64,000 nt of DNA, taken from positions 165,646,478-165,710,477 of the forward strand of contig OV884058.1 of the NCBI GenBank assembly GCA_930367215.1, in the 5' to 3' direction. Of the stretch, positions 1-64,000 are shown piece after piece. Below the pieces are notes generated by a model. That model made no database searches. It was given only the letters and a program-made list of their open reading frames with translations, and was not told where the DNA came from. Made by a program: the position numbers and the translations under genes. This DNA comes from Pollenia angustigena (taxonomy: Eukaryota > Arthropoda > Insecta > Diptera > Polleniidae). Each line of letters starts with the position of its first letter. The stretch's first letter is position 1.

Positions 1-606
1 ATAACTTTCATTCAACGTGATTCCGATTGTTATTTCAATGTAAATTACATTTTGCTCTAACTTTACTGCAATGTTAAATTAACATGAATTATAGTTATAT
101 CAAAAGAAAAAAATGTTGTTCGCAGTTATTGTAAAATCAGGTTGAATTAACATGAAACCCGTATGAAGCAAAATCACCACCGAAAAAATTTAAATCCACC
201 TTGTTTTCGACGTTTTTAACTTGATTTTTTTCTGTGTGTACTGAAGTAATGTTTAACTCTGTTTTGCTTTTGGTTACTTTTGGATATTTTTTAACGCTGC
301 CTCGATAAGACAAAGCTGAACCCTATTATGTGCCCATGTAACTCGCGTTTCGAGAAACTTTTCGATTGAAATAAGAAAAATTAAACAAAAATGACATAAA
401 TTTATACAAACAACTCTTTTTCTCACTTTACTTAAGTTACAGACAAACTTTTTTCTCACTTTTCTAGAAACAATGGAATATTTTGTTTCATATCTTTTCG
501 ATGAGAGAAGTTCCCACCAAAGTTCCAGAAAATAGGTACTGGACAACTTTTAACTTGATTTTCTCTGAACACATATTACTTCTCCGCTGCCAACTCTAGT
601 GAGAGC
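1..606. other. AT-rich spacer, no gene seen
   Basis: This stretch is low-complexity AT-rich DNA with A and T runs. Its longest open frame, on the minus strand near 274-546, has biased composition and no family I recognise. I see no repeat ends or RNA gene. Confidence 0.5.
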
Positions 607-608
607 TA

Positions 609-792
609 AAGGCTCAGTTAACCGGGAGCAACAGTAACGTTGCAAATCAGCTGCTTCATTTTGTTGTATGTAAAGCAATTAGAACAATTATAGTAAGCAG
701 TAAGATGTTACGTCTCAATATGTAAAAAATAGATTGGACTTACTTTTTTACGGTAAGGCTAAGTTACTGTTACTCCCGGCTAACTGAGTCTT
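609..792. mobile_element. MITE with about 30-bp inverted ends and TA duplication (Tc1/mariner-type)
   Basis: The left end begins AAGGCTCAGTTAACCGGGAG. The right end read in reverse begins AAGACTCAGTTAGCCGGGAG. The arms continue to about 30 bp with only a few mismatches. A TA dinucleotide lies immediately outside each end (607-608 and 793-794), which fits Tc1/mariner-type integration. At 184 bp there is no coding capacity, so this is a non-autonomous element. The superfamily call rests only on the TA. Confidence 0.7.
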
Positions 793-1446
793 TACTCTGT
801 ATTCATAACTTTTTACTTTTTCCTTTTTAGCCAGACTTAATTTTCGTTTTTTTACCCGAGTACTTTTTGATTAACATTGGTACACTTTTAAGTTATACTT
901 TCTATACCAAACCTGGTAAATTTTTGTTTGGTAAACCTACTTGAAACAAAATTTTTATATAAAAAAAAATTCATGAATTTTGTAGGTTTGTTTTTTTTTT
1001 AATTTCCACTATTTTTGGCAAAAATTTGTTAACTGTTGTTTTTTCTAATCTATTTTAATATATATATTTTTTTTTGTTCAAGCCTACACTCAAGATACAC
1101 GTCTTTCCAATAAAGTTTTATAACATTTTGACGAAAAAAAAACATGAGTAATTAAATATTTTATACAACAAATAAAACTCTTGAAGTTTGTTTACAACAA
1201 TATAAATTTCGGTTTTTTGAAGTTTTTAATTATACCGTTAAATGGGGTTTAATAAGTACATTTTAAGAGAAAAGTAATTTGAATAGCAATAAACACAAAA
1301 TACGAAGATCGTATTAATAACAAAAGGTTTCAATTTTATCACTTGAGGTATTTATAAAAAACTCAAAAATGTCAATTATTGATTAATATTGAAAAAAAAA
1401 AAATTTTATTATTATTAACAAAAGAATTTCATTAAAATTGAAATAT
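793..1446. other. AT-rich spacer
   Basis: The stretch is dominated by A/T homopolymer runs, including a tract at 958-970 and another at 1394-1404. I see no gene, paired ends or RNA gene. Confidence 0.5.
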
Positions 1447-1588
1447 TCAGCCTTATTACGGTTGACGTCGTCGTTAACGGCTGTGTCGTTTTTTGTAGTA
1501 GATTAAAGTTACACACAATCTGTGTTCTTAAATCTATTACAAAAAACCTTTTGGTCGTTTGCTATAACTACAACCATTACAAGGCTGA
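1447..1588. mobile_element. Small foldback element
   Basis: TCAGCCTTATTACGGTTG at the left is mirrored by CAACCATTACAAGGCTGA at the right. The imperfect arms extend about 60 bp, through TTTTTTGTA(G/A)TAGATT on both sides, so nearly the whole 142 bp folds into a hairpin. No clear target duplication was found. It abuts the LINE fragment that starts near 1635. Confidence 0.55.
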
Positions 1589-1634
1589 TTATGAAAAATT
1601 ATTTTTAAAGTTAAAAATACAATAAGGTGCCCCC

Positions 1635-2390
1635 ATGAAACAAATCCAATTGATGAAGGCTTTATACAGAAATGTCACATGTCGAGTTTTGCATTATGAA
1701 AACCAGCTGAGCAACTGTATTGCAGTTGAGAAGGGATTCAACCAGGGTTGTGTGTTATCACCACTTCTTTTCAACCGCGTCCTTGATGTAGTGTTGTCCA
1801 AAGCTCTAACACAAGGGAGAGATATCATGTGGAGACTTTCAGGTCGGCTAGAGGACCTAGACTACACAAATGACATTTGCGTGTTGAGTCACTCATTCTC
1901 AGAATTGCAAACAAGGCTATACGTCGTACAGAAAGTTGCACAATTGGCATTCTTAAGAATAAAAATTTATTGCAGAAACAAAATCACTAAGGATCAAGAG
2001 TAAGATAGAGCATGGATTCGTTATCCTAGGCCAAGATAAAGATGATGTAGCTTCGAAAAAGACCCAACGGAGAATAATTAGTTCCAGTGTTTGCAGTCCA
2101 CTCTGCTATATAGCTATAAAACATGGAGCATGGCACCACGCGACTTACAAAGTTCGCCTTTTTTGGCCAAAGATAGGGGCAAACACCAACCTAAGAAGAA
2201 GAGCATAAAATCAGTCAATAGAAATCGAAATAAAACAATGCAAATGAAACTGGAACTGGATTGGACACCCTCTATAGAACCAGATGCAGAATACGCCGGG
2301 AAGGTAAGTAGATGGTTAGGATCCCCGCTCATATCTGGAAACGCAAATGCGAGAGTACGTTTGAACTGGAATAATGTTTAACACCACGCA
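1635..2390 (+). pseudogene. Decayed non-LTR retrotransposon ORF2 (reverse transcriptase and C-terminal tail)
   Basis: The first frame (1635-2003) carries the reverse transcriptase signature GCVLSPLLF and then a degenerate catalytic block LDYTNDICVLSHS, where LDYADDI is the usual form. The aspartate pair is therefore broken to N-D. Further on, in shifted frames, LLYSYKTW (near 2105) and KWNWNWIGHPL (near 2250) match the LLYG.ETW and K/RW.WIGH.LR blocks of the C-terminal tail of RTE-like insect LINEs. Several blocks are missing and stops and frameshifts separate the rest, so it is a dead fragment. A T-rich tract follows near 2400. The clade assignment is tentative. A second copy of the same tail lies on the minus strand at 55244-55690. 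Confidence 0.75.
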
Positions 2391-2499
2391 AATTATGGAG
2401 TTTTTTTTTTGTTTTTTTAAATGTTTTTATAGCCCAATGCTCCCCAAAGGAGAATAAAGAACAACAATATGCAAATAACATTGCAAACCACAGGGTGTC

Positions 2500-2870
2500 C
2501 AAAACTGAGGCATCACCAGTCAATGGAAATCGCTACAGAGAGATGAACCGACGCTTTTTGTGGCGAAATATGATTATTTAAACGTTGAGAATCTGAGATT
2601 TTAACAGGATGGTGCCACTTGCCACACAGCAAGAGAAACAATGAATCTTTTGAATGAAAAGTTTGAGGAAGACTGAATTGGCCACGAAGATCGTGCAATT
2701 TGACACCTTTAGATTTTTTTTTTTTTTTTTTGGTGGGATTTTTTTAAATCAAAAGGGTACAGCAATATTCCCACAACAGTTCAAGGGCTTAAAAACAACA
2801 TTATCGAACAGATATCAACCATTGACAACATTTTATGAAAAAACATGATTGAGAATTTTGATAAAAGATT
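2500..2870 (+). pseudogene. Mariner-family transposase fragment
   Basis: Read across one stop, 2600-2672 gives the block QDGATCHTARETMNLL, the region around the second catalytic aspartate of insect mariner transposases. It is followed by NEKFEED and a stop. Upstream, VNGNRYREM near 2520 is the VNG.RYR.M motif that normally precedes this block. A poly-T tract at 2716-2731 and shifted frames follow. No inverted ends were found. Only the central part of the protein is left, and it is not functional. Confidence 0.75.
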
Positions 2871-3044
2871 AGGAGGCTGCCGCGCCAGTAGCGGGGTCAC
2901 TGGAGCGACATAATTTTTAATAATATTTTTTAGCCGGAACTTATTTGTAATAAACTAAAATAAAAATATTTTCAATATCCCAAAAAAAATTCTTATTTTA
3001 TTTAAAATAAAATGGGTCGATTACGGATGGCAACTGAACTGTAG

Positions 3045-3140
3045 TTGAGACAGACCGGAGTCCCTGGCGGAATTTAACTCGCAACCATCGCACTGACAGA
3101 CTAGCTTTTAAAACGTTCCTACCAAGGCACCCATTGAATA
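3045..3140 (-). mobile_element. SINE-like tRNA-derived fragment
   Basis: On the minus strand this stretch resembles a tRNA-derived head. It has GCTAGTCTGTCAGTGCGATG followed by GGTTGCGAGTTAAATTCC, a decayed B-box-like element. The segment at 53356-53430 (minus) has the same order of blocks with a better B box (GGTTCGATTCC), so the two are probably copies of one SINE family. No poly(A) tail or target duplication was identified. Confidence 0.4.
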
Positions 3141-3350
3141 AAATATATCGCTTAAAGGGATAAAAAGTTACCGTAACTTCTAAATGTTTTTAATATATAT
3201 ATAATTGAAAATTTTGTATTTCCAAAAATTACTTTGATAATAAACTGGCATGTGCACGGCCTTAAAAACTAAACGGGCAACTTGCTTAATTTTTTAATTT
3301 TCTCACGAAAACAATAAAGCAAGTTGTTTTTTACTTGGTTTTTTCTTAAC

Positions 3351-3400
3351 ATTCACCCAACATTAATTGTAGTTGTTAGTACAATTAATGTTGGGTGAAT
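3351..3400. repeat. Perfect 20-bp hairpin with 10-nt loop
   Basis: The arm ATTCACCCAACATTAATTGT (3351-3370) is repeated exactly as its reverse complement at 3381-3400, with a 10-nt loop. It directly precedes the dispersed repeat that starts near 3417 and may be the end of that element. Confidence 0.8.
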
Positions 3401-3416
3401 TCCAACCTATTGTAGT

Positions 3417-3605
3417 CGGGAATGTTAGAAAAGATAAACTGACTGTTTATTGTTGTTGTTTTTGTTTAAGCTTTGATATTGTTACAAATTAATCAGATGT
3501 TTATTAAAAATATGTTGCCAGAAACTGATGCTTTAATTCTTATTCGCTTAACAGTTTTATTTGTATAATATCTTTAGTTTTTCTAAAATCTTTGGTTGAA
3601 GTTTT
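3417..3605 (+). repeat. Dispersed repeat, copy 1 (partner at 32740-32930)
   Basis: The blocks TTGTTGTTGTTTTTGTTTAA and TTTTATTTGTATAATATCTT, plus the sequences around them, recur in the same order and inverted orientation at 32740-32930. Similarity is high except for an internal gap of about 40 bp. Neither copy has an open frame. The element family was not identified. Confidence 0.65.
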
Positions 3606-3650
3606 TTGATGATCTGGCCTAAGCAACCAGTGAAATGCGCATAGCTTATC

Positions 3651-3912
3651 CCAAGGTATATTTATAGCAGGTAGTCTCGGAAAGCCAGCTGGTTATTTTT
3701 TATTTGCTTGTTTTGCGATACAAACTGTCGAATGTTGTATAGTAAAAAAGTAAACAAAGTTTTTTGTCTTTATCTTTTGTCTTTTTTTGTCTCTTTTCAA
3801 CCGCTTTGCTATTTGACAGCTCGTATCACAAAACAACAATAAAAAGCACTGTTGTTTGTTTTATTGTACAATTGTTGTAATCTCGCGGCTACCTGCTATA
3901 AATATACCTTGG
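3651..3912. mobile_element. Foldback MITE
   Basis: The ends are CCAAGGTATATTTATAGCAG and its exact reverse complement. Imperfect pairing continues for about 80 bp inward, for example GTTTTGCGATAC against GTTTTGTGATAC. CTTAT occurs just outside both ends (3645-3649 and 3913-3917), a candidate short target duplication with one extra base on the left. The centre is T-rich and has no open frame. Confidence 0.65.
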
Positions 3913-3917
3913 CTTAT

Positions 3918-4975
3918 ACCATCAACAAAAAATTCCGTGTTTTGAGAATTCAGTGTTTGGGAATTAAGCACGACAAACAAAATCTTAATAATTAATAAAA
4001 ATATTTTAATTATATAATATAATAAACTCAGGGACAATTTCTTTTTGTATCTAGTCATTTTGTCTAAGATTTAGTTTCCCACACATTCTTTCTAAAACGT
4101 AGAAAACGCATTAAAAATATAAAACATATTCTAGCTGTTAATACGCAACACTTAATACGAGACATTTGTTTTTACTAGATTGGAAATCGATACACTCTTG
4201 TCTAGCGATAAGTAATCTTCTAAATACTAAAACACATAAAACATCATTATTATCATCATGATCATCATCATCGTACTTAATTTCTTATTAACCCTACGTT
4301 AAATGTATCAATTACTAGAATCAATAAATAATAAGATACACGGAAACTATAACGTTTATAAGTCAAGGTCGATTATAGGAAACCATACACAAACGCTTAA
4401 AGGGAAAATTGTTTTATGGATAGAACTAAAATAGAATTAGAAACATTTTAAAATATAATTAGTATTGTGGCTATTTTATTAAACTGTTTAAGGTTTTTAA
4501 TTCAAATTTTAATATTTTTAATCCGACAAAAATTCTTCAAATTTAATTTTTAATTTAATTTTTTTATAATAGGGGTAAAAATTTATTATACTCACACTGT
4601 TGACATTGTTATTGTGCAAAAAAAAAAAAATATTTAAAACTTCTATTCTCATCTTCTTATTTAACTTGATCATTTCAGTTATTGTAGGGTATAAATATCA
4701 GGTGCTTATAGAATTTGTTTCAAATCTCTTAGTAAACAATTAATTAACGTTTAAAATAAATGTATTATGTATAACAGTAAGTTTTGTACTAAAAAAGGTA
4801 CTCAAGTCACAACTGTATTAAAAAGCAGTTTGACAATAAGAATTCTGGAATAAGCGGGGAAGTTGTGTAGAGTTTATTTACAAATATAATGAAATGAGAG
4901 CAAATAAATAAGGTGTTACACAACTTTTTTGTTTTAAAAAATCAACAGGTATTTGTAGCTTTTTGAAGGTACTTA
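3918..4975. other. AT-rich spacer with ATC simple repeat
   Basis: No gene was seen. A short (ATC)n-like tract lies at about 4244-4273. The rest is AT-rich with A runs such as 4619-4630. Confidence 0.5.
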
Positions 4976-5875
4976 AGGCAGAATTTAACTTTGTCTAATC
5001 TACACAGAATATAACTTTAGCTACACCCGACAGAATTTGTCGCTTCATGATCGAAGCATAATTTTACTCTGTCTACTTAAACATAATTGAACTCTGTTTA
5101 CTGTATAATAAATTTAACTCTCTCTACTCTAGACAGAATTTAATCCTGTCTTATTAACACAGAATATAACTCTAGCTACAGCGGACAGAATTTATCTCTT
5201 TTTTTGCTAAACATGGGTTATTTCTGTTTTCACTATACAAAATTAAACTCAGTCTACCCTAAATTAAATTAAACTCTGTCTACTAAAAAAAGAATTTAAC
5301 TTTTTCTACTTTACGCTGAATTTCACTCCGTTTGATTTAGAGAATATTAAACTTTGTCTAGAAAAAATTTAATTATATCTACTTAAAACAGAATTAAAAC
5401 TTGTCTATTCTTAACAGTATTTTGTTTACTCTAGAATTATGTTCTGTCTGCTTTGCACAGAACATTACTCTATCCACACCAGACAAAATTTAAAAACTCT
5501 CTAAACATAATTTAACTCTGCTACTCCAAACAGAACTTAACTCTGTTTACTCTAGAAAAAATTTAACTTTGTCTACTCTAGACAGATTTTAATACTGTCT
5601 GTTCTACACTAAAAATAGCTCTATATACATTACTTTATTTCGAAACATACTTCAACTCTGTCTAATTTAAACAAAATTTAACTGACAAAATTTACCCCTG
5701 TGTACAATTTTCAAAATATTTCTCTATATACACCATTCAAAATTCCACTCTGTCTTCAGCAGATAAAATTAAACTTTGTCTACTTTTACAGAATTTAACT
5801 TTGTCTACTCTTTACAGAATTTAACTCTGTTTGATATAAACAATATTCAACTCTGTCTACTCTAGACAAAATTAA
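4976..5875. repeat. Degenerate 26-bp satellite, left block
   Basis: About 0.9 kb consists of diverged head-to-tail copies of a unit close to CAGAATTTAACTCTGTCTAC plus TCTAGA (26 bp). The copies vary by substitution and small indels, so this is an old array. The blocks left and right of the MITE at 5876-6370 are one array, because the unit is interrupted exactly at a TTAA. Confidence 0.85.
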
Positions 5876-6370
5876 CCCTTAAGCGAACACCAGGTCCTGA
5901 CCAGGCATTTTTGACATTTTTCCAGTTTTTTTTTTTAATATAATTATCAAATATATTAGAACAAAACATTATGTTTTCCTCAATCAAAGTGTTTTGTAAA
6001 AGAAAATGGGCGTGGCAATTGGCCAAATAAAAATTTTGTGCATATTGTATCCACCAGGGCCTGTTCAGGGCCAACCTTATTATATTTGTACTGTAGTAAA
6101 TAAAATCAAAACCAAACGTATTAGGAAGCATACGCAAGACATAAGAATCCTTTCTTTACCTTTATTTCGAAAAATTATTCTATTTGACAACAAAATGTTC
6201 CTGCTATTGCCATAAAACTCCATACATATAAGTGTAGTTCCAGCCAGGCCCAGGGGTTCGTTAGCGTGAGTTTTTTCTATAGCCACAAAAAGCTCCATAC
6301 AAAATACAAGAAGTTCCAGCCAGGCCCTGGCGTTCGTTTGTGTAAAATCATTTTGGAGTTTGCTTAAGGG
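5876..6370. mobile_element. piggyBac-like MITE
   Basis: This 495-bp element is flanked on both sides by TTAA (5872-5875 and 6371-6374). Its inverted ends start CCCTTAAGCGAACACC on the left and CCCTTAAGCAAACTCC on the right, read inward. TTAA duplication with CCC-starting ends is the hallmark of the piggyBac superfamily. Inside are short repeats of CCAGG(T/G)CCTG and GCCAGGCCC type. No transposase is encoded. The host sequence is a satellite unit whose consensus contains TTAA. Confidence 0.8.
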
Positions 6371-6665
6371 TTAAGCTCTGTCTAATCCAGATAAAATTCC
6401 GTCTACAGGGTTTAACTTTGTCTATTCTTAGCAGAATTGAATTCTTTTTACTCTAGCAGGAATTTAACACTGTCTACTCTAGAAAAATGCTAACTCTATC
6501 TACCCTAAACACGATTTTACGTTGTCTACTCTAAACCGAATTGACGTCTGTGTTCGCTAGATAAAATACAACTCTGTCAGACTAAGGTGGACTTACCACC
6601 TGCTCTGGACAACTTTAAGCAATTTCAAGTCTTTCCTAGACAGAGTTTAACTCCGTATTCTCGAG
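6371..6665. repeat. Degenerate 26-bp satellite, right block
   Basis: This continues the 26-bp array interrupted by the piggyBac-like element. The units GAATTTAACACTGTCTACTC and similar forms fade out by about 6670. Confidence 0.75.
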
Positions 6666-8133
6666 AGAAATTTATCTACTTAATACCTCTAGTTTGTATA
6701 GAATTTTTGACAGTGAGTGTTTTAGGATTGCTCTTATTATTCATTTATAGCACTCTGTTATAGGCATGTGTCAAAATGGATCTTTCCGTCTACAAGCGAT
6801 AGATTTACGAAACATAAATTAAAAACAAATCTTTGGTAGAAGTAGAAAATCTATACAGATTATTTTAGTTGTGTCACTTTTGATGATTTGATTTGACAAG
6901 TTACCAAATTATTTAAAGTTATGTCACTTTAGCTGAACTCTTTTCAAGTTTTAACACTTTTGCCAAATTCTAACTGACAAAAGCACTTAGCAGTAGGGAT
7001 CCACAAGCATTATATTTTCTGATACAACTTAAAATAAGTCACTTTTGTGAATTGCAACGTTATACCAATTGAAACATAAAGAAAGACATAACTGTTTTTT
7101 AGCAACAATTAACCACAGCAAAATACACTGATATTTTTTTAGATAAACAGGTATTCAGTTAATTTTGTTTAAAACTCTTTTTCCATAGGGCTGAATAAAA
7201 ATCCTGGGCCAAATTTTAAATACAATTTACGTATTTCTTATTTATCCAAATCTTTTTAGATAACTAAGCTGCGATAGGGTACAACAAAATCGTTAATAAT
7301 TTTAAATGGGTTGGTACAAAAAAATATTGCAAAATATGAAAATAGATCAGTCTCCTTTTTCTACAGCAAAAAAGCCAAACAAATAATAAAAAAAAAACAA
7401 ATAAAAATATACATACAATGTAGTCACAAGGAAGTAAATAACACCTAGAACTAACGTTCCAAACAGACCCAGATAAAAAATTAAAAAAAGCAACAATAAA
7501 TTTATAAACGAAAAAAAATAAATAATTTACTACTTCGCGTTTTAATAACTTTAAAGAAAAAAAAAGTTTTCTAAACAAATAAAAATAAAGTGAACAATTA
7601 AGTCAACGATTTGTAAATCTTACAAACGTAATGGAATAGGGGCAGAATTTTTGTGCAAAACTAAGTTATGTCGTTATTTTTACTATTTGCTGAAAAATCG
7701 CATGCCAAAAAATATGCACAAAATTTTTTGGAATGTTTATCGGTTTGCAATTAATAGTAAAATTACCACAAGCGGTTTCAGACGATCAACCGAAAATTAA
7801 GCTTTTAAAAGAATAAAAGAAGTTTTAAAACCCGATAGAACTAACGAAAGGTTTAGCTGTCAACTAAGTCTGTGTTCATACGTCTCTTGTTTTATTGACA
7901 TGATTGCTACTTTATAGGCGAGAGGGACGAGGGGGAAAGAAACGAGTACACAGATGCATGTACTGTCTTTACGTTATGCTTTTTCATTCGTTGTTTAATT
8001 TTGTTATTGTTTTCAATATCAAAAAAGCACACATGCATACGCACGACTATACAAAATAAAAAACATGTCGTCAACATGACATGAATCATTTGAACGCCAA
8101 TTCATGTTCAAAGAAGAAAGGAAGAATCTTGTC
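6666..8133. other. AT-rich spacer, no gene seen
   Basis: The stretch is low-complexity. The minus-strand frame at 7264-7578 encodes a phenylalanine/leucine-rich string expected from A-rich DNA, and I do not regard it as a gene. No paired element ends were found. Confidence 0.45.
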
Positions 8134-8460
8134 AATGAGCCAATTTAGACTAGACTAATTGTTCTGGCAGAAAACGACAGTTTGTAGGCGAAAGAGGTGA
8201 AGAGAGTCGTTTTTGGTTGGCATAATTTTTAATCCAGCTTCAACCCCGCATTAGCAGAACAAAACCAATACATACACATTTATGAAAAAACAGGTTCAGT
8301 GTTTTCTTTTTTGCGGAGCGATTTTAATCGTTAGTTGTACTAACACATACAAAGCTGCGTGTACGCATACAATTTTATGCCAGAATAATTAATCCAGTGT
8401 AGTTTGGAAAGAACAAAAGTTAATCCGACTAAAAATTAGTCTAGTCTAAATTGGCTCATT
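8134..8460. mobile_element. MITE with perfect 27-bp inverted ends
   Basis: AATGAGCCAATTTAGACTAG plus ACTAATT at 8134-8160 is matched without a mismatch by its reverse complement at 8434-8460. The 327-bp element has no coding potential. The flanks show no convincing target duplication, so the superfamily is open. Perfect arms suggest a young copy or gene conversion between the arms. Confidence 0.8.
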
Positions 8461-8758
8461 AAGACATGAGCCGTCAGACTGCTCGGTCAGTTATGATCGG
8501 TAGGCTCTGTTTAGTAAACTAAAGCCATTATCACGAATATATTCAAGCTGCCAAATTTTACAAATTTACTTTCAGTCATCGATGTTTTTCGCAAAATTTA
8601 AGGCTAAGGGTTTGATAATAAACAGGAAAACCAGAAATATGCTCTAAAAAATGCGTTTTATGCGCATTAAATATGCAGCAAAACTCGAAAATATACCCTC
8701 AAAAAAAATAAAAATTTGCCACTAAAAAATTTAAAATTGCTCGTTTAAAAACAAAATA

Positions 8759-9676
8759 CACTCAGGTCTCGTTTTATGCGATTTTTTTGCGGATTCAAAT
8801 TTATGCGATTTTTAAAATAAATATTTTTTTTAATTTTTTACTGTTTTTGAAATTTTAGATGTTTTTAAGCTGTTTTACCGTTTTTAAATTAAACCAAGTT
8901 TGCATCACAATATACTCGTTATAGTTTGGTAGTTATTTTTTGTTTTTTTATATGCACAGCCGATACGTATGTAATTAAGAGTGTTTAAAACTAATGAAGA
9001 ACACATAATATTAGTTTTACAACGAAGGCTAATATCGGTAAAAATAGAATCAAAAATGAGGTGGAAGTTGGAAAAATTTCAATTTAAACTCGTTTTTTCC
9101 TGTCTTTTACGGTACAACATTGTAATAACCACATGTACGAGTGTAAAGAAAATTGCATAACTTTTAAACTACAAGAGGTCCCATAATAAAACTTTTAAAA
9201 TAAAGGCAAATTTATGTGGTGTTTATAGAACACGATCGCCTTACACGTCCGTTGAACTTACATTTAAAACAAAAACAAAATTTCGAAATTTGTTTTTGTT
9301 TTAAATGTAAGTTGAACGGACGAGTAAGGCGATCGTGTTCTATAAACTACACATTAGATTAAAAACTAAAAAAAAACTAGAACTCAATTAGAAAAATTTT
9401 GATTTAAATTCGTAATTTTCGGTTTTGCAGCTGAAAAATTGTTTTTTTTATTTAAAGATCACCTAAAATTTTTTTTTGCTTGATTAGTTTTTATATTTGT
9501 TGATTTTTTTTATGCGATTTTGCTTTGATTTTTTAATAATTAAAATTTGAATTTATGCGGTTTTTCAGAATTTTGGAACGAATCATATTAGTTTTTATAG
9601 AGTATAGTTTTATGCGAATTCAATTTATGCGATTTTTTTTTGGAACGCATCTATCGCATAAAACGAGACCTGAGTG
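8759..9676. mobile_element. pogo/Tigger-like non-autonomous element
   Basis: Both ends read inward start CACTCAGGTCTCGTTTTATG and match for 24 bp. TA lies just outside each end (8757-8758 and 9677-9678). This terminus closely resembles the CAG...CCTCGTTTTAT...GCG ends known for Tigger/pogo elements, including repeated TATGCGATTTTT motifs inside both ends. The 918-bp interior has no open frame of note and contains a 137-bp palindrome at 9216-9352. The family assignment is by end similarity only. Confidence 0.75.
9216..9352. repeat. Near-perfect 137-bp palindrome inside the pogo-like element
   Basis: The left half contains ATAGAACACGATCGCCTTAC and AACTTACATTTAAAAC. Both return in reverse complement order on the right, with a centre near ATTTCGAAAT. 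Only a few mismatches and a one-base indel separate the arms and there is essentially no loop. It may be a separate small foldback element inserted into the larger one. Confidence 0.85.
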
Positions 9677-9752
9677 TATTCAACATTTGTATTTAAAAAA
9701 AAAAACAATACTAAAATTATAATCGGTAAAGCCGAAACACCATAGTAATAAC

Positions 9753-11283
9753 TAGGGTATTCATTCGGTTAACCGTTAATCGGTTAACCGATATATTACT
9801 ACCCGATTAACTGATCGGCTAATTTAAAATTGGCTTTTTTCGATTAACGATTAAACCGGTTAATTTCAGTCGATTAACCGATTAACCGAAGTAACAAAAT
9901 TTTAAATTTTTTTGTAGTATTTTAACATATATTTTTGTGTTTTACAAAAATGTATTTGTATAGTAAAATATTGTTTCCTTCTTGCAATACATTCTTTAAA
10001 TACGGTACGAGATAAGAATATGTTCGGTGCTGAGCTTTGCCAGGATGAGTCAGATGATGAACTGACAATAAGATAAACTCTCGATTTTAACACAAACAAT
10101 CTTTTAACAGAATTTGGTTAATTAATTAACCGAAGCAATTAGAAGTGTTTAAAATTTTAAAAATTAAACTTGTATCTAATTATGTCATAATGGAGGATAT
10201 TAAATGTTTAGAGAAATACTGGAAAAGAATTGAGAAATAAGATAAGCTGCATTAAGGATTGCTTTCGAGATCTCCCTTTCATTCGTGAACATATGTACTT
10301 CTATGCCAAAGCTTATGTTTCTAGATAAAAAAAAAAACAACCAGTTGAAAAATAAAAAAGTACCAAAAAGTTATTCTCATCCGTTTATGAAATTGCATGT
10401 TAAATTATTTTTATAGGTGCAATATTAATGACTATTGAAAAAATTACCAGTTAACGAACAAAAAGTACCAAAAAGACACCTCATACAGACTTATTCACTG
10501 AGGACCTTGCATGTCTGAGGACCTTAGGTCCAATTTTTTAGATTAGTTTCGAATGTGATATTAACTTTATTTATATGTTTTAAAAGATAGATGGGGTGAC
10601 AAAAAATTTCCCAAATTACAGGTTTCACCCGTTTACTCCCTAAAAAGGCCAAAATTCTAAAAAGTACCAGACACATGACGGCTTATTTTTCTAAAGAGCA
10701 ACGATAGGTATTACATTTTTTTGTATCTCTTTTAGTTATGGATATATAATATAACCGAATTTATCCGTTTTTACCCTTTTTACCCTTTTTACCCCCTTAA
10801 CATTCGAACAAACTTTCATGAAAAGAACGCATATAATATTCCCTGAATTCTCGGGAGTTGCAATGTTTAGGTTTAACATTTTGACCCAAAGAGCTTAAGA
10901 CCGGATTTTTTTCTATTCCGCTCTTTCTGTCTTAGTTTTCGAAACAACGCCGTTTTAAACTACTAATGCTTCTGTTTTTTAAGACACTATGGAGTTACCT
11001 AGTTTAGTCAAACATGCATGGAGTTATCTACTTTTTACATACAAATTTTGTTCAAGAATTGTTTTTTTGTTATGCCATTGTTTTTTTACTAATAAAAACC
11101 AAATTATAAATCATTTTTGCATTTTTATATATTGATATTACCTAATTTATAACAAAACTTTATTAATCGGTTAACCGATCAATTACAAAATTAACCGATT
11201 AAAAACCGATTAAACCAAAACCTCGGTTAATTAATCGAGCGATTAACCGATTAAAGAAAAAGCCCGATTAAATGAATACCCTA
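9753..11283. mobile_element. hAT-type non-autonomous element with 8-bp target duplication
   Basis: The left end begins TAGGGTATTCATTCGGTTAA and the right end, read inward, begins TAGGGTATTCATTTAATCGG. The 8-bp sequence GTAATAAC is duplicated exactly on either side (9745-9752 and 11284-11291), as expected for hAT insertion. Both subterminal regions are packed with short palindromes of the CGGTTAACCG / CGATTAACCG type, which are plausible transposase binding sites. The 1.5-kb interior has only short frames with no hAT transposase motif that I recognise. Confidence 0.85.
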
Positions 11284-11889
11284 GTAATAACACACCAATT
11301 CGAAAAGAATTTAATCTGCTGAAACATATTTTTTTGGGCGAATTTAATCTAAATGCCAACATAATTAGATAGCTAATGTACACAAAGGGTCTAATTTGAA
11401 AAGAAGTTTTGATGGGGAATATATTAAATTAAAGGCGATTCTAACTATTTACATAGACTTCGTCCTTGGTACAATGAAACCAGCTAGACGGACGGATGGT
11501 TTAAATTTGTATGTATTGCACACATCGCCAAAAACATATGTTTATAATTGCGTTTTCCTTAATTTTTGCTTTTATGTAAAATTTTAAAGTTTAAAACAAC
11601 ATTATCTTTAATGACAACCTGCTTTGTTTTCATTGTTAAGTAAAAATTAAATGATATTGGCGAAATTAAAGACACATTTCCAAAAATAAAAAAAAATTTT
11701 ATTTGTTGCGAAAGCTTACAAGAGGCATCTAAGAAAATTTAATATATGCCTTAAAAATGCAAAATATGCGCTTAAAACTTTAAAAATGCTGAAAAAAGGC
11801 TTTTTAAACTAAATTATGTAAAAATATGCTCCAAACAGTAAAATATGCACTAACAAATCGATGCCAAAATTCATAAAAAGCTCTAAAAC

Positions 11890-12315
11890 GGATAGATATG
11901 TTATGTCTGCATTTATTGGTCGCACAAGGAAAAACATGCAATTGCATATTTGTGGTTTTCCTGATAATAAACAAAATTGGCGCATATGGAATGATACCAA
12001 TCTACCAAAGACCTTGCAGGATCCATTACATTCAGAATAATACACCGTCCGGTGCCATCATTGGCCCTTATCGTTCAATTGAGATCATTAATATTTTATT
12101 TAAAAATATGAATGACATTGATCCGGGCGAAATGTGGTTGCAAAAGGATGGCGCTACATACACCATCGACTTATTGTAATCAAAATTTATCGCAGAAACA
12201 ATTTATCTGGCCTCCAGATCGTGAGATTTGACACCTCTCGAGTTTTTCCTGTGGTGTTATGTGAAGTCACTTGTTCATTCTGATAAGTCTCCACAACTTT
12301 TTATGATATACATAT
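11890..12315 (+). pseudogene. Mariner-family transposase remnant
   Basis: The frame at 11898-12179 contains IIGPY and then GEMWLQKDGATYTIDLL, a decayed form of the mariner MWFQQDGATCHT block with the second catalytic aspartate. After a stop, LTPLEFFLWCYVKSLVHSDK (12229-12288) gives the TPLDFFLWGY..S.VY block, with E in place of the third catalytic D (the D34D type). The N-terminal helix-turn-helix half is gone or unreadable. It belongs to the same broad lineage as the remnants at 2500 and 19085. Confidence 0.75.
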
Positions 12316-12746
12316 AGTAATGCTCGAAACCGGGGTCCTAAATTGAACATCTGGCGGCCGTTTTCTGCAATTTGCTTAGCTTTTGTGATATTTCTTACAA
12401 TCTTAAGTTCCATCGGGTTTAAAAAACACCCTTTGGAATCCAAAACAATGTACGCTTGGGTCTAGAGAAATTGGTTTGGCTTAAATTTTCAGGAAATCCA
12501 TACAAAATTTTATAATTTGTATGCGTATTCTGCTCGTGAAAAGTATTTCGTCATCTAGCTCCATTAACGGTTATTTGAAATACCTTAAAAACGTTAACTG
12601 TTTGGTGGCAATTATAATAAAGAATCTCACGAATTGATTTTATTAAGTCTTAACTTTAACGACCGTCTTTGCATTACTACAAGTAGTAGCCTGACAAATT
12701 AGTCCTTATCTAAATTCTGGTTGTAAGCAGAAATTACTGTGACGTC
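12316..12746. other. Spacer with possible decayed MITE end
   Basis: No gene was seen. GCGGCCGTTTTCTGCAATTT at about 12354 resembles the end of the MITE at 50856-51103 (GGCCGTATTCTGTAATTCGC), but no mirrored partner was found. Confidence 0.4.
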
Positions 12747-13097
12747 TTATTCCTTATTAGAGTCAAGAGACAGCATCGCTGTAGTACCCGTCTCGACAAG
12801 AAAGTCCCTACACATGTCGATTAGTTCATTTGAATTAATATTGGCACTCCTTAAGCCGTCTGTGTAAACCAAACAAGAATAAATTTCTAACTCCTTGTCT
12901 ACTTTTAAAACCTGGTTTTAAAATCTTAAAATATAGTAACCATTTCTTTTAATTTTTTTGTTAATAAGGTCTTGTCGAAAATCGTCTAATAAGGAAATGG
13001 AAAGGGCATCCTCTTTAATCGATTTAAGGCGAACAAATCTCATATCAAGATTATATTCGGCACAATAAACTCTTTTATGAATCTTAACCCCATAGCA
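12747..13097 (-). pseudogene. Unidentified decayed coding frame
   Basis: One minus-strand frame stays open for about 116 codons with a single internal stop, in DNA where stops are frequent. It has a normal protein-like composition: it reads RVYCAEYNLDMRFVRLKS, later LLDDFRQDLINKKIKRNGYY, the stop, then SCLVYTDGLRSANINSNEL and ETGTTAMLSLDSNKE before a terminal stop. I do not recognise the family. It lies between a mariner remnant and a dispersed-repeat end, so an unrecognised transposon protein is likely, but a decayed host exon cannot be excluded. Upstream on the same strand a frame ending RVSSIWSPWVILDPAKYN may join it by a frameshift near 13097. Confidence 0.4.
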
Positions 13098-13159
13098 TAA
13101 TTATATTTTGCCGGGTCCAGGATTACCCATGGGCTCCAAATGGAGGACACTCTTTCGAA

Positions 13160-13230
13160 AAGTTTCTGTAAATAATGTGGTGTAGGGCAGCAAATGGTCG
13201 GGCTAGGCAGACTATTCCTTCTCACTTGTT
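13160..13230. repeat. End of a dispersed repeat also present at 61790-61855
   Basis: The blocks TGTGGTGTAGG, ATGGTCGGGCT and TTCTCACTTGT occur in the same order here and at 61796-61851. This is probably a shared terminus of one repeat family. The other end was not found nearby. Confidence 0.5.
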
Positions 13231-14085
13231 TTCTCTTTTCTTTGTTAAATGCTAGTCATGATTTGTAAGATCTCTTCATCTAACTAAAGTTAGTAAAAGC
13301 CCTAGAACCTGCTTAGACTTTTGGAAATGCCTCGGGGTATTTTAAGAAGAGTAAACATGAAAAATAGCTGAATAAAAGATGAATGTGTTGGTTCGTTAGT
13401 TGGATGGTGTTTGATGACTTTAATGTAAAACACCTTAAAAATATATTTGCTTTATACGTTTAGATACAGACTTTATAATAAAACAATTTCAATTTCTTTG
13501 GTTAATATTTAATCTATAAAAAATAAATTAAAAAAAATTGTAGACTAAAAACTTTTTTATAAATTGATTTTGGATTGAAAACTATTTTCAGTTTATTCTT
13601 TGATATCTTTAGATGTCTACCGATTGTCAATGCTGTCTTTTTAAAATTTTTTTTTTGCGTGAAGTCTGCTTAAGCTTTTAAAACAGATTTTTTTTTTCTT
13701 TTTTTTTTTTGTTATTTTTTAAAAGCTTTTTTCGAGTTTTGGCTGTATTTTGGCATTTATTAAGCTAAATTTATTGATACTAAAGTGTTTGAACAAAAAA
13801 AATAGAAATAACAAAATATTTTAGACTGGATTCTAAGAAGTTCGCTTTTGATGTTTTGGCGTGTCAATAAATCACCTAAAAAAAAGTACTTATGTCTTCT
13901 TTTCCCATATTTAACTTTGTCCCCCTTTTTTTTGTTAAAATCATGGTGATCATAATAAAAAAAGGTTGTATAGTTTTGTAGAGTTTTGAAAATGTGTGTT
14001 ATTCTATTGAAGTAAAAAACAGTTTTCCTTAAAAACTACTTTCAATTCTTATTTTGTAAGCCTGACAGTAGAGGAAGCACTAAAT
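13231..14085. other. AT-rich spacer, no gene seen
   Basis: The stretch contains T-rich homopolymer tracts (13687-13713) and no recognisable element ends or coding frame. Confidence 0.5.
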
Positions 14086-14214
14086 AAACCCTCTTATGCA
14101 AAAAAAAGTTAAAGTTCACATTAATTAAATAACACTTTAAGCCTAGCAAAAGTGTATGGGTTTTTATGTGTTGGTTAACTAATGTGAACTTTAACTTTTT
14201 TGCATAAGGGGTTT
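14086..14214. mobile_element. Small foldback element
   Basis: CTTATGCAAAAAAAAGTTAA plus AGTTCACATTA on the left is mirrored on the right by TAATGTGAACT plus TTAACTTTTTTGCATAAG. Arms are about 45 bp with a few mismatches and the loop is short. It is non-coding and no target duplication could be resolved in the flanking A/T runs. Confidence 0.7.
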
Positions 14215-15084
14215 TTTTTTCGTTTTTCATTTCTATTTAAAGGTACTTTTAGACGACATATATTTTGTAGTGGCTTTGAAAAATCCATATGTTATTACAA
14301 ATGTCTGTTAAAATTAACAAATAGTACACAAAAAAAAAAAAATTTTTATATGGAATGTCAAAATTAGTGCCAAATTCTGCGCAAATTTTACCTCTATTTA
14401 GTTCTGTAACCTGCTAAGTCTAAAAGTGTTTCGTTTCTAAGGTAGCGGTAAAAACCCAAAGTCAATGGCTCTCATTTTAGATTTTTTTTCGAAGCTGAAA
14501 CGAACCAAGTCAGTGTGATCCACTTCAGAGAATAGTAAAACTCAATTTTTATTGAATTAACAATAATTAACATTCTAAATACATGCATTTTTGCTAATTT
14601 CTTCAAAATTTCACAAGTGCACATTTTAGCTGTTCATAATAATTCAATAAAATCACCGGCTTTTTGCTGATGTTCATTTTGTTCACATACGAATATTTTC
14701 TGTTCTTTGATTTACTTTTCATCAATACTATTCGTGAACACGTGTTAATTGTTACTGTTTACGACTCATCTTAAACTTTTTTTAATTTTATTTCATATAA
14801 ATTAAAATTAAAAAAAAAAATATTTTTAGTACTAAAATAATATTTAATACTTTTGAGTCTGCACCCCTGGTTCTAACTTCAGTTCTTTTCTTGTGATTTT
14901 ATTACAATTTTTTGACACAATAATAATAGCAACAACAACAGCATATGCAATGAAGCAATGCGTGATAATCTTGTTGTTATTGTTGCTATTTGTTTCTTTG
15001 TTCAAAAAAAAAAAACCGTTAAGTATTCCTTGAGTGCAAAACAATTATAAACACTTCTCCCAACAGTTATTCAGTTAATTAAAA
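14215..15084. other. AT-rich spacer upstream of the DACGGQNRN-family pseudogene
   Basis: No gene was seen. If the downstream pseudogene is a transposon protein, its left terminal repeat should lie here, but I could not find one that matches sequence beyond 18430. Confidence 0.4.
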
Positions 15085-18000
15085 ATGGAAAGTGGTAATA
15101 GAAGTGCTAGTGATTTTTCCACTAATGAGGATGAGGAATATTGTCCAGGCTCGGAATCATCGGACAGTAATAGTTGTGTTATAGTTGTTTGTTATCTATA
15201 GATCTATATTATTATAGAAAATGTGGCTGTAGAGCCGGTGGCTGAGCCATCATCTGCATGTGCAGAACTGGGAAGGAAAAAACAAAAGCAGCTGGCAAAG
15301 TGGAAAAATAATGTGCGTAAGCTTGGCTGCAACAATGGAAAAGAATACACAAATCAAAAAGGTCTTACGATTTCTGCAAAAACCTTTATTCGCAATTTTG
15401 ATTGTTGATGCAAAAAAAAAATATAGCAGCCAGGTGAATGAGTCCGACAGAGAACTATTTTTTACCTCATTTTGGAAACTGGCAGATTATGCAAAACAAA
15501 ATTTATTTTTAAGAGGTCTTATTAAATCATCTAAAACAAAAAATAAAAGTTTTACTGACTCCATGTTAGCAAACGGACGAAATGTCCAGGCATGCAAAGT
15601 GTTGTTTTTGAAAACATTACAAATTGGTTGGGGAAGAGTATATCGATGCCTTAAACGGGAGAAGATATTTGCTGTGGTTGATGACCGTGGTCAAAATGAA
15701 AAAATAAAATAGACGATAGTGCCGTTATCGCACATATTAAATCATTCCCAGCTTATCAGAGCCATTATAGCAGAAAGGATAACCCGGAACGGAAATATCT
15801 GGACTCACATTTGAACATTCGTAAAATGTATGACTTGTGTGTGGAAAAGTCTATTACCGATAAGTTGCCACCTGTTGAACAAAAATACTTTTATAAAGAA
15901 TTCAGCATGAAATTTAACTTACATTTTAAGCCTCCGAATAAGGATACCTGCCGAATTTCTGATGAGCTTGAGATGAAAATTAAGTTCAGTGACGGCGAAG
16001 ACTCTAATTAAATTTTGGAAAAGAAGCTTCATTTAGAAAAAGTACAGCAAGCACGAGACTCGCTGAAAACGGAAGTGCCATCTGAAGAGCACTATATCTG
16101 TACTTTCGACCTTCAAAAAGCATTGCCTTTTCCAAAGCTATCAACATCGGTTGCTTATAACAAACGGCACATGTACGTTTATAATTTTGGGGTTCATTCC
16201 AGGAACACTAAAACTGCTTATATGCACATGTGGAATGAGACCGAAGGAGAAAGGGGATCACAAGAAATCGCTGCATGTCTAAATAAACATTTACTGACAC
16301 ATGCCTCGAAGTATAAGTACATAACTATGTACAGTAGAGCGACTCACCAAAAAAAGTGCTCGATGTACCCTCCTAAAAATAAACCTTGGACTTTTTTAAG
16401 ATGACATTTTAAATATTTCGGCTCCAGCTTTGAAATCTCGTGAGCTGGACCAGTTTGAAAAAGGGTATATTTTTGCATGTTTTGTTAATTTAAGAATCTG
16501 TTTGCTTACCAACATATACAAATTGGGTATCGTAAGAAAGGTTTTTTTAAGGCGCGCCCAACTGTATATACAATTTGTCCAAGGACGATCATCCATGTCC
16601 TTTTTTTTAAGGATTTTCTGTAAAAATAACGCTTTTTGAATTTTTTGTTCGGGGTTGTTTGTAATCAAAGTGCCAAATTAACATATTTTATTCTTTAGTC
16701 GATTTAATTAAATACGTGTCTCAGCTTTTTTTGAAATTCGGGCTTTTTCGCGTTTTGACAAAAATGCAATGGGGTGGTAACCCTTCGTTTTATATAGGGC
16801 AATATGGGTATCAAATTTTTTCTTTTGCCAAGTACATCATCTTTATATGTAAATAATTTAAGTTTTTGCAAATAAGATGCATTTTACACGGTGCTCTGGA
16901 ATATATATAATTGTAATTTTGTAGTAACGCGTATATAATAGCAAATTTAGTTTCTAGACCATGTATGAATGAAAATGGGACTAAAGAAAGAAAAAAACAA
17001 ATGATCCACGAATTTTTGGCGGCATATTTTTTTTTGCAAATAAAAAAAATTCAAGTCGTTTTTTCTTTCTTTAGTCCTATTTTCAACTATACATGAACTA
17101 GAAACTAAATTCGCTATCATATTAGAGTTACTACAAAATTGCATTTATATATATTCCAGAGCACCGTGTAAAATGCATCTAATTTGCAAAAATCTAAATT
17201 ATTTACATACGAAGATGATGTACTTGGCAAAAGAAAAAATTTGATACCCATATTGCCCCATATAAAACGAAGGGTTACCACCCCATTGCATTTTTGTCAA
17301 AACGCGAACTAGCACGAATTTCAAAAAAAGCTGAGACACGTATTTAATTAAATCGACTAAAGAATAAAATATGTTAATTTGGCACTTTTATTACAAACAA
17401 CCCCGAACAAAAAATTCAAAAACCGTTATTTTTACAGAAAATCCTTAAAAAAAAGGACATGGATGATCGTCCTTGGACAAATTGTATATACAGTTGGGCG
17501 CGCCTTAAAAAAACCTTTCTTACGATACCCAATTTGTATATATTGGTAAGCAAACAGATTCTTAAATTAACAAAACATGCAAAAATATACCCTTTTTCAA
17601 ACTGGTCCAGCTCACGAGAGGTCAAATCTGGAGCCGAAATATTTAAAATGTCATCTTAAAAGAGTCCAAGGTTCATTTTAAGGAGGGTACATCGAGCACG
17701 AATTTTGCTTCCATACAACTTGAGTCGCTCTAATGTACAGGGATGCTTGTGGAGGACAAAATAGAAATATCAAGTTAAGCCTATCCTTACTTAAACTAGT
17801 TGCGTCAACTGAGTTAAAAGTCGAAATAATAGATCTAAAGTTTATGGGGTCTGGCCACTTTTTTTTTTGCCTAACGATGCTGATTTTGGTGTTTTTGAAA
17901 CCCGAAGCAAGAAACAAAAATTTATTTATTCTTATAATGACTGGATTGAAATTGTGAAAAGTGCTAAAATCAAACGTCCACAATATGAAGTGATAGAAAT

Positions 18001-18430
18001 GGAAAGAAATGCATTTTTATCAACTAATATTTTAGAAACAAATATTACAAACCGAACAAAAACAGTAGATGGTCACAATTTTTCATAGCTCAATATCAAA
18101 TGGCTTCGATTTGAACGCAACCTACATTTTTCGTTTAAACTTAAGGAAACACTCGATAAAGAAGTCAAATTTGTTGTAGTTTATTTAGGAAAAAAAAAAG
18201 AAAGGAAGAAACCTACAATCTCTTCAAAATTTACAACAAACTATCCTGTACCCAACAGAAGTTACGTCAGAAAAAAAAAACGAGATATGATTGATTTGCT
18301 AAAATTTATTCCACCCGTGTACCGCAGTTTCTATAAAAATCTACCAGCCAAACAAGAGATAACAACGAGACAACATCAGGACCAGCCCCAAAATGATGAA
18401 GATGAAAATGACGAATTATTTTATGTGTAA
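15085..18430 (+). pseudogene. Decayed gene of the uncharacterised insect DACGGQNRN family, split by a palindromic transposon
   Basis: An ATG at 15085 opens an acidic, serine-rich N-terminus (MESGNRSASDFSTNEDEEY). A 51-nt intron with GT-AG ends (15167-15217) keeps phase into a basic segment (GRKKQKQLAKWKNNVRKLG). After a frameshift near 15405 come ESDRELFFTSFWKLADYA and VLFLKTLQIG. After further breaks come FPAYQSHYSRKDNPERKYL, KFNLHFKPPNKDTC, a stop at 16009, then ALPFPKLSTSVAYNKRHMYV and RGSQEIAACLNKHLL. A 1.4-kb insertion at 16335-17732 interrupts the sequence just before DACGGQNRNIKLSLSLLKLV. The C-terminus carries ADFGVFETRSKKQ and ends in an acidic tail at 18430. Large uncharacterised insect proteins with this block order are, from memory, covered by Pfam DUF7869 and often behave like repeated, transposon-borne genes. 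The function is unknown. Confidence 0.7.
16335..17732. mobile_element. 1.4-kb foldback (palindromic) hAT-type element
   Basis: Two arms of about 665 bp are near-identical inverted copies around a centre at roughly 17000-17060. Ends start TAGAGCGACTCA on both sides, although the left arm lacks about 14 bp just inside its end. The 8-bp sequence ATGTACAG is duplicated exactly at 16327-16334 and 17733-17740, which fits hAT insertion. The frame starting at 16430 on plus and that at 17416-17625 on minus encode almost the same 69-residue string, as expected from the palindrome, so neither is evidence of a gene. Removing the element and one duplication re-joins the host reading frame as ITMYRDACGGQNRN. 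Confidence 0.9.
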
Positions 18431-19084
18431 CATTTTTTTAACCTTAAATTTCAATAATTTTTTCCATATACATACATACATATTTTTAATAAATGAATTA
18501 TTTTTTTTTTATTACTTTTGTCAAAAGTTGTACCGACTTGTATTTTACTAAAAAATTACAATAGTTGTCAATAATAACTATTGTTCGGAGTAAGAATTAA
18601 CCGTCATTTTTTTTTTTTTTTAATTTGTTGGAAAAGTTTTCAAATTTTGAGAACCTCATAACTGTTTTTAGTATAACTGAAATATTCATTCCAGGATTTA
18701 ATGGCAGTTAATTTACTAAACCTCAAAATATCTTCGAATTGTCTTTTTGTGACTTGTTTCGCTTCAGTTCTGAGCCCTCCATATTTGAATACGAAAAACA
18801 CATATTTGATTACAAAAATTTTTGAATTTTCTTTTATTGATAAAAAAGTTTGTAGGTAAATTATTGAATTATTAGTCAACAACCAAGCTTATTAAGTCAA
18901 CAAAAAAAAAGTTGTTGCCCAAAATAATTTTTTTCAACAAAATGTTTACGTGATTTGTTAAAATAAATTGTAAGAAATGTTGAATAAATCAGACAAAATG
19001 TTTATCGAAACTTTACTTTTTTATTGATTAATTATGATGTGCTAAATTCCTAATTTGTATTCTTTGATAAATACACAATTTCGC
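18431..19084. other. AT-rich spacer
   Basis: No convincing gene was seen. A short inverted repeat, AATAGTT ... AACTATT, lies near 18560-18585. The minus-strand frame at 18640-18882 has no recognised motif. Confidence 0.4.
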
Positions 19085-19371
19085 TGGTTACTTAGGCCAG
19101 ATCATCAGGAAACCTTTTTTCAAAGGCTTTGGAAAACCACATATCAGCAAGATTAATGTCACGTTATTACGGTGCATAAAAATTATCCTCACTCCAAATG
19201 CGACAATTCTGCCTTTTTACGTACCCATTCAACCAGAAATGGTCTTCATCGGAAAATAAAATTTTGAATGGAAATTCATCAATATCAATTTGTGCTTCGC
19301 CCATTCGCCGAATTATTTTGATAAAAATCTTCAACAATTTGCACGCGTTGCTCTGGTGGAAGTCGATTCAT
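19085..19371 (-). pseudogene. Internally deleted mariner-family transposase
   Basis: An ATG on the minus strand at 19371 opens MNRLPPEQRVQIVEDFYQNN, the typical N-terminus of one insect mariner lineage. After about 28 residues it jumps, through frameshifts, to DEFPFKILFSDEDHFWLNGY and VKRQNCRIW, the region of the first catalytic aspartate (S-D-E). Later blocks are deleted or scrambled. Terminal repeats were not identified. It is a dead internally deleted copy. Confidence 0.75.
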
Positions 19372-20014
19372 AATGAAATTTCAAAGCAAAAAAAACAAAA
19401 ACCAACTATCAGCTGTTAGATGGGTGCTCATACAAAGCAGTGATGCCAACTCAAACTTATGACACTCTTAAAAAACACCCTTAACAATCGGTGTTGTAGA
19501 AAAATAGTTATAGATCCAAATGTAAACCAACGATTCTCAAAAAATTATATGTATAGTCTGTTTTCACAGATTTTACTTTTATAATATGCATAGTAGTTGT
19601 TTATATCCTGAAGATAATTGTTTCTTTACCCTTCGGCCACACGGTCAAGTTGTTCTTGATAGTCTTTTACATAAACTGCTTGTCAAAATTTACATAAATT
19701 GAAAGCTGGGACGTAGGCTGCATTAAATTTTTGAGGAATTTACTTTCAAGATGCCATCAAGAAAACAATTTATAAAGACAAACGAAAAATTTGCTCACTA
19801 ACCTTGGAATCAGCTGTTTTCTTGAACGGAAATTGAAACACTGACTGCAAAGAGAATTTTAAAGGCAAGTTCGTATCAATTTATAAAAGTATGAGTGTAT
19901 TGGTAAAAAAGTGTGAGTGTATTAAAACTTGATAGGCAAAACTTGATCGTGTAACCCTCAAGTTAGTAAAAAAAAAAAATTGTCAGAATCGCCCACTTAG
20001 ATGGGCGCTACATC

Positions 20015-20470
20015 TAGGGTTGCCAGTTTCTTTGGGTGATGTCCAGTTACCAGCTCAAATACAATTTGTCCAGTTAAAAAAATAAAAAATAATCTATACT
20101 CACAAGACAAGGAATAGAATGTACTTCTGAAATTTTAATACGACTAAATTTTGATGAAAGCTTTAAACATAACAATACAAAATAAGTACATACATACATA
20201 TGTGTATATCTGATTGATCACGATGTTATTAACCAAAATACTTTGTAACCATCCAAAAAGTCGATTTAAATTTTTTTGTTATTTAAGGCCTTTTGGATTA
20301 AAGGTGACGATATGTAACGTGACAAGACTGAATTTTAATTGTTAAAAAAAAAATTTGCTTTTTTGAACTAACGTATAAATGTATTTTAAAAGTGTCCCGT
20401 TATTTTTACAAAATCCAGGTGACTTTTTAACATTGTCTAGTTATTTGAATTTTGATTTCTGGCAACCCTA
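20015..20470. mobile_element. hAT-type MITE with exact 8-bp target duplication
   Basis: The ends are TAGGGTTGCCAG and its reverse complement CTGGCAACCCTA. GCTACATC is duplicated exactly outside them (20007-20014 and 20471-20478). Both subterminal regions contain GTCCAGTTA / GTCTAGTTA type motifs. The 456-bp element has no coding frame. Confidence 0.88.
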
Positions 20471-20478
20471 GCTACATC

Positions 20479-22164
20479 ACAGAAACCTTACGTTTAAAAA
20501 ACACTATACATATGCTATAACAAGATCGGTACGTTATCTTAGTTTTTGCATTCGTCATCTCACTTTCGTTGTGTACCATATTTTATTTGTGTATAAATTC
20601 ACAAACACAATTTTTTGTTTGTTTTATTGTATAGAATGTGTAGGTGTAATGTTCATGGAAAATCGCGGTATGATATACTAACAAGAGGCCTGCACAAATC
20701 AACTTAAAAATCAAATCACGCTTGCTTTTTCTAGTGGTTGTACAAAACATACATACACAAAAAGTTGTTTAAAGAAAATTACTTGTAATACTTTGAAAAT
20801 TACCAAGTGGTCTTGAAAGTTATCAATTTGTAAGTGGCTATCGTGTACCTAAATGTGTACAAAAAGAAAACGTAATGGAGAAAAAGAGAGAGAAAGAAAC
20901 ATTAAACTTCTCAGTTAAGATCGTAGCCAAGGTCCATCCAATAGGTCTACGCAAGTCGCCGGATGTTTATTTGGTTTATACCTTAACTATGTCAAAAGTT
21001 GTTTAAATTTTGCTTTGACATGTATAATTTTATTTACATTTTTGGCTTTTTACCACACATATATTATACAGAACACTTTATTCCTGATCTTTTCCCTATG
21101 TAGAACAGTAATTTTGACATAGCTGCACAATCTCCTTTGCACGATTTTTTGTGCAGAACAATCAAAAATGCAGTGACCTTAAATATATTTCTCTGTCTTA
21201 ATGTGCAGGTACGTAGTTGTGGTTTCCTGCATAAAAGTGCAGCTAAAGTAAAGTGTTTAAAAGAAGAATTAAAACGCTTTTCTTTATCAATTGATAAAAA
21301 AAATGACGTTCAAGCAACCTGTAGTCATTCGCTATGCACTTTTTAATGATCGAGATAGCCAATTTGGTAACAATAAAGTGGGTAACAGAAAAGTCGCGTT
21401 AAGAATACCGCTCCAAGCTGCCAAAAGTTTAAACGGCAGTTTTTAAGCAGTGCCAACATAATTTGTAGTTGTAGTTGAAGCGCAAAATTCGAATCTTTAA
21501 AGCATTCGTCAGCTTCAGATACTACTACAACTACTTTATTCTGTTCCAGGCCTAAGATTTGCTATTCCTTTAATACCACCACAAGACATATGCTTATTAT
21601 TTGAAAAAATAATTTTTCATTTGTATTATACTTTTCAATCAATTCATGTAGCCTGAATATGAACTAAAGATGTTCGAAATATATTGATCTAATCTGTAAC
21701 AAAAGACAATAAGGTTTTTTATTTTATATGTCTAAAAGAGGCAATACAAAATAAAAACTCGAAAATAAATGAATTATAATGATGCCAACTTGGCTTGATT
21801 GCCATTTTTGTTTTTATAAACAGCTTAAATTGGATATTTATGTGAAAAAGTGGCCACTATATTTTTAAATGTGTGCAGCACATATTGAATATGTGTGCAG
21901 CTAACTTTGATGTGTTAAATGAAAATATTTTAAAGCAGCCCAAAAATATGATAAATATGCATGTATACACAGCACACGTAAAGAAGGATTTTAAAGAAAC
22001 ATTACAGAAAACATGTCTTTTGGGCAGTAAAATCGAAGTGCAGCAAACTTGAATTTTTTGTATGAAAATTATTTTAAAATGCCAAAAATTTTGTGCATTT
22101 ATCTTAGATGTGCAGGTATAGAAAGTACACTTACGAAAAGAATTTGTATGGGATTTTAAATAAA
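20479..22164. other. Mostly unannotated AT-rich region
   Basis: No gene was recognised. A short stem pairs GTAGTTGTAGTTGAAGC (about 21465-21481) with GCTTCAGATACTACTACAAC (about 21511-21530). Repeated TGTGCAGC motifs occur near 21870-21900. None of this amounts to a supported element. Confidence 0.4.
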
Positions 22165-24092
22165 AACAAGTAAACGTGCTATATTTGGCTATGCCGAATC
22201 TAATATACCCTTCACCACGATGGGATAAGAACAAAAAGTTATAAACATAAATAACGTTCTTTAAATACACAGAAAAAATTATTTTTCCAATTGAAACAAA
22301 AAATTTGTAGAATCAAACAATTTTTTGTCTGAAATCGGTCCTATAAACAAATTCGCATATTCAAACAATTTATTTGCATTTTGTTTATTGAAAAAAACAC
22401 TGATTTTTTCAAACAAATAATTTAACTGAATCAAACAAAAAGTTTACTGAAATTCATATACGAAATTTCAAAATCAAAAAAAAAAGGTTTTGATGCGCAC
22501 ACAAGCAGGCACTGTATTAGAAGATGATGGCAGAGAGAGCAGAGCAGAGCGGCCGGCTGGCTTTGAGACACATTTTTTTGTTGGAATAATTTTTGAACGA
22601 AGTCTTTTTTATACCCTTCACCGAAGGTAGAAAGGGTATATATAACTTTGTCATTCCGTTTGTAATTTCTACAATATTGATCCTACACCCTATAAAGTAT
22701 ATATATTCTGGGTTCTTATGAAAAGCGAAGTTCAAAACCGGTTGTCCGTCTGTCCGTCTGTCTGTTGAAATGGGTTTTCCGAAGCCCCCAGAAATTATGG
22801 GGACTTGGTTGGGGAATCTTTATGTCAGGTATTCTTATTATAATTTTGCTATTGAAATTCAGCCAGATCGGTCCACAAATGGCTGAGATATGAGCAAAAA
22901 ACCACGACTACCTCTAATTTTTCCCAAAAATCCCTTGTTGTTGTTGTATTTTTATTGCTTTTTTCTGTATATCTGGAGAACGGTAAGAGCCAAAGTTTCC
23001 AAATTAGGTACACACATTTAGGTTGTCAATACACACCACCCTACAAAATGTGGGCGGGATTGGAGAAGTGGGCGTGGTACCTCCCGTACAAAAAAAATTA
23101 AAAATTGTATAAAAACCTAAATTTTAGGGCTGTCATATGTCCTATGGATATGACTTATATACCAAAATATCGGAAATTTTTAGTAGAACATATTTTATAA
23201 AAAACTCGGGAAAATCGGTTCAGATACAAAAAAGTTATGACCAAAAATAATTTTATTTTTTTTAAATACCCATTTTCGGTAACCATGGATCTTCCCGAGT
23301 CCAAGTTTTATAACACAAATAAATGGTAAATTTCTTGCTAAACACGTCGGTATATAAATCTGTCAAATCGGTTAAATAATGGCTGAGTTATAATCAAAAT
23401 ACTGAAATCCCAAAAGTTACTCTTTTTTATAATTAAGTTTGTTTTTTTTTTTAGTTAAGTTTGCTTAAATATATGTACATATATGTAGGTATATATACAT
23501 ATATGCCTATAAGCCAATTTAATGGAAATTTTATTTTTAAGCACGTTGGTATATAAATCTGCCAAATCGGTTAAAAATGGTTAAGTTATGTGCAAAATAC
23601 TCCAAAAAAGGACTAAAAACATTAACATTTTTATAAAAACTAAAATTTTAGAGCTGTATTATGACCTATTCATACGTTTTAGATATCAAAATATCGGAAA
23701 TCTTTAGAAAAACTCGGAAACTTAGAAAAAAAGTAATGTCAAAAATATAGTTTTTTTTTTTAATACCTATTTTCGTGAACCATAGAACTTCCCGACTACA
23801 AGTTTTATCACCAAAGTAAATGGTAATTTTATACTTTAAGATGTCGGTATGACCAAATACTGAAATTCGATCAAAACTTAACGTGCTATATATTAATTAA
23901 ACTTTTAATATATTTAATAGCACGCAATCATGTGCAAATAATTAAATAAAACTAAACGATATATATTTTATAAATATACATGTACATATACATATATTTA
24001 AATATATATATAAACTTCTGTTCTTTCCAAACCATGGTGAAGGGTATATAAGATTCGGCATAGCCGAATATAGCACTCTTACTTGTTTATAC
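22165..24092. repeat. Dispersed fly repeat with long inverted ends
   Basis: The left block contains GGCTATGCCGAATCTAATAT then ACCCTTCACCA. The right block is its reverse complement at 24036-24092. Inside are the motifs GTCATTCCGTTTGTAATTTC, CTATAAAGTATATATATTCT and GTCCGTCTGTCCGTCTGTCTG-like runs, and two diverged direct copies of a block containing GTATATAAATCTG(T/C)CAAATCGGTTA (about 23350 and 23550). Parts of the same family recur at 25321-25620, 31640-31910, 45549-45760 and 53544-53700. It is non-coding and the mechanism of spread is unclear. Confidence 0.6.
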
Positions 24093-24724
24093 ACACAATG
24101 TTTATCGTCATCACTCACTGTTGCTGTATCCTTTCCTTTGCTAATGAAGAAGAAATGTAACCCAAAAACGGCGACAGACCGACTCGATATGTTTTTCGTC
24201 ATCATTATATTTTTGTATTTGATGTATTTAAGCAAACAGTTTTGAAAAAATTGAATACGGGATTTTTTTTTTTTTTTTTTTAACCAACTTTGAAACCAAT
24301 TAAAAATTTATTTTGTTTCTTATAATGTTGTTTCTGTTGTTTTTTTACCTGTTAATTTTTGTTTTTTTACTTCAAACCTCTTCATCTTTCTTACTGTTGT
24401 ACTTTTTTAAGTGTCCAAAAATAGACTGCATGTGTTTTTTGTTGTAGTTCTTATATTTCACATTAGGAAGTGTTGCTTACGATCAAATTAAAATATGCAA
24501 AAAAAAACAACATTAAAAAAGGTTTAATATTTCATACAAAATTATGAAAACTTGAAACCAATAACGCGTGTATTATATTTTTGAATGGTTGTCAACATTT
24601 TTGTTGGTTAAATAAAAATCAAACAAAAATTTTAATTGAATCAGTAAAAAAATTTGTATAAATTAAAAAAAAATTCAAACAAGCGTTTGTTTGAAAATAA
24701 TTCGCCAATAATTTTTTCTGTGTA
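22266..24724. mobile_element. Composite CACAG-ended MITE carrying the dispersed repeat
   Basis: TACACAGAAAAAATTATT at the left is mirrored by AATAATTTTTTCTGTGTA at the right. If TA is the duplicated target, the ends are CACAGAAAAAATTATT. Both subterminal regions are rich in TCAAACAAA-type motifs, which supports one element. Much of the interior is the dispersed repeat described at 22165-24092, whose left end lies just outside this element, so the order of insertion is unresolved. The same CACAG ends bound the small element at 44488-44725. Confidence 0.5.
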
Positions 24725-25163
24725 GTTATAAATAAATATTAATTGAGCCACGCCAACTTTTCATTTCGTCATGCCGAAAAATATAAAAAAACAAAATTTA
24801 TATATGTACCTAAGCCCGTTTCCTCCTTTCCCAAAGTTGATGTTTAAAATTCGTTTTATAATCTTAAAATCGTTTTTTAGAACATAAAAAAATTAAATAA
24901 AAAAAATTCAAAAAAGTTCTTTTTGGGATTCGAACTGGCAATATCATCAGTCTCAGGAGAGAACTTATTAACTCGTAGCCGTATGCTTTTACTGAAGAAG
25001 CGTTAAATTAAAATATATTGAGTCTATGAGTTTGTTTCTTTATTTGAGCGGCATATCATATACATACATTAATGTGTATGTGTATGCATAAAATTAAACA
25101 CATTACAAATAAAATCCACCACTTGTAGTGAATGGTATAAAAAAACAACAAAAAAAAACACAT

Positions 25164-25274
25164 TACCAACACTGTATTACCACAGCCACTGTACGACTGT
25201 AGAAACCAAAATTGAATTGGTCTGTATGGTATGTTTATGTCGTTTTGGTAATACAGTGTTGGTATGGTAACGTC
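25164..25274. repeat. Foldback with 19-bp perfect arms
   Basis: TACCAACACTGTATTACCA (25164-25182) is mirrored by TGGTAATACAGTGTTGGTA (25256-25274). It sits at the edge of a dispersed-repeat copy and is probably a small insertion. Confidence 0.7.
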
Positions 25275-25320
25275 ACGTCTAATTAGACCTTTAAAGGAAA
25301 AAATTAGAGACAGTCGTGGT

Positions 25321-25620
25321 TTTTTACTCATATCTCAGCCATTTGTGGACCGATCTTGCTGAATTTCAATAGCAAAAAATTCCGGACCATATGTGACATA
25401 AATGTATAATAACCTGTCCCCCATCATATATGGGGTCTTCGGAAAATCCATTTCAACTGACAGACGGACAGAGGGACATCGTTAAATCAACTTCGCTCCT
25501 CATAAGGACCCATAATATATATATACTTTATAGGGTCTAACATCAATATCATAGAAATTACAAACCGAATGACAAACTTTTATATACCCTTTTCACCACC
25601 TGTGGTGAAGGGTATAATGA
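25321..25620 (-). repeat. Dispersed fly repeat, partial copy
   Basis: Reverse-orientation copy of the blocks seen at 22620-22930. It has CTCAGCCATTTGTGGACCGA, the CAGACGGACAGAGGGAC run, TATATATATACTTTATAGGG and ATTACAAACCGAATGACAAA, ending in a TATACCC ... GGGTATA inverted pair at 25592-25617. Confidence 0.7.
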
Positions 25621-26022
25621 CAAAAATTATTATATCTTTGTAGTTAAGTCTTAAGTGCACTTAAACAAAATGCAGTTAAGTCAAAACTACTGTAGTTACC
25701 TTTTGACAACAGCATTTTACACAAACAAAATGCCTGTTGTATTGAAAAGGCCCTTATCTTAACAATTGGTGTTAGTTAGTTTTGTTTTAAAGCAACAACA
25801 ATTTTCGTAGTGAGTTTCGTTAACATCCGTGTTGTGTATGTAAAAATGACGAAAAGTGTTCAGCCCCTGAGGGCATAGCGTGATTATATTATACAAACAA
25901 AATATACAAAAAATATAAAAACCCAAAATAAAAACAAATCATCAAATAAATTAAAAAAAACTTCCAACTCATTGAAGTCATTGTGTGCAAACACAAAAGA
26001 GCACAATTATTTAAGCTCTATA

Positions 26023-26153
26023 ATGCTGGGTACACACTATGCAACGCGTTTACGCAATTTAGTGACTTAAATTCATTTTCATTCATTCCAGATTGCATCA
26101 ACATCAAAATGCTCTGTTTTTTGAGATTGCATTGCACTGTGTGTACCCAGCAT
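26023..26153. mobile_element. Small MITE, 15-bp inverted ends
   Basis: The ends are ATGCTGGGTACACAC and GTGTGTACCCAGCAT, perfect over 15 bp, and TGCA-rich sequence follows on both sides. The 131-bp unit is non-coding. Target duplication is ambiguous. Confidence 0.65.
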
Positions 26154-26505
26154 AACATGAATAGACAAGGGATGCCAGATTGATTTTGACCTTTTTCGCC
26201 AAATGCAATGTCAAAAATTGCCAAACGCGAAAGCCTATATTTTTTTAGTTTTTGACAGTAACATATATATTGTGTATATTGTTAAAAATATTTTTTTTAA
26301 ATCCTAAAAAAAATGGGGCCGAATCCCTCGATATCGCCAAAAATTAAAAAAAAATCGCCATAATAAATATTTTGTTAAATTTTTATGAAGAACAAACTAA
26401 AAATTATAAGTAAACACAAAAAAGGTACAATATTTGATATTAAATAGTTTATAGTAGTCTACTTAAAACAACAAAAAAAAAATTTTACAGTTAAGTTCTA
26501 TTATA

Positions 26506-27553
26506 CATCCCAGTAAAAAATTTTAAGGTTTTGGGAAGCAAGAAAAGTACAAGAGCGCTGATATATGCGCTGGCTATTACATACTACTTAGAAGCAACAG
26601 GGAAACGAAAACCATTGAAGTCAATTTTTAATATAAGTAAATGAAAATTATTTAATAGCTTCGCATAATCCCTTATAAGTAAGCAGGTTGTAAGGAAGTA
26701 GTTGAAATGATTATTTAAAAGAAAAAATTTATGACCAAAGTTCAAAGTGCTTCTGTTAATCCCTTACATGGAAGCACGTTGTATTGCAATGATTTCAAAA
26801 TGTGTTTACGATTATTCCCGACATGTAATCGAAAACAAGAGATGCTTAAAATTACTTCTTTTTTATTACGCAATCAGTCAGCAAATTGTTTTTGACACAG
26901 AGTATACAGAGGCGTCACGAGACAGAAAATATTGTGTTTTTTCTGTCTTTTTCTTCGAAAGCTGCCCTTTTTGCGTTTTTTGTTTTGATTATGCAATTTG
27001 TGTAGATAGTAGCGGCCTGTTTTTACGCATTGTCACTTCACTAACAAAAAACGTTTTCTTTCTCTTTCTTCGAAAGCTGCCCTAGCAAATGATCTAGGCA
27101 TTTTTCATACGTCACTTTTTTCATCTCTGTATACTTTGTGGTTTTTGAGCAGAGAGGTCGCAAGGAAATTTTTGTGTGGTCAATTACTAGATTTGTTGTT
27201 GTTTTCTTTTTAATTTGCGTACAGTTTCGTTCTATTTTAAAAATTACATATTAACTGTGTTGTGTGTTTGTTTTGCTTTTTGTTCTTTTGCATAAGTTTT
27301 TGTGTTGCGCTTCTTGTATACAGTATAGAAGCAATTAATCAAAGGTATGAAAGCTGCGGTATTTGGAAGAGCTATTCCTTCACGGAATAATGTAAGCCAT
27401 GAAAAACGCAGTGATTTTACAAAAAAGTAGCGCTTCCAAGTGGGAATTCGCCATATAAAAATCATGCCTCTTGTAAGCAGGTTTGTAAGGGGGAATTGTG
27501 CTTCTCTCCCTTACAAACCTGCTTACCAGTAAGCACCATTTTTTACTGGGATG
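26506..27553. mobile_element. TA-flanked element with CATCCCAGTAAAAAAT ends
   Basis: CATCCCAGTAAAAAAT is mirrored at the right end and TA lies just outside both ends (26504-26505, 27554-27555), fitting a Tc1/mariner-type non-autonomous element of 1048 bp. A TAAGCAGGTTTGTAAGG motif is present near both ends, and on the right it forms a hairpin. A CTTCGAAAGCTGCCCT block occurs twice inside (about 26954 and 27068). No transposase frame was recognised. Confidence 0.65.
27473..27526. repeat. Perfect 19-bp hairpin in the nested element
   Basis: GTAAGCAGGTTTGTAAGGG (27473-27491) pairs with its exact reverse complement at 27508-27526 across a 16-nt loop. Confidence 0.85.
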
Positions 27554-28418
27554 TATCAAACACGCTTTACTCCCTTTCTGTCCCCTTTTTTTGATTTCAT
27601 TGTCAGGGAATTAAATTTAATTAACAAAGTTAGAAAAGAAGTGCAGCATGTACTTTTTTCATTCATATTATTTATACCGTTTAATAACGCCTCAAATATT
27701 TCGTATTTCATTCTACTTCTAAAGCGAGTTCAAGTGGAGCTCCTTATTTAAAATACGTTTTCAACACAGGCATTATTAATTAGAACTACCAGCATGTAAA
27801 GAATAGCCATTGCAAGTCCTTCAAAATGGAACTTACCTGCCGTATCCTTTAAAATTTTAGCCAAAAGTTATTTAAATTAGATGGAATATCATCACTAAAA
27901 TACTACTTCCAATAAACAAACGGTATTTTATCCATTGTACTTAACAACAACGAATTTTGCTTGTGATAATAAATTGCCACATTTTATAATTGAAAAATGT
28001 TCTTAAACTTTAAATACGTATAACCACGGTTTAAGGAGTACTATTTATTAATTCTTTTAAGAGCATTCTAAAATATGAAAAGCAATTTTATCGTAGATTT
28101 TGAATATCTTCATCAGCCATTTGAAAAATACTTTATTGACTATACTGATGAATGCCTCAAATTTCATACTAAAATTAAAATAATATTATTTTTTTTGTTT
28201 AAATTTTAAGAATTTCAAAAAAGTCAAGGCTCATCAAAAAAAGTCAACATAATCGCCAACTATTTTATAAATCGCCGAAAACTCACCATGTCGCCAAATC
28301 GATAATTAGGTCGCCAAACAGGTTTGAAAATCACCAAGTTTGGCGAGAAATCGCCACATCTGACAACCCTGAAATACACCTGTGTTGAATAAACTTTGTT
28401 TGTGTAGAGCAACAGTTT

Positions 28419-28781
28419 CCCTGCAAATAATCGGACCAGTCCAGACACGCATGTAAAGAGTAGCCTACAAGGAACCAGGACTAGTCCAAAAGTAACCCAA
28501 ACGCATGGAAAAAACATGGTATATTTAACATTGCGATGTCCTAGGGGAGGACCATATTACCCAGCTTTGGACTACTAAGGAGTAGTTTTAAAACTACTCC
28601 ATGGTATACACAAGACGATTAGTTTTGAAGTCGTTTAAAAACGAAAGCATGTCGCTAAAAAAAAAGAAAAAACAAACACTTTTTAATAATGGCATGGTCC
28701 ATGCTTGCATAACATCGGACCAGTCCATGGAGGAGTCCATTTTATTAATATAGATCAGGTGGTCCAATATTATTTGCAGGG
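28419..28781. mobile_element. MITE with CCCTGCAAATAAT ends
   Basis: The 13-bp CCCTGCAAATAAT is perfect at both ends, followed by TCGGACCA or ATTGGACCA, so pairing continues with a small indel. The interior contains several GGACCAGTCC / GGACTAGTCC-type motifs and a central palindrome around GAGTAGTTTTAAAACTACTC. CCC-starting ends with TT-rich flanks could be a decayed piggyBac-type site, but TTAA is not intact on either side. Confidence 0.7.
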
Positions 28782-29961
28782 TTAGCTGAAATTTGCAACA
28801 TGTTGTCTACACAAATTTGCGATAAAAAATGTCAAAACTAGGTACTTCCACTTGATCGGGAATAAAACACCATGAATTTTCATGAAATAAAATTTATTTT
28901 ATTTTTGTAAAAGATGCAGTTTAATGATTAAGTACTACAACTGGGAAGTACTTGTTGATTTAAATTATTTATGAATTTTTTGAGTTCAAAAATTGTATAA
29001 TTAAACGAAAAAAAAGTGTTTCCACTTGTGCCTCAATAACACCAAAAGTAATGGCTTAGTCAAAAACTGATATTAGAAAGACTTTAATCTGGCGTAGTTT
29101 AAATTTGTTGACGGGTTTCATAACAAAATCGAGTACGTTGTTACCAAGTTACGAAAAGATGTATGGAGCAGCCACTTCGAAAATCTCAAATTTTAGAAAA
29201 AAATTTAAAAAAAAAACATTACCATAGATTTTGATATGATGATGATTTTTGTCGTTAGGTCACTATAGCGGATCAAACAAAATATAGTGTTTATTCAGAG
29301 AATTTTAGCTTGTTGCATAGTGGAATCATTAAAAAACAAATGACTAAGAAAATTGTATTATCTTGCATTATGCCAGCTGCTAAACATGTTCAGGCATATT
29401 TTGCATAATTTCTAACAAGTGATTCCCTGAAATACAAATAGAATAAATTATCTTTCTATTTAATACAAACCATATTCTAAATTTCTTTCATTATGATGAA
29501 TTACAGGGTGTGTATTTCAAATAATTTTTTTTTCACTGGCCTGAGAAACAACTTAATAAATTCTTTATAATTCTTTTTTACAATATTTATTTTAAAATGC
29601 AATTGCATTCAATATGCAAATTGCAGTTCGCTCACATAAACAATTCATTTGAAAATAAAATTTATTGATTTCATACTTAAAAAAATGTGTTAAAAGTTGC
29701 ATGTTACATGTTATTGTTTTGTATGCAAGAGATAACGTTTAAAAGTTATTTTTTTTAGATTATTTCCAATAAATATAAGTAAAAAAAAAACATTAATAAT
29801 AATGATTTAATAACAACGTAGCGACCAAAAAAAATCAAATAAACTAGCATAATTTTCATGAGTGTAATAAATATTCCTGCAAGTATTTGTACTTAAGTCG
29901 TATATCAACTGCAGTGGCGTGTAATTCTAAGTAAAATTGTTTACATATGTGTACTATTATA
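28782..29961. other. AT-rich spacer, no gene seen
   Basis: No element ends, RNA gene or credible coding frame were identified in this 1.2-kb stretch. Confidence 0.45.
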
Positions 29962-29963
29962 TA

Positions 29964-30117
29964 CAGTGTAACCTCCTTAAATGGACACATGTCTAAAGAG
30001 GATACCTTCTTTTGACGAGCACTGTTGTATTTCATAAGGAAAACTTTGAATTGTGTCCCCTTAGTACGAAACTTTTGCAATGGTTTCTTCGGTGTCCGGT
30101 CATGAGATATTCCACTG
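29964..30117. mobile_element. Tiny TA-flanked MITE, CAGTG ends (pogo/Tc1-type)
   Basis: The left end CAGTGTAACCTCCTTAAATG and the right end read inward CAGTGGAATATCTCATGACC share CAGTG and a GGACAC block at the same distance. TA flanks both ends. A CAGTG.AACCTC terminus is common among pogo/Tigger-type elements. It is 154 bp and non-coding. Confidence 0.55.
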
Positions 30118-30119
30118 TA

Positions 30120-31356
30120 CACTTATGTGTGTATACATTTCTGTTTATATAGGAAATTTAAAGAACATTTATGTCTTTTTTTTTAGTTTTACCACTGTTG
30201 CGCATGCTTACGTGTCAAAATGTTTGAATTGTTTAAAAAAAATTCAAGTACTTAAAGATACAAATACATATTTTTTGTATTTGTAAGAGTGTGTTTTCGT
30301 TTGTATGAGTGTTGGTAAATTAATTTACATATGAATAAAACTTTTAATTTTTTAATTTTTTTTTTTTTTTTCTTAAGAATTACAGTGGGTGTAAATGTAT
30401 GGTATACATCGCCAAAAGCCCACATAAAATTAATACTTAGATACTTGTGTTATTAACCATATACTCAATCCACTGACTAATGACAAAAAATAAAAACAAC
30501 AAGAATTTCAAATAATTTTTTGAATAGGAATAAAACTATAACATATTCAAAGATGAAGAAGAAGCATCCGATCCCATTGATTAGTTCAAACAAATAGAAA
30601 CCAGTTGTACACTCTATTTTAAGTTAAAACGTATTTATTGTTAATAAAACTGTTTAACAAAATCCAAATATTTTATTAAATAACACACGTTTTAACGGAG
30701 ATTTATGTTAATTAGTACAAGGAACATTTTTGGGGAATATTTAAGCCTTTATGTGTGGAAGTCTTCATTTGTAGCAATTTAGCAGAAAAAGTTGAATAAA
30801 AATAAATTTCCACGGCAACAGGGTCCGAAACTTTCAGTAGCTTCCTAAAAATCAATAATAAGCAGTTTTGGCTTCTTACACGTTAAAACAAATAATTTAC
30901 AGCACCCCGCAGACCGTACTTTTCCAAATGACCATCTGCTGGCCGGTAGTCTACAAACGTAGACACCATAAAAAATTTATGGAAATTCACATTGCTCTTT
31001 TACTCAACTCGAATTTTTTTGAATGGGGGATGTCGAAATGTACTTTTGCAAGTTTGTGTATGCCTGCGTGTGCTTTAGGGTTGCCAGATGGGATTGATTT
31101 GGCTTAATTGTTAAGCTTTTTCAATGAGTGTCAAGAATCAAGGAAAAATATCATTTACCAAGCTAAACCGGAATTTTAAAAATTGTTCCATTAAATTGTT
31201 AAGAAAATCAGGAAACAAAAACAATTATTGATCTATTTGGTATTTTGGGCTGCAGTTATAATGTATTTTGTCGGAAAGAGCTGTGGGAATTTGTATCCCA
31301 AGGAATTTTGAATTATTAGAAGAAGAATGTATAGCAGGAATATCAGACTCTATTTT
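30120..31356. other. Spacer with an orphan hAT-like end
   Basis: No gene was recognised. TAGGGTTGCCAGATGGGATT at 31077 looks like a hAT terminus, but no mirrored partner lies within several kilobases. The plus-strand frame at 30868-31107 runs across it and is not credible. Confidence 0.4.
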
Positions 31357-31560
31357 GTTTTTCTTTTATACCATAATCCATTCATTTGAAGCATCAATGT
31401 TGTCCTTAGAAAGCAGTTTTGGATTTACAGATATTATACGAAGTATCGGAGTAAAATTAAGTTCTTCTATCTCATATTGTGTGGGCGTTCCTGTACCAAA
31501 ACCGTGATATATAGAAGAAAGAGGTATTTTTTTATCTATAACTAGATTATTTTTTAAAGT
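31357..31560 (-). pseudogene. Unidentified short coding-like frame
   Basis: A minus-strand frame of about 66 codons has protein-like composition, with LVIDKKIPLSSIYHGFGTGT, then PTQYEIEELNFTPILRII and NIDASNEWIMV before a stop. After the stop the same frame continues with ESDIPAIHSSSNNSKFLGIQ. This pattern fits a decayed exon or transposon protein. No family was recognised. The plus-strand frame at 31268-31507 is its shadow. Confidence 0.3.
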
Positions 31561-31639
31561 TTATTTTATGCAAAAGTTGAAAAATAAAGTTCATAACGTA
31601 TAGCAAGACTTTTAAAAGTTAAGTTTTATGGGTAAAAAT

Positions 31640-31910
31640 TAGAGGCAGTCGTAATTTGTAGCGGATATCTCAGACATTTGTGGATCGATCTGGCTGAATT
31701 TCAATTGCAAGCTATTCCGGACTGTATAAAAACATATCTTCTGCAGAAAAGCCATTTTAACGTTTACGCGGACAGAAAAACTGACGGACGAATAGACGGG
31801 GATTGTTAAATCAACTCCGCATTTATTAGATCAATATTGTAAAAATAATAAACTTATATAAAAAACGAACTTACGTATGTATATCCATCCACCTGTGTTG
31901 GAGGGTATAA
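31640..31910 (-). repeat. Dispersed fly repeat, partial copy
   Basis: Reverse-orientation, diverged copy of the family at 22165-24092. It shows CTCAGACATTTGTGGATCGA, a GACGGACGAATAGACGG block, and a terminal region with GGAGGGTATAAATA. Confidence 0.6.
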
Positions 31911-32739
31911 ATAATATAAACATTTTTTTTTTTTTTTTTGTTAATTTAACCAAAATATTAATTGTAAAGAAAAATCAAGCTTTTTCTTTTAAATGCCAAG
32001 CTTTTTACCGATTTCGATCTGGGAAGCCTATTGTGCTTGCATATTTGACCTTATTATATTTTACAAATATGCATCAAAGTATAACACTCTCCTACTAATG
32101 TTTTTTTTTTTTTTTTTGATATGTGGACATAGTTTTCCATACAAATACATATCTGCTACAAATGTAGACATTCGACCTCCAATGTTTGTTTACAATCCCG
32201 AGCACATAAAGGGTAACCTAATAACTCTGCACTGTATGGGTATTATTTGCCCCTTTATAGAAAAAAGCCAAAAAGCAATAAATTGAGCTTTAATGGATTA
32301 AACAGTTCTACAAAAATATTTGTCCCGACATTCTTTTACAAGTCTTGTGTACTGTACTTTAAAGAAAAATACTTTTGTATAACAATTTTCAAGTTTTTAG
32401 TTTTATTATAATCGATATCGTAAAAATTTTAATATGACTTGCTGCCTTGCCTGATTTAAGAAAATGAAATCAGAATTTCGTGTGAGAAATTATATTGAAA
32501 GTTTAAACTAATCTGCATATTTTATTGTTGTTTTCAATAAAATTTCTTACACAAAATTCTACTGAAATGCTAAATAATTAGTAAAATTAAAAATGTGTTC
32601 AAAGATAAATTTCGTCGGTTCCCAAAATTGGTAATAAAATTAAATCAAAGTAATTTTCGTGGGAATACAAAATTTCAATTTACAAGAATTTGTTTGTCTT
32701 GCTTAAGTCCCAATTTTTATTCTTGATAAAAACACTGAA
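31911..32739. other. AT-rich spacer with a small inverted repeat
   Basis: T tracts lie at 31924-31939 and 32101-32117. Imperfect arms of about 30 bp, around GAGAAATTATATTGAAAG (32483) and CAATAAAATTTCTTACAC (32535), form a small foldback. No gene was seen. Confidence 0.4.
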
Positions 32740-32930
32740 ATTTATTGTTGAAGGGATAACAACAGGAAACTTCATCCAAAGATTTTAGAAATACTAAAGA
32801 TATTAAACAAATAAAACTATTAAGCGAATAAGAATTATAAGCAACAATTTTACTTGTAACATTATCAAAGCTTAAACAAAAACAACAACAATAAACAGTG
32901 AGTTTATGTTTTCTTACATTCCCCACTATT
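32740..32930 (-). repeat. Dispersed repeat, copy 2 (partner at 3417-3605)
   Basis: The reverse complement of this stretch matches 3417-3605, including TTGTTGTTGTTTTTGTTTAA, ATTCTTATTCGCTTAA and TCTAAAATCTTTGGATGAAG, with about 40 bp missing relative to copy 1. Confidence 0.65.
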
Positions 32931-33098
32931 AAAAAAAAAAAAATTTTTAATTTTAGGGATTATTTTGTATGCAAAAAATGTTCTGCGAATAATTTTAGCA
33001 TTGGCGTAGATACGAGTGCAGTTCCAAAATTAGTCGACCTAAGAAAAAAAAAAAACCAAAACAAGTTTGAGAAAATGTTCCTTTGCTTTTCAACATAA

Positions 33099-33369
33099 CT
33101 AGATGACCCGTGCGAATATTTCGCACCGTTAGTTGTAATTTTTGTAACATAAAATGAAAATAAGTAATAGAAATTTTAGTAACTTCAATACATTTTAAAG
33201 TATAATTTTTATCAATGAAAATATTAATTTTACAATTTCTAATTATTTTTCGTCATTAGTGTTAGAAATAAGCTTTAAAATGAGATATCATTCATTAAAT
33301 TTGATGCGGTGGTATGGGAGATATTTGCAACCGACAAAAAAAAGTGCTTTAGAAATAATATATATGATG
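33099..33369 (-). mobile_element. Short Helitron-like element (3' end well defined)
   Basis: Read on the minus strand, the 3' end is a perfect 7-bp hairpin (GTGCGAA, loop ATA, TTCGCAC; 33126 down to 33110), then GGGTCAT and terminal CTAG at 33099, followed by T. Hairpin, 11-nt spacing, CTRR end and insertion before T are Helitron hallmarks and match the second element at 44993-46745. The proposed 5' end, TCATATATATTATTTC near 33369, is less certain. At about 270 bp it is non-autonomous. Confidence 0.6.
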
Positions 33370-33389
33370 ATTTCCTTTTAGCTTAAAAG

Positions 33390-33720
33390 ACATTTCCCTG
33401 CCTTATTTAATAGCTTCGATACCCTGTTTTAAGCTAGAACTACCTATCTCCTTAAAAAAAGGTTGTTTATTGTTAGCAAATCTTTGCAGCTGAGTTAGCA
33501 TAAGCGAAAATGGTGCGTGATAAAGATTTTCGAAGTTGAATTCACTGGTTGACCCAAAAGGGAATGTGTTATTATTTTTTAGCCAAATGCGGCCGTTTTC
33601 ACTCATCATTTCAACGCTGCATTACGTTTTAGCATAATACTCGATGGCCTGTTTGTGCCTTCTATGGGAACGATTTTCCTATTCCAGTTCACTGCTTTGA
33701 TTGTTCCTTTGCTTTAGGTA
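33390..33720 (-). pseudogene. Unidentified coding-like stretch
   Basis: Reading on the minus strand, KAVNWNRKIVPIEGTNRPSS and IMLKRNAALK (about 33705-33610) end in tandem stops. A neighbouring frame continues with ENGRIWLKNNNTFPFGSTSE and HAPFSLMLTQLQRFANNK, ending near 33403. The composition suggests a former protein broken by one frameshift. It is wedged between a Helitron end and a Transib end. Family unknown. Confidence 0.3.
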
Positions 33721-33848
33721 TAATGTGGAGGACCTTTGTCTATTTATGGTTGCAAATGAAAGCAAAATATCGCAACGCCGCACACTGGGGATTTTTGTAT
33801 GGAGGTGAGGAAAAAAATATATGTATTTGTCAAAAAATATAATGATTT

Positions 33849-34176
33849 CATCACAAATTTAGTTTTATTTATATAGTAATACACAAAAGTAATCAAAATA
33901 AAGAAAGTTAGAGAAATGTATATCGTTACCTACAATGTAAAAAGCCCTAACTAACAAAAAAATTTAAATGATTTTTTTAATTCATTATTTATTTTAAATC
34001 TATTTCTAATTTCATCACAAACTTAGTTTTATTTATATAGTTATACACAAAAGTAATCAAAATAAAGAAAGTTAGAGAAATGTATATCGTTACCTACAAT
34101 GTAAAAAGCCCTAACTAACAAAAAAATTTAAATGAGTTTTTTAATTTTTAATTTATTATTTATTTTAAATCTACTT
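33849..34176. repeat. 164-bp tandem duplication
   Basis: Two direct copies start at 33849 and 34013 and share long exact runs such as AATCAAAATAAAGAAAGTTA and GTATATCGTTACCTACAATG. Divergence is low, so the duplication is recent compared with the coding decay next to it. Confidence 0.9.
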
Positions 34177-34185
34177 TTTAATTTA

Positions 34186-35129
34186 TTATTCTAAAAGAGC
34201 CTTAACTTCGTCGGTTGTATCACTATGCTTTTTCTGGCTAAATGAGGCAGTCAAGTGCGAGATCATGGGATCTGATGTTACCATCATTCGGTGCATAATA
34301 TCTTCGTTCGTGGCAATTGTACTACATTTTCTGGAGTGTCTAAGGCGATATTTTTTAGAGTCTTTGTTACGACTTTCCTGTGCCCCTTCGGATAATAAGC
34401 CTACAGAAAAATACACTTTTCAATTATATATTTTCCATGAATCAGTAAACATTAAACATCCCCAAAGTTTTTAATGTACAAATTTTGTGGTTGGGTTTTT
34501 GAAATACTAGAAGAAAAATCAACTACTTCTTGAGGAAACATAGCACGTACTTCATCCCTTTTGTATCGTTTGGCGCGATCACAGCACTCCTCAAACGATT
34601 TGCGTGGCCGACCAAGTGCAGAATTGGTAGAACATTCAGCCTCAGTAAACTTAATTGTAAATGTGCCTTCAAGCCAATTTGCATTCTTTTTTTCAAATCG
34701 CGACTTCGTACGGTTAGAATCCTGCCATCTTTGTTTGAAGTTATAGTAAAAGCCTTTAAATATATGGTATCCAAAATTTCACATGCTTTAGTATCGTTTA
34801 AGCCAACGTCCAATTGTTGCAAAAACTGTTTTAATTTTGTTCTGTCTTTGTCAAACTCCAGAAGCTTCGAGCATGAAACCCCATGAGAAATAGAAAGACT
34901 TTCCATTGCCGTAAAACTCTTGGGCCTTAGTTTCAGTTATAATTAAAAAACCGGAGAAAAATTGGTTGTGCTTTTCGCGTTCGTCAGCACTTGTTAAATG
35001 ACAAAAATCGATCAATATTTTACTGACAGGTACGTTCCAGATATGAGCACTAATAGATGTGGGTGGAATTTCTGTAAAAAAATCATACAGGTGGCCAACG
35101 GAAAACCCCAAATAATTATAAAAGTGCAC
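34186..35129 (-). pseudogene. Transib transposase with central domain deleted
   Basis: Reading from 35129 down, frames with shifts give WQDSNRTKSRFEKKNANWLE and then GRPRKSFEECCDRAKRYKRD, which align with WVKSNRTIQNFNSKYEDWL and GRPKKSIEECSIFTRKRK of the intact copy at 58317-60320. After about 34450 the sequence jumps to LIHGKYIIEK and, one frameshift later, VGLLSEGAQESRNKDSKKYR and TNEDIMHRMMVTSDPMIS. That is the C-terminal block with the catalytic glutamate. Everything between, including both catalytic aspartates and the C..C zinc pair, is missing. The copy cannot encode an active enzyme. Confidence 0.82.
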
Positions 35130-35695
35130 TTTCCTTTTTTCCTTTCAATTGTCCACGCACATTTATTACCGCTTATAACTTTGCTACCGCAATCATAAAA
35201 ATCAAATAACCTTTTGTTTATTACTTTTTTTTTTTTTAATTCTGAGAGTCATAAAAAAAGTCATAAATTTTTTTGCAAAGAATTTTGTGCATATCTCGAG
35301 CAAATTTTTGAAATGCATACCTTCACTTAATTGTGAATAAAAGCGAAACGCGTTGATCGATTTTCATGATTTATGTCTCATTTTTTTCAAAGGCTATGCG
35401 ACTTTACGTGAAAGTAATAGGACTTGAAACTTTTTTTTACTGTTTTGGATTTTTTATGAATTAGAAATAAAAAATTTAAATTTTTTGGGCAAAAAATATC
35501 TTTTTTCTTCATACATTTATTTATAACTGCGAAACTGTTGCTGATGTAGCAAAATGTTATATAATCTGATGAAAGTAATTGTAATTCTTGATTTTTCTAA
35601 ATTTGTTTCAGCAAAATCCGACTAGTGGTTCTCGAGTTATGTTACACAAAAGAGCCTTATCAGAATTGAGTCCCGAATCAATCAGCTGAAAAATG

Positions 35696-36412
35696 CAGGG
35701 ACCGTAACAGTTATGCCTTTTTTCATAAAAGTCAGATGAAAACAGTTATTTTTTGATTTTTATTTTTTTGAACAAAAATAACAGTTATTTTTTGATTTTT
35801 ATTTTTTTGAACAAAAATAACTGTTATTTTTGATTTTTATTTTTTTGATAAAAAATAACAGTTATTTTTTGATTTTTATTTTTTTGAACAAAAGTAACAG
35901 TTATATACTGATTTTTATTTTTTCGAGCAAAAATAAAAGTTATTCTCTAAATAAATGTTTTAACAATTTAGATGACTTTAATAATTATTTTAATGTGCAT
36001 AAGGAATTCCAATGATAATTACACACTAAAATAAAAATTTTAAGTCAACTAAATTATTAAATCACGTACATTTATTTAGAGAATAACTTTTATTTTTGAT
36101 CGAAAAAATAAAAATCAAAAATAACAGTTATTTTTGTAAAAAAAATAAAAATCTAAAAATAACTGTTATTTTTGATCGAAAAAATAAAAATCAAAAAATA
36201 ACAGTTATTTTTGTTCAAAAAAATAAAAATCAAAAAATAACTGTTAAGTTTGATCCAAAATATAAAAATCAAAATTATAAAAATCAATATATATTTTATC
36301 ATTGGCAAGTGCATGTGGAACAATATAGTATACTTGAATCAGTTTTTCGACATTTATTTCTATATGCTTTTTTGTTTTAAAATTCCAATATAACTGTTAT
36401 TTTCGGTCCCTG
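35696..36412. mobile_element. Foldback element built from inverted tandem repeats
   Basis: The ends are CAGGGACCG and CGGTCCCTG, each close to an AACAGTTAT block. Inside, a unit of about 40 bp (AACAGTTATTTTTTGATTTT followed by TATTTTTTTGAACAAAAAT) is repeated about four or five times on the left. It is repeated in inverted orientation a similar number of times on the right, around a unique centre at about 35945-36085. CAGGG-type ends suggest hAT, but no 8-bp duplication is visible. Open frames here merely reflect the repeats. Confidence 0.75.
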
Positions 36413-37045
36413 TGCAATGCAACAAATTGAGAGGTGGCACCTGGTGGCACTTGAAGTTGATTTAAAATGTAAAAACAGATACAAGACAATGTATTAGTAG
36501 TGATTTCCAAAATTGCAGGTCCAAATGTTTGGAGAAAAAAGGGATTTTTGTTATATTTTCATAAAAATACACAAAAAAAAATAAACTTAAGTCTATGCAG
36601 ATATTTTTTTCAATTTTAATATACTGAAATATACTACTTTAAATAGACCAAAAAGAAAAACGTTAGCTCACATAAAAATAAAATAAAATAATATTCGTTT
36701 TTAAATTCTTAGGTTTAAATTAAGTTGGTTCGGTAAAACATACAAGTTCTGAGTTTGAGACGGATATAAAAAAAAAAACTGGCATTCAGATCGGAGTAAT
36801 TCTTTTTGATTTGATTGTAGCATTTAGTCTAAAATATCAACATATCACTGCATATTGCATGAAGAGTATGTTGCCAATTTGACTTTTTTCCGCGAAATCC
36901 CCAGTGTGCGTCGGCCAGAAACTCTATTGAAAAATTTTTACAACGCCGTTTTTTTGCACAGCTTTCGCCTCTTAAATTTTCGATCAATATTAGATGTATG
37001 TATATCACTTTTTTTAATGCATTTCAGCAAGCTTATATACCATTA

Positions 37046-37364
37046 TAGCCTTTTTACACTTGAGCACATCTTAGAGGAATGCGTGGAAGATGTTAAAAAT
37101 TAAAAAAAAACTTGTTTACATCTGTAACATCTTTCATCTTTAATCATAAAAATAATTATTTTCACGCGTAAGAGCGAAAAAAAATTAAATAAATGATATT
37201 GCTGTCCTGCTCGTTTGGATTTTGTTCTAGTGATGGTATTTACTTTTTAAGGGAACATCTTTTAAAGACGAAGAAAGATGTTGATTTTAAGCACTGTACA
37301 ATTCTTATGGGAAGATGTTATCATCTTTGCGATAAGATGAAAGATGTAAGATGTAAAAAGCCTA
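37046..37364. mobile_element. MITE with TAG(C/G)CTTTTTACA ends
   Basis: TAGCCTTTTTACACTT at the left pairs with the reverse of AAGATGTAAAAAGCCTA at the right. Both subterminal regions carry repeated ACATCTT / AAGATGT motifs, for example ACATCTTTCATCTTT near 37127 and AAGATGAAAGATGTAAGATG near 37334. It is 319 bp and non-coding. Target duplication is uncertain. Confidence 0.65.
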
Positions 37365-37899
37365 TTAGCTGACGATCATCCAATAATATTTCGTGGATTA
37401 GATTCACCGTTCATGGCGTGGTTACAACAATTGAATCACTACTATAGTGTTCGTCTTTGCAGCTCGTTTGAACTCTACCACCCAATATTTTATAATCATG
37501 AACGAAGAAGCAGACTGCCACAGAGAGCTTTAATATTGGTTGGGCTGAGATTTTCTCAATGCTATTATTAAATTATAGAACGATGACCAATTTTCTAACC
37601 ATTTAGAAATTTACTGGGATCGTTTATTTGTTTGGCTTCAAAAAAAATATGGGTCGGCTTTACTGAATTGTCTCGTAAAACTAATGCAAAAGTATAGAAA
37701 ATTTTCATACAAATTTATAATAAATAACAAGTTTTTGCAAAACGCTCCAAAAATGGAAAATATGTTAAAATAAGCTAATTTAAATATCAAATACTTCAAT
37801 TAAAACCAAAAGTTCAATGAAAAGTCCCAGTTTTTAACAAGCGAAACGTTCGTCAAAATTACTTTAATCTCAAGTTTTTGAAAAAGCTAAAGTTTTGAC
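37365..37899. other. Spacer with a short coding-like frame
   Basis: From 37369 a plus-strand frame of about 65 codons reads DDHPIIFRGLDSPFMAWLQQ, then SSFELYHPIFYNHERRSRLP before a stop near 37573. It is less AT-biased than its surroundings but not recognised. The rest is A-rich. Confidence 0.3.
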
Positions 37900-38660
37900 A
37901 AAGTTTTTTCATAATAGCAAAGTTTCCCAAAATTTTCTTAAAATGTGGAAATTTTACAAAATTTCCCAAATACATATAAGAAATGTTCTAAAAAGCCTAT
38001 TTTCACAAAATATAAAATAAAAAGTTGCATATATTCTAAAAAAGCAAATTTTTCAAAAAAGGCAAAATATAAAAAAAAACATCATATAAAAAAAGAAGCA
38101 AAAAACCAAATTTTTTCAAAATGGCAACATTTAAAAAAAACAAACTTTTGCAAAATGCAAAAAAAGCATAATTTTGCTAACGTCCCTAGTAAAATAGAAG
38201 TTTTTCTTCAATTTTATTTTTAAATAGCTTAGTTTTGCAAAAAAAAACAAAATTTTTGCAAAACTTTTCTAGCCCGCTTTTTACTTGGAATTTTTTTTCA
38301 ATTTGCAACTTTTTGCAAAAATTCCAAAAAAACAAAGGCAAGCAAATGCTTGAAAAATTTCTTTAAAGTTGCACATTTTCGCAAAACTATCTAAAGAACT
38401 CTTAGAACTACGAGTATTATCGCTAAATAATCCATAAAAAAATAGCAAGTTTTCTTAAATAGCAAATTTACTTAAAATAGCAAATTTTTTTTATTTTGGC
38501 AAATTTTTACCAAAAACTTTAAATTTTTTCAAAATTTCCGTTTAATATTCTGAAAATAGCAAATTTTTTAAAATTAAAATAAAATAAATTCAAAATTTTT
38601 GCAAAAGTTCAAAAAAATATTGCCAAAATTTACTGGGTAAAAAAAATTTTTAAATTTAAT
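37900..38660. repeat. Degenerate TTTTGCAAAA-type repeat block
   Basis: Many diverged units built around TTTTGCAAAA and AAATTTTTCAAAA suggest a very old version of the minisatellite at 39670-40930. The plus-strand lysine-rich frame at 37945-38223 is a by-product. Confidence 0.5.
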
Positions 38661-39437
38661 ACTAATTTACTAAAACTTGGTCGTCTAATTAACTGGAAAA
38701 AAGTTTTTCAATTAAAATCACTTATCCCATTTTTTTATTTTTTTTTTTTTTTGCCAATTTCTAAACTTTTTTAAGAGAGTTTCAAATCAATTCCTCTTCC
38801 CTCTTCCATTTTCTTAATCATTGCACAATTTAATGTTTTGTTTTTTCTCTAAAATTAACCTTCGGCTTTTGTTTATTTTTTTAATTACATGTCACCATAT
38901 TTGGCAGCAAGTTTTTGTTATTTATGTTGTTCATTTAATTTTTAATTTATTTCCCTTTTTTTACACCAACATTCAATTTAGTTTTGTTTTTTTTATTTTT
39001 TGCTAAATTGTTTTAATTGAATATTTTGCTCAGTTTAGCACTCTTTTCGTTTTCATTTTTCATCTCCATCTTCTGCCTGCTGTTTTATTTTGATTTATTT
39101 AATCAAATTGTAGATTCAACAAATTAATTGTATATAATTTTTTATTAATTTTTTACGTTTTGCTCTTTCTTTATCGTTTCAGTAAGTCAAGCGTTCATTG
39201 ATGAATCTAGATTCTAGAAGATAGTGGCACAACAAAAGGTTGCTTTACACGACACACACACACATAACAAATTAATTAAATATACACCAGGGAAAAGATT
39301 TTCAGGTGTAAGTTAATTGATAGAGAGGTGTGAATATTATGAAAATACAGCAATAACTAATTAATCGGTCGAATGGTGGGCTTTAAAATGGAAAATTCAA
39401 TACATAAAAAATTTCCAATAAATATCACATTTTAGCA
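38661..39437. other. T-rich spacer
   Basis: The stretch is T-rich with runs at 38733-38752. The hydrophobic plus-strand frame at 38821-39006 is what random T-rich DNA encodes. No element ends were found. Confidence 0.45.
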
Positions 39438-39600
39438 TTATTATCTTTATGTATATATATAAAAATGAAACGGTCCATTCATGTATGTAATCGCATCACG
39501 GGAGAACGGCTAGAGCGATTTGGCTTTCGATTCAAAATTCTCAGTTATTGATTTGTAAAGAAACAAATTTGAAAGTTCCTGGTAAAACTCGGAAAATTTA
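39438..39600 (+). mobile_element. Possible Helitron-like 5' fragment
   Basis: TATGTATATATATAAAAATG followed by a block with ATCACGGGAGAACGGCTAGA resembles the start of the Helitron at 44993 (TCTATATATATAAAAATAAG) and of other insect Helitron-like elements. No matching 3' end was found, so it is a fragment or a look-alike. Confidence 0.4.
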
Positions 39601-39669
39601 AGTTTTACATATTGCCTATTATTCTCTTCTAATCTTATCTATGTATAAGCCAATTCAAGGGGCAAACGT

Positions 39670-40930
39670 TACAAATTTAATATTTAAATAGCAGTTTTTT
39701 TTTGCGAAATTTTCAATAAATAGCAAATTTCTTTTGTTTTTGCAAAATTTCCTGAAAATATCATTTTTTCCAATAAATAGCAATTTTTCCATAAACAGCA
39801 AATTGTTGCAAAATTTTCCATAAATAGACAATTTTTTGCAAAATTTCCTTAAATAGCAAATTTTTGCAACATTTTCTATAAAAGCAAATTTTTGAAAAAA
39901 TTTCCCATAAATACCAAAATTTCCTATTAATAATAAATTTTTGCAATATTTCCTATAAATAACCAATTTTTGCGAAATTTGCTATAAAAAGCAAATTTTT
40001 GCTGAATTTCCTATAAACAACAAATTTTTGCGAAATTTCCTATAAATAAAAAGTTTTTGCAAAATTTCCTTTAAATAACAAATTATTGCAAAATTTCCTA
40101 TAAATAGCAAGTTATTAAAAAATTTCCTATAAATAATAAATATTTGCAAAATTTCCTATAAATAACAAATTTTTGCAAAATTTCCTATAAATAACCAATT
40201 TTTGCAAAATTTCCTATAAATAAAAAGTTTTTGCAAAATTTCCTATAAATAAAAAGTTTTTGCAAAATTTCCTTTAAATAACAAATTATTGCAAAATTTC
40301 CTATAAATAGCAAGTTATTACAAAATTTCCTATAAATAATAAATTTTTGCAAAATTTCCTATAAATAACAAATTTTTGCAAAATTTCTTATAAATAAATA
40401 GTTTTTGCAAAATTTCCTATAAATAACAAATTTTTGCAAAATTTCCTATAAATAACAAATTTTTGCAAAATTTCCTATAAATAACAAATTTTTGCAAAAT
40501 TTCCTGTAAATAACAAATTTTTGCAAAATTTCCTATAAATAAAAAGGTTTTTGCAAAATTTTCTATAAATAAAAAATTTTTGCAAAATTTCCTATAAATA
40601 ATAAATTTTTGCAAAATTTCCTTTAAATAACAAATTATTGCAAAATTTCCTAACAAATAACAAATTTTTGCAAAATTTCCTATAAATAACAAATTGTTGC
40701 AAAATTTCCTGTAAATAAAAAATTTTTGCAAAATTTCCTATAAATAACAAATTTTTGCAAAATTTCCTATAAATAACAAATTTTTGCAAAATTTCCTATA
40801 AACAACAAATTTTTTCAAAATTTCCTATTTACAAAAATTTTTTGCAATATTTCCTATAAATAGCCAATTTTTGCAAAATTTTCTATAAAAAGCTAACTTT
40901 CGCAAAAGCTCCTATAAATTTTTATAAAAA
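39670..40930. repeat. 29-bp minisatellite, about 1.25 kb
   Basis: About 43 head-to-tail units of 29 bp, close to GCAAAATTTCCTATAAATAA followed by CAAATTTTT, fill this stretch. Central copies (40130-40800) are nearly identical and the edges are diverged. Because 29 is not a multiple of 3, minus-strand frames cycle through different phases and give a peptide with 29-residue periodicity. These frames are not genes. Confidence 0.95.
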
Positions 40931-41024
40931 GTAAAATAAAATAATTTATTTTTATTTCATATCATATAAATAAAATAAAATGGCAATAATTCTCTACTAT
41001 TTAAATGGTTAGAGGTAATGATAA

Positions 41025-41957
41025 TAGGTCTGTCTGGGTACTTTTCCAGTAGCAAATACTCAGTAAATTTTTTTGGGAGAGTAAGACCAATATTACTCTA
41101 TCGGCTAAAAAAATCTCAAAAAGTACGCAGACAGTATCCAGTGAAATTTTGAAAGAAAACAGCTTATCGGTGTGTAAACAATTGAAATAACAAAGCAAAA
41201 GAATTTTAGCATATGTGTTCGCAAAATTTAATTCTCGGGGTAAATTAAAAAATTATTAATTAAAGCGAAGCTTAAAAAGTGTTGTAAATTAAAAAACTTG
41301 TTTATTACACTGTTATTAGTTTGGTAAATTCAATTTCTTCTTAGTTTTTAGTTTTATTTGTCGGGTTTTTTTTATAAAACTTCTTTTGCTTACATTGCCC
41401 AACATAGTGCCGGCTTACAATGGAAAAAAAGAAGGAAATGCCCAATACAGTGCCCTCCAACAGCTTGACAACGGAGAAAATTATTTGGATGTGAAATGCT
41501 CGCCAGGAACACAATTCCAAATACTCGCCTCTTCAATTGCAAAGTTTGTCCCACAAAGTTCTGCTGGTTCTATCGGTTCTGCCATCTCCACTCCACTTAC
41601 GCCACGTTCGCACTGTATATTTGGATTTTTCTAGCATGAAGTAAAATGTTTTGTTTATTATAATTTATTATAAACGTTAAAAATCAACACAATTGTAACT
41701 ACTTACCTCTGCCATTGTTAAATTTAAATTTTTATTTTCATTTCACCAAAACTATTTCATTCAAACAGCTGTTCAAACTATTTGCAAAATCTTGCAAGCG
41801 GAAATTTCTCCAGTAACATTTTGCAAGTTCTCTAACAACCAACTGTCAAAAAATTCTCTTTTTAGCTCTCTCGCTGCAAGAGATTTGGAGTACGCAGACA
41901 ACATTTTGAAAGATTTTGCAAAATTTTGCGCAAAATATGTGTACGCAGACAGACCTA
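41025..41957 (-). mobile_element. DNA element with TAGGTCTGTCTG ends and ATGATAA duplication
   Basis: The ends read inward are TAGGTCTGTCTGGGTAC and TAGGTCTGTCTGCGTAC, one mismatch in 17. ATGATAA flanks both sides (41018-41024 and 41958-41964). Each subterminal region holds another TACGCAGACA copy (near 41126 and 41890). The minus strand has a short spliced reading frame. The 7-bp duplication, or 8 bp with a slip, leaves the superfamily open. Confidence 0.7.
41481..41715 (-). CDS. Two-exon mini reading frame inside the element
   Basis: On the minus strand ATGGCAGAG (41715-41707) is followed directly by GTAAGT. A 76-nt intron ends CTAG at 41631, and the second exon continues in frame as KNPNIQCERGVSGVEMAEPI and LCGTNFAIEEASIWNCVPGE to a TAA at 41481. 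The product would be about 52 residues. It is perhaps the N-terminal remnant of a transposase in an internally deleted element. No domain is recognised. The clean splice donor and frame continuity are the only evidence. Confidence 0.4.
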
Positions 41958-41964
41958 ATGATAA

Positions 41965-44487
41965 AATTCATGGTGGCAATTCTTAAACTTGAGTTCGAAT
42001 TTATGTTTTTAATTTGGGGCCTATAGATCTATTAGAAGGGCGACATAGGTGTCCAAACTAGGGAACCTATGGTATAAGAAGGGTACGCCAATTTATTTTA
42101 AATCTCTACTTTTAGCCAAATTTTCGCCAAAGAAAAAGCTAGAATCAAAAATTTTAAACATTATTGTGTAAATGAAATCCGGCGGCCCGTTCTTGGTAGG
42201 GAAATTAATCCCAAAAAAAAACTAATTTTTGGGGATTTGAAGAAGTTTTTAGAAAACTATGGAATTCTTTTTGAAGTTTTTATGTTTTGATTTACAATTT
42301 TATTTAAAAATATTTATTAATTAAGTATATAATTAAAAATTCATATAAGAGACAACAACTCATGTGAACCATTTCATGCGCGTTTTTTTCAAAATGTCTT
42401 TAATGAAGTTTACAATTGTTAAAAATTATATTAGATGTTGTTGGATAAATATGTTTTCCCTGCATTGCCAGTTTTTCAATTCGGTTCAAATTTAAGAATA
42501 CTCCTAAAATAGGTGCCCTATTTTGGGAACTTATGGCACCCCTCCTGCTAAGTCGCAAGCCTCAAATCTAAAACTTAAACTCAAATACATTTCCTTATTT
42601 ATAATCAGAAATTTAATTCCAACCGGGCTAACTGTTTGCAAAATCCAGAATTATTTCAAAAATATACACAGTGTAATAAACTTTGTTTTCGCTCTTTTAA
42701 AATCGTATTCGCACGTTTTAAGAGGTCTTGGTGTTTGAACTGGGCTGAGTTTATATTAGAAAATGTAAATAAATTTGAATATTAATATTTTGTTGTAATT
42801 TATTTTAACTACTACTTAAAAAGAATTAACACTACAGGTGGTGGCATTTCCGTTTATTTTCAATATTGTTTTCCATATATCTACTCTAAAACTACTACTT
42901 CGATATATTAAGTTTTTCTTAAGACGTATTATTACAATTATTATAAGATCTGCAAAAGTTTTTTAAATAAGCAATTAATTTAACTGCAAGAATCTAGTTT
43001 AATCATTTGAAACCCTTTCAAAACTAGGCATATTGCGGGATCATATTGAGCGAAGTTTTGAAAATAATCAGTAGCTCGGATAATTCACTACTATGATTAT
43101 TTGCAAAATATTCTTTTTTGCAATTAAAGTTAAGTTATATAGACAGGGAATTACACGAAAAAGGAGCTTCCTCCAAAATTATCGGTCGACCTAAGACTTC
43201 GTCCCGGAAGCCGAAACCTTATCGAATACGCTTCTGAGTATTTTGATCTCTATCAGAAATAAATATGAGATGTATATGGTACTTCACCAGTTTTAAACCG
43301 GAGTTATATATGGTACTCCACCAAGCTTTATTTGTTTTTCCACCAAAACAAATGTTTACAAGTTGGGTTAAAATCGACTGCTAATGTTGAATGTGTAAAA
43401 CACTGTTGGTACAGTTTTACCACGCCAAATCTTTAGCCAATGCAAAATGTAACGCACGAAAGGCATACAAACAAGGACGGCATAATAGCCCTTCAACGCG
43501 CAATCTGCTTTCCAGTAAAAAGTACTTTTACGAACGATTTACAAAAAAACAAGCCAAATTGATCAAAAGACAACAGAGTTGCCAGATTAAACAAACTTTA
43601 AGAATAAAATTCACTTTTTCGCTCTCTATTTTAATATTCATTGTGACCCCAAAATAACAGTCCATGAAATATTTTTTTCCAAATGTATTTGTTTGAAGGT
43701 TTTAAACAGCAATTTGGATTTTTTACACAATATTAATAAATCATAAAATTAACATTTCAAATATTTATTGACGAGCATCTAACTATCTATAACAGTCCAT
43801 CTATTACTTAATTTAATGTCGCACAATTATTTTTGCCAACTTAAAATGTGTTTGTTAAATACAACAAAATCATATTTTCGCACGTTATTGATTGAAGGTC
43901 ATTTCATGCGTTTGTAAACAGCGCAACGGCCCATAAATATTTTTTGTACGAAACTGAATTTGTGTCTCAATGTTGTCAAGACTAAACATAAAAAATCACT
44001 TAAAGACAAAATGCGTTTTTGACTGTTTCTCACACTTATTCATTATATCGCACACACTCAATCACTCCCTTTTTTATGCTAAAAACCCCGGTTGTGGTTT
44101 AAAAACTTTTGATAACTTTGTTTTTGGCTGTGCGATTTTTTCATATTAAAATGTTGTTGTTGTTGTTAAAGTTGATGTTTGTTTAAGTAAAACATTTGTT
44201 AGTTTAACAAAAAAAAAAAAAAAATTATTAGATTTTAAATAAACTTATAGAATTTGAATAGGTAGTAGACGAATTTGAAGGTGGTAATATAAAATGTTAG
44301 ATTAAAGTGCAAAAAATTTTATTTAATGATTTAAACATGTTATGTATTAATATACGATTTTAAATAATTATTTAAGTCAATTTGCCGAAAATTCCGTTAA
44401 TATTTGTTAGACATTCGGTAATACTATATAATTTTAACAATAATTTTGATTTGAAATCCTTGCAAATTCAAAAATCAATCAAATGTA
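41965..44487. other. AT-rich region, no gene recognised
   Basis: Apart from weak frames at 42523-42738 and 43391-43657 (the latter contains STRNLLSSKKYFYERFTKKQ), nothing matches a known family. There is a GTTGTTGTTGTTG tract near 44153 and A-rich runs near 44210. No paired element ends were found. Confidence 0.4.
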
Positions 44488-44725
44488 CACAGAAAAAAAT
44501 AAAAATTGATTTCAATTAAAAAATTTGTGATGTTAATTAAAAAATTAATTAAATTTGCACCAGTAAACAAATTAATAGTATCAATTAAACCAGTTAATAG
44601 CATTAATTAAACGTTTAATTTACTTGATTAAACGTTTAATTCACTTGATTAAATTTTAAATTAAAACTGATTTTATTTTTGATTAATGCTTTAATTGGTG
44701 AAACATTTTGAGAATTTTTTCTGTG
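44488..44725. mobile_element. CACAGAAAAAA-ended MITE
   Basis: CACAGAAAAAA at the left is mirrored by TTTTTTCTGTG at the right, with TA outside the left end and TT outside the right. The inside is made of AATTAA / GTTTAATT palindromic motifs. The ends match those of the composite element at 22266-24724. Confidence 0.65.
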
Positions 44726-45066
44726 TTCGTAACAACATACATAAATATGTATGTTCCAAAATTAAACCCACTGTATATTTTTTAATATTAACACTAGAAG
44801 ATATATCGATATAATGTTAGCGATGTTTTTTGAACACCATAGCATTTAGATTACAGTGTTAGAGCTATAAATGATTTTGTGCAGCCAAAACAATCTCTAT
44901 TAAATGCTTTCTGACATTTCTAAAAATTTTTTATTGCTTGCAATAAATTATAATTTATAAAATAATTATTTTTGCATTTTTTGGTAACTTCATCTATATA
45001 TATAAAAATAAGAAAGAACATTTAAAAAAAAAATTTTTTTTAAGAAACGCTTTTCTTAAAAAAGAA

Positions 45067-45345
45067 CATTTAAAAAAATTTTGCCCCCCCCCCTAGATTT
45101 TATCCTGGCTACGCCCATGTATTCGTGTATTGTCATCGGGAATATGCATGCCTGCAAAGTTTCATCCATTTGCATTGACTAAAAGGCGGTCAAAAAAGCA
45201 TTTTACCAAAAAAAAACATTTTTACACCCCCCCCCCCCACACTCCCTAGATTTTATACCGGCTACGCCCATGTATTCGTGTATTGTCATCGGAAATATGT
45301 ATGCCTGCAAAGTTTCATCCATTTGCATTGAGTATAAGGCGGTTA
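45067..45345. repeat. Tandem duplication with poly-C tracts in the Helitron
   Basis: Two copies of about 125 bp share TATTCGTGTATTGTCATCGG and GCAAAGTTTCATCCATTTGC. Each is preceded by a C homopolymer, at about 45084-45093 and 45227-45238. The C runs stand out in such AT-rich DNA and may vary in length. Confidence 0.85.
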
Positions 45346-45468
45346 AATTAACGTTACAAGATTTGATTTTCCGAAGTGAAGCTACAGAAAAGGTTTTCAT
45401 AAGTTGCATTGTGTTAGTAACACTATGCGACAGTCAAAATCGGGTTGGGATGAAACCAACGGGAAATG

Positions 45469-45806
45469 TTATATCGGTAAAAAAGAAGTTAAACGTGTCC
45501 CGGCGTTTCGCTGGGTCACGTATAGGAATGGAGATATATCGATTTGAAAAATGGGCTGTCATATGTCCTATGGATATGACTTATATACCAAAATATCGGA
45601 AAAACTCGACAAAATCGGTTCAGATACAAAAAAGTTATGACCAAAATTAAGGCCAAGCTTTATAACTCAAGTAAATGGTAAATTTCTTCTTAAACACGTC
45701 GGTTTATAAATCTGTCAAATCGGTTAAAAAATGGCCGAGTTATAACCGAAATACTGAATCCCAGCGAAACGCCGGGACACGTAGAACTTCTTTTTTACCG
45801 ATATAA
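45469..45806. repeat. 47-bp inverted pair flanking a dispersed-repeat segment
   Basis: TTATATCGGTAAAAAAGAAG and GTCCCGGCGTTTCGCTGGG on the left return as reverse complements at 45760-45806. Between the arms, 45549-45758 matches the dispersed repeat at 23130-23390 (GGATATGACTTATATACCAA, AAATCGGTTCAGATACAAAA). Confidence 0.8.
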
Positions 45807-46149
45807 CTTTCCCCGGTAGTTTGAACCCTTCCCGATCACTGACCCCTACCATTTGTCGCACAGTGTAATTGATGTTCTCTGAAATTCGTGAACCGATGTT
45901 TCTGTAAAGTTCACGTGGAAGGTGACGTCAATACCAGGGTTTTTATGTATCAACGGTGTATTCAAATGTGTATTGGTTTGTGAGTTATAGCCATTTTAGT
46001 GAACACTGCATTCATTCCGAAACATGTATTTATATTCCCATACAAATATCAACAAAATGCCCTCCATTTTGAACTTCTCCGAAACGGCTTGACCTATTTT
46101 TATGAAATTTTGTATGTGTATTTGTTAGGTATGGGAAAAGGGCGTAGAG

Positions 46150-46735
46150 TCGTATATTGCTAGAGGGCGCAAAATATTGCAATAGGGGTAAAAGCTTCCA
46201 CTCCCTAATCTTCTAAACTAATCAACCGGTTTTCTTAAAATTTGGCATGCAGACAATGTAGCACCTGAAAGTGAATAAGGAATAGGGTGTGAAATAGGGT
46301 AAGAGGGCTAAATGCTCCCCCTCCCTATATCGTCGTAACTAATCAACTAATTTTTTTGAAATTTCGCTGACAAATAGTGTTACAGTTGGAAAGAACTATA
46401 GCCTATAGTTTTTAATATTTAGGGCGTGAAATAGAGCAATATTGGTAAAAGCTCCCCCTCCCTCTATCTTCTTAACTAATCAACCGGTTTTATTAAAATT
46501 TGGCATGCATACACTGTTACATCGGAAAGAGGACAGGGCATTAAATAGGGCAAGAGGGGTAAAAGCTCCGCCTCCCTATATCTTCTTAACTAATAAATTA
46601 ATTTTCTTAAAATTGGGCAGGCAAATAGTATAACATCTGAAAAGAACTATGGCCTATGATTTTTTCTTAAAATTTGGCTAGCAGACACTGTTACATCTTA
46701 AAGAAATAAGTTATGTGGCAAAACAACGTTTGCCG
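46150..46735. repeat. Tandem array of diverged ~130-bp units at the Helitron 3' end
   Basis: The block GGTAAAAGCTCC(C/G)CCTCCCT, then CTTCTTAACTAATCAACCGG, then TTAAAATTTGGCATGCA, then an ACTGTTACATC-like segment repeats four to five times with substitutions and indels. The array ends immediately upstream of the terminal hairpin. Confidence 0.8.
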
Positions 46736-46745
46736 GGCCAGCTAG

Positions 46746-47689
46746 TATTTTTATAAAACTTTTAAGTATAAAAAACAATTATAAAGGATTACTTTTGACA
46801 TCGCGAACAAAAATAAAGGTACGGTCACCTATGTGATCACGTAGGTCACATTTGTGATCTTATGAGATAACTCCTCAAGAATTTTCTTTAATCCACATGA
46901 AATTTTTCTTATTTCTATATTCAGTGAGCCATAAATCAAATTTATCAATATTTAGGATGAACACTCCAGAACTGAATTCGGAATTTCGCAATAAATGTTG
47001 CAAACATTTTGAAATCCAAAATAAGCACATATCTGATAATATCTGCTGAAAAATTAAAGTTTTAAAACTTTTACCTAACGTCACAAACCTTTGAAACTAT
47101 CCAAAATGCTGACCAGTAAAGCGTTACTTTGCATTCCGAAAATTAATGCTGCATACTCTGTCTATAGTGCGTGCAATGTACGTGAATATTTTTTTGATAT
47201 TTTATTTCACATATTCATGTTAACTTCATATAAACAAAAATAATTCATTATATTTGTAAATTTTCTCAAAGTATTACGAAATATTTACGATTTGTTATTG
47301 TTTTGAAAGAAGTTTAAACCGCATTTAAAGAATAAATAGTATTAAAAATCATTGCTGTGAACAAGAGGTGAACAATTTGGTTTTATTTGTATTATTTTGG
47401 GAATTCCAATGTGTTTGTTTATTTTTCAATATTCATTTATATTCAGAAATAGTTTCGAGTCACTGTCTAGACGCTAAACTGCAGAATTTTGTTTAGTTTC
47501 GTAAGAAATTTTAAATACAAAAAAAAAAATGTCACATGTAAATGTTTAAGGAACTTGAGAAATAGAAATCGGTTAGACCAGGCGCAAAATTTTTATTAGT
47601 GTTAAACGCAAAAATAAAGAGTTTTGGCAACGTTTTATGTGATACATTCGGGAATTATAAATCTATTTAAAGTGTTGACCATAATTTTG
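46746..47689. other. Spacer with a 20-bp near-palindrome
   Basis: ACCTATGTGATCACGTAGGT (46827-46846) is palindromic apart from one mismatched pair and is followed by further GTCACATTTGTGATC-type motifs. No gene or element ends were identified. Confidence 0.4.
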
Positions 47690-49920
47690 GCAACATGGAC
47701 CAAGAACGTGTAAGGCCAATTTCGGTTACCCTTTTAGAACTTACCCATATTCCAATGAGAGCTACCTCCGACTGGATACATAGCGACGACAGCTACGCAA
47801 ATTAATTGGTTAAAATATAAAAAATATCTCAGTACCCATTGCACAGAAAATATTCCGCTCAGTACACCGGATTATGTAGATCGCTCTATTGACAATTTTG
47901 ACAGTTTTCTGAAACTAGCTGTTCAACATTCCAGCGATACCCCCAAAAAAATTAAAAATACTAAAATATATTCTTCAGATGTCGAGCGGCTCTTGACTGA
48001 AAAAATGAGAGTTCGAAGAGAGTGGCAACTTTACAGATCCCCGCAACTTAAGATTTTATTAAAAAAGTGCACAAAAAAGCTAAGAAAGTTACTGCAGAAT
48101 CAGAAAACGGCTTCTCTAGAAAAATATCTTAAGGAACTTGATGCAACTCCACAATCTGACTACTCATTATGGCGTGCAGCTAGAAATCTAAAAAGGCCAG
48201 TTATATCTAAGCCACCATTAAGAAACTTGAATGGTAATTGGGCAAGAAACGATATTGAAAAAGGAAATCTGTTTGTTAGTCACTTGAAAAACGTATTTAC
48301 ACCAAATATATTTCACAATATTGCGGTCGAGTTACCACCTGTTGCTGCTAAAGCAGCTATTCCCCTCAGATTTGAGTTAAGAGAAATCGAAAAGGCTATT
48401 TGTGACTTAAACACTAAGAAGGCACCTGGTATGGATAAAATCAGTAATAAAATGCTTTTGGAGCTACATCGCATAGCAAAGAAAATTATTCTTTTTATTT
48501 TTAATGCTATTTTACGCCTTGAATACTATCCTCAAAAATGGAAGGTTTCCTTAGTTACCATGATACCAAAGCCAGGTAAAGATCATACAAATGTTGAGTC
48601 TTATAGGCCTATTAGCTTATTATCAAATATGTCAAAGTTGTTTGAGAAATTATTAGTTTCAAAATTAACACCGATTTTAAGTGTAAATAGATGTATTCCA
48701 AACCATCAGTTCGGATTTAGAAGAAAACACAGCACAATTGAACAGACTCATCGAATAGTAAATGTCATAAGAAAAGCTAAAGAAAAACTAAAAGCTCAGC
48801 ACTCTTCATCGATGTTTCGCAAGCTTTTGATAAAGTCTGGCATGAAGGCTTATTACATAAATTGAAGCAAAATTTACCAGCAAACACACACAAGCTGCTA
48901 GAAAGCTACTTAGTAGGTCGTCAATTTATTATTAAAGAAGGAAATTTCTTAAGTTCACCCCAGCCCATTGCCGCTGGAGTCCCACAAGGCAGCTTCCTGG
49001 GCCCCCTATTATACTTAATTTATACTTCGGACATGCCAACAAGCAACTATACACAAACTTCAACATTTGCAGACGATACAGCTTTTCTAAGCGTCCACGA
49101 AAATCGTTATGAAGCATCGCGTTACTTACAGCATCATATATGTATTTCAACTAGAAATATGGTTACGACAATGGAGGATAATGGTCAATGAGCAAAAATG
49201 CGTACATATAACATTCACTTTGCGCCGGGAATCTTGCCCCCCTATTACAATCAATAATCAAATAATTCCTCAACATTCGCATGTTAAATATCTCGGTATA
49301 CATCTGGATCGGCGATTAACGTGGAAATGCCATATAGAGGCAAAATTAACTCAAATGAAACTAAAAGCCATTCAAATTCATTGGCTTATTGGAAGAAATT
49401 CTGTCCTTAGTCTCGATTGCAAGCTTTTACTTTACAACTCTATCTTAAAGCCTATCTGGTGCTACGGTATTCAACTATGGGGCACTGCCTCGGCCTCTAA
49501 TATCGACAAAATTCAAAGGCGCCAAAATAAACTTCTTCGAATAATCACAGCCGCTCCCTGGTATGTTAAAAACTCAAACATTCATAAGGATCTCAATGTG
49601 CCATTAGTTAAAACTATGATTACAAAATATGCAATAAAATATTTAAAAAGGCTTGAACAACACCCAAATCCACTAGCTCGAAATATTTTAAATCATGGCG
49701 GCCACACTCGCTTAAGAAGAAGAGACACTGCAGCACTTACCCAATTAGATGAGCGATAAACACCTATAAAAGTGAACAGAACCCGTGATGAAGAAAATTT
49801 TGTCTGGCACTGGCAGGACATAAAATAACGTATTAGGTTAAGATTTGATTAATTATTGTTAGTTCATATTTAATATATGAAGATTCAACAAAAAATAATG
49901 ACAAAAAAAAAAAAAAAAAA
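47690..49920 (+). pseudogene. 5'-truncated jockey-clade LINE (reverse transcriptase ORF2)
   Basis: The copy begins in the end of the endonuclease domain (ISVTLLELTHIPMRATSDWI in one frame). It then runs open from about 47790 through the linker into reverse transcriptase: KKAPGMDKISNKML, KWKVSLVTMIPKPGKD, YRPISLLSNMSKLFEKLL, HQFGFRRKHSTIEQ. A frameshift near 48800 precedes the first catalytic block VSQAFDKVWHEGLL. PQGSFLGPLLYLIY and the catalytic FADDTAFL (about 49066) follow, then a second frameshift near 49145 and the C-terminal VKYLGIHLDRRLTW, WCYGIQLWG and LRRRDTAALTQLDER, with a stop at 49759. A poly(A) of about 18 at 49902-49919 marks the 3' end. These features are typical of the jockey clade in flies. 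Two frameshifts and the 5' truncation make it inactive. Confidence 0.93.
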
Positions 49921-50195
49921 TCAAATGAATAGTAGTCGGACAACTCAAGACCTTGTCTATTAAGTACTGGAGGCAGGACTTTCTTACCACTATTTTTTAA
50001 ATTGTTTTTAACTGGTCTTTCATCATGTTTTCGAGCGTTTTCACGAAACTTTGAACATTAACAGACAAGATGCGTTTTGTTCAATTGACTTTCAAAAAAA
50101 ACAACGTAAAACTATGTATAAACACACGTACATACAATGATGAAAATAAAAAAAAATATTTAGATTATTTTTAGGTGCGTTTTTTTGCATTTCAA
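49921..50195. other. Spacer after the LINE poly(A)
   Basis: No element ends were seen. The sequence after the poly(A), TCAAATGAATAG, was not found again at the 5' truncation, so the LINE target duplication is unresolved. Confidence 0.4.
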
Positions 50196-50560
50196 CCCGC
50201 AGGCAAACATACGTGCCAAACATATTTGGGGTTAATTTGGGCAGGTTGAAATTTACACATACTTCCCCCATATATATTTTGAAAGGTAAGAGGCGCCTCC
50301 AAAATATACCCGAGTTTTAGACAGGTGCGCCCTATGCTCTCCCCACAGCACCCCCCTGAAGTAAGGCGACTTTTTGACCAAATTTGAGGCCTCCTAGCGG
50401 GAAAATGGGGCAAGATAGGCCCCTACCACCTACCACATTTTTGTTGCCCCAACCCTCCGCTACAAATCCCTTTTGAACATATGTACTCTATCTCTAACGT
50501 GAACAATTGTATGATGCAAAATCCCCTGGGCAAGTATGTTTGCCTATGGTCGTCAAAGGG
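50196..50560. mobile_element. piggyBac-like MITE, relatively GC-rich
   Basis: The right end read inward is CCCTTTGACGACCATAGGCA and is followed outside by TTAA (50561-50564). The left end is CCCGCAGGCAAACATACGTG, preceded by TCAA. Both ends share AGGCAAACATAC(G/T)TGCC, and the left lacks about 11 bp near its tip. CCC ends next to TTAA indicate piggyBac type. The 365-bp interior is distinctly richer in G+C than its surroundings and has no open frame of note. Confidence 0.65.
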
Positions 50561-50639
50561 TTAAGACAACATTACAAAAACGTTAAAAAAATATAGTTTA
50601 ATCCTAGTATTTGCTCGCATGTACTTTATTAGAAAGCAT

Positions 50640-51640
50640 AGTGTTACATCGTTTGGCATGTATCCCACCAAGGCAGTACAAATCTGGTTTGGAATAGCTT
50701 ACCATGGCATGTTCTCCCACAGTTCGTCTTTTTGGGATTTTATTTGTCCAATCCTTTCTTTGACAATCTTTTTATGGGATTTAGACCAATGGATTGCACA
50801 GGCCAAGACAATAAATCAACTCCGTTGTCTCAAATCATTTTTTTGCAAGACCCGCGGCCGTATTCTGTAATTCGCTAAGGCTAAATCTCTATCGCTAGAA
50901 ATCTATAAAGTTGATTTAGCGATTTTTGGCTTCGAATGCACTACTGTAACATGAATTGCTAAATTTCGCAATGCCATAAAAATTTAATTCACCGCAATTT
51001 TAGCTTTTAAGGTCATCGCTAAAATGTTTAAATTTTGTATTCTCTTAGGCATTTTAGCGATCGAGATTTAGCTTTAGCCAAGCGAATTACAGAATACGGC
51101 TGCCGAATTGTGTTTCGTGTCGTTATTTTGTGGGAACAGCCAATGAAGTGCCATTTTCCTTTCAGCATATGGCAGCATTATTTCACTAAATACTTCAACG
51201 TTCAAATATTGCTCCATGATGCTTTTTATCGAAAATAATGGCCCAGCATCATGCCAGGTACAGCATCCCCCCACCATTATGTTGCCACCTACATGCTTTA
51301 ATGTATTTGTAGTGTAACGTGGGTGCTATCCTGCACTTTTTGGACGCCTTTTTTATGTTTTACCGTCGTTTCCTATTAAACTGATTTTAGATTCAGCCGA
51401 CCAAAGCACATGGCGCCATTTTTTCACGAACATGGTCATCCCAATCCTAATGAGGTTTTGCGAAGATTAGTCGATTTAGACGAGGTATTTTTGTTATCAT
51501 AAGCACTTTCCTCGATAACCTCCCGAAAATATTTTGTTCTACCAGCCGTCGCCTTTCAGCTCTAGAAGATATTTCGAGTCCCAATTCTGTTTTAATTGGC
51601 ACACCGGACTTGAAAGGATCTCGACTAGAAACAAGTTTTG
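50640..51640 (-). pseudogene. Tc1-family transposase, interrupted by a MITE
   Basis: The minus strand reads, in order, ELGLEISSRAERRRLVEQNI, a decayed middle, CCTWHDAGPLFSIKSIMEQY, FSEIMLPYAERKMALHWLFP and QNNDTKHNSA. That is the Tc1 block with the second catalytic aspartate (usually QQDNDPKHTS). After the MITE it continues as RVLQKNDLRQRS, a stop, VKERIGQIKSQKDELWENMP and TALVGYMPNDVTLC, matching the Tc1 C-terminus. Several stops and shifts show it is dead. Terminal repeats could not be placed with confidence. Confidence 0.82.
50856..51103. mobile_element. MITE inserted in the Tc1 coding region
   Basis: GGCCGTATTCTGTAATTCGC at the left is mirrored by GCGAATTACAGAATACGGCT at the right. A GGCTAAATCTC / GAGATTTAGC block continues the pairing, and further TTTAGCGAT motifs occur inside. 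It separates HNS from RVLQK of the Tc1 protein, so it inserted after the Tc1 did. A 2-3 bp CG-containing duplication is possible but cannot be fixed. Confidence 0.75.
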
Positions 51641-53355
51641 TTTTTTTTTTTTTTATTAAATTTATGAAGATAATCAAATTAACACTAATGGCCATTTTCT
51701 CATTAGTCAATTAACTTTTTTCCCAACGAAAAACTGCACATTAAAGAAATTTGGTTTTCTCAATGTCTCATTTGCTTCGATTTTATCGCAAAGCTAACCG
51801 GCACTCATCTGCCAATTATTTATTTTCCTTTTATTTGCCGTACAGATAAATTCAATCAGCTGACTCCCAACTTTTACATGTATTTTGAGTGGCGTTGCCA
51901 GCTGAAAACAATGTTTTTTGTCGGTATATTGAGAAACCCAAAATCGTTAACGGACAGTTTATCGTTCCAATAAATTTATGTTGACATTAAGTAACAGGCA
52001 GTTTGTCGATACATTGAGAAAATGGCCATAAAACTATTTTCGCTAAGGAAAATTGGTAATTGCTTTGCATATAAACACTATTTTTTGCCAGCTCATATTC
52101 ACAACCTTTTACAATTAAGGGAATGTTTTTTTTTGTCCGTAACGTATTACAGACACAAACCTTGTGAAAAATAAACGTCATCTGTTGTGAATGCAGCCAA
52201 TATAAAAAGAAATTGAATAACGAAAATACTTGCATGCATTAACCAAATTACATTTGACTTCAATAGTAAATATAAAAACTAAAGTCAAGTCAAATTTTTT
52301 AAAAAACCCCAATTAACACCACTTCTTCAGCAAACTTGTTACTTTACGAACGACAGGCATGTCATAATATTAAATTAAATAATAAACCTTAAACAAATTT
52401 AGTTAAAATTTTTATTTAAATAACCGTTACCAACAATAAAAACATATTAAACAAAACCAAACTGTCATAAAATGTTACACCGCATACCCACAACATACGG
52501 ACAACTAATAATTTAATAAGGCGCTAATGTCCAATAAAATCAATTACATTGGCCCCAAAGATTGTTGCGATTTGATTATAAAAAACAATAGTTGTAGCAA
52601 CTCAACTACCAACTATTAAATAGTCATTCATTTTCAAAATCAAACAATAAAAATTAAAAAAAAAAAAATACTACAGCCAGTGCAGTATTCCACTACGCTG
52701 AGAATAACATTTACACGGATATCCGTGGACGTGTTTAAAATTGTGATGAACTTTTTGGATTTAAACATTTTTTTTATATTTAACTGAAAAAATCACTTAA
52801 AACTACAAAAAAAAAAAAAAAAAAGATTTTAGAAGAACATATAAATAGCAGTTTTGCTGTTTGTAGGTTTTCTTTTTCCAACTTGCACTGACGCATGCCA
52901 GAATAAAACATTTAAGAATATATTTTCATAAATATTATATTTTTAAACGATTAACGACGCTTAACGTTTTTTAAAAGAATTTGACATAGTGTTTGTAGAG
53001 GCCAAAAAAACTTTTTTAAGAGACTGAAACTGTGGTCCTTATAACAAAAAGAGAAAATATTTGTTGACCCTTGACCTCGAAACAAAGCAATTTTTCATCT
53101 GACTTGCTAAGACCAATTTCTGTGAATAATTCATTTAAGATTTATCTCCTCCTATTTTATTATTCATAAAAATCTTGAGAGAAGAAATTCGGTTTTCGGC
53201 ATACACCAAAGGAATAAAGCTGTCTGGTATCACCACAGGGCCGTTCTACTGAAAAAATTTACCAAGCGAATATTGTGATTATGTGTTATGATTTGGTTTT
53301 TATATTTCCTAAGCTAACCCCGCGAAGCTCTACGCTTGTCTGCAGCCACATTCTC
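51641..53355. other. AT-rich region with short direct and inverted repeats
   Basis: GGCCATTTTCTCA (about 51691) is mirrored by TGAGAAAATGGCC (about 52012). TTGTCGGTATATTGAGAAA and TTGTCGATACATTGAGAAA occur as direct repeats (about 51918 and 52002). They could be terminal repeats of the Tc1 copy to the left or of a separate element. No gene was seen in the rest. Confidence 0.4.
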
Positions 53356-53430
53356 TGACGGGAATCGAACCCGCAACCCCAGCGCTGATAGACTAGCTCA
53401 CTACCAACAAGCCTATTACACTTCGTCGTA
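53356..53430 (-). mobile_element. SINE-like tRNA-derived sequence
   Basis: The minus strand reads GGTAGTGAGCTAGTCTATCA, GCGCTGGGGTT, then GCGGGTTCGATTCCCGT, a recognisable A-box-like start and a good B box with a T-stem. It matches the order of blocks at 3045-3140. The 5' part does not fold into a clean cloverleaf, so a SINE is preferred to a tRNA gene. Confidence 0.5.
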
Positions 53431-53543
53431 ATAGTGCGTAATGAAAGCTCTATACCGGTCATTTTCGTCCATAACTAACGTCCCACCCTCGTTTTCAAAA
53501 AAGATTCCATCGATTAAAAAATGGCATAGAAAAGAATTGTTTT

Positions 53544-53700
53544 TGTAAAAAAGTGGAGGTGTGTATGTTGAAATGGGAGTTCCGAAGACCCCAGATATCA
53601 TGGAAACTAGGTAGTTATATATTTATATCAAGTATAGTCGGGAATAGATTGCTTTTGAAATTCAGCTAGATCGTTTCACAAATGACATGTGATATGTTAT
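53544..53700 (+). repeat. Dispersed fly repeat, partial copy
   Basis: TTGAAATGGGAGTTCCGAAG and TGAAATTCAGCTAGATCG match the segment at 22760-22880 of the family described at 22165-24092. Confidence 0.55.
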
Positions 53701-53859
53701 TTTATAATCCATAAACTTTATTTATTAACTATCAGCTTTCTCACTCTCATCCAACTAAGTAGGATACTGCAGTACCATGGTAGTCAAAATTAACGAAATC
53801 GGTTTACAAATGTCGGAGTTATAGACAACTTATTACTTTTTGCCCCCAAACAGAGATGT

Positions 53860-54400
53860 ATTAACAGGTTTACATGAGAACATACCGTGTCGGCCGAACC
53901 TCCTGGTGGATCTAAGCCACTGGGTGATAAACTATGCGCTTATCAACCGGCCCCCGCAAGGGAAAGGAACATCACAGAGAGGGAGCAATCCGAGAGTATA
54001 ATCCGGTAAAATTCTACACTTGCCCCCTTTTTACTAGCTGGAGCTATCTAACCTTCACAGCTTTTGGAATATGCCAGCAGCTCCTAGTAAATAACAACAG
54101 CACCTCGCAAGAAGCATACTAGCGGAGGCTTCAACCTAAAGTCAGTCTGGTGCTGTATCAAAGGATGCTATTGTCTTTAGTGGTATGAGAAAGTATCTTT
54201 GATCAGCCACGATCTCATGAAATCGTAATTTCTCAAGGTATCTGTCAATAATGAATTTTGGCTGAATCCCAGATATAGCCTGCACCCGATTTGCCCCGGA
54301 TAATGTTACACCAAAAGGTGAAATAACCTTAAGATGGTGCCTACAATTCCCGGGCGAGGAATTGGTACAATAGAGCGCTTACAATATGAGCTAAAAGAAA
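53860..54400. other. Less AT-rich segment of unknown origin
   Basis: This 0.5-kb stretch contains blocks such as GGCCGAACCTCCTGGTGGAT, AACCGGCCCCCGCAAGGGAA and TTCCCGGGCGAGGA, and is clearly richer in G+C than the spacer around it. No continuous frame spans it. A decayed retrotransposon segment is plausible but not shown. Confidence 0.35.
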
Positions 54401-55243
54401 AAAATTGAAAACGAGTCAATTCGGTTCATTATTTGATCTGGCCTCTATACAAGTTTTCTCCCGAATTAAGGGTTTCGATATAACAGGGTTCGCGCAGATA
54501 AAAAAGGCATCATAACGCTGTTGTATTTTGATATCAATAATATGACAAGTGTCTTTGTTTTTGAACAAATTACACTTTTCATCACTGTGTTATCAACATC
54601 ACTTAGCCAAATTACATCGGGGTCAAACATTGAAATTATGTCATCAATGGGATGACATATCGGTATCTCAGAAATGACGAATCGAAGGCAGTTTAATAAA
54701 AAATGTTATCACTACGATAACTCAGTAACATTGCGGAAAGAACTCATTATGCTCAATTTAATGACATTAGGCTTAAATTAATGACAGTTTGTCATTTGAC
54801 TTAAGGCATTGGGATTGACATAAGTCAAAGTGAGAGAATATTACTATTGGCCTACCCGTTACACAAGTTTGTTAAAATTTAATTGTATTCAACCCTTTGT
54901 TTAGTGAAGAATTTAATAATTTAAACAAAAAGAATATGGGAATTTTTGCTTCTTATTTACTTTTTTACATTAAAATAATGTTTATAATACACAAGATGTG
55001 GCATAGTCATAGCATAGATGACACATAATATATGACAACATTTTATGATGACGTTCGTCATTTGATTGATGTCACTTTTTGCTTCATTGATGCCATTTGT
55101 AATACCATTTTTGTCACAATACTGATGTTAGGGCATCATCAGTTTAAAGATGCATTTTTCTATGAGTGAACAGAACAAGCCAGGTTGAAAAATAAAGCTT
55201 AAATATTCTCTTTATACATATAACATTTGTTTGGTTTTAAGAA
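54401..55243. other. Spacer with repeated TGACAT/TCATCA-like motifs
   Basis: Many short ATGACA, GTCATT and CATCAAT motifs recur on both strands between 54530 and 55140, giving loose self-complementarity. No precise element ends could be defined. Confidence 0.35.
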
Positions 55244-55690
55244 TCACCCAAATCGACTTTTGATATCACAAACACCGAAACAATTATTGAAAGTTCTTCC
55301 AAGACTATGAGGTATACACCTTATGTATTTCACTGTGGATGGTCGCCATGTGGTTTTTTGGGTTTCTAGTTTTCTGCTTCCTTGTGGGTTTTCAACAAGA
55401 AAGTGATTGCATATTTGTTCATGCGGCTTACGAAGGGTATTATCGATCCATCCAAATTTTCTTCTATGCACTTCGGTGTTGTTGTCCTAAACATCCCTTC
55501 TGGCCTTAAGTTGTTCCTTAGTTGTTCCTTAAGCATTCTTCGGAGACAGCGATTTACAAAAGCTCGTTGCTGTTTTCCAAATTCGGCTTTCAACATTTTT
55601 TAAGGCTCCAACGTTCTCTGTATTAATGCTTTGCAAAAATTTTATCTATTGCACACGATGCACTGGAGTTTGAAGAACATAGAAACAGTT
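55244..55690 (-). pseudogene. LINE ORF2 C-terminal tail (same family as 1635-2390)
   Basis: On the minus strand, FVNRCLRRMLKEQLRN is followed, after a small duplication or shift, by RRKFGWIDNTLRKPHEQICN and WRPSTVKYIR. These match the FLNRCLRRIL... and RRKW.WIGHTLRKP...TWRR blocks at the C-terminal end of RTE-like insect LINEs. A short direct duplication at 55511-55530 (AGTTGTTCCTTA twice) breaks the frame. The reverse transcriptase core is absent. Confidence 0.8.
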
Positions 55691-57017
55691 CGAAGATTCA
55701 GGATTTATGCCCATGTTCTTTGTTTTTAAAGTGTTTATTTTGAAACCAACTGCCCTGGATTCTACAAAAGGTGATCTAGCTTGGCTTGCATATCAGACAT
55801 CCTAAGGGATATTAGAGACATAAATCGTAATGGATAGTAGGGACATAAACCCTAAGGGATAGTATGGACACTTGGCATCAGCGTAGTCAAGCGATTCGAG
55901 CTGACTGTTAGATCGAAAGGGGTCACAAACGATCTCGCGTGCATTGTAATAATGTCTTACGTTCGAAACGGTTTTAAGTGGATAAACAATTCGTTCATCA
56001 AGTACATTGCATTGATAATTTTCATAGCTACATTTAGCATATTTAAAAGTTTTTTTTTAAATTTTCCCTTCAATGGTGACTCTAATTTATATTTTTTGTT
56101 AAAAAGAAGGCATTCGTTACTTGTGCGTCTTTACGTAAAAATGTTAACGTGCAAACGTTCGGCTACATGCAATACGAAACGAAACATTTCACTTATAAAT
56201 ATTAAATATATTATGAAAAATTATTGATGACAGCTGCCAACAAAAAATTAATAATGAAATATTATACAACAACAAAAACAACCACAAAATAAATTTTAAT
56301 AACAATTATATAATAAACATGTTGAAAATCAAATACGACATACCCTTTTTTCTCTCTACTCTCCCATTATGATATGACATTTTTATAAGTATCAATCTAT
56401 GAGATTAAGTCATTTTAATGAACATAACAATGATCAGCTATTAAGTGGTTGAACGCGACCAGAGTTGCCAGAAAATTTTGACATTTCTAATTTTGTTTCC
56501 AATTTTTAATAATTTCATAAGCTGAAATATGACTTTTAAATTGTACGCATAGTTCCATTTTCGAACTTTTAATGCTTCTGGGCCTGCATTTTACAAATCC
56601 ATTTTAAGAAAATCCCACTAAAATAAAATATAACTTTTAAACTGTACATTAAGTTAAGTTTCGCACTTTTAATCATTCTGGATCTCCATCTTACAAAATC
56701 TATTTTAAGAAAAACGCAAATTTAATGAGTAGTAAAAATGTAAACCAATTTGAAGAATTTTTTGTCAAAAAAAAAAAAAAACGAACTGACAAAATTAAAA
56801 AAAAAACTGCACCAAACGTTTTGGAAATAAATAATAATAAAAAGTACATAAAATAGTATTGGGGTTTTCCGGTACAAAGAAAAAGCTTGCTTACTTTTTA
56901 AAAATTAATAGCTTCTTTAACTCATTATTTAGTAGCTTTTCTCTATAATTAAATATATAACAACTTCATAAATACTTTTTTCTGGATGTATCAAGATAAA
57001 AAAAAATAATGACTTAC
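55691..57017. other. AT-rich spacer with two small tandem repeats
   Basis: About three diverged copies of CCTAAGGGATA...GGGACATAAA (roughly 25 bp) lie at 55798-55870. A 101-bp direct duplication (CTTTTAAATTGTACGCATAG at 56533, CTTTTAAACTGTACATTAAG at 56634) spans 56525-56720. No gene was seen. Confidence 0.55.
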
Positions 57018-57134
57018 GTTCGAATGCGTTCATTTTAGGACATCGCTTGTAAAATTCATTGGTTCTTTCAGTAGAATTGTAAACATCTCTTATGTTTTTC
57101 TGATTACTCAACACATTATTTTGTAGGTGAAGTT
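57018..57134 (-). other. Possible orphan exon
   Basis: The minus strand reads LQNNVLSNQKNIRDVYNSTE and then RTNEFYKRCPKMNAFE in one frame, and is followed exactly at the end by the consensus splice donor GTAAGT (57017-57012). The composition is protein-like. No neighbouring exon, acceptor or known family was found, so this is only a candidate. Confidence 0.25.
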
Positions 57135-57291
57135 TTTATTGGGTATAAACGATGCATATTATTTTTTATCATTTTTCGATTACAAGTGAAATAGGCACTA
57201 AAAATATTTGAAAAAAATATTCAATTCTTAAGTTATTTCGCGATTATGTTGCGTTCATTTTTCGGTCAATGAGCCGACCAACAAGACGGTG

Positions 57292-57330
57292 CACAGTAGC
57301 GCCCGTAGAGCAAACGAGGTTGCAAAAATC
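57292..57330 (+). promoter_or_regulatory. Left Transib end, RSS-like (heptamer, 23-bp spacer, nonamer-like block)
   Basis: CACAGTA (57292-57298) is followed by a 23-nt spacer and GCAAAAATC (57322-57330). V(D)J recombination signals have CACAGTG, a 12- or 23-bp spacer and ACAAAAACC. This is the presumed transposase binding and cleavage site. Confidence 0.6.
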
Positions 57331-57931
57331 AAAATTTTCATGAGCACCGACGAAGTTTTGAATAAACTCATGTTATAGGAAACTTTTCAACGATTTCAAA
57401 TCTGCCACTCTTAATAATATCACATTTTTAGTTTAGAAGATATAGCCGTTCAAAGTTGACCGACTTTCGGTTTTCAAAAAAACACACAATTTTTAGTAAA
57501 TTTGTTGCGATTTCAGGTGTAATATCACGAAAAATAGGTAACGAATCGCCTTATTTTTTGTTTGTATTGATTGATGCATTTATTAAATGTGTAATGATAA
57601 AAAAAAAATGAACTGTTTGCTTTGTGTTTCTCCTGGTAAATCACTATTTAAAAACTATCCGTTTTTTCACTATTTTTCAACTTTGACGGAAAATAACAAA
57701 AATCTATATTTTTCTATATTTGCCATATTTGCAAAATCTGTTCTTTGATTATTTCTTTACATAATTCAAAAATTTTATCTGCCCGTACGTGCCCGTTTGG
57801 CTTCTAGAGGTAAAAAAGGTTAAAAAGACATGGTTGCAGAAATTGTATGACAGTAGTTTGATCTAAAATCTAAAAAAACTACTCATTGAAATTAGCAGGT
57901 ACGTACCTCACTTAAACAATACTTTGGCGTA

Positions 57932-58230
57932 CAAATGGTCAAGAACAATATTGACTACAGGTAGGCACAAATCTTATTTGGACACGTGCATAATATCAAA
58001 ATTGCATTATTCAGCCTAATTCCATTTGTATGCAGGGAACAGGTAAATTTTTCGGCATGGTAGCATAAGCCTATATATTGCAAATGGTCAAGAACAATAT
58101 TGACTACAGGTAGGCACAAATCTTATTTGGACACGTGCATAATATAAAAATGCATTATTCAGCCTAAATCCATATGTATGTAGGGAACAGGTACATTTTT
58201 CGGCATGGTAGCATAAGCCTATATATTGCA
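57932..58230. repeat. 149-bp tandem duplication upstream of the transposase frame
   Basis: Two direct copies start at 57932 and 58081. They share runs such as AAATGGTCAAGAACAATATT and CATGGTAGCATAAGCCTATA with only a few differences. The duplication lies in the leader of the element, between the left end and the start codon. Confidence 0.93.
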
Positions 58231-58316
58231 AAATAAGCATAATGCCTGGATTAGTCTACGACTGAAAGTTGGCGCAACAATTACTGAAACCATTAAACAA
58301 TTTAAGTACTGAAAAC

Positions 58317-60320
58317 ATGGCGTTGAACAATTTTAAATTATTTGAACTGTTTAGAAAGTCAACCACACCAAATTTTTTCACGGAAGCTGCTTTAGAAGAA
58401 CTTGATAGCTTATACGGAAATATTGAGAGAAGCGAAATTATAAAAAATAATTTTTATCTGATATATGCAAATATTAAGGCAAAATGGGTGAAATCTAATC
58501 GAACCATTCAGAACTTCAACTCCAAATACGAGGACTGGCTTAATGAAGATACCATCCTGGATATATTGGCAGTAGATAAACCCACCACATCAACCAGAGG
58601 AGCAAAAGGAAGGCCAAAAAAAAGTATTGAGGAGTGTTCAATTTTCACAAGAAAGAGGAAACTTGCCGATGCCACCAATGACTTGACCACGAAGCAATTA
58701 TCGGAAGCGCTGTCTATTAAATTTACAAAGGATAGTGAAAGAGTTAGGTCGCACATAACCAAATCTGTTGCTGATGCAAGCCCACTGCGACTAAAAAGGA
58801 TTAAGGAAAGCATTCCCACGCCCACAAACGCACACATTAAAAAGTATGGTTCCGAAGAAGCCTTGGCCTTGTTTATGGACTTAGAACTTTCCAAAGAGAA
58901 ATATGAGAAACTACGGGCATCTTTAACGCGACACGGCGCTGACGTTTTACCCGGATACAAGCATATTACGCAAGCCAAAATAAATTCACGACCACTGCAT
59001 ACGGAATTTACGGAAGTCTCTGCGAAAGCCAATCTGCAGGATCTCATGGGCCATACAGCAAAACGGTTGTTGGAGAGTCTTCCTGAAAATGAGGTGAAAA
59101 TTCTTCCTGAGAAGTTGACATTGATCAGCAAATGGGGCTGCGATGGATCATCCGGACAAAGCGTTTATAAGCAAAGGATATCTTCCGATGACGCTACAAT
59201 ATCGGACGGAAATATGTTTATGGCATCTGTTGTTCCTTTGCGGCTTAAATCGGATGTTTCCCTTCACTGGAAAAATCCACGTCCGTCATCAGTGCATTAT
59301 TGCCGACCAATAATGTTTCAGTTTGCAAGGGAATCGGCAGAACTCATAAGGACCACGGTGAAGGACATTGAAGAACAAATAAGCAAGATTAAGCCTACAA
59401 AGCTGCAAATTGGAGAAGGAAAATATATTGAATGCAATTACGAGTTCCATCTGACCATGGTTGACGGAAAAGTCGTAAACGAACTGACAGGAACAACCTC
59501 AACAATGTCATGCCCGATTTGCAAAAAGAGTCAGAAGAACTTTGGTAATTTAAACGATTCTACAAATGAGGAGAATTACGAATATGGAATGTCACCATTG
59601 CACGCAAGGATAAGGTGTATGGAATTCTTGCTAAAACTGGCGTATACCCTACCACAAGAGGAGGAAAACTTCGATGAAAATACATCAATAAAGGATAAGG
59701 AAAAGATCAGAAAGAAGCAAATACAGGATGCTTTTTTTAAACAAGTTGGACTAAAAGTAGACTGTCCCAAGCACGGATACGGTAACTCAAACGATGGAAA
59801 CACTTCTAGGAGATTTTTTGAAAATGATGAGGCAGTAACTAGAATCACTGGAATTGACAATCAAATCGTGAAAAGATTGGGAACGATCTTGGATGTTTTA
59901 AACTGCAAAGAAAATGTCAATTCTACAAAATATGGAGAATATGCGTCGAAAACTGCATCTCTTTTAGCAGAAATGTATCCACAGAAGAAGTTGACCCCGA
60001 CCGTCCATAAAATATTGGCGCATGGCAAAGATATAATTGAGTACCAGTCTTTGCCAATTGGAGAGCTTTCTGAAGAAGCACAGGAGTCTCTTAACAAATT
60101 TTATAAAAAATATAGATTGCAGAACACATTCAAAGCATCAAGGGTAAGGCAAAATGAGGACCTCTTCAACATGTTGGCAGCATCTTCCGATCCACTTATA
60201 TCTTCCCTGCGGCATGTGAAGTCACGAATAGAGTTAGAAAATAATTATAGTTTAGAAATGGTTAGTCTTTTAGATATACCTTCTCTTACGAACTGTGATG
60301 AATATTTTACAGAAAATTGA
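58317..60320 (+). CDS. Transib (RAG1-related) DDE transposase
   Basis: The frame encodes 667 residues from the first ATG (AACATGG context). It is open slightly further upstream, but only from a TTG. A basic GRPKKS segment sits at residues 98-103. By comparison with RAG1 and Transib enzymes I place the catalytic residues at D276 (WGCDGSSGQS), D493 (GNSNDGNTSRRFF) and E590 (IGELSEEAQESLNK). The zinc ligands are C399/C402 (SCPIC) and H564/H569 (VHKILAHGKDII). The last region ends SSDPLISS before an acidic tail. The enzyme should nick and pair the element's inverted ends in the nucleus and join them to 5-bp GC-rich targets. Length and motif spacing are normal for Transib, and there are no internal stops or frameshifts. 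AATAAA follows the stop at 60324. No promoter was identified, and introns in the leader cannot be excluded. Confidence 0.93.
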   Translation: MALNNFKLFELFRKSTTPNFFTEAALEELDSLYGNIERSEIIKNNFYLIYANIKAKWVKSNRTIQNFNSKYEDWLNEDTILDILAVDKPTTSTRGAKGRPKKSIEECSIFTRKRKLADATNDLTTKQLSEALSIKFTKDSERVRSHITKSVADASPLRLKRIKESIPTPTNAHIKKYGSEEALALFMDLELSKEKYEKLRASLTRHGADVLPGYKHITQAKINSRPLHTEFTEVSAKANLQDLMGHTAKRLLESLPENEVKILPEKLTLISKWGCDGSSGQSVYKQRISSDDATISDGNMFMASVVPLRLKSDVSLHWKNPRPSSVHYCRPIMFQFARESAELIRTTVKDIEEQISKIKPTKLQIGEGKYIECNYEFHLTMVDGKVVNELTGTTSTMSCPICKKSQKNFGNLNDSTNEENYEYGMSPLHARIRCMEFLLKLAYTLPQEEENFDENTSIKDKEKIRKKQIQDAFFKQVGLKVDCPKHGYGNSNDGNTSRRFFENDEAVTRITGIDNQIVKRLGTILDVLNCKENVNSTKYGEYASKTASLLAEMYPQKKLTPTVHKILAHGKDIIEYQSLPIGELSEEAQESLNKFYKKYRLQNTFKASRVRQNEDLFNMLAASSDPLISSLRHVKSRIELENNYSLEMVSLLDIPSLTNCDEYFTEN

Positions 60321-60601
60321 AAAAATAAATTTAAAAAAAAATAATTTTTTTTTTAATTTGTTGGGTAATAATTTAAAACATAAAAACCTAAAGAAAAAAA
60401 ATAAAAACAATCTAAAAATGTAAAAATAATTTTTTTTAGTTACCATAAAATTGATTTTTCTACTAATTTTAACTTTGATAACCCATAATTAGGCCCCTAC
60501 AGAGCGTAGCACCCTTTCCAAACGCTCATTTCATAGGCTGAACAGTTATCTATCATATGCTGTTTAAACTGTTCAATTATCTTATTCGGTTCAAAAGATA
60601 T

Positions 60602-60639
60602 GATTTTTGCAACGAAAAAACTCAAATGGCGCCACTGTG
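60602..60639 (-). promoter_or_regulatory. Right Transib end, RSS-like (heptamer CACAGTG, 22-bp spacer)
   Basis: Read inward, CACAGTG (60639-60633) is identical to the V(D)J heptamer consensus. After 22 nt comes GCAAAAATC (60610-60602), the same nine bases as at the left end. Confidence 0.6.
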
Positions 60640-60644
60640 CGGTG

Positions 60645-60900
60645 CCTGTGCGACAACGTGAAAAATATTGTGGCCGGCCGAAAGATTGCCTGTTAACTGT
60701 CAAGGATACCGATTTTACGACAGTCAAAGGCTTTGAACATAATACTGGAGTATTGTTACGACCATATTTATGCTGCAAGCATGGATGCCATGTTCAAATA
60801 GGATAATGCAACGTGTCATACAGAGTGGGACACCATTGAAAACCAAATTCAGGGATCAAGATATGTATTCATTTTATTCTTTAGAGTTTAAATAAATCTC
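60645..60900 (+). pseudogene. Possible Tc1/mariner fragment flanking the Transib
   Basis: Around 60783-60835 one frame reads MDAMFK, a stop, then DNATCHTEWDTIENQIQ, which resembles the (Q)DNA..H block of Tc1/mariner transposases. The 55 codons before it are not recognisable. The Transib may have inserted into an older Tc1-like copy. Confidence 0.3.
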
Positions 60901-61141
60901 TAGTACATGCCAATTGCATTGACTGTATTTTCATTAACTACAAGTATTTTAAGAAAAAGAAACAAAAGACGTCGCTCTTTATAAAAGCCCCTTTAAAAGA
61001 ATAATTTATTCATTTTTAAAAACTGAATAATAACGGCTCAAAATCGTATAGTACAAGGTTGCACAAAAGTTGTCATCCCATGTTCTTTGACTGCAATTTT
61101 TGTAATAGATGAAAATCTCTAGTTTGGCTTTCGGACTGTGG

Positions 61142-61860
61142 GTTTTTATACCCACACCACAATAGTGGAGAGGGTATTATGCATTTGTGCTGATGTGTGT
61201 AACGCCTAGACCCACCTTAAAGTATACCGATCGACTCAGAATCTCTTTCTGAGTCGAACTAACGATGTCCGTACGGCTGGCTGCCAGGCTGGCTGGCTGT
61301 CCATGTAACCTTGTGCGCAAAGTACAGGTCGCAATTTTGGAGATAATTTGATAAAATTTGGGGCATAGGTTCTTATTGGCACAAGGACCAAGCCTATTGA
61401 AAATGGGCCAAAATTGTAGCACCACGAGGGAAGATAGGGGGAAATTTCTTCCTCTCAGAAACTATCAAACCGATTTTAATGAAATTTACAACATACATAA
61501 TAGAACCATATCTTAATGGACACAAAAGGGATGCATTTTTTAAAAAATAGGACCACGAGGGGAGATAGGGCCAATTTCTGCCTTTCAAACCGATTTTAAT
61601 GAAATTTAAAACATAGATAGATCCATATGTATATGGACACATAAGCTATACAGTTTTTCAAAAATATTACCACAAGGTGAGGTAGGGGGCAATTTCTGCC
61701 TCTCACAAACTTTTAAACCGATGTTAATGACTTTTATAAACATAGATAAATCCATATTTATATGGACATATAAGCTTGATGTGTTTTTTAATACTGTGGT
61801 GTAGGTTATCATATGGTCGGGCTTGACCGACTATACTTTCTCACTTGTGTATGACTAACT
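61142..61860. repeat. Dispersed repeat with three tandem monomers inside the mariner
   Basis: It starts with TTTTATACCCACACCACAAT and ends GACTATACTTTCTCACTTGT. Inside, a unit of about 115 bp (AATTTCTGCCTCTCA, AAACCGATTTTAATGAAATTTA, CATA...GGACACA) repeats three times with divergence. Its right end is also found at 13160-13230. Confidence 0.7.
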
Positions 61861-61866
61861 TTGTGT

Positions 61867-62466
61867 TCATGTTGTAGAAAAAATATTATTGGCCAAGTAG
61901 CCGCCACCAGAATTTATGACCATACTAGCCCAATTTATGGCATTTTCCATCCCTCTTGCCAGAACTTCCGCCGATAGGTTCCGGATATTCTCTTTGAGGA
62001 GTTCAAGAGTCTTAGGCTTAGTGGTATAAGCTCGTGAATTCAAGAAACTCCACATAGAAAGTCTTAAACGCTTAAATCGGACTATCTTAACGGCCAGTAC
62101 AAATCACCAAAACGAGAAATTAGGCGTCCCGGGAATGCAGCCATCCATTCCGGTTGTTGGTCGTGCAGTATGCGCTATTGGAAACACATGTTCTCCAGTC
62201 CCGATTCGTCGAGTTGGGATAGGAGAAACCCGTTTAGCCGGGCTTTTTAGCTCGCCGATTGCAGTAGTCGTTTTGAGAAAAATTTGGTCGGATGAAGCCT
62301 CTAGCGTAAACTTAACACCATAGAATAACTTAAAGCCGGATTTTCGGTCCCCCAAAAGCGATTTATGTATCCACTGAGATAGAAATGGGCCTTGTCTCTC
62401 ATGGTGATTTTCGATGAAAAGTTGTAGTCCTCGTCGTAGTCGTTCTTGTTGAGTATAGTGCTCCAT
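61867..62466 (-). pseudogene. Mariner transposase remnant
   Basis: The minus strand starts MEHYTQQERLRRGLQLFIEN, similar to mariner N-termini, at 62466. It passes through a long stretch that no longer matches, and finishes with SFLNSRAYTTKPKTLELLKE, NIRNLSAEVLARGMENAI and SGGGYLANNIF. That is the mariner C-terminus after the third catalytic region. The catalytic core is largely deleted or unreadable, so the copy is defective. It differs from the remnants at 2500 and 11890 and lies inside matched terminal repeats. Confidence 0.7.
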
Positions 62467-62588
62467 TTGTTATTGACGCATATTTTGTATCTGTTTACTT
62501 TACAAATACCAAAGCAGAGCTGACATTTGCCGTCATTTGCAAAGATTTTTCCATTTACGTATAGACTGACAACTTTTGTGCAACTTTG

Positions 62589-64000
62589 TTTTAAAAAAAA
62601 CTGTCTTAGCGAACGTAAGAATCAAACCAAAATCTTAAACGTTTTTACTTGTATAAAGTTCTTGGAATTCCCTAAAAATAAAAGATGTCAACAAATTTGA
62701 TTTTTTCAAAATAACACACATAATAAAATCTAGTATCCAAATATTTTAAAAAAATCTCTTAAGCCCCTCCCATAAAAACCTGTCCACAAATAAGTTCCGA
62801 AATCTCAAATTTAAGGGGCTACTCTCTTCATCTGGCAACTTTAAATACGAGCATCCATATGAAGTTTTAAAGACGACAGACAGTTAGAGAGACTTTGAAG
62901 GCAATTGCAATTATAACAACTCAATTGTTATGCAAACGATTAAAAGATGATAATAATGAAAATGACGATAATGACAATAATAATAATACTTTTAATAGAA
63001 ATGTCAATAGCATTAAAACCACAAAAATGGTCATTTATTTGTTATATCAATTAAATATTAAGATATTTTCCAATAATTACTCCTTATTATTATTATTGAA
63101 TAGCGACTGAGAGAAAGAAGGCGAATTATTGAAAAATAATACAAAAGTATAAAATGCATTTAAAAAATAATAAAATATTAATTTGTTTATTCATAAGAAA
63201 AAAAACCTTGTTTGTGACGTTTTTAAGTTGTGTAGCCAGTATATTTTTAATCAACCAACCATCCATTCATCTATTTTTACAACTACAACTGACTACCTGC
63301 TTAGCTTTTCAGATACTTTTAGCTGATAGTGCACGAGTGTGCATAATGGTAAGAAAATAATGCATTTTTGTATATAATTCTACATGCACACTTTTATATG
63401 AATTGTAATTAAATATTACTTTATTTGAATGTACATTAAAAAGCCTTTTTCTTTGTTTTAATAATGACGTAAATTATTATAAAAAACCCCTTTATAGAAT
63501 ACATTTACTTCATAATGTCTTTATTTTTATAGATCGCAGGCGTTTCTACTTTCGGTTTGTAGCAATAATTTTCGAATTTTTTAACTAGTGTTTGTAGAAT
63601 ATGGTGTATAATGGAAGTAGATTTTTCGCCTATTTTTCTTAAGCATTTGTAGTTGTGTCGTGGCAACCCAGCGGTAAAATTCAGAACCCCTTCTTACTTC
63701 AGGCCTTTTAAAAGGCCTATTTAAAAATAGTTTTGATTAAATTACTATTATTATCTAACTGCTAAAGAATGCCTCATAGAAGGCCTCGGCTCTTTGGTGT
63801 AAAAGATAAGATACACCTTCCACACTCGCTTTAATGAGAAGGAGTAACATATTTTGTATTGTTTTTTTTTTTTGCACAAGCAAAAACAAAATAATTATTT
63901 TTTTTAATCCCGTTACTATTCTTATGAACCTGCTAATGAAGCGAGAGCGGAAGGCCTTCTCGGCAATGGCAACGTGTGTAAAAAAGATATGAGAATGGAG
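62589..64000. other. AT-rich spacer with an AGGCCT palindrome near the window edge
   Basis: An (AAT/GAT)-rich simple-sequence stretch lies near 62948-63000. AGGCCTTTTAAAAGGCCT (63701-63718) is a perfect 18-bp palindrome. AAGGCCT recurs at 63780-63786 and 63951-63957, perhaps parts of an element cut by the window end. No gene was seen. Confidence 0.4.

Follow-up and report, generated by a model that had tools for sequence, protein, structure and literature searches.

A Transib transposon with an intact RAG1-type transposase and a massive burst, most probably under way or only just past, in the genome of Pollenia angustigena

The stretch of DNA analysed here, a window of 64,000 nucleotides from Pollenia angustigena, carries an apparently intact Transib transposon, and the question raised by this locus is whether the element encodes a RAG1-type DDE transposase that is young and competent, as an earlier note made from the sequence had suggested. 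The element spans 3,348 bp (57292-60639, plus strand), starts with CACAGTAGCGCC and ends with GGCGCCACTGTG. These near-matching ends and the perfect CGGTG target-site duplication that flanks them (57287-57291 on the left, 60640-60644 on the right) can be read directly from the sequence as that note described them. The limits of the element are given by these ends, by the duplication and by the copies, presented below, that are identical to it from end to end.

Both terminal repeats are signal-like. The left one (57292-57330, plus strand) consists of CACAGTA, a spacer of 23 bp and GCAAAAATC, while the right one (60602-60639, minus strand), read inward, consists of CACAGTG, a spacer of 22 bp and GCAAAAATC. 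Inverted ends that start with CAC and combine a signal-like heptamer with an A-rich nonamer are those of a Transib. Symmetric ends with spacers of 20-22 bp are described for some Transibs in the available text of PMC8355894, and compared with these the right spacer lies within the range and the left one exceeds it by one base; the layout is close to the symmetric type and is not a 12/23 pair. Within the window, the left-end 28-mer and the right-end 19-mer occur once each with up to 3 mismatches allowed, and neither was found in 100 shuffles. Upstream of the gene lies a tandem repeat with two units of ~148 bp (57932-58232, plus strand), the number of which differs among otherwise nearly identical copies, with element lengths of 3200, 3348, 3497 and 3643 bp.

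The transposase is encoded by a single intronless ATG frame of 667 codons without stops (58317-60320, plus strand, as are the codons given below), in agreement with what had been read from the sequence before. In an alignment of 51 Transib-type proteins, the residues D276 (59142-59144), D383 (59463-59465) and E590 (60084-60086) are invariant, as are the zinc-ligand pairs C399/C402 (59511-59522) and H564/H569 (60006-60023), which stand where the earlier note had placed them and whose role is assigned by homology. The positions proposed for the first and third catalytic residues were also right, with D276 aligning with the CDG of RAG1, but the second aspartate had been placed at D493 and this choice is rejected. 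Residue D493, found in NDGNTSRRFF, is invariant too, but occupies another position of the alignment, whereas D383, found in TMVDGKV, aligns with TMIDGKI of HzTransib and with the 'YDEK' aspartate of RAG1, which we take to be D708 of the mouse protein. The predicted catalytic triad is D276/D383/E590.

A GRP motif at residues 98-100 (58608-58616, plus strand) is conserved at 90% or more in the same alignment. It is likely the counterpart of the GGRPR motif, which belongs to the nonamer-binding domain of RAG1, and by this likeness it would read the nonamer. The alignment of this stretch with zebrafish RAG1 is collinear and weak (i-E of 64 for the stretch alone), and the structural alignment to 5zdz_A begins with model residue 99 against residue 391 of RAG1. 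No second gene was found in the element, given that, apart from the transposase frame and the strand opposite to it, the element has no ATG frame of at least 80 aa and no stop-to-stop frame of at least 130 aa. The sole other ATG frame of at least 80 aa runs antisense within the transposase gene and has 179 aa.

Profile, sequence and predicted fold agree in supporting the identification of the element as a Transib with a RAG1-type DDE transposase, which had been the central claim made from the letters of the sequence. The best structure match of the predicted transposase is HzTransib, followed by RAG1 and amphioxus RAG1L, and the homology to Transib and RAG1 is accompanied by the D/D/E and C-C-H-H residues. 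A better match to another DDE family is ruled out by the profile search and the fold comparison, the closest fold match being neither a hAT nor a P-element structure. The element is not of the RAG-like (RAGL/ProtoRAG) type either, with no RAG2-like gene among its frames, as judged from the frame listing rather than from a RAG2 profile. The nearest full-length protein relatives have 62% identity and the nearest named one, from the tephritid gall fly Eurosta solidaginis, has 60% over 61% of the query; a partial match (P0001, an ENA record of 450 aa) reaches 95% over 66% of the query. The element may have entered this genome by horizontal transfer; a search of viral_contigs for a viral carrier, with a single protein or alignment query and with the records nearest to this genome possibly omitted, returned no relative.

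Ten stop-to-stop frames of at least 130 aa are present in the window, and the seven scanned with Pfam besides the transposase gave only a non-LTR reverse transcriptase (two of the seven). This retrotransposon sequence lies at 47759-49759 across overlapping frames, with RVT_1 in two of them. A tandem array with an AT-rich unit of 29 bp in ~35-40 copies occupies 39786-40919. The window contains no tRNA according to ARAGORN and no Rfam family at gathering score.

The number of copies was determined in the genome, which comprises 1.37 Gb in 31 contigs, with the window copy on contig C3. The exact left end of 28 bases occurs 1,104 times genome-wide and an exact right-end 41-mer (60574-60614, overlapping the right terminal repeat) 649 times, and the reversed-pattern controls gave 0 in both cases. 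The protein search scored the best 66 of 11,737 first-look candidates, and the identical 667-aa protein is encoded at all 66 of these places, which are all on contig C1, making this number a lower bound from one contig. Fifty of the 66 places were fetched, and their low divergence is biased by their having been chosen for a perfect ORF. Twenty-six of these 50 copies show no difference from the window copy along their entire 3,348 bp, so some of the insertions are very recent. The DNA of the ORF is the same in 44 of the 50 copies, and the remaining six hold 7 ORF mismatches, all of which leave the protein unchanged because the copies were selected on protein identity. The count of near-identical copies in the same genome, proposed earlier as a check, runs, by extrapolation, into the hundreds, and among the 66 scored places and the 50 copies fetched from them, which are the best-scoring ones, there was no sign of a disabling change common to all copies. 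The suggestion that the copy is young and competent is thus upheld by the uniformity of protein and DNA to the limit of what sequence can tell, with competence being a prediction from it.

The non-coding parts allow a rough estimate of age. In the 50 fetched copies, the right non-coding 319 bp hold 1 mismatch in 15,950 bases and the left 640 bp hold 34 mismatches in 32,035 bases, 24 of which are in a single copy, L009. The mutation rate of insects is near 3e-9 per site per generation. At this rate, the divergence of these ORF-selected copies would correspond to an age of the order of 20,000 generations for the right side and of 100,000 for the left side without L009. Among the fetched copies, L009 combines the standard ORF and right end with 640 bp on the left that have diverged (24 mismatches and 4 gap openings), and is a chimera of another kind than the derivative described below. 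L004, L015 and L035 have in common two single-base variants close to the left end and form a sub-lineage.

A less selected sample was obtained from the first 100 left ends on C1 (0-115.2 Mb), paired by their coordinates with the listed right ends and perfect ORFs, of which this stretch has 47 and 27, respectively. Forty of the left ends pair with an autonomous-type right end and 60 do not. Among the 40 pairs, 35 are full-length (3,199-3,643 bp) and five are shortened, and a perfect ORF is listed for 24 of the full-length copies, the ORFs of the other 11 being either broken or merely unlisted. The exact left 28-mer is missing for 7 of the 47 right ends, including those of L004, L009 and L015. 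Extrapolation of the 35% and 24% to the 1,104 left ends gives ~390 full-length and ~265 perfect-ORF copies genome-wide, and applying 27/47 to the 649 right ends gives ~370 perfect-ORF copies, on the assumption that C1 is typical and that all perfect copies of the sampled stretch were listed by the protein search.

The left ends that lack a listed perfect ORF, 76 in number, were characterized from the first 20 by position. In 18 of them no element sequence is found 3.0-3.7 kb in, and the other two, L069 and L070, end at 3,070 and 3,348. Within the first kilobase, 17 of the 18 (L071 and L073-L088) match bases 1-546 of the element at 99.8-100% and then continue with other sequence; this shared block holds 5 mismatches in 9,282 bases and one single-base gap. 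The eighteenth, L072, is an internally deleted copy of 2,229 bp. All nine copies that were followed to the right end have matching 5-bp duplications, and eight of them are chimeric. The lengths of these eight are 1,076-1,744 bp, and their final 329-330 bp match the autonomous right end at 93.5-94.3%. The chimeric copies are mutually 99.3-100% identical in their shared blocks, differ mainly by internal deletions, and have no ATG frame longer than 67 aa. At the right end of one of them (L083) there is 1 difference from the autonomous element in the last 110 columns and 19 in the 226 before, and the terminal block of ~110 bp (60530-60639, minus strand) is therefore almost unchanged in the derivative. 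A 45-mer across the chimeric junction occurs exactly 600 times genome-wide, with 0 for the control. These observations suggest that the derivative is a non-autonomous element that acquired the left end of the autonomous family by recombination, and both the chimeric and the internally deleted copies are very probably moved by the transposase of the autonomous element. The 3,070-bp copy L069 (C1:25408755) has the derivative junction and is perhaps nearer to the parent of the derivative. Two copies of 1,418 bp, at C1:74598124 and C1:95162002, combine the derivative junction with the autonomous-type right-end 41-mer.

The sites of insertion are those of a Transib. A 5-bp duplication can be read in 49 of the 50 fetched autonomous copies, all except L009 with its diverged left end, and in 39 of the 45 copies with exact ends it has the form CGNCG (16 CGTCG, 15 CGACG, 7 CGGCG and 1 CGCCG). 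In the remaining six it reads CGCTG, AGACG, CAGCG, AGGCG, CGTCT and CGTTG, and the CGGTG of the window copy is itself one base off CGNCG. As background, the 64-kb window holds 38 occurrences of CGNCG, and 70 kb of flanks hold 76. The element thus duplicates 5 bp and prefers CGNCG, which is the target reported for Transibs in the available part of PMC4735498. Empty sites, the search for which in the same genome had also been proposed, exist for two locations. The repeat that carries L008, L038 and L043 has a single CGACG when empty (L008 versus L043, 99.25% over 400 bp), and the site of L029 is single in L001, its unoccupied counterpart. L008, L038 and L043 occupy one and the same base of this repeat and have flanks that are 92-99% alike; they may be separate hits at a hot site, or a single insertion that was multiplied along with the repeat. 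L022 and L024, 8 kb apart on C1, share the same duplication and identical flanks of 200 bp on both sides, and the pair is one insertion multiplied by local duplication. No excision scars were noticed in the spanning alignments among the fetched loci and the window.

We are confident that these data are best explained by an autonomous Transib of the cut-and-paste type, whose massive burst in the host genome is under way or only just past. By analogy with HzTransib and RAG1, the RAG1-type DDE transposase would pair the two symmetric signal-like ends (CACAGTA/G, 22-23 bp, GCAAAAATC) and would nick and hairpin the flanking DNA, freeing the element. The freed element would then be joined to a 5-bp site of the CGNCG type, leaving the 5-bp duplication. 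With regard to the stage of the burst, we lean, by a little, towards a RAG1-type transposase that is multiplying now in an animal germline, with ~250-400 intact near-identical autonomous copies and ~600 non-coding parasites that combine the autonomous left end with a right end from a diverged relative.

It is also possible, with a lesser but appreciable probability, that a recent burst is already over, and that piRNAs silence the intact copies or non-coding derivatives restrain them by competing for the transposase. The 600 exact junctions of the chimeric derivative, which outnumbers the full-length copies in the C1 sample (61 listed junctions versus 35 full-length copies among the 100 left ends), speak for this, and there is a precedent in the P element, which is repressed by its deleted derivatives. 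The fetched copies that are identical to the window copy, by which some insertions are very recent, speak against it. The uniformity of the copies could, in principle, be that of an older family in which gene conversion or recombination keeps the copies alike. Copies do exchange sequence, as seen in L009 and in the derivative, which joins a left part of 546 bp that is almost identical to the autonomous one to a clearly diverged right end. However, the target-site duplications lie outside the element and are not refreshed by internal conversion, and they are intact in all but one of the 50 autonomous copies and in all nine of the derivative or internally deleted copies that were traced as far as their right end, which makes this explanation improbable. 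That the copies are an assembly artefact, or that a few insertions were multiplied by segmental or satellite duplication, is highly improbable. L022/L024 and possibly L008/L038/L043 were copied with their surroundings, but the former is the only identical pair among 28 left flanks of 25 bp, and each of the other resolved copies has flanks and a duplication of its own.

The element belongs to a known superfamily and a young invasion is a known kind of event; what stands out for an element most probably in, or just after, its burst is how many intact copies are identical and that a chimeric derivative dominates. A 2015 paper gives one or a few copies as typical of autonomous Transibs. With more than 1,000 identical ends and an extrapolated total of intact copies in the hundreds, the element described here is a strong exception to this rule and a direct counter-example to the low-copy expectation. 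For Helicoverpa armigera, the row for Transib in the accessible part of PMC7764229 gives 40 sequences, 32 of them full-length, and 188 copies, and no comparable copy number of a Transib is reported in the titles and abstracts found in the open-licence literature. The many recent insertions, together with the unoccupied sites, are material for studying how a RAG1-type enzyme chooses its targets in vivo, what it requires of the ends and what scars its excisions leave. The element offers a ready transposase for biochemistry, and the derivative a case of a non-coding element taking over a new left end. If the element is indeed multiplying now, it would be an experiment of nature, on the scale of a whole genome, in RAG-type transposition without RAG2.

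Among the known systems, HzTransib from Helicoverpa zea (PDB 6pqn, 6pqx and others) is the closest, with 37% identity over model residues 174-656, the same fold, catalytic and zinc residues that align, and a 5-bp duplication in both. It has 3,518 bp and a deduced protein of 489 aa in the available text of PMC1852546. Unlike its solved chain, the protein described here has ~175 extra residues ahead of the matching part, with the conserved GRP motif, and the element is present in very many copies. RAG1 and the RAG-like (ProtoRAG) transposons share with it the core fold, the catalytic triad, the ends with a CAC heptamer and the 5-bp duplication, but in contrast to ProtoRAG it has no second gene. 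The closest parallel for the event is Transib1 in Drosophila melanogaster, a young Transib with canonical, nearly identical copies along the chromosome arms, for which the available part of PMC12230796 establishes the source, D. simulans, and the date, 2013-2016, whereas in the genome studied here it is the chimeric derivative that is the commonest form.
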